DNA of 36,769 bases from an uncultured beta proteobacterium. GTDB taxonomy: Bacteria; Pseudomonadota; Gammaproteobacteria; Burkholderiales; Burkholderiaceae_C. Location: positions 1-36,769 of the forward strand of contig CAIYWD010000223.1 in assembly GCA_903929815.1 (NCBI GenBank), read 5' to 3'. The translations under genes and the position numbers were made by a program. Position 1 is the stretch's first letter. Every line of letters starts with the position of its first letter. Below, piece by piece: positions 1-36,769 of this stretch. The notes under the pieces were generated by a model. That model had not been told where the DNA came from and ran no database searches. It was given only the letters and a program-made list of their open reading frames with translations.

Positions 1-63
1 GTGGGAAGTGGGAAGTGGGAAGTGGGAAGTGGGAAGTGGGAAGTGGGAAGTGGGAAGTGGGAA
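1..63. repeat. Heptanucleotide tandem repeat (GTGGGAA)x9 at the window edge
   Basis: Nine consecutive perfect GTGGGAA units; may extend beyond the left edge. Confidence 0.95.
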
Positions 64-88
64 GATGTGGTGTCCTTTCAGATAGCCA

Positions 89-1843
89 CTACTCGCCTTC
101 GGCCGCTTCCACCAAAAATCGTACTTTGCGCTCGCCACGCCAGGCTTGCGCGTCTAATCGAAATGCCAGTTTGACACGGGCGGGCAAACTTTGCGTGTGA
201 CCAAACCAGATGCCATCCACAGACTCTCCTTGATGTTTGAGCTTGAGCGACATGTGTTTTTCAGCCACCAATTTTTGCGATACCACCTCCAATTCTTCAC
301 TAAAAGTAGGAGCTTCAAAGCCCTGTCCCCACACTGCCTTGTGCAGCGCGTCCACCAGATCAACACGGCGATATTCGGGTTTCAGGGGACCATCGGTCTC
401 CGTACAGCGCTTCAGGGTGGCAGCATTCAGCCACTCTTTGGCCACTTCAATCAAACCTTGTTCAAAAGTCTTGAACTGGTCTTTAGCGACTGTGCAGCCT
501 GCTGCCATGGCATGACCCCCAAAGCGTAAGAGTACACCAGGGTAACGTTTGGCTACTAGGTCAAGTGCGTCTCGCAGGTGAAAGCCTGCAATCGATCGGC
601 CTGAGCCTTTCAATTCATCTGCGTGACCTGTAGCACCGCTGCTGGCAAATACAAAGGTAGGACGGTGCAGTTTGTCTTTGAGACGTGAGGCCACAATACC
701 GACCACGCCTTCGTGAAAATTGGGATCAAACACGCAAATGGCAGGCGGTGGCGCATCCGTATTGGCAAACAGGGCCTCCGCTACGACCAGCGCTTGTGTA
801 CGCATTTGGCCTTCAATGGAGCGGCGTTCCCGGTTCATGCTGTCTAGCTCCTGGGCCAGTTCCAGTGCCCGCGTGGCATCGTCTGTGAGCAAACATTCAA
901 TACCAATCGTCATGTCTGACAGACGACCTGCAGCATTGATGCGCGGGCCTATCGCAAAGCCAAAATCAAAGGTGGTGGCCATTTTGGCATCACGCGCCGA
1001 CGCGACAAACAATGCAGCAAGACCTACAGGCATGACCAGCGATCTGACCCGTTTCAAACCTTGCGCCACCAGACGGCGGTTATTGGCATCCAGGCGCACC
1101 ATGTCGGCCACTGTACCCAGTGCGACCAGAGGCAATAAGGTGTCTAGCTTGGGCTGACACACAGATGTATCTTGCCGTAGCTCATCGGTCTGATTAAAAA
1201 TATGGCGTGTGCGTAACTCGGCACGCAGCGCCAGAAGCACATAAAACATCACACCCACACCTGCAATGGATTTGCTGGCAAAAGGACAGCCCGGCTGGTT
1301 GGGATTCACAATCACATTAGCCTTGGGCAAGGCGACTTGATCATCAATGCAAGCACACAGGTGGTGGTCTGTCACCAGCACTTTCAGTCCCAATGCACGC
1401 GCTGCTGCCACACCGTCAAAACTGGCAATGCCGTTGTCAACAGTCACCAGCACATCAGCACCAGACGCTTTGACACGCGCAGAAATCGGGGGGGTCAAAC
1501 CATAGCCGTCTTGTACCCTGTCTGGCACGATGTAATCGACATGCCGAGCACCGAGCAAACGCAAGCCACGCACACCCACAGCACATGCCGTGGCACCATC
1601 GCAGTCGTAGTCGGCCACGATGCAGATTTTTTGATCGGTGGCTATGGCATCAGCCAGCAATTGGGCAGCCTCGGCTGCGCCTTTCATGGTTGAAGGCAAA
1701 ATCAGACGCGAGAGGGCGGTATCCATCTCTTGCAACTGTTGAATGCCTCGGGATGCGTAAAGTTGCGCCAGCAAAGGATGCAGACCGGACTGTTCCAATT
1801 CCCAAACCATGCGCGGCGGCACGTCTCTTACTATAAATTTCAT
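89..1843 (-). CDS. recJ: Single-stranded-DNA-specific exonuclease RecJ
   Basis: 584-aa ORF with DHH motifs (VADYDCDGATA, VTDHH), GRINAAGRLSD and C-terminal RFGGHAMAAG (DHHA1). Confidence 0.95.
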   Translation of the reverse strand: MKFIVRDVPPRMVWELEQSGLHPLLAQLYASRGIQQLQEMDTALSRLILPSTMKGAAEAAQLLADAIATDQKICIVADYDCDGATACAVGVRGLRLLGARHVDYIVPDRVQDGYGLTPPISARVKASGADVLVTVDNGIASFDGVAAARALGLKVLVTDHHLCACIDDQVALPKANVIVNPNQPGCPFASKSIAGVGVMFYVLLALRAELRTRHIFNQTDELRQDTSVCQPKLDTLLPLVALGTVADMVRLDANNRRLVAQGLKRVRSLVMPVGLAALFVASARDAKMATTFDFGFAIGPRINAAGRLSDMTIGIECLLTDDATRALELAQELDSMNRERRSIEGQMRTQALVVAEALFANTDAPPPAICVFDPNFHEGVVGIVASRLKDKLHRPTFVFASSGATGHADELKGSGRSIAGFHLRDALDLVAKRYPGVLLRFGGHAMAAGCTVAKDQFKTFEQGLIEVAKEWLNAATLKRCTETDGPLKPEYRRVDLVDALHKAVWGQGFEAPTFSEELEVVSQKLVAEKHMSLKLKHQGESVDGIWFGHTQSLPARVKLAFRLDAQAWRGERKVRFLVEAAEGE

Positions 1844-1926
1844 ATTTATTTAATCATATCTATCAAACATTTAATTGCAAAATGGCATATCAAACATCAA
1901 TTGAATGCCTTGGTGAACGCACAGCA

Positions 1927-2817
1927 TCAGTGTGTCTGGAGTTGCTTCAACACCCAGGCAATCACTGTGCGGTTAACACACAGTTCAATATGCCCTATTC
2001 CCTGAAATTCAGTGACGGATGCATCACCCACAAACTGCTCACGCTGTGGATAAACCACATTGTCGTCTTGCGAGAGTGCAATCTGCATCAAGCCCCACGT
2101 GGCATGAGTTTCACTGGCTTGCAAAGCTTGCAGCCAGTCACTGTGCCACTTCATTTGCATTGCATTGGTTGTGGGTGTCACGCGGGCGATGGGTATGCCT
2201 TGGTGGGGTGTGCCCAAAGTGATGACCTGGCTGATGCGTGAATGACCGTAGATACGCATCCAGGCACGAATGACCAGGCCGCCCATGCTGTGGCCGACCA
2301 GTGCTACTTTGGACGCACCCGTTTGGCTTTGCAAAGCGATGACTGCCTGCTCAATGTGGGCAGCATAGTCATCGATCGATGTGAAGATGGGTTCTAGATC
2401 AACAGCGTGTACAGAGTGACCCGCATGGCGCAACGCTCGACTCATTTTGTCCCACATACGGTGGTTGGACATGTAACCATGCACCAGCAAGACGGGCGTT
2501 TGTAAAAGGATGGGGTCTGCAAGAAGTACTTGCGGTGGACGAAAGCACCAAGGCAATTGAAACCAGTAAATTTGAAGTGACGCAAGCAGTTCACCGCCAA
2601 AAGCGCGCCACCACATGAGGCTTGCTTGCTGCGGTCTAGACATCACCATGCTCACGCCAATCACCACACCATGCAGCAAGAGCGGCAACAACACGGCAAG
2701 CGCCAGCATCCATGCCATCGCATAACCCTGTGCCCTTTGTGCTGCCACAAAGACACCCAAAAGCGCTCCGGTGATGACTTGAAACAAATAAATGCGGCGT
2801 AACAAACGAGCAAACAT
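1927..2817 (-). CDS. Alpha/beta-fold hydrolase / triacylglycerol lipase-like protein with N-terminal membrane segments
   Basis: PVLLVHGYMSN, nucleophile elbow GHSMGG, hydrophobic N-terminus. Confidence 0.85.
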   Translation of the reverse strand: MFARLLRRIYLFQVITGALLGVFVAAQRAQGYAMAWMLALAVLLPLLLHGVVIGVSMVMSRPQQASLMWWRAFGGELLASLQIYWFQLPWCFRPPQVLLADPILLQTPVLLVHGYMSNHRMWDKMSRALRHAGHSVHAVDLEPIFTSIDDYAAHIEQAVIALQSQTGASKVALVGHSMGGLVIRAWMRIYGHSRISQVITLGTPHQGIPIARVTPTTNAMQMKWHSDWLQALQASETHATWGLMQIALSQDDNVVYPQREQFVGDASVTEFQGIGHIELCVNRTVIAWVLKQLQTH

Positions 2818-2926
2818 GATGATGATCCTGAAATATTGACAACGCGGGGGTGCATTGTCACTGCAAGTCTTGGTTGAACACCCACATCCAGCGCGTAAAA
2901 TCTACCCCTTTACTTGAAAGAATCCC

Positions 2927-3109
2927 TTGGCAACACCTAATTACAGCTACGAAAAGCGTCAGAAAGAACTGGCCAAAAAGAAGAAAAAAGAGGAAAAACT
3001 CAAGGAAAAATCCCAGCGCAAAACGGGCGATGGGTATGGTGTTGGGGCTGGGGTTGGTGACAGTGATCAGCCAGGTGCTGTAACAGAGGGTACTGCCCCA
3101 ACCGTTTGA
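2927..3109 (+). CDS. Small highly charged hypothetical protein (TTG start)
   Basis: 60-aa ORF MATPNYSYEKRQKELAKKKKKEEKL..., resembles small lysine-rich proteins common in Burkholderiales. Confidence 0.55.
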   Translation: MATPNYSYEKRQKELAKKKKKEEKLKEKSQRKTGDGYGVGAGVGDSDQPGAVTEGTAPTV

Positions 3110-4191
3110 GGTATATGCCATGCATCTGGTGCAGACATCAACAGTTGATGTGCCAAATCAGCCATAGCCCGCATGGAGCGGTCATTCGGCGCTATTGTTT
3201 TTGCATTTTTGAACTGAACAAAATTGCGATGAATGGACTGCCAATAGGCCGGATCATAATGGTGGGTCAGCAGGTTTTGCACAACGGTTTCCCATTGGCC
3301 TGATCGCGCTTGTGCCTGCCAGTTCTCCACCACGCACCGGCCTTTAAGCGCCGTCAATGAAGCCAGACGGTTACAAAAATCATCCCCATGGCGCACCCAG
3401 GTGTCGTAATCTTCCATGAGCAATGCCACACGTTCGTCATCAGGCAAATGCACATTCAGACACGCGCTCATGCGCATGGCATCTATCAATGCACACGGGA
3501 CTGACACGTTGCCAATTTTTTTGCTTTCGCCCTCCACAAACACTGGCTGATCTTGGCTAAAGCTGCGCAATGCATCCCAAATTAGAGTGTCAAATCGTTT
3601 TTGACTGGGCTGCTTTAAGCCGGGAATAGCTCCCAACACCGAGCTGCGATGCCCAGCCAGATTTTCCATATCCAACACCTGTGCCCCTTGAGCTGCCAGT
3701 GCTTGCAGCAAGCGGGTTTTGCCTGAACCTGTCGGGCCACACACCACCTGAAAATGCAGTGACGACACCCATCGCGCAATGTCTTGCACCATGGCCGCGC
3801 GAAACGCTTTGTAGCCACCTTCAATCAGTGTGACCTGAAAGCCAATCTGGCCCAAAATCAACGCCAAAGCACCACTACGCTGACCGCCACGCCAGCAATA
3901 AATGAGCGGCTTCCAGTGCTTAGGCTTGTCCATGACCTCACGATCAATGTGACCGGCAATACGACGCGCAGCCAGCGCAGCACCGCGTTTACGCGCTGCA
4001 AAAGAATTCACTTGCTTGTAGAGTGTGCCAATGTCTTGGCGTTCGTCGTTGTTGAGCGTTGGCCAGTTCACCGCATGGGGTAAGTGGTCGTGGGCAAATT
4101 CATCTTCGCTGCGGGCATCAATGACGGTATCAAATTCAGCCAGACGTGTCATGGCATCAGCGGCTACGACAGAGATGACACTCATCGCCAC
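3067..4191 (-). CDS. selU: tRNA 2-selenouridine synthase (rhodanese + P-loop)
   Basis: Rhodanese domain with YCWRGGQRSGAL, P-loop GPTGSGKTRLL, VEGESKKIG. Confidence 0.93.
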   Translation of the reverse strand: MAMSVISVVAADAMTRLAEFDTVIDARSEDEFAHDHLPHAVNWPTLNNDERQDIGTLYKQVNSFAARKRGAALAARRIAGHIDREVMDKPKHWKPLIYCWRGGQRSGALALILGQIGFQVTLIEGGYKAFRAAMVQDIARWVSSLHFQVVCGPTGSGKTRLLQALAAQGAQVLDMENLAGHRSSVLGAIPGLKQPSQKRFDTLIWDALRSFSQDQPVFVEGESKKIGNVSVPCALIDAMRMSACLNVHLPDDERVALLMEDYDTWVRHGDDFCNRLASLTALKGRCVVENWQAQARSGQWETVVQNLLTHHYDPAYWQSIHRNFVQFKNAKTIAPNDRSMRAMADLAHQLLMSAPDAWHIPQTVGAVPSVTAPG

Positions 4192-4850
4192 TCTCTTTGA
4201 AGGTCAGGCCATACGTTGTCCAACATTTTGGGTTGTGCTGCCTGCGTGGGGTGAATGCGATCCGATTGAAACCAGCGTAGGCTGTCTGGCACGTCGGCTA
4301 TTCCATGAAGAAAAAACGGTACCAGGCGCACTTGGCACGATTGGCTGACATCTACAAACATGTTGGTAAAACGTTGGTTGTAATCGTGCCCAAAGTTGGG
4401 TGGCACCTGCATACCCAGCAAAATCACTTTGGCACCGGTTTTTTTGGCAGCTTGCGTCATGGCTGTCAGATTGTCTTGTGTCATGGCCAATGGCAGCCCC
4501 CGCAGTGCATCATTGGTACCCAGTTCAATGATGACCAGATGGGGGCGATGCTTTTGAAGCAGTGCAGGCAGACGCGTGCGGCCGCCGATTGTTGTGTCGC
4601 CGCTGATACTGGCATTGATCACGGTGACCGACATTTTTTCAGCACTGAGTTTTTTCTCAAGCAGCGCCACCCAGCCTGTGCCGCGTGGAAGGCCATACTC
4701 AGCGCTGAGCGAATCACCCACCACCAAAAGGGTTCGTTTTGCAGCCACGGTTTGAGCCATGGCCATGACCATGCCAACAATTATCACAATCGGCATGACC
4801 GCGAACGCGATACAGTGACGACGATTTAACTTTTTCAAAAATATATTCAT
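4182..4850 (-). CDS. tesA: Arylesterase / GDSL lysophospholipase (TesA-like)
   Basis: GDSLSAEYG, ELGTNDALRG, DRIHPTQAAQ; N-terminal signal-peptide-like segment. Confidence 0.88.
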   Translation of the reverse strand: MNIFLKKLNRRHCIAFAVMPIVIIVGMVMAMAQTVAAKRTLLVVGDSLSAEYGLPRGTGWVALLEKKLSAEKMSVTVINASISGDTTIGGRTRLPALLQKHRPHLVIIELGTNDALRGLPLAMTQDNLTAMTQAAKKTGAKVILLGMQVPPNFGHDYNQRFTNMFVDVSQSCQVRLVPFFLHGIADVPDSLRWFQSDRIHPTQAAQPKMLDNVWPDLQREWR

Positions 4851-5583
4851 GTCAGACTACATTATTTCGGTGGAGCATGTTTTCAAGTCCATCACCGACT
4901 CTACTGGCACACTTGATATTTTGCGCGATATTGAGTGCCGTATGCGCCAGCAAGAAACCGTTGCCATTGTCGGTGCATCGGGTTCAGGCAAAAGCACACT
5001 GCTGTCCATCATCGCTGGTCTTGACACGCCCAGCCGTGGCACGGTTCGCATCGCAGATCAAGATATATTTGCCATGAACGAAGATGCACGAGCAGCCGTG
5101 CGGGCACACAAAATGGGTTTTGTATTTCAGAGCTTTCAGTTGTTGCGCCATTTAACAGCACTTGAAAACGTCATGCTGCCCCTCGAATTGGCCCATCAGC
5201 GCGATGCACGTTTGACTGCGACTGCCATGCTCAAACGTGTTGGATTGTCAGATCGTCTGAAGCATTACCCCAAAACGCTGTCTGGCGGCGAGCAGCAGCG
5301 GGTGGCGCTGGCGCGCGCCTTTGTAGTGCGGCCAGCAGTGTTGCTAGCCGATGAACCCACAGGCAGTTTAGACTTTGCCACAGGCCAGAGCGTGATGGCA
5401 CTGATGCTGGAATTGAACCGTGAATGGGGAACAACATTGGTGTTGGTCACGCATGACACCGGTCTTGCATCACGCTGTCAGCGCTGCATCACCATTGAGG
5501 CAGGTCATATTGTCATGGATGGCATCATCCTAAATTCCTCAGTTGACCGCTTGTCATCTTCACTAAACCCTTATGAAAATTGA
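4849..5583 (+). CDS. ABC transporter ATP-binding protein (LolD/YbbA type); the last ~19 codons lie in a repeat element
   Basis: Walker A GASGSGKST, signature LSGGEQQRVALARA, Walker B VLLADEPTGSLD; tail IILNSSVDRLSSSLNPYEN overlaps the repeat. Confidence 0.9.
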   Translation: MSDYIISVEHVFKSITDSTGTLDILRDIECRMRQQETVAIVGASGSGKSTLLSIIAGLDTPSRGTVRIADQDIFAMNEDARAAVRAHKMGFVFQSFQLLRHLTALENVMLPLELAHQRDARLTATAMLKRVGLSDRLKHYPKTLSGGEQQRVALARAFVVRPAVLLADEPTGSLDFATGQSVMALMLELNREWGTTLVLVTHDTGLASRCQRCITIEAGHIVMDGIILNSSVDRLSSSLNPYEN

Positions 5584-5742
5584 CATTTTTCACTTTGATG
5601 TAGTGTACCCTTTGGGTGAGAGCGCTACGCACCCGATTGAACTGCTGGCGACACGTCTGGGGTGTTGCTCCTCCTTGAAGGCAGCAACCTTCCGCGTCGT
5701 CGCGCCTATCCAAACGCGCCGCCAGCAGCCCACTCTGGCTAT
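5524..5742. mobile_element. MITE-like family M1, copy A (right end fused to an M2 element)
   Basis: ATCATCCTAAATTCCTCAGTTGACCGC left end; core shared with 21969-22213 and ~35780-35962. Confidence 0.75.
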
Positions 5743-5898
5743 GGACCATAATAAGTTGTGCATTTGGCTCGTCAGATTTGAGCGCGCTGCGTCGTTACAA
5801 ATCGCTGATGTGGCTGGGCCACACCGCACGATTTGCGCCTAGCATTGCATCTTTAACTCTGACGGCCAAATGCACAACTTATTGTTGACCATATCCTA
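5739..5898. mobile_element. MITE-like family M2, copy A
   Basis: Terminal inverted repeats: ATAAGTTGTGCATTTGGC ... GGCCAAATGCACAACTTATTGTTGACCATATCC. Confidence 0.8.
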
Positions 5899-5911
5899 AG
5901 AGATCAATACC

Positions 5912-8900
5912 TCAGCCGCATTGCCCCACGTAGCCACAGGCGGTGCAAAAGTCGCAGCCATCTTTGTGAATGACTGTGGCGTTACCACATTCAGGGCAGG
6001 GTTTGCCGGCCATGGTGCGGCTGACTTCACGTTCTTCGGGGGTATCCAGCACACCCATGTCGCGCAGCGGATAACCCTGCTGGTTCAAAATGCCCAGCAT
6101 GGCGTAGCGGTGAATGATGAGTCGGGCAATGTAGGCCACGGTTGAAGGCCAGGTTTGCTGACGACGTTCATGGTGGGGCAGTCCCGGCACAAAGGCCATG
6201 AAGTGACCCAAAGGCTCGGCATAGTTCAGCAACTTGCGCAGTTTCATGCCAATCCAGGCGGGGTCTATCACCCGCATGTCTAGTGACAACAATCGCGCCA
6301 ATCCGTCCATGGCTCTGGGGTAATTGCCACTAAAACCCACTGCACAGGGGCGGGTGATGACGCTGCCATCTGTGTTGGGCAAATTGACTTCCTTGAGCGT
6401 GACTGTGAAAGCCTCACCCGTAGCAGGGTTGTTCACATCGACTGCCCAGGCTAAAGTGCCAGACGTGCCGGTTTGTGGTTCGCCCTGGCTGAACATGGCA
6501 TCGATCACCGGTGTACTGGCGGGTTTGGTATCTGATGAACGCAGTTTGTTGTTGGCTGCCAATTGTTCACAACGCCAGCGAATGACCGCAGCCGTGGCGG
6601 CTACCACGCCGGGGAAAAGTCGCTTTTCACCATGCGGCGGAAAAGGCATCTCAAAAGCATGTTCTTCACTCACCGTGGTTAAGGCATCAAGTTTGAGTTG
6701 CAGCCAGGCGGGGTCATTGGCGCGCAAGTCCATCGACAGCGTTTTGGCCAAAGCGCCCAGTCCACGCGGTTGCTCAGACCCATTGACCCAGACTTCAAAG
6801 GGTTGGAGTGCGCCGCCTTCTTCTAACGAAATCTCGCCAATAAACAAGGCAAAGTCGCCAAAGGGGTGATGCACCATGAATGTCCATGCGGGGTTGCCAC
6901 CAGGCAGTTCTGGGCGACCTGGCCAACGCAATGACTGCAACACGGGTGCGGGGAGTCTGTCAAGCGACAGGCGGTGGTTGGCACTGTCAATTTGCAGCGG
7001 CTTGGCTGCGCTGGGGGCAGGCGATACGCTCAGCACAGACCCCAAAACACTGTTCGGACGGTAGGTGGCCAAGCCCTTTAAGCCGGATGTCCAGGCCTGG
7101 GTGTACAAATCCTGAAATTCTTCATACGGGTAATCCGCAGGCACGTTCACGGTTTTGGAAATGGCAGTGTCAATAAAAGGGGCTACGGCGGCGACCATTT
7201 CTTCGTGCGACTGGGCGCTCATTTCAAGAGCGGTTACAAAAGCGGAGGTGAGTGGAGCATCTGCGCCTTTGAGGTGGCGATACAAGCGCCAAGCGTGGTC
7301 TTCAACTGCGTATTCCTTGAAGCTGCCATCGGCCATGCGTTTTTTGCGGGTGTAAGTCCAACTGAAAGCGGGTTCAATCCCGTTGCTGGCGTTATCGGCA
7401 AAAGCCAGGCTAATGGTGCCTGTGGGGGCAATGGACAGCAGGTGAGAGTTACGCAAGCCATGTTTACGAATGCGGTCTTTCAATTTTATGGGCAGACGGG
7501 AAGCAAAGCTTGGGCCACTCAAGTACAGGTCGGCATTGAACAACTCAAAAGAACCCCGCTCTTGTGCCAAATCCATTGATGCACTGTAGGCAGTGTCGCG
7601 CATCAGTTTGGAAATATGCTGCGCCATGTCTCTTGCTGCCTGTGTGTCATACCGCAAATTAAGCATGACCAGCGCATCGCCCAGCCCTGTAAAGCCCAGA
7701 CCAATGCGACGTTTGCTGTTGGCTTCATGTTGCTGTTGTGGCAGTGGCCAGACGGTGACATCGAGCACGTTGTCCAGCATACGAACAGCCACTCGCGCAA
7801 CGTCGGCAAACGCCGTTTCGTCAAAGCGTGGGGACTCAGTGAAAGGGTCCGTTACAAAGCGCGTGAGGTCAATAGAGCCTAAGCAGCAGCAGCCATAAGG
7901 GGGCAGGGGTTGCTCGGCACAGTTATGCACAAACAGGCCGTTGGCATCAAAAGCGTGGACATCTTGCACGCTCACATCAAACACATCTTCTTCGCCTGCG
8001 TTTGTCAAAGAGGCTACCGTTGCTGTAAAACGCTCAAGAGCCAGTCCGCTTTGGCATGTTGTCAAAAAAGCCTCAAAACGTGCGGATTTTTCGGGATGGC
8101 TAAAGCCTATCGTTTGCGAAAAACGAATGATATTGTCGTCACGAAGGGTCAGAACGGGGGTATATGCTTCTTGGTGGTCTATGGCCGATACCATGCCCAA
8201 GCGCAGCAACATGCGTTGAATGGCCATGAGCACCGTTACATCGGCAAACTCCAGTTGCAAACTTGCCACGGGGTCTTCTTGAATCTCCCCCATGGCGTTG
8301 AACAAACCGCGCAGCAGCCCTTGGTAATACATAGATGATCCATGTTCCATTTGTGGCGTGATGGTCATCTGAGGAAATTTGATGCCCATGCGACTGGCCA
8401 GCTCCATGAAATCCATGGGAATGTCGATGCAGCTACCCTTGCCCAGCAACATTCCTATCAGAGAACCTTCTTCTTGTGTCCAGGGGCCATTCCACTTGGG
8501 CAAACTGCGGTGGTTGTGCAAAACGATTTCGTCACCAGGCTGTAGCACACCTGCTTGCACCCAGTCGTATTGCATCCCTTCAGACGAGGTCTGACGCACG
8601 GTACGAACCAAATGATCTGAAGTGAGTTTGAGCGAGTAACCCTGACAGGTGCGAAGTTGCAGCACCGGTTTGCGCCCTGTTGCAAAAAAGCCATGTGACA
8701 CAACAGGGTAAGCAAGACCATCTACCACAGCAGAAAATTTCCACTGCGTCAACTCGCTCACCTGACGGATACCATCGCTCGTCGTCACCCAAGTGTCAGC
8801 CGTCACACAGGGGTTGGTGCTGGCAATGGTTTCGCAGTACGATAAATTATTGTCACGGTTGATTTGATCCAGAAACAATACGCCTGGCTCGGCGTGGTCG

Positions 8901-9715
8901 TAGGTGGATTTCATGATTTGATTCCAAAGCATGCGTGCTTTGAGTTTTTGATAGACCCATGCGCCGCTCACCTTATCCTGATAAGCGCCCGCCTCTTTTT
9001 TGTCTTTACCAGGTTCAGCGTGATGCACTAGGGCAAAGTCACTGTCGGACTGAACCGCCTTCATGAAGTCATCGGTCACGCCCACTGAAATATTGAAATT
9101 TTTCAGATCGCCCTTGTCTTTGGCGTGGATAAATTCTTCAATATCAGGGTGATCGCATCGCAACACACCCATTTGCGCACCACGCCGGGCACCGGCAGAC
9201 TCTACCGTTTCACACGATCGGTCAAACACGCGCATGTAACTCACAGGCCCTGATGCACTGCTTTGCGTGCTGCCCACCCAGCCACCGCGCGGACGAATGC
9301 GTGAAAAGTCGTAACCCACGCCACCTCCACGGCGCATGGTCTCAGCCGCTTCAGTCAGGGCGGTATAAATGCCTGGGTGGCCGTCTTCCAGATGAGAAAT
9401 GGAATCACCCACGGGCTGCACAAAACAGTTGATGAGCGTGGCAGACAGTTGCGTGCCTGCAGCAGACTGAATGCGACCTGCTGGCAAAAAGCCGGCTTGC
9501 AAAGCTGCCAAAAATCTGGCTTCCCAATCTTGTTGCTGATCGGGTTTTTCGATGCTGGCCAAGGCATGTGCCACACGCTGATTAACATCAGCAATGCTTT
9601 GCTCAGTGCCTTTGCTGTATTTTTCACGCAAGACCTCTTCGCTGATGGGTTGGGGAGCAAGTAACGTTGTGGTCGTGGTGGAATTTGTGACTGTTTCAGT
9701 GGTTAGTTCTAACAT
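5912..9715 (-). CDS. nrdJ: Adenosylcobalamin-dependent (class II) ribonucleoside-diphosphate reductase containing an intein
   Basis: [43 protein letters not shown]^[21 protein letters not shown]-like repeats, C-terminal [15 protein letters not shown] zinc motif; ORF extends to 9760 but MLELTTETV at 9715 is the likely start. Confidence 0.95.
7922..8809 (-). other. In-frame intein (296 aa) within the RNR
   Basis: Block [14 protein letters not shown], block [10 protein letters not shown] (TxxH), degenerate LAGLIDADG blocks [11 protein letters not shown] and [12 protein letters not shown], block [24 protein letters not shown] followed by Cys+1. Confidence 0.95.
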
Positions 9716-9809
9716 GATTGTCCCTTGAAAAAAGTGAGGAAATAGCAGAGTAGCGGGCATGAAAGTGTGATGATTTACTTCACTATTTCAATGCCAAATT
9801 GCCAAGATA

Positions 9810-9855
9810 AAACTAGATATAGAGTTTTTATCTAGCTTTACTCTACCTGTAGTGT
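9810..9855. promoter_or_regulatory. Candidate tandem NrdR boxes upstream of the RNR gene
   Basis: AAACTAGATATAGAGT (9810-9825) and ACTCTACCTGTAGTGT (9840-9855) match ACACTATATATAGTGT at 13/16 and 12/16, start-to-start 30 bp. Confidence 0.6.
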
Positions 9856-10036
9856 ATCAATATGCTCATGGGGGTTGACATGATGAAAACGCAGACACCC
9901 CTATTTTCAACGTGAAAGAACTCAAAAATATCAATGGGAAGTGGAAAGTTGGCAGCAAATACCACTCTTCACTATGGGGCATTTTTCATCATTTGGGATG
10001 AATTAATGTGAAATACCACAAAAATCATAACGCCAC

Positions 10037-10108
10037 TCCGAGAGCGCGGGCATCTTGCACGCATTGGATTGGCTGTGCCAAAAACAGGCAAGATGCCTGT
10101 GCTCCAGG
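10037..10108. repeat. Imperfect palindromic repeat with GCGGGCATCTTGC / GCAAGATGCCTGTGCTCC arms
   Basis: Inverted arms; related core also inside the element at 15087-15230. Confidence 0.6.
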
Positions 10109-10333
10109 GTGTTTTTCATGGTTTGGAGTGGACCAAATGCCATGACCGTGAGACGAATTGATTCGTCTATTTTGCTATCAAAGAAATAGCTATCTATTCA
10201 AGCTGGACGTGCGCTATAGGCCGATTTGTTATATAAAAAACTCACTCAAGTTCGCGCAGTTTGAAATGCACTCGCAGCAGCGGCCTGACTGGGTCCAAAA
10301 CTTTGGATTGCACCCAGATCAGTCTGATCCACG

Positions 10334-10531
10334 TCAGGATATCCTTCTATTTTGCGGGATCTGCGCTTGGCGGTAGCCTTTCCAGGCTTCAATATCTACC
10401 GTTTTGTCCCACAATAACTTCATGCCGCGATGCTGCCCTTCTTCCAGCAAGGGCTTGCGGGCTTTGAGCTGCTCGATAAAGAGCGTGATGTCAGATTTGT
10501 ACTGGGGGCGGTAAAAAATATTCATGGACAA
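10334..10531 (-). CDS. DUF3460 family small protein
   Basis: 65-aa ORF YKSDITLFIEQLKARKPLLEEGQHRGMKLLWDK..., matches my recollection of DUF3460. Confidence 0.75.
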   Translation of the reverse strand: MSMNIFYRPQYKSDITLFIEQLKARKPLLEEGQHRGMKLLWDKTVDIEAWKGYRQAQIPQNRRIS

Positions 10532-10594
10532 AAAAACCTTGGATGAGACATCATTCTAGCGATGCGATCTATTTTTGTGCAGGCTTCGCATGGG

Positions 10595-11248
10595 TCATAT
10601 TGAATGGTATCCCTGCGTGGTGGCAGCACAAGCTGGGTAGTTCAACATACGCTCGCAATAGCGGGCAATCAAATCAACTTCAAGATTGACGGCACTCCCC
10701 ACTTTCAAGTAGCCCAAGGTGGTGTGGTCCAGGGTGTGGGGAATCAGGTTGATGCTGATCTCACAACCTTCGGGCTGGTCTTGCACCTCGTTGACCGTCA
10801 GGCTCACCCCATGGACGGCAATCGACCCCTTGAAAGCCAAATACTTTGCCAACGACAGGGGCGCGATGATGCGCAGTTGCCAGCTTTCGCCCACCGGTGC
10901 AAAGTGTGTGACGCTGCCTACGCCGTCCACATGCCCTGACACGATATGACCACTTAGACTATCTTGTACACGCAAAGCCTTTTCAAGATTGACGTTGCCC
11001 CTTTGATTCAGTCCTGTGGTTTTGCTTAAAGATTCTGCTGAAACATCAACGATGAACTGCTGCTGTTTTATGTCTATTTGGGCGACGGTCATGCACGCGC
11101 CGTTGAGGGCAATGCTGTCCCCGGGCGACAAGTTGTCAAGATAATGGAGTGGGCAATCGATGGTGATGCGAACACCATGCGCATCAGAGTTGCCCAGTGG
11201 GATGGTGGCGACAATGCGCCCGGTGCCGGTGATAATGCCTGTAAACAT
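10595..11248 (-). CDS. ribE: Riboflavin synthase alpha subunit
   Basis: MFTGIITGTGRI N-terminus, duplicated lumazine-binding domains (GACMTV, GVSLTVNEV). Confidence 0.95.
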   Translation of the reverse strand: MFTGIITGTGRIVATIPLGNSDAHGVRITIDCPLHYLDNLSPGDSIALNGACMTVAQIDIKQQQFIVDVSAESLSKTTGLNQRGNVNLEKALRVQDSLSGHIVSGHVDGVGSVTHFAPVGESWQLRIIAPLSLAKYLAFKGSIAVHGVSLTVNEVQDQPEGCEISINLIPHTLDHTTLGYLKVGSAVNLEVDLIARYCERMLNYPACAATTQGYHSI

Positions 11249-11273
11249 GCCGTTATTTTAAATGGGACTTGAC

Positions 11274-13064
11274 ATGAGCTTTCGTACCGCTGAACCAGCA
11301 TTAAAAGAAGTATTGGATTCCATCGCCAGGGGTGAAACCCAACTGCCCGATTTCCAGCGTGGCTGGGTTTGGGACGACATGCACATCAAGTCTCTCATTG
11401 CCAGTCTTTCATTGTCTTACCCCATTGGGGCTGTTATGTTTCTTGAAGCGGGTGGCGTTCCTTTCAAGCCCCGCTTGTTTGAGGGCGTGAACATCAATCC
11501 TGCGCCGGTACCCAGAACACTGGTACTGGATGGCCAACAGCGCCTCACATCCATGTATTTGGCGCTGAGAAGTGGCATTCCGGTCAAAACCAAGACCGAA
11601 AAGGGCATGGACATTTTGCGTGTTTACTTTTTGGACATGGCCAAGTGTCTCGATCCCACAGCCGACCGGGAAGAAGCGGTTGTCTCGGTATCTGAAAATC
11701 TTCGGATCACATCGGATTTTGGTCGCAGTATTGACCTCGACCTCAGCAGTCATGAGTTTCAGTATGCGAATCGCATGTTTCCAATCTCACTGATGTTCGA
11801 TACTGCGCCCTGCATGGAATGGGAAACTGGTTTTTTGACCCACTATGCCTACGAACCAAGCGCCACGCAGTTTATGCAGCGTTTTCGCAATGAAATCTGG
11901 CTGAGATTCCAACAGTTCAAAGTACCGGCCATTGAGCTATCCCAAGACACACCTCGTGAGGCAGTTTGCCAAGTCTTTGAAAAAGTCAACACGGGTGGCG
12001 TCACATTAACCGTGTTCGAACTGATGACCGCCACTTTTGCAGCAGAATTGGGCGACTTCCAGTTGCGTGAGAACTGGGCTGCCCGTTTTGCCCGCCTGAC
12101 TGAAAGACACACTATCCTTGAAGCAGTTGACGGTACCAGCTTTCTGACAGCCGCAACGTTATTGTCAACCTATGAAAAGCACCTGTTGAACGGCACACCA
12201 GTATCATGCAAGCGAGCTGATGTTCTTCGTTTGGAGCTTGCCACCTTCAACAACATTGAGGGTCGGCTTGAGGATGGTTTCAAAAGAGCTGCTGAGTTAT
12301 TGGCAGAAGAAAAAATCTTTGATGTTCGCAGCTTGCCATACGCTACCCAACTCATACCTCTTTCTGCAATCTGCGCTCAATTGTCAGACAAAGTGACCCA
12401 GCACGGTATCAAACAAAAGCTCTTAAAGTGGTTCTGGTGTGGTGTTTTTGGTGAGCTATACGGCGGGGCCAGCGAAACCCGCTTTAGTCTTGATCTGCCT
12501 GATGTCATCGCCTGGATCAACGGCGGTAATGAACCTCGAACAGTCCGTGATGCCAGTTTCGCGCCAACGCGCCTTTTGTCGCTACAGTCTCGCTTGGCCG
12601 CCGCCTACAAAGGCATTGCCGCTCTGCTGATGAAAAATGGTAGCCGAGATTTCATCACGGGAACCCCCGTCGACCTGAATAGTTATTTCAATAATGCCAT
12701 TGACATTCACCATGTTTTCCCACGTACTTGGTGCGAAAGGCAAAACATCTTGCGTGACAAATGGAACAGTGTGGTGAACAAGGCCCCTCTGGCTGCAAGC
12801 ACCAACCGATACATCGGCGGCAAAGCACCGAGTGTGTACCTGAGCCGAATCGAAAGGGACACAAAAGTTTCTACCGACACTCTTGACCAATTCCTACAGT
12901 CGCACGCTATCCCGGTGGGTGACCTGCGTAACGATGCCTTTGATTTGTTCATTGCCAGTCGCGCCTCGGAATTGCTCAAGTTAATCGAGACCGCCACCGG
13001 CAAAGCCATATCTGGACGAGACAGTCAAGAAACCATCCAAGCCTTTGGTGCTGTTTTGGTGTGA
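11274..13064 (+). CDS. DUF262 / DUF1524 (GmrSD-like) domain protein
   Basis: LPDFQRGWVWDDMHIKSLIASL, LVLDGQQRLTSMYLAL (DUF262), C-terminal IHHVFPRTWCERQ (HNH-type DUF1524-like). Confidence 0.85.
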   Translation: MSFRTAEPALKEVLDSIARGETQLPDFQRGWVWDDMHIKSLIASLSLSYPIGAVMFLEAGGVPFKPRLFEGVNINPAPVPRTLVLDGQQRLTSMYLALRSGIPVKTKTEKGMDILRVYFLDMAKCLDPTADREEAVVSVSENLRITSDFGRSIDLDLSSHEFQYANRMFPISLMFDTAPCMEWETGFLTHYAYEPSATQFMQRFRNEIWLRFQQFKVPAIELSQDTPREAVCQVFEKVNTGGVTLTVFELMTATFAAELGDFQLRENWAARFARLTERHTILEAVDGTSFLTAATLLSTYEKHLLNGTPVSCKRADVLRLELATFNNIEGRLEDGFKRAAELLAEEKIFDVRSLPYATQLIPLSAICAQLSDKVTQHGIKQKLLKWFWCGVFGELYGGASETRFSLDLPDVIAWINGGNEPRTVRDASFAPTRLLSLQSRLAAAYKGIAALLMKNGSRDFITGTPVDLNSYFNNAIDIHHVFPRTWCERQNILRDKWNSVVNKAPLAASTNRYIGGKAPSVYLSRIERDTKVSTDTLDQFLQSHAIPVGDLRNDAFDLFIASRASELLKLIETATGKAISGRDSQETIQAFGAVLV

Positions 13065-13386
13065 CAAAACGGACATGGCAGTGAATGCAATATTTCTGGA
13101 ACGCAACAAACTTCAACATTTGCAACTTGACCACCATTCTTGGACTGCATTAACCTGGGTTTAACACCCTCAAAAACATTATTTAAAATCAACATATTGC
13201 AAACGAATTTTGCACAACAAAAAAACAGTATCTCTATAATGCATTGATTTTTATTACTATTTTTTGCCATATGTTAAAGATGGGTTAAGAATATGGTGCA
13301 TACCCGCACAACCGAAAATTTACCACATTAATCAATTGGGATGCAGTGTTTAGCGTGATCACAGTCAGACCTTACTGATACCCGTT

Positions 13387-14244
13387 ATGAAAAAACCTGC
13401 ACACTATGAGAATTTTCCGGTGGCATCCTGGTTGTGCCCCCCCCACATGCGCTCTGCCATCACCGCCATTTATCACTTTGCCCGCACGGCTGACGATCTG
13501 GCTGATGAAGGCTATATGGATAGCGCCCTGCGAATGAGTCATTTGCATACCTATCACAGCGACTTGGCCGCAGCCATTCACGGTGAACAAGGCAGTGGCC
13601 GCTGGCAACAGGTGTTTGATGCTTTGCACCAGGCAGTCGTCACACACCACTTGCCCCAAAAGCCGCTCTTTGATTTGCTGGATGCTTTTGAACAAGACAT
13701 CCGTTTCACGGCCATGCAGCGCCGCTACGCAACAGACGCAGAATTAATGGACTACTGCAAGCGTTCCGCCAACCCCGTTGGGCGGCTGCTGCTGCACTTG
13801 TATGGCATTCAGGATGAAGATTCCCTGACGCAAAGCGATCACGTTTGTACCGCCTTGCAACTCATCAACTTCTGGCAAGATGTCAGTGTGGATATGGCAC
13901 GTGGCCGCTACTACATCAGCACAGAGGCTATGACACGTTTCCAAGTGACTGATGCTGATTTTTTGCCCCACAGCACTTCTCAAAATGCTGCGAAATTGAT
14001 AGCTATTTATACAGACAGCGCAAGGGCTACGATGCTAAAAGGCGCTCTACTTTCACTGCACATACCTGGGCGTGCAGGCTGGGAGTTGCGCCTGGTGGTG
14101 CAGGGTGGTTTGCGCATTCTGGACAAAATCGAAGCCCAAGAGTTTGCCACTTGGCGCAAGCGCCCCAAGCTCACGCTAATGGATGCGCCGATCATGCTTT
14201 GGCGAGCATGGAAGATGGGGGCGATGCAAGCCGATGGCGTGTGA
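13387..14244 (+). CDS. hpnC: Squalene/phytoene synthase family protein HpnC
   Basis: HYENFPVASWLCPPHMRSAITAIYHFARTADDLADEG and YCKRSANPVGRLLLHLYG. Confidence 0.88.
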   Translation: MKKPAHYENFPVASWLCPPHMRSAITAIYHFARTADDLADEGYMDSALRMSHLHTYHSDLAAAIHGEQGSGRWQQVFDALHQAVVTHHLPQKPLFDLLDAFEQDIRFTAMQRRYATDAELMDYCKRSANPVGRLLLHLYGIQDEDSLTQSDHVCTALQLINFWQDVSVDMARGRYYISTEAMTRFQVTDADFLPHSTSQNAAKLIAIYTDSARATMLKGALLSLHIPGRAGWELRLVVQGGLRILDKIEAQEFATWRKRPKLTLMDAPIMLWRAWKMGAMQADGV

Positions 14245-14355
14245 AACTTAAAGGCAGAAGCCCATATATGGCAAGACACGCGCAAGGTTTATCCTGAAGA
14301 GCGATTCTTGGCACTTGGGTATTCAGGATATGGTCAATAGATGGAGAGCGGCGTT

Positions 14356-14445
14356 ATGGCAACATATATTCATGCCAACCACTGCGAAGCTTTCAATAGC
14401 GCTCTTCGCCGTCGAAATTCAGCTTTTCGCCGACCCCTGCATTAA
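14356..14445 (+). pseudogene. Transposase C-terminal remnant (IS1-like)
   Basis: MATYIHANHCEAFNSALRRRNSAFRRPLH* resembles HANHxEAFNSALRRRxSAxRRR transposase tails. Confidence 0.5.
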
Positions 14446-14562
14446 AAAAGGGATTAAGATTGAGTTTACTATATGCACTATCTAGTTTTTTCTACTGAGA
14501 TTTGATATTATATTTATCTTGTATGTAACAATAATACTACCCTGAAAAGCGAAAATTGGCAC

Positions 14563-16323
14563 ATGAAAAATTCTTTGTACTTTGGTGATAACTTGGACGT
14601 CTTGCGCGAATCGATCAAAATCGAAAGTGTTGATCTGATCTATCTCGATCCGCCCTTCAACAGCGACCGCAACTACAACATTTTGTTTAGTAGCCCTAAA
14701 GGGCAATCAAGCGAAGCCCAAATTACAGCTTTTCGAGATTCGTGGCACTGGGGCGAGCAATCTGAGCGTGAATTTGGCGAAATTGTTAGAGGCAGTAATA
14801 CGCATGTTTCTGAAATTATGCAGTCACTTCGGCGCTTCCTCGGTGAAAACGATCTGATGGCGTACACGACAATGCTTGCAAATCGCTTGCTTGAGTTACA
14901 TCGTGTGTTAAAACCAACTGGCAGTCTGTACTAGCATTGCGATCCAACAGCTTCACATTATTTGAAAATCATCCTAGACGGTGTTTTTGGCAAAGAAAAT
15001 TATAGAAATGAGATTTCATGGCTACGGTCCCAACCTAAAAGTCACAGTACCATAAATTTTCCAAATTGTCGTGACATCATTCTCAGTAACCGTTTAGACC
15101 CCATCACAGCCATCCGTCGCGGATATGGGCATCCAAGCTGGGAACGCGGGCATCTTGCCCGCAGCGGGCGGGACGCCCGCGCTCCCAAGCAACACATCAC
15201 GGAATGTGGTCAGGGTGTCTAAACGGTTACCATTCTCAGATATACCAAAACTGAGAAGGCTAAATTTATTAAGGTTTACGGCAAATACAACCAGACGTAC
15301 TTAGACAATTTTTATAAGTACACAGATAAGGACGGGCGCAAGTATCGACTTGGAGACATCACGAATCCAAATAAAAATCGTCCAAATCTCACTTATGAAT
15401 TTTTAGGTGTAACTCGCGTGTGGCGATGGACTAAAGATCGCATGCAGAAAGCATTCGACGATGGTTTGATATACCAGTCCAAACCAGGGACAGTACCACA
15501 AGAAAAACGGTATCTTGACAGTATGTATGGACAACCGACAACCGATAACTGGGACGATATAGAGCACTTGCATGGTAGCAGTGATGAATTTTTAGGCTAT
15601 CCGACACAAAAGCCTTTAACTTTGTTGGAACGTATCATCACTGCAAGCAGCAATGAAAACGATGTTGTTTTAGAACCGTTTTGCGGATGTGGTACCGCTG
15701 TGCATGCGGCTCAAAAGCTAGGGCGCAACTGGATCGGTATCGACATCACCCACCTTGCAATCAGCTTAATCGAAAAGCGCCTAAAAGATGGTTTTGCAGG
15801 CATCGAATTTGAAGTTTTTGGCACACCAAAAGATCACGCCGGAGCTACAGACCTAGCGGCACGTGACAAGTACCAATTTCAATGGTGGTCATGTAGCCTA
15901 GTGAACGCACAGCCATATCAGGGTAAAAAGAAAGGCGCAGACAGCGGAATTGATGGACTGATCTACTTTCAAGATGACAGTACCACGCACAAGAAAATCG
16001 TAGTCAGTGTCAAAGGCGGCGATAACATCAGCGTCGCAATGGTGCGCGATCTTGCACACGTTGTAGCACGTGAAAAAGCTGAAATCGGCTTGTTTGTCAC
16101 GCTTGCACAACCAACAAAACCCATGCAGACGGAGGCGATCAAGGAAGGCTATTATTTAAGCCCGATAACTGGTAAGTCGTTTCCAAAGCTGCAAATTTTG
16201 ACAATCGAGGGCTTGTTGGCAGGGACAGAAAGGGCACTGTACCCAGATTTGTCCCAAGGATCGACAACTTTTAAAAAATCGAAAGTCGAAGAGAAAACCG
16301 TGGATCAACAGAAGATGTTTTAG
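14563..16323 (+). pseudogene. Site-specific DNA methyltransferase with C-terminal Mrr-like nuclease domain, disrupted by an amber codon and a MITE insertion
   Basis: N-part YLDPPFNSDRNYN, LKPTGSLY*HCDPTASHYLK; C-part LEPFCGCGTAVHAAQKLGRNWIGIDI, then GADSGIDGLIYF...KKIVVSVKGG; stop at 14932-14934 and element at 15087-15230. Confidence 0.9.
15087..15230. mobile_element. MITE-like element family M3 (GC-rich palindromic core) inserted in the methyltransferase gene
   Basis: TIRs (G)TAACCGTTTAGAC / GTCTAAACGGTTAC; 9-bp direct repeat CATTCTCAG at 15078-15086 and 15231-15239. Confidence 0.92.
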
Positions 16324-16710
16324 CAAAAACACCGCAGCATAAAGCACACAAACAACGCAAGTTGTGTGTGGTTGACATGGGACTGGTTAGAACGTGACGG
16401 TTTTGAAATTTTTTACGTTGTTTTTTTTAGCAGTTACCCAAGCGCATGCTGATCAGATTCAAATCGCTGGTTGACGATCTGATCAAACTGCCTTGATGCA
16501 CACATGTCAATCTGAATGGACGAGTAAGGGCACATCACACCCACCTACTATTTTGCTTAAAAAGTAAGCAATTGCATGGCAAAACAGCGGGTTTACCAGT
16601 AGAAAAGCCGATGAAAGCATGCCGGCAATTGGGGACAGTAACACAGGCAAACGCTGACACCTACTGAAAACTGGGGACAAATTGGGGGCAGTGGGGACAG
16701 TGAATTTGCC

Positions 16711-16746
16711 AAAAAAAATCCCGACTGTTTTAATCGGGATTTTTTA
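16711..16746. terminator. Intrinsic (bidirectional-looking) terminator downstream of tRNA-Arg
   Basis: AAAAAAAATCCCGA-loop-TCGGGATTTTTT hairpin. Confidence 0.8.
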
Positions 16747-16769
16747 ACCTATTAAATTTATTAGGTTTT

Positions 16770-16845
16770 TGGTGCGACTGGCGGGGATCGAACCCACGAC
16801 CCTTGGCTTCGGAGGCCAATGCTCTATCCACTGAGCTACAGTCGC
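16770..16845 (-). tRNA. tRNA-Arg (anticodon CCG), CCA encoded
   Basis: GCGACTG/CAGTCGC acceptor stem, anticodon arm TTGGC-CTCCGAA-GCCAA, GGTTCGATCC T-loop, CCA end. Confidence 0.95.
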
Positions 16846-17011
16846 AAAACTGTAAAATTTGAGTAGAAAAACTTATAAGCTGTTGATTTTTATAAAAAGT
16901 ACGATGATGTTCCCTGTAATTCCTATCCACTATTACTGAACTCTACTACTGTTATAGATTTCAGTACTGACAAAGCGACAAGAATTTCAGTCCATTATTT
17001 CTGATTGTAAG

Positions 17012-17165
17012 GATAGGGGCAACAAGCAGTTGTGCATTTGGCCGTCAGAGTTAAAGATGCAATGCTAGGCACAAATCGCGCGATATGGCACAGCCCCATA
17101 GGCGATTTGTAACGACGCTGAGCGCCCAAATCTGACGGCCAAAAGTGGGACATGTTGTCCATACT
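17012..17165. mobile_element. MITE-like family M2, copy B (degenerate right end)
   Basis: AGGATAGGGGCAACAAGCAGTTGTGCATTTGGCCGTCAGAGTTAAAGATGC..., inverted relative to copy A. Confidence 0.75.
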
Positions 17166-17320
17166 CCAAGTCTGATAGCCTCTTGGTGCAATGGCCTGTT
17201 TTTGGAAAAATTCATCCCAATTTTTTCCAAGAGGTGACTCTTGGCATGTTTTAATCGCATGTTTTAAAAATCGGTCTGTTGCACACCGCATGCCAGACCC
17301 ATCGATTTGAGGACTACTTC

Positions 17321-17932
17321 ATGTTTCAGGTACGTATTCATGGGCGTGGCGGTCAAGGCGTGGTCACAGGCGCCGAGATGATGTCCATCGCCGCATTTCT
17401 GGGGGGACGCCACGCGCAGGCGTTTCCCAGTTTTGGTTCAGAACGCACAGGTGCCCCCGTGGTAGCTTATTGCCGCATGGACGATCACGAGATTCGTCTG
17501 CGAGAACCCATCATGCAGCCCGATGCCATCATCATTCAAGACTCTACTTTGTTGCACCAGATAGATGTGTTTGGTGGCCTGAAAAAGGACGGCTATATTT
17601 TGATCAACACCACTCACAGTTTCAAGGATTTGGGGTTGGATGAATTTGTTAAAGGTTTTCAGCAAGAGCGTTTATTGATGGTGCCGGCGACTGATTTGGC
17701 CATGAAGCATGTGGGGCGTCCGGTACCTAATATGCCTTTGCTGGGTGCTTTTGCGGCGTTGGGGGGTCTGATATCGCTCGATGCAGTACAACAAGCCATT
17801 GCGCGAAAATTTTCAGGTGTCGTGCAAAAGGGCAATCAGGCAGCAGCCAAAGAGGCTTTTGATATCGTGATGCAACACAAGACTCAGCAAACTCAGCAAA
17901 CTCAGCAAACCCAGGAGACTCACCATGCTTGA
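17321..17932 (+). CDS. porG: 2-oxoacid (pyruvate):ferredoxin oxidoreductase gamma subunit
   Basis: MFQVRIHGRGGQGVVTGAEMM...QAFPSFGSERTGAPV; tail QTQQTQQTQET from 9-bp repeats. Confidence 0.92.
   Translation: MFQVRIHGRGGQGVVTGAEMMSIAAFLGGRHAQAFPSFGSERTGAPVVAYCRMDDHEIRLREPIMQPDAIIIQDSTLLHQIDVFGGLKKDGYILINTTHSFKDLGLDEFVKGFQQERLLMVPATDLAMKHVGRPVPNMPLLGAFAALGGLISLDAVQQAIARKFSGVVQKGNQAAAKEAFDIVMQHKTQQTQQTQQTQETHHA
17882..17917. repeat. 9-bp tandem repeat ACTCAGCAA x3 plus one degenerate unit in the porG 3' end
   Basis: Direct reading. Confidence 0.85.
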
Positions 17933-19178
17933 ACAATGCGAAGGCTCTCATGCCGTGGCGCAGGCGGTGGCGCTTAGCCGCCCCGAGGTGATATGCGCCT
18001 ACCCCATTTCCCCCCAAACGCACATCGTCGAGGGTTTGGGCGAACTGGTGAAATCCGGCAAGCTGACCCCGTGCGAATTTATCAATGTCGAGTCTGAATT
18101 TGCAGCGTTAAGTGTGGCCATTGGTGCCTCTGCTGCAGGGGCACGCGCCTACACCGCCACAGCGAGCCAGGGCCTGCTGTTCATGGCAGAGGCCGTCTAT
18201 AACGCATCAGGTCTGGGCTTGCCCATTGTGATGACGGTTGCCAACCGCGCGATTGGCGCACCCATCAACATCTGGAATGACCACACCGATAGCATGTCCA
18301 TGCGCGATGCAGGCTGGCTGCAAATTTTTGCCGAGACCAATCAAGAAGCACTTGACTTGCACATTCAATCCTTCAAGATTGCCGAAGAATTGTCTTTGCC
18401 AGTCATGGTTTGCATGGACGGTTTTATTTTGACGCACGCATACGAGCGAGTCGATATGCCCGATCAAGCCCAGGTCGATCGGTTTTTGCCTCCGTATGAA
18501 CCGCGCCAGGTGCTAGATCCCAATGATCCCGTCTCCATCGGCGCTATGGTGGGGCCTGAAGCCTTTACTGAAGTGCGTTATCTGGCACACGTCAAGCAAA
18601 TGCAGGCGCTAGACCTCATTCCCCACATTGCCGAAGAATTCAAAAAAGAATTTGGCCGCGATTCAGGTGGCCTCATCAAAACCTACAAAACCGAAGATGC
18701 ACACACCATTGTGATTGCCTTGGGTTCAGTGCTGGGCACGATCAAAGACACCGTTGATGACATGCGCTCAGAAGGCGCCAAAGTGGGCGTGCTGGGCATT
18801 ACTTCGTACCGCCCCTTCCCCATTTCAGCCATTCGGGATGCCACGGCCCATGCCACGCGCATTGTGGTGATTGAAAAATGTTTTGCAGTAGGCATTGGTG
18901 GCATTGTGTCGCGCGATGTCCGCAGTGCAGTACGTAACCGCCCGCAACCTGTTCTGACCGTTGTCGCCGGCTTAGGGGGGCGTGCCATCACCAAGGCATC
19001 CATTCATCAATTGTTGCAAGATGCCATGGCTGACAAGTTAGAGTTGCTCACCTTCCTGGATTTGGACTGGAATGTGGTCAATCGTGTGCTGGAGCGCGAA
19101 AAACATACGCGCCGCTCAGGCCCTATCGCCGAAGGCATTTTGCGCGATATGGGAACGGTCACTTCGAACCTCTCCTGA
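17925..19178 (+). CDS. porA: Pyruvate:ferredoxin oxidoreductase alpha subunit
   Basis: AYPISPQTHIVEGLGE, VESEFAALSVAIGASAAGARAYTATASQGLLFM; overlaps porG stop by 8 nt. Confidence 0.93.
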   Translation: MLEQCEGSHAVAQAVALSRPEVICAYPISPQTHIVEGLGELVKSGKLTPCEFINVESEFAALSVAIGASAAGARAYTATASQGLLFMAEAVYNASGLGLPIVMTVANRAIGAPINIWNDHTDSMSMRDAGWLQIFAETNQEALDLHIQSFKIAEELSLPVMVCMDGFILTHAYERVDMPDQAQVDRFLPPYEPRQVLDPNDPVSIGAMVGPEAFTEVRYLAHVKQMQALDLIPHIAEEFKKEFGRDSGGLIKTYKTEDAHTIVIALGSVLGTIKDTVDDMRSEGAKVGVLGITSYRPFPISAIRDATAHATRIVVIEKCFAVGIGGIVSRDVRSAVRNRPQPVLTVVAGLGGRAITKASIHQLLQDAMADKLELLTFLDLDWNVVNRVLEREKHTRRSGPIAEGILRDMGTVTSNLS

Positions 19179-19245
19179 AACTTTGCAAGTCGCCATGCGG
19201 CGTGATGCCAGCATGTTGTGACCTCAACCAAGAAAAAGGTGAACC

Positions 19246-20238
19246 ATGGAATCATCAACAATCAAGTTTTATCAAACTGGCACTTTCACGGTCGGCAACC
19301 GTTTGTTGTCCCCTGAATGGCGCAGTGTTCAATCTGATGTGCAGCGAAGTAACTCGCTTAACTCGGGTCACCGCGCCTGTCAAGGTTGCGGCGAAGCCTT
19401 GGGGGCGCGCTATGCCATGGATGCTGCCATGGCTGCAACCCACGGTCAGTTGATCGCCGCCAACGCCACAGGCTGTCTGGAAGTTTTTTCCACGCCTTAC
19501 CCTGAAACTTCCTGGCAAATGCCCTGGATTCACTCGTTGTTTGGCAACACAGCATCAGTTGCCACGGGTATTGCGGCAGCCATGAAAGCCAAGGGGCGGC
19601 CAGAGGTGCGCGTGATCGCGCAAGGTGGCGATGGAGGCACGACCGACATTGGTTTTGGTTGCCTCTCAGGCATGTTTGAGCGCAACGATGATGTGCTCTA
19701 CATTTGCTACGACAACGAAGCTTACATGAACACCGGTGTGCAGCGCTCCAGTGCCACACCGCCTTCTGCGCGCACTGCGACGACCATGTCTGTCGGTCCG
19801 CATCCTGGCAACGAATTTGGTACGGGCAAAAACGTGCCGCTGATTGCCATGGCCCACGAAATTCCCTATGTTGCTACTGCTACGGTGGCTGACTTGCGTG
19901 ACCTTGAGTTCAAGGTCAAAAAAGCCATGTCAATTCATGGCGCGCGCTATATTCATATTTTTGTACCCTGTCCCCTGGGTTGGGGCGCTGCGTCGCACGA
20001 CACCATCAAACTGGCACGGTTAGCTGTTGAAAGCGGAATTTTTCCTGTTTTTGAAGCAGAAAATGGCAAAGTCTCTCGTGTCTCGAAAATCCGTCGCCAG
20101 GTTCCTGTAGAGGATTACCTCAAGCCCCAAAGACGCTTTGCCCATCTGTTTGGCAAAAGTCCGGATGTGGCCACCATCGCACGCTTGCAAGCACGGGCTG
20201 ACCGCAACATCGATCGTTTTTGTCTTTTGGAAAATTAA
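19246..20238 (+). CDS. porB: Pyruvate:ferredoxin oxidoreductase beta subunit (TPP-binding)
   Basis: CQGCGEALGAR, GGDGGTTDIGFGCLSG...YDNEAYMNTG TPP motif. Confidence 0.93.
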   Translation: MESSTIKFYQTGTFTVGNRLLSPEWRSVQSDVQRSNSLNSGHRACQGCGEALGARYAMDAAMAATHGQLIAANATGCLEVFSTPYPETSWQMPWIHSLFGNTASVATGIAAAMKAKGRPEVRVIAQGGDGGTTDIGFGCLSGMFERNDDVLYICYDNEAYMNTGVQRSSATPPSARTATTMSVGPHPGNEFGTGKNVPLIAMAHEIPYVATATVADLRDLEFKVKKAMSIHGARYIHIFVPCPLGWGAASHDTIKLARLAVESGIFPVFEAENGKVSRVSKIRRQVPVEDYLKPQRRFAHLFGKSPDVATIARLQARADRNIDRFCLLEN

Positions 20239-20341
20239 TCGAATTCAGAACTGGCTACTGAAAAGATAGTGAACAACTCTGACCTTCGTCAGCAGTTGTG
20301 CCATCTTTCAGGATTTGGTCAATCTCACAAGGAGTTTATAA

Positions 20342-21967
20342 ATGCAAAAACCGTTTGCCATCACTTTGGATGTCGGTAGCTCTCTGGCTAATCACACGGG
20401 TTCATGGCGTACCTCTCGCCCTGTTTATTTAAGCCGCATTCCTCCCTGCAATCATCAGTGTCCTGCCGGTGAAAACATTCAGGCCTGGCTGTTTCATGCA
20501 GAGTCTGGCAACTACGAACAAGCCTGGCGCACTTTGGTTGAGGACAATCCTTTTCCTGCCACCATGGGGCGAGTGTGCTACCACACTTGCGAAAGTGCAT
20601 GCAATCGTGGGCAGCTTGATTCTGCTGTGGGCATCAATTCGGTCGAACGCTTTTTGGGCGACCAAGCCATCGATCAGGGCTGGAAGTTTGCGCCTCCGTC
20701 ACAATCTACCGGCAAAAAAGTGCTGGTTGTGGGGGCGGGACCGGCGGGATTGTCAGCAGCTTATCAATTGGCGCGCATGGGACACCAGGTGTCGGTATTT
20801 GAGGCTGGACCGCTACCTGGAGGCATGATGCGTTTTGGCATTCCACAGTACCGGCTGCCGCGTGTGGTGCTGGATGCCGAAGTCAAACGTATTGCAGAGT
20901 TGGGGGTAGAAATTCATTACAACACCAAGGTCGCCAATGTGCTAAATGCCAAGCAGCAAGGCGATTTTGATGCCGTGTTTTTGGCTGTAGGTGCTCATAT
21001 TGCCAAACGTGCCTTTATTCCTGCGGGTGATTCTGCCAAAGTGCTCGATGCCGTGGCCGTGCTCAGGTCAATGGAAGGTGAAGACAAGCCTCTGCTGGGT
21101 CGTCGTGTGGTCGTGTATGGTGGTGGCAATACCGCCATTGACATGGCACGAACGGCCAAACGACTGGGGGCTACAGAGTCCATCATTGTCTATCGGCGCA
21201 ACCGCGAAAAAATGCCAGCGCATGACTTTGAAGTAGAAGAAGCCCTGCAAGAAGGTGTGCTCATCAAGTGGCTATCGACCATCACGCAAGCGGGCGAATC
21301 TTCCATCACCGTTGAAAAAATGGCACTGGACGATAAAGGTTTTCCACAGCCTACCGGTGAGTTTGAAACCCTGGAAGCTGATTCTGTGGTGCTGGCGCTG
21401 GGGCAAGATGTTGATTTGTCCCTGATTGAAAATGTGCCTGGCTTGGCGGTCAAAGATGGCGTGGTGCAGGTGGATAGCCAGATGATGACCGGTCACGCCG
21501 GCATTTTTGCCGGTGGCGACATGGTCCCCGCCGAGCGCAATGTGACCGTGGCCATTGGTCACGGCAAAAAAGCAGCCCGCAACATCAACGCCTGGCTGAA
21601 AGGCACGGCGTATGTTGCGAGGCAAAAGAGCGAAATTGCCACCTACGACAAGCTCAACACCTGGTACTACAGCGATGCGCCCAAAACTGTACGCCCCATG
21701 CTTGACATCATCCGTCGCCAATCGACCTTTGAAGAAGTGCAAGGGGGACTAGACGAGACCAATGCCTTGTTTGAAGCGCGGCGCTGCCTGTCATGCGGCA
21801 ATTGTTTTGAATGCGACAACTGCTACGGTGTTTGCCCTGACAACGCTGTCATCAAACTGGGGCCGGGCAAGGGTTTTGAATTTAACTACGACTACTGTAA
21901 AGGCTGTGGCATTTGCGTGGCGGAGTGTCCGTGTGGTGCCATCAAAATGGTGCCTGAAGAGAGTTGA
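20342..21967 (+). CDS. GltD-like NAD(P)/FAD oxidoreductase with C-terminal 2x[4Fe-4S] ferredoxin domain
   Basis: VVGAGPAGLSAAYQLARMGH, GGGNTAIDMARTAKRLG, CLSCGNCFECDNCYGVCP...CKGCGICVAECPCGAI. Confidence 0.92.
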   Translation: MQKPFAITLDVGSSLANHTGSWRTSRPVYLSRIPPCNHQCPAGENIQAWLFHAESGNYEQAWRTLVEDNPFPATMGRVCYHTCESACNRGQLDSAVGINSVERFLGDQAIDQGWKFAPPSQSTGKKVLVVGAGPAGLSAAYQLARMGHQVSVFEAGPLPGGMMRFGIPQYRLPRVVLDAEVKRIAELGVEIHYNTKVANVLNAKQQGDFDAVFLAVGAHIAKRAFIPAGDSAKVLDAVAVLRSMEGEDKPLLGRRVVVYGGGNTAIDMARTAKRLGATESIIVYRRNREKMPAHDFEVEEALQEGVLIKWLSTITQAGESSITVEKMALDDKGFPQPTGEFETLEADSVVLALGQDVDLSLIENVPGLAVKDGVVQVDSQMMTGHAGIFAGGDMVPAERNVTVAIGHGKKAARNINAWLKGTAYVARQKSEIATYDKLNTWYYSDAPKTVRPMLDIIRRQSTFEEVQGGLDETNALFEARRCLSCGNCFECDNCYGVCPDNAVIKLGPGKGFEFNYDYCKGCGICVAECPCGAIKMVPEES

Positions 21968-21968
21968 G

Positions 21969-22213
21969 GATTATCCTGAGATTCCTCAGTTGACCGCTTA
22001 TTGTCTTCACTAAACCGTTATGAAAATTGATATTTGTTACTTTGATGGAGTTCACTCTTTGGGTGCGAGCGCTACGCACCCGATTGAGCTACAAGCGACT
22101 CGTCTGGGGGTGTTGTTCCTCCTTGCAGGCAGTAGCCTGCAGCGTCGTCACGCCTACCCTGATGCGCCGCCAGTAGCCCACTCGGGCGCGTTCAACTGAG
22201 GAATCTAGGATGA
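21969..22213. mobile_element. MITE-like family M1, copy B
   Basis: Ends TTATCCTGAGATTCCTCAGTTGACCGC and GCGTTCAACTGAGGAATCTAGGATGAT; internal sequence matches 5524-5742. Confidence 0.85.
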
Positions 22214-22671
22214 TCATGTTCAAACATATTCTTGTGCCTGTCGATGGCTCGGTCACTGCAAAAATTGCCGTCGATAAGGCTATTGGTTTGGTTAAGGCGT
22301 TCGATAGCAAGGTCACAGTCATTTATGTGATTGACCCCTATCCTTTCACTGGGGTGGGGACTGACTTTGCTTATGGTCAAGCCGAGTATTTGGGTGCAGC
22401 CACAGCCGAAGCCGATGCGGTGATCAAGGTGGCCAAAGACACTTTTGAGGCAGCAGGTGTGATGGTCGATTCATCGGTGGTGGAGTCGCACACCGTCTGG
22501 CGCGGCATTGTTGAAGCTGCCACATCCCTACAGGCTGATTTGATTGTGATGGGTTCGCATGGCCGCCACGGTCTTAAAAAGCTGATTTTGGGCAGTGTTG
22601 CCCAATCGGTGTTGTCGCACACTCAGTTGCCTGTGCTGGTGGTGCGAGACTCAGATGTCGAGCCAAAGTAG
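22210..22671 (+). CDS. Universal stress protein UspA family
   Basis: FKHILVPVDGSVTAKIAVDKAI, ADLIVMGSHGRHGLKKLILGSVAQSVLSHTQLPVLVVR. Confidence 0.95.
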   Translation: MIMFKHILVPVDGSVTAKIAVDKAIGLVKAFDSKVTVIYVIDPYPFTGVGTDFAYGQAEYLGAATAEADAVIKVAKDTFEAAGVMVDSSVVESHTVWRGIVEAATSLQADLIVMGSHGRHGLKKLILGSVAQSVLSHTQLPVLVVRDSDVEPK

Positions 22672-22774
22672 ATTTGGTCTGATCCTTGATGTAAAATGCT
22701 ATTTATAAGATAGCTAACAACGCATACTGCATAAGGGTTAGAGGCCTAAAACACTGTTTTTTTTGTGGCTGCTG

Positions 22775-23893
22775 ATGAACCACCTTCACCACCTCCAGCA
22801 AGCGCTGAACCTTGCGCAAGAGAGCCTCTGGATCACGTCTCCCAATCCCCGCGTGGGTTGCATCATCACCAACGCTTGCGGGCAAGTATTGGGCCAAGGT
22901 CACACCCAGCGTGCAGGTGGCCCTCACGCCGAGATCATGGCATTGCAAGATGCGCAGAACAATGGATGCTCGGTCAAGGGGGCTACGGCTTATGTGACGC
23001 TTGAACCCTGTTCACACGTGGGGCGCACCGGTCCCTGCTGCGATGCGCTGATGGCAGCAGGCATTCACAGTGTGATTGCTACCCACACAGACCCCAACCC
23101 GCTGGTCAGTGGGCGGGGTGTTGCGCGGTTACGGGCAGCCGGTGTAGAGGTCATTGTGTTACCCCCTGATGATCCTTTGGCCGTTGCGACACGTGAGTTG
23201 AATATCGGTTTTTTTAGCCGCATGATTCGGCATAAACCCTGGGTTCGCATGAAACTGGCGGCCTCTCTGGATGGCAAAACGGCGCTGGACAATGGCATCA
23301 GCCAGTGGATCACTTCGCCTGAAGCACGTGCGGATGGTCACGCCTGGCGGGCACGATCGTGCGCTGTGCTCACAGGCATTGGCACTGTGCTGGCCGATAA
23401 CCCCAGGCTTGATGTTCGACAGGTAGAAACACCCAGACAACCTGCCGTGGTGGTGATCGATAGCCGACTTGAAACCCCGCCAGATGCTGCATTGTTCATG
23501 GCTGGCCGCGCTTGTACCCTCTACGCTGCGGTGCAAAATGACCTTAAAAAATCGGCACTGGAAGAACGTGGTGCGCAGGTCATTGATCTGCCCTTGCCGA
23601 ATGGTCGAGTGGATCTGGTGGCCATGCTGCATGATTTGGCGCGTCGTGAAATCAATGAACTGCACATTGAGGCCGGTGAAAAGCTCAATGGCGCGTTGAT
23701 TCGTGACAATTTGGTAGATGAGTTTTTGGTCTATCTTGCCCCTAAACTGATAGGCCAGGGCCGCGGTATGGCTCAGTTGGGGCCGCTTGACAGTCTGATG
23801 CAGGCATTGCCACTGGCGTTCAGGCAAACCGACAGGGTGGGGCCTGACTTGCGCATTGTGGCCCGCGTATGTGGCAGGGACACTTTTGAGTGA
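22775..23893 (+). CDS. ribD: Bifunctional diaminohydroxyphosphoribosylaminopyrimidine deaminase / uracil reductase
   Basis: TSPNPRVGCII, GGPHAEIMAL, TLEPCSHVGRTGPCCDALM, KLAASLDGKTALDNG. Confidence 0.95.
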   Translation: MNHLHHLQQALNLAQESLWITSPNPRVGCIITNACGQVLGQGHTQRAGGPHAEIMALQDAQNNGCSVKGATAYVTLEPCSHVGRTGPCCDALMAAGIHSVIATHTDPNPLVSGRGVARLRAAGVEVIVLPPDDPLAVATRELNIGFFSRMIRHKPWVRMKLAASLDGKTALDNGISQWITSPEARADGHAWRARSCAVLTGIGTVLADNPRLDVRQVETPRQPAVVVIDSRLETPPDAALFMAGRACTLYAAVQNDLKKSALEERGAQVIDLPLPNGRVDLVAMLHDLARREINELHIEAGEKLNGALIRDNLVDEFLVYLAPKLIGQGRGMAQLGPLDSLMQALPLAFRQTDRVGPDLRIVARVCGRDTFE

Positions 23894-23935
23894 ACCGATT
23901 TACAGTCACCGGTTAACGTTAACGTGAAAGAACCA

Positions 23936-24125
23936 GGGGGGTTCAAAGTGATGTAGCTTTGCTTGGGTGCAACATCCAAATCCCCCCTAACCCCCCTTTG
24001 TCAAAGGGGGGATAAATACAGCGCTTTGCCCAAATAGGCTAACCGTTCTCATTCCCCCCTTTGAAATAGGGGGGTTAGGGGGGATTTGGTTTTTGTATTG
24101 CACCACATCATTTCGAAATGCACCC
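23936..24125. mobile_element. MITE-like family M4, copy A
   Basis: Long inverted repeats: GGTTCAAAGTGATGTAG..GGGTGCAA..AAATCCCCCCTAACCCCCCTTTG versus reverse complement of ...AAATAGGGGGGTTAGGGGGGATTTGG..TTGCACCACATCATTTCGAAATGCACCC. Confidence 0.8.
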
Positions 24126-24288
24126 AGTCATCAGCGACAATCTTAGATTCAGACTATCTGATTCCGCGTGGAATGCCCAATAGCGCTTCTACAAAATACC
24201 CTTCCCGATTTCGTCATTTTTGCCATCTGTGCCTGGTGCGGAGCAGGCAGTCTGAAGTTGTCAATCTGCCAATTTTGAATCGAACCCG

Positions 24289-27200
24289 ATGAACACAGCC
24301 ATTCACCCAAAGTTCCCTGCAATTTCACGTGTTGTAACACCGACCACCTTGGTCGTGGCTGCCTTGATGAGTCTTTTGATCGTGATGGGCTACTTTTTGC
24401 AAATCAGCTATCAGCGTGCCATTGTTGATGCCGAGAGCCAAACGCGCAACCTGGTGGGTGTGCTTGAATCAAGGTTGTCCAGCGAATTGTCACGTGTTGA
24501 CGGGATGCTTAAATTTATTGCCCATGACGTGCCATCAGAGCCTTTTCACAGCCGCTCGGCCACTGTTTCTGCCACAAAGACACGGTACCTCATTGAGATG
24601 GTGACCAGCTTTCCCCAACTGGCAGGACTGTATGTCTTTGATGCCGCAGGCATGTTACAAATGGCTTCTGAACCGAAATTGAAGCCGTTCAGCATCGCCG
24701 ACCGTCCCTATTTCCAGACGCTGCGTGACCATCCTGACACCAGCCTTGTCTTTTCAGAACCGATCGTCTCGCGCTCTACTGGCAAACTGTCTTTGATCCA
24801 GGCGCGCTCCATCCGTGATGATGCAGGGCGGTTTCTGGGAACTGCCAATGCTGTTCTTCATATTGACACAATTTCAAACCTGTTTCGCAGTATTGATGTT
24901 GGCCCAAATGGCGCCATAGGGATTTTGCGCAGCGATAACTTCAAGTGGATCGCACGCATCCCGCGCTTGAACGCGAAAGACTTTAACCAACCCCTTCCCG
25001 CAAGCAATCCTGTTCGCATGCGCCTTGTGTCTGGCGCCAGACAAGGCACATTGGCATACACGGCAAGCACCGATGGTGTGCGACGCATCGGCAGTTTTTC
25101 CAGGTTGGATGATCGCTTTCCGTTTTATGTGCAGATTGCTTTGTCTGAAGATCACTATCTCGCAGCATGGCGACGTCTAGTGCTGTGGATTGGACCCTTG
25201 TTCGCCCTTGTAGTGCTGGCATTCGCCATGGCTCTTGTTCGTCTTCACAAGAGCAACCGGCTAGCAGAGGTGGCTTCTAAAAAATTGGAATACCGCCAAG
25301 CCCTGTTCAGCGCCCTGTTTGAGCAGTCCAATTTTTTTGCTGGCATTCTCGATGGTGATGGTCGTTTGCTCGAAGTCAATGACAGAGCACTGGCCGCCAT
25401 CGGTTGCCGTCGTGACGAAGTCACGAATCAGTATTTTCCAGATACCCCCTGGTGGTCAAACGCCGCAGATCGATCTCGTATAAAAGCCAGCATCAAAACC
25501 GCCAATACAGGAGAGCACACCCTATTTGAAATGGTTCTGACGACGGCCCGCCAGGGCGAGATCGACGTGATGTTCCACACCTACCCTGTGCAAATGGGGA
25601 CACAGTGTTACATCAGTGTCACGGGCACGGACATCACCGACCGAAAACAAGTAGAGCGTAGGCTGTTCAAAGAAAGCGAAAAAAACAAGGCGCTGTTGCA
25701 TCATGCCAGCGATGGCGTCGCTATCATGGATATAAATGCCAACGTCGTGGAAGTCAGCGATTCCTTTTGCACCATGCTTGGCTATTCGCACGACGAGATG
25801 ATCGGAATGAATGTAACCCATTGGGATTGCGGATTCAACAGTCACGATGAACTCATGAATGCTTTCAAGCAGCAATTTCAGAGCCAGGCAGACGCACAGT
25901 TCCAGTCACGTCACCGTCGCAAGGATGGAAGTATTTACGATGTCGAGATCAAAAGCCACCCTATCAATCTGGATGGTCATTTGGTGCTATACAACTCCCA
26001 TTGCGACATTACTGAGCGCCTTCAATCGAAAAAATTACTCCAAGAACAGTACAAAGCGATTCAGATCAGTGAATTGCAGATGGCCACATCGCAGCAGATC
26101 GGTGGCACTGGGTCGTGTGTTTATGACATCAACACGGACACCGTTCGGGCATCGACCCAAATGCTGCGCATATTTGGTTTTCCAATCGGTGTGACAGATC
26201 ACCCTCTGGATGACTTTTTGGATTGTGCATCAGAACAACGTGATCGGGTTCGCCAAACTTTGGCGGGCAAGTTTGGGTTTCCAGCCGACATCGCCAATTA
26301 CCCTCTGGGCGACTTTTTGGATGGTCTTTCTGAACATGATCCGGTTCGCCAGATTTTGGCTGATTTACTCAACCAGAGCCATGAGTATGACGGTGAATTC
26401 GCCATACAGCCCGCCGACGGGTCGCCAACCAGGATCGTCCACGCCATTGGTAAGCTGGAACGGGATAGTCAGAACATCCCCATCAAAATTTTTGGCTTTG
26501 TTCAAGACGTGACAGATCATCGGGACGCAGATGCCAAATTGGCCAAATTACTGGCAGATCAGGATGCCATTTTGCAAAGCGAAGTGGTAGGCTTTTGCAT
26601 CATGTTCCAACATGTGATGCGATGGGCGAACAATGCTGCGGCAAAAATGCTCGGTTATGAAACTTATGAAATGCGTGGCATGTCAACCAGAATGTTCTAT
26701 CAGGATGATGAGGCGTTTGATGCCTTTTGTCGGGATGCCTACGGTGAAATCAATGCTGGACGGGTTTTCCACGAGCAACGTCAGTGGTGTCACAAGAATG
26801 GTTCTTTGAAATGGTTTGACATTTCAGGTGCGCGTTTGCCCTCAGAGCATGAAGCAACGATCTGGGCCTTCGTGGATATATCGCCCTTGAAACTCACGGA
26901 GGCCGAGCTAAGAGATGCCAAAATAGTGGCCGATGCTGCCAACATGACAAAAAGCCGGTTCCTAGCCACAATGTCGCATGAGATTCGCACCCCCATGAAT
27001 GGCATTTTGGGCATGGCGCAACTTTTGTTGATGCCCAACTTGACAGAAAACGATCGTCATGAGTATGCCAAAACCATTTTCTCGTCTGGCCAGACATTGT
27101 TAGCGCTACTCAACGACATTCTTGACCTCTCAAAAATCGAGGCCGGAAAATTTCAGTTGGATAGCATCGTCTTTGAACCCGATTCACTTCTTCGTGAAAT

Positions 27201-28377
27201 ACAAATGCTGTTTGCTGGCGCGGCGCGTGCCAAGGGTCTGCAACTCGAATACCAGTGGAGAGGCTTACCCAACTGTCGCTACCTGTCCGACGCGCACCGT
27301 ATTCGTCAGATGCTCTCAAACATCGTGGGCAATGCCCTCAAATTCACCCAGGAGGGTTGCGTTCGTATAGCAGGTGTGGAAATTGAACAAAGTGGTGAGT
27401 TTTCCATGCTTGAGTTTTCGGTGAGCGATACAGGCATGGGCATACCGCCTGAAAAAATTGATCTTCTCTTTAAGCCGTTTTCGCAGACCGATAATTCAAT
27501 CACGCGTAAATTTGGCGGCTCAGGGCTGGGCTTGTCCATTGTGCGCCATCTGGCCAGAATGATGGGCGGTGACGTTGGTGTCGAAAGCGTGGCTGGCAAA
27601 AGCTCTAGATTTTGGTTTTCTCTGCGAGCCAAACGGGTCGCAAACAATGACAAACACATTGATTCTGAACGTTTGGTGCCAGCCAGCACCCCTGTAGATA
27701 CGAACCTGTTGTCTGGGCGGCGCGTGTTGGTAGTCGAAGATAACGTTGTCAACCGCATGGTGATCGAGTCCTTACTGACAAACCTCGGTGTCAGTGTGAT
27801 GTCAGTCCACGACGGCCAGCAGGCACTCGATGCCATCACCCAAGGGGATTGTCCAGACCTTATCCTGATGGATTTGCACATGCCCGTCTTGGATGGCCAT
27901 GGTGCGACCGCAAAGATACGCCAGTGGGAAATCGACAACAAACTGCCACCCACGCCGATCATTGCCTTGACAGCCGATGCATACGAAGAAGACCGTCAGA
28001 AGTGCATTTCTGTGGGTATGGACGACTTTCTGACCAAGCCCATCATGTTGGATGCTTTGAAATCGACTTTAACCAAGTGGCTACCGGTACCTAACATTCC
28101 TAACATTCAGGTTGTCAACGCTTTGCCATCTGATGCGGTCATCCAGCCATTCGATCGTCGTCAATTTTTGGCACTGGTTGAAGAACTCAAGCCCCTGTTG
28201 GCACAGAATATGTTTAGCGCTGTCTCTCGCTTCAAGGCATTGCAGACCTTGGCAAAAGGAACTGACGTGGAGGCAGAGATTCATGAAATAGGTGCCATAT
28301 TGCGAACCCTTCAATTTGATAAAACGCTCCAGCGTTTAAGTCGCTTGGCTGCACACTACACTGGGACCACACTGTGA
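24289..28377 (+). CDS. Hybrid sensor histidine kinase (extracellular sensor, multiple PAS, HisKA-HATPase, REC), 1362 aa
   Basis: FLATMSHEIRTPMNGILGMAQLL, KFGGSGLGLSIVRHLARMMGG, VLVVEDNVVNRMV..LILMDLHMPVLDG. Confidence 0.93.
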   Translation: MNTAIHPKFPAISRVVTPTTLVVAALMSLLIVMGYFLQISYQRAIVDAESQTRNLVGVLESRLSSELSRVDGMLKFIAHDVPSEPFHSRSATVSATKTRYLIEMVTSFPQLAGLYVFDAAGMLQMASEPKLKPFSIADRPYFQTLRDHPDTSLVFSEPIVSRSTGKLSLIQARSIRDDAGRFLGTANAVLHIDTISNLFRSIDVGPNGAIGILRSDNFKWIARIPRLNAKDFNQPLPASNPVRMRLVSGARQGTLAYTASTDGVRRIGSFSRLDDRFPFYVQIALSEDHYLAAWRRLVLWIGPLFALVVLAFAMALVRLHKSNRLAEVASKKLEYRQALFSALFEQSNFFAGILDGDGRLLEVNDRALAAIGCRRDEVTNQYFPDTPWWSNAADRSRIKASIKTANTGEHTLFEMVLTTARQGEIDVMFHTYPVQMGTQCYISVTGTDITDRKQVERRLFKESEKNKALLHHASDGVAIMDINANVVEVSDSFCTMLGYSHDEMIGMNVTHWDCGFNSHDELMNAFKQQFQSQADAQFQSRHRRKDGSIYDVEIKSHPINLDGHLVLYNSHCDITERLQSKKLLQEQYKAIQISELQMATSQQIGGTGSCVYDINTDTVRASTQMLRIFGFPIGVTDHPLDDFLDCASEQRDRVRQTLAGKFGFPADIANYPLGDFLDGLSEHDPVRQILADLLNQSHEYDGEFAIQPADGSPTRIVHAIGKLERDSQNIPIKIFGFVQDVTDHRDADAKLAKLLADQDAILQSEVVGFCIMFQHVMRWANNAAAKMLGYETYEMRGMSTRMFYQDDEAFDAFCRDAYGEINAGRVFHEQRQWCHKNGSLKWFDISGARLPSEHEATIWAFVDISPLKLTEAELRDAKIVADAANMTKSRFLATMSHEIRTPMNGILGMAQLLLMPNLTENDRHEYAKTIFSSGQTLLALLNDILDLSKIEAGKFQLDSIVFEPDSLLREIQMLFAGAARAKGLQLEYQWRGLPNCRYLSDAHRIRQMLSNIVGNALKFTQEGCVRIAGVEIEQSGEFSMLEFSVSDTGMGIPPEKIDLLFKPFSQTDNSITRKFGGSGLGLSIVRHLARMMGGDVGVESVAGKSSRFWFSLRAKRVANNDKHIDSERLVPASTPVDTNLLSGRRVLVVEDNVVNRMVIESLLTNLGVSVMSVHDGQQALDAITQGDCPDLILMDLHMPVLDGHGATAKIRQWEIDNKLPPTPIIALTADAYEEDRQKCISVGMDDFLTKPIMLDALKSTLTKWLPVPNIPNIQVVNALPSDAVIQPFDRRQFLALVEELKPLLAQNMFSAVSRFKALQTLAKGTDVEAEIHEIGAILRTLQFDKTLQRLSRLAAHYTGTTL
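26176..26373 (+). repeat. Intragenic tandem duplication (~99 bp x2) in a PAS domain
   Basis: GFPIGVTDHPLDDFLDCASEQRDRVRQTLAGKF followed by GFPADIANYPLGDFLDGLSEHDPVRQILADLL. Confidence 0.85.
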
Positions 28378-29747
28378 TGACGAAAGCAAAACCCAAAATT
28401 CTAGCTATTGACGATGTTCCTGCCAACTTATGGACGCTGGGGTCTGCCCTGGATGATGAGTTCATCATGCAAATTGCCAGTTCAGGCGCGATGGGACTCA
28501 CGCTGGCATCACAATCACCGCCGAACTTGATTTTGCTGGATGTGATGATGCCTGAGATGGATGGCTTTGAAACATGCAGCCGAATCAAGGCACAACCTAC
28601 GTTGAAAGACATCCCCGTTATTTTTGTTACAGCGATGCACGACGTAGATTCAGAAATGACAGGACTGGCATTGGGTGCGGCTGACTACATCACCAAACCC
28701 ATCCATGTAGGAATCGCTCGTCAACGCATCCGCAATCTCCTCGAACGCGAGCATTTGCGAAGACAAGTTGAAGCCCAGCGTGATCAATTGACGGCGGAGG
28801 TCATCCAGAGACAGCAAACAGAGGACATGCTGCGTCAACTGTCTGTGACAGTCGAGCAAAGTCCAGCTTCGGTGATCATCACGGATTTGAATGCCTGCAT
28901 CGAGTACGTGAATCCTCAATTCACTGAAGCGACTGGCTATAGCGCGGCTGAAGTGATGGGACAAAATCCCCGCTTTTTGCAATCCAAACAAATATCCAAA
29001 GAAATCTTTGGATCGATGTGGCAACAACTGACATCTGGCCAGGTTTGGCGAGGTGAACTGATCAACCGGCGCAAAAATGGAGAAATTTATTGGGAAGATA
29101 CGCACATCGCGCCCATCAAAAACGCGCTGGGTGTGGTGACACACTATGTTGCCGTCAAAATTGAAACAACGAAGCGCAAACAACTGGAAGATCAGGTTCA
29201 ACATCTTGCTTTCCATGACCCTCTGACCAAGTTGGCAAACCGCCGATTGCTCGATGACCGCATGAGTCAGGCGATGGCCGCCAGCAAGCGCAATGCCACC
29301 CGTTGCGCAGCCATGGTGCTAGATCTCGATAACTTCAAACCGCTCAATGACGAACATGGCCATCTGGTGGGTGATTTGCTGCTTTTCAATGCTGCGAAAC
29401 GCCTGATGGCATGTGTGCGTCAGGTGGACACAGTGGCTCGTTTTGGCGGAGATGAATTTGTAGTGATTATTGGATCGCTCAACCTGGATATGGCGGTGTC
29501 CACATCACAGGCGATGATTGTTGCCGAGAAAATCAGGTCCACTCTGTCAGAACCTTACCTGTTGGAGGTTAAACAACCAGACGACACCACAAAAACCATT
29601 GAACACCATTGCACTGCAAGCATTGGCGTGGTGGTGTTTGCAAACCACGATGCCAGTTCGGCAGACATCCTGAAATGGGCGGATAGCGCGATGTACAAAG
29701 CCAAGGATGAGGGGCGCAATTCGATCCGGTTTTGGATGCAACCTTGA
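28377..29747 (+). CDS. Response regulator-PAS-GGDEF diguanylate cyclase
   Basis: ILAIDDVPAN..LILLDVMMPEMDG, PAS ASVIITDLNACIEYVNPQF, RQVDTVARFGGDEFVVII; ATG overlaps upstream stop (TGATG). Confidence 0.93.
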   Translation: MTKAKPKILAIDDVPANLWTLGSALDDEFIMQIASSGAMGLTLASQSPPNLILLDVMMPEMDGFETCSRIKAQPTLKDIPVIFVTAMHDVDSEMTGLALGAADYITKPIHVGIARQRIRNLLEREHLRRQVEAQRDQLTAEVIQRQQTEDMLRQLSVTVEQSPASVIITDLNACIEYVNPQFTEATGYSAAEVMGQNPRFLQSKQISKEIFGSMWQQLTSGQVWRGELINRRKNGEIYWEDTHIAPIKNALGVVTHYVAVKIETTKRKQLEDQVQHLAFHDPLTKLANRRLLDDRMSQAMAASKRNATRCAAMVLDLDNFKPLNDEHGHLVGDLLLFNAAKRLMACVRQVDTVARFGGDEFVVIIGSLNLDMAVSTSQAMIVAEKIRSTLSEPYLLEVKQPDDTTKTIEHHCTASIGVVVFANHDASSADILKWADSAMYKAKDEGRNSIRFWMQP

Positions 29748-29769
29748 ACCTGAATTTCTCAAGTGACAA

Positions 29770-29889
29770 GGGGTGCGTTTCAAAGTGATGTGGTGCAACA
29801 AAAAATCAAAATCCCCCTATCCCTTTTTCAAAGGGGGATAAGAACAGTCAGCACACCTGGTAAGAGCGGCGCATCTGTTCCCCCCTTTA
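29770..29889. mobile_element. MITE-like family M4, copy B
   Basis: GGGTGCGTTTCAAAGTGATGTGGTGCAACAAAAAATCAAAATCCCCCTATCC...; matches the reverse complement of copy A's right end. Confidence 0.7.
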
Positions 29890-29988
29890 ACGTGAAATAC
29901 AGCAAAAATCATAGCAAACTATCCTTATCCCATAAGGGTTACAGGCACTTTTTATAGGTAAAAATTTGCGTAACTACTCAGCTACGAT

Positions 29989-30008
29989 ATTCCCGCGAAG
30001 GCGGGAAT
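29989..30008. repeat. dRS3-like 20-mer ATTCCC-N8-GGGAAT
   Basis: ATTCCCGCGAAGGCGGGAAT. Confidence 0.75.
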
Positions 30009-30053
30009 TTGGTGCCGTCTGGATTCGTCGCCTTCGCGGAAATGACGGACGTG

Positions 30054-30190
30054 AATTTGGCCGTCAGAGTTAAAGATGCCATGCCAGGCGCAAATCGCGC
30101 AGTGTGGCCCAGCCACATCAGCGATTTGTAACGACGCAGTGCGCCCAAATCTGACTGGCCAAATGCACAACTTATTATTGACCCTATCCT
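30054..30190. mobile_element. MITE-like family M2, copy C (left end truncated)
   Basis: TTTGGCCGTCAGAGTTAAAGATGCCATGCC...GGCCAAATGCACAACTTATTATTGACCCTATCCT. Confidence 0.78.
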
Positions 30191-30202
30191 TACCATTGAG
30201 CC

Positions 30203-31810
30203 ATGGAAAAATTCTTCAATACCGCAGGCCCCAATAAGCCTGATATCCACTACACCCTGCTGCCCATGCACAGGGTGAACTGGCTTGAACTCTCCAGCCT
30301 GATTGGCGCACAGAAATATTTCATTCTGCACGCGCCGCGCCAGACCGGCAAAACCAGCCTGTTAATTAACCTGATGCACTTTTTGAACGAACAGGGACAG
30401 TACCGTGCGCTGTATGTGAACATTGAAGCAGCGCAAGCAGCGCGCAGCGATGTCTCTAGCGGTATGGCAACCATTGTTTCGGCCATGGGGCGTGCTGCGG
30501 ATATTTACTGGAAAGACCCGCACTGGCGTCAATTGGCCTGGCAAGAAACGCAACAAGCACCAACTCAAGGCAAAGACAGTCTGACAGGTGTTCTGCAACG
30601 CTGGAGCTTGGCCAGTGACAAACCGCTCATCATTTTTTTGGACGAAGTTGATGCTTTGGTAGGCGATACGCTCATCTCTTTGTTGCGCCAGATTCGTGCC
30701 GGCTACGCACAAAGGCCAGAGGCTTTTCCACAAAGCATGATTCTTTGTGGTGTTCGCGATGTGCGCGACTACCGCATTCACCGCAGCGATGGCGAAATTA
30801 TCACCGGCGGCAGCGCTTTCAACATCAAAAGCGAGTCCATTCGCTTGGGCGACTTTACCCAGACCGATGTTAAGGCACTGCTACAGCAGCATACCGATGC
30901 CACCGGACAAACTTTCGAGCCAGGTGTTTTAGAAGAAATCTGGGCAGATACCCAAGGCCAACCCTGGCTTGTCAATGCGCTAGCCTATGAAGCCTGCTTT
31001 CGCAAGCCCGAGCAGCGCGACCGAAGCAAAAGCGTGACAGTAGAGCAAATGCGCCAAGCGCGTGAAAGTTTGATTCAACGCCGAGACACACACCTGGATC
31101 AACTGGCAGACAAACTGCGCGAAGATCGGGTTCGCAGAGTGGTTGAACCCATGCTCAAAGGTGAAGAGCTGTCGCCCGATGTGCCTGAGGACGACCGGCA
31201 GTACTGCATTGATTTGGGATTGATAGTCAAGCGGGACCGTCAGTTGCAAATTGCCAATCGGCTATACCAAGAAGTCTTGCCACGCGAACTGACCTCCATC
31301 GTGCAAGACAGCCTGCAAGGTTTGGCCGAGCAGCCGTGGTTCGTTTTGCAAGATGGCAGTTTGGACATAGACAAACTACTGGCAGCCTTTGCCCAGTTTT
31401 TCCGAGAAAATTCAGAGAGCTGGCTTCAGCGTTACGCCTACCACGAAGCCGGCCCGCAGTTGCTGCTGCAAGCCTTTTTGCAGCGCGTCGTCAATGGCGG
31501 TGGGCGAATTGCGCGTGAATACGGATTAGGCCGTGGTCGCACCGACTTGTTTTTACAGTGGCCGTTCACTGAACAAGGTTTTACCGGACCGATGCAGCAA
31601 GTGGTGTTGGAACTCAAAATTCAGCACAAGGGTAAACCTGCCACCCTAGCCACAGGTTTGGAGCAGACTGCACGTTATGCCGATCAATGTGGTGCTGACA
31701 GTGCGCACCTTCTGATTTTTAACCGCGACCCAAGCGTGGCTTGGGATGAGAAAATTTACCAGGAAAAGCACAGCAGTGGTAGCCGTGTGATCAGCGTATG
31801 GGGCATGTGA
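30203..31810 (+). CDS. AAA-like ATPase with C-terminal PD-(D/E)XK-like domain
   Basis: P-loop HAPRQTGKTSLL, Walker B LIIFLDEVDAL, C-terminal GRGRTDLFLQW...QQVVLELKIQHKG. Confidence 0.85.
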   Translation: MEKFFNTAGPNKPDIHYTLLPMHRVNWLELSSLIGAQKYFILHAPRQTGKTSLLINLMHFLNEQGQYRALYVNIEAAQAARSDVSSGMATIVSAMGRAADIYWKDPHWRQLAWQETQQAPTQGKDSLTGVLQRWSLASDKPLIIFLDEVDALVGDTLISLLRQIRAGYAQRPEAFPQSMILCGVRDVRDYRIHRSDGEIITGGSAFNIKSESIRLGDFTQTDVKALLQQHTDATGQTFEPGVLEEIWADTQGQPWLVNALAYEACFRKPEQRDRSKSVTVEQMRQARESLIQRRDTHLDQLADKLREDRVRRVVEPMLKGEELSPDVPEDDRQYCIDLGLIVKRDRQLQIANRLYQEVLPRELTSIVQDSLQGLAEQPWFVLQDGSLDIDKLLAAFAQFFRENSESWLQRYAYHEAGPQLLLQAFLQRVVNGGGRIAREYGLGRGRTDLFLQWPFTEQGFTGPMQQVVLELKIQHKGKPATLATGLEQTARYADQCGADSAHLLIFNRDPSVAWDEKIYQEKHSSGSRVISVWGM

Positions 31811-31813
31811 ACA

Positions 31814-31831
31814 AATTATTGACCATATCCT
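31814..31831. repeat. Solo M2 terminal sequence immediately after the AAA gene
   Basis: AATTATTGACCATATCCT, same orientation as the M2 end at 30174-30190. Confidence 0.65.
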
Positions 31832-31888
31832 CAGCGTAGATAGCTATTAAAATAGTAGCGTTTTTTTAAATTGGTCACTCGATTGTCC

Positions 31889-35767
<3,879 letters not shown>

Positions 35768-35779
35768 AAGCTGCATTCT

Positions 35780-35962
35780 CAATTCTGTCATTTCTCCCGC
35801 TGTGATGGGTGCGGATCGAGACGTTACGCTCTCAATTGAACTACCAGCAACACGTCTGGGGGTGTTGTTCCTCCTGGCAGGCAAGGAGCCTGCCGCGTCG
35901 TCTCGCCTACCCTGACGCGCCGCCAGCAACCCACTCGGGGGCGGTCAACTGATGAATTCAGG
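35780..35962. mobile_element. MITE-like family M1, copy C (degenerate left end)
   Basis: ATTGAACTACCAGCAACACGTCTGGGGGTGTTGTTCCTCCTGGCAGGC...GCGGTCAACTGATGAATTCAGG. Confidence 0.72.
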
Positions 35963-36023
35963 TTCAAACGTTTTTGAAATCCTACTCATGTTTTTTTTTC
36001 AGTTGCCGATAATCTCCATGCGC

Positions 36024-36161
36024 GTAACCGTTTAGACCCCACCATCGTCATTCCCGCGAAGGCGGGAATCCAGACTGCCTTTGTACACTGGTAAACCAAC
36101 ATGCACTGGATTCCCGCCTTTGCGGGAATGACGGCATTTGACATGAGGTCTAAACGGCTAC
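36024..36161. mobile_element. MITE-like family M3 TIRs enclosing a dRS3-type core
   Basis: GTAACCGTTTAGACCCCA ... GGTCTAAACGGCTAC; two ATTCCC-N8-GGGAAT sites at 36050-36069 and 36110-36129. Confidence 0.85.
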
Positions 36162-36327
36162 ACATGACACTGACAGCTACACTGATAAACACTTATTATT
36201 AAATTTGATATACATCCTGCAACTTAAGTTTTATTGCGAATATTATATATGAAACTTATTATTAACGGTTTATAGATCAAGACAGTTACGATCCGTGATA
36301 TTTTAAATATTTCTTACCGGGAAAATT

Positions 36328-36769
36328 ATGGCGCTACTTAATATCAATTTGCTGTCTTTGGAGCAAATTGCAGCTTTGACGATAAGTCAGATGGCGCAGT
36401 TGTCCTCTGACCAAGTAGCAGCGCTGAGTTTGGAGCAAATCGTTGCACTGGACAGCACCCAAATAGCCGCCATCAATGTCTCGGCCATCAAAGGGCTGAC
36501 AGCCACTCAAATGACGGCACTAGACGTTGGAGATATTGCGGGTCTGACCCCAAAACAGGTCGCTTCCTTAAATGCCAAACAAGTTGCGGCATTGAGTGAA
36601 GATCAGATAAAGGCCATCTCTGAACTGGGCATGGGTGCGCTCACCGCTGCGCAGGTGCCGGGTTTGAGTGAAGCACAGATGACAGCACTCACCAGCACCC
36701 AAATCGGTGCTTTCAGCGCAGCAGGTCTGGGGGCTTTGAGTGCCAAGCAGGTGCAGGCGATGGATGTGA
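36328..36769 (+). CDS. 5' end of an octapeptide-repeat protein (open at window end)
   Basis: ATG at 36328, 147 codons without a stop; 17 contiguous 8-residue units such as SLEQIAAL, SSDQVAAL, TATQMTAL, NAKQVAAL; absent from the supplied ORF track because it has no stop in the window. Confidence 0.93.
   Translation, partial: MALLNINLLSLEQIAALTISQMAQLSSDQVAALSLEQIVALDSTQIAAINVSAIKGLTATQMTALDVGDIAGLTPKQVASLNAKQVAALSEDQIKAISELGMGALTAAQVPGLSEAQMTALTSTQIGAFSAAGLGALSAKQVQAMDV

Follow-up and report, generated by a model that had tools for sequence, protein, structure and literature searches.

Inteins at the active site of ribonucleotide reductases (RNR) are no novelty: the insertion site treated here and the intein family are already known, as is the preference of inteins for active sites, and such inteins are common in bacteria and phages. 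The class II enzyme NrdJa of Azotobacter chroococcum NCIMB 8003 carries a LAGLIDADG_3 intein at residues 321-690 (PMC4465626). A further report (PMC4071816) lists the allele rir1-b, an intein of the RNR large subunit, in 55 bacteria including Burkholderiales, with Acidovorax, Polaromonas, Rhodanobacter and Methylococcus among the hosts. The A. aeolicus R2 intein separates catalytic residues of its RNR, has been shown to splice and improves iron loading (PMC8772380). The motif N-X-C-X-E round the catalytic cysteine, a catalytic finger-loop motif, is common to RNR of classes O, I and II, and 3175 of 3347 class II sequences carry it as NPCXE (PMC9669993).

The DNA analysed here (the window) is a stretch of 36,769 nucleotides from an uncultured beta proteobacterium. 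Its intein lies, like that of A. chroococcum, in a class II RNR, matches LAGLIDADG_3 and begins at residue 318 as against 321, a comparison made by residue number only. The A. chroococcum intein differs in having about 370 residues with an endonuclease, and class I NrdAB is present in its host strain as well. The window intein is probably allele rir1-b, whose insertion site would then be the one seen here. We hold it highly probable that it is a cis-splicing intein of class 1 in nrdJ, belongs to the RNR thiyl-cysteine family, was horizontally acquired, is now immobile and is spliced for dNTP supply.

Host gene and anatomy of the insert

An earlier note on this DNA, made from the sequence alone, had placed an 888-bp intein at 7922-8809 in a class II RNR, interrupting STNP^CAEQP, with Cys+1 as the active-site thiyl cysteine and a predicted spliced product of about 970 amino acids next to a 296-residue intein. 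All of this was borne out, the coordinates exactly to the base.

Positions 5912-9760 of the minus strand form a single frame of 1282 codons without a stop, the intein included, with Met16 (9713-9715) as the likely start of nrdJ. In profile searches the product matches NrdJ_Z (TIGR02504, E 2.9e-171) and PF02867 (E 2.8e-127). With the NPCXE finger loop and the NrdJ_Z profile both present, in a genome without NrdB, it can be identified from its sequence as the precursor of an adenosylcobalamin-dependent class II RNR, NrdJ. A phmmer alignment of its flanks with NrdJ of T. maritima (1xje, E 7e-64) gives two stretches that abut precisely at residue 322 of that chain, which is the Cys of STNPC and carries the thiyl radical in T. 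maritima. The C-terminus (with CPECGN) resembles by description the zinc-finger domain of PMC5704485; such a cysteine-rich C-terminal zinc finger is present in most class II RNRs. No B12 riboswitch was found near nrdJ within the window.

The intein (7922-8809, minus strand) corresponds to precursor residues 318-613, in frame between NP and CAEQP. A comparison with intein profiles, as the earlier note had proposed, gave matches to Pfam Intein_splicing (E 5.8e-10) and LAGLIDADG_3 (E 1.3e-5), and the intein-end models TIGR01445 and TIGR01443 match the precursor protein. Block A (8771-8809, minus strand, 13 residues) is recognized by TIGR01445 and opens with Cys1 (TGT, 8809-8807); C1, V2, T3, D5, W7, T10 and G13 are invariant in an alignment of ten family members. 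The same alignment has T63 and H66 of block B, the TxxH motif TSDH (8612-8623, minus strand), as invariant, together with H285 to G291, V294, H295 and N296. Blocks F and G (7922-7984, minus strand; 21 residues) are recognized by TIGR01443 and end in the terminal His-Asn (7922-7927), Asn296 being AAC at 7924-7922.

On the extein side, the junction S-T-N-P (8810-8821, minus strand) is read directly from the sequence and has Pro at -1 because the NPC motif demands proline there. Cys+1 (TGT, 7919-7921, minus strand) is identified as the thiyl-radical cysteine by the alignment to T. maritima Cys322 and the NXCXE motif. The N-P-C-A-E triad is split by the intein, with Asn at 8813-8815, Cys at 7919-7921 and Glu at 7913-7915. 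Intein-free relatives read through the corresponding 14 residues uninterrupted. The predicted spliced product has 986 amino acids from the first ATG and 971 from Met16.

Modelled with AlphaFold (pLDDT 88.5, pTM 0.90), the intein is predicted to have a Hint + LAGLIDADG fold. The best Foldseek matches of the model are TliVMA, PI-SceI and PI-PfuI, all inteins that bear an endonuclease (E as low as 3e-14), and mini-inteins of GyrA, DnaB and RecA are also matched. An in-frame insert without a stop might in principle be a constitutive domain of the enzyme; the Hint fold, the intein blocks, the split catalytic triad and the intein-free homologues refute this for practical purposes.

The residues of a class 1 intein are all present (C1, T63, H66, H295, N296 and C+1), together with the Hint fold in the model, and the standard class 1 pathway would suffice for the anatomy seen. 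As an intein, the insert would be translated whole within the nrdJ precursor. Cys1 would attack the carbonyl of Pro-1, giving a thioester, and Cys+1 would take over the N-extein in a branched intermediate. Cyclisation of Asn296 would then free the intein, and an S-N shift would leave STNPCAEQP. The finger loop with N-P-C-A-E would form only after splicing, and the same cysteine would then carry the thiyl radical. Since the triad and the free cysteine arise only on splicing, the unspliced enzyme should be inactive. Pro at -1 is expected to slow the first splicing step and counts against this explanation. Pro likewise occupies position -1 in the Mth RIR1 mini-intein, a tool of protein ligation.

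Elsewhere in the window, two plus-strand ORFs (14563-14934 and 15418-16323) match positions 1-50 and 134-220 of an N6/N4 DNA methylase profile; in the second the methylase part is followed by an Mrr-like domain, and the methylase gene is possibly broken. A possible defence gene (11262-13064, plus strand) codes for 600 residues whose N-terminal domain is of the GmrSD type.

The endonuclease remnant and selection

The dead endonuclease and the wide, already published occurrence of the family are the points at which the analysis goes beyond the earlier note. Alignment with same-site relatives places a LAGLIDADG homing endonuclease remnant at 8036-8476 (minus strand), in which the acidic residues are replaced by Lys124 (8438-8440) and Met173 (8291-8293). 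Its motifs are LLGKG and LFNAMG, against LLGDG and LFDADG in the relatives, and some 80 residues are missing in comparison with these, about 60 between the motifs and about 20 further on. The same-site inteins of relatives have 361-384 residues and, almost without exception, motifs that resemble LLGDG and LFDADG. In the nearest relative (L032, KTt_bin-1310) the intein is 91% identical and has the motifs LLGKG and LFNVRG. The closed genome of a sister lineage (G039) has LLIGWG and LLDVCG, and the ends of its deletion differ from those in the window. The catalytic residues of splicing are intact in three genomes. Taken together, the sequences indicate a homing endonuclease that is dead while the splicing residues stay conserved, which is new here.

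Comparison of the window with L032 gives dN/dS values of 0.05-0.13 for the exteins, 0.19 for the splicing part and 0.33 for the endonuclease remnant, all from small counts. Both parts of the intein lie below neutrality in this comparison (p 3e-5 for the splicing part and p 0.002 for the remnant, again from small counts), and the splicing region appears to be under purifying selection. With the same small counts the remnant is significantly different from the exteins (p 0.002) but not from the splicing part (p 0.31). The splicing-part value, somewhat above that of the exteins, counts against the preferred explanation.

If the intein no longer spliced, nrdJ would be dead or give a split enzyme. 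The decayed endonuclease domain would fit this, as would the identities between the two nearest genomes, 91% for the intein against 98% for the exteins. We consider it very improbable, given that three genomes retain every catalytic residue of splicing, that the exteins are under strong purifying selection, and that a dead gene in a cell without other RNR would mean no de novo dNTPs. An intein that still splices remains the preferred reading.

Two ideas on the course of decay were dropped. A tie between endonuclease decay and a sole RNR was suggested by the window genome (G000), L032 and G039. It is countered by G332, which has an intact endonuclease and neither NrdB nor a second large subunit, and by G391, with decayed motifs (GGG, DAHG) yet NrdB present. 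A single decay event common to G000 and G039 was also rejected: their exteins are sisters, but the inteins are 46% identical and the deletions differ. A clade of these two inteins is neither established nor ruled out by the AU test (p 0.31). The G391 intein (L062; LLVGGG, FDAHG) is another lineage with decayed LAGLIDADG motifs, in a genome with NrdB.

Distribution and relatives of the intein

Within the window's genus the family occurs in 8 of 90 genomes, that of the window among them. Intein-free alleles, a check proposed in the earlier note, are present in most congeners, 25 of them reading NPCAEQP unbroken. Within the order (Burkholderiales) there are family matches in 29 of 399 sampled genomes. 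The NrdJ inteins of G034, G006, G094, G118, G084 and other Burkholderiales share the site and the blocks at 41-55% identity; they differ in having mostly 377-384 residues and intact LAGLIDADG acidic residues, and most of their hosts also have NrdB. A diverged second type, which sits at the same NrdJ cysteine in nine genomes from the order, carries Gln at its end (FNGLxTGQ^C) and not His-Asn. Examples are L038:2386-3537 (G101, FNGLATGQ^C) and L045:3513-4634 (G120, FNGLVTGQ^C), and G289 has one as well.

The disagreement between the intein and extein trees speaks for horizontal spread by homing, because G034 and G006 fall among relatives without the intein in the extein tree and a single clade of the G000, L032, G039, G034 and G006 inteins is rejected (AU p 0.0017, with long branches present). 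The intein would thus have arrived by homing and would now be immobile and vertically inherited. A recent transfer could not be argued from base composition, the GC content of 51% in the intein and 55% in the exteins not being telling.

In SPbeta the bnrdE gene, annotated with a putative intein (NC_001884, 122225-123379), is interrupted at this thiyl cysteine (SNL^CSE) by an intein homologous to that of G034 along 100% of the query (tblastn, E 2e-20). It differs in its class Ib NrdE host, in NL^C in place of NP^C, in a C-terminal TGN in place of VHN and in its length of 385 residues. Further homologues are found in NrdE of a Miltoncostaea plasmid (SNL^CSE) and of an uncultured phage (SNL^CTE). 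SPbeta was reached only with the full-length G034 relative as query; the window's own intein gave no match in phage records and one weak match in plasmid records.

A scan of viral contigs gave 54 loci, of which 48 were read. Of these junctions, 44 read N[PV]^C directly before C-x-E and three read NPC^SE, and the last one, that of L103, lacks a resolved downstream end. It is plausible that phage RNR genes form a reservoir of the family. The three NPC^SE members (L133:2501-3556, L134:2501-3613 and L144:2501-2881) appear to be inserted one residue downstream, with Ser at +1 after the thiyl cysteine, and L144 is a mini-intein of 127 residues. Another mini-intein of the family on a viral contig (L143:2501-2932, NP^CVE) has 144 residues, too short for an endonuclease domain.

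The apparently sole RNR of the cell and its probable need for splicing

The genome to which the window belongs is a metagenome-assembled genome (MAG) of 2.6 Mb in 283 contigs, 97.5% complete. The profile search gave one PF02867 match; no PF00268 (NrdB), no PF13597 (NrdD) and no other RNR large subunit were found in this 97.5% complete MAG. A second RNR could sit in the approximately 2.5% of genes that the MAG may lack; none was found in the closed genome of the sister G039 either, which has one large subunit, bearing the intein, and neither NrdB nor NrdD. In two further genomes of the order, G332 and G127, the only large subunit likewise bears an intein at this site, and neither NrdB nor NrdD was found. 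The earlier note had proposed that dNTP synthesis by this enzyme depends on splicing, which a second, intein-free RNR would make dispensable. A search of the MAG for such an enzyme found none, and the proposal is strengthened: splicing is very probably essential in this bacterium, since the MAG yielded neither a further large subunit nor NrdB or NrdD.

A sole RNR could also make the intein a regulator, with conditional splicing (in response to redox state, metals or temperature) gating the only dNTP supply. The conserved splicing residues beside a dead endonuclease would agree with this, as would the constraint on the remnant (dN/dS 0.33, p 0.002, small counts), and there are precedents in the iron loading improved by the A. 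aeolicus R2 intein (PMC8772380) and in the conditional splicing reported for DnaB of mycobacteria (PMC6195587). We regard a regulator as unlikely, since the alignment shows neither an additional conserved pair of cysteines nor any other sign of sensing, an intein at an essential catalytic codon can be retained without any benefit, and most intein-bearing relatives of the order have a class I backup. Slightly less likely still is an immobile intein kept as a post-translational dNTP switch, the dead endonuclease remnant being part of its sensor or fold.

For the immobile intein that is spliced for dNTP supply, which we prefer, a sole RNR would make splicing a requirement for de novo dNTPs. The splicing residues would have been retained after the death of the endonuclease because imprecise loss of the intein at a sole RNR should be lethal.

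The general picture of inteins is unchanged, and the combination of a sole RNR, a thiyl Cys+1 and a dead endonuclease is neat and will not surprise a specialist. The locus is nevertheless a clean natural case in which the catalytic radical residue is the splicing nucleophile and no alternative RNR was found in the cell. Loss of splicing would here equal loss of de novo dNTP synthesis, which would be a simple reason for splicing to outlive the dead endonuclease.
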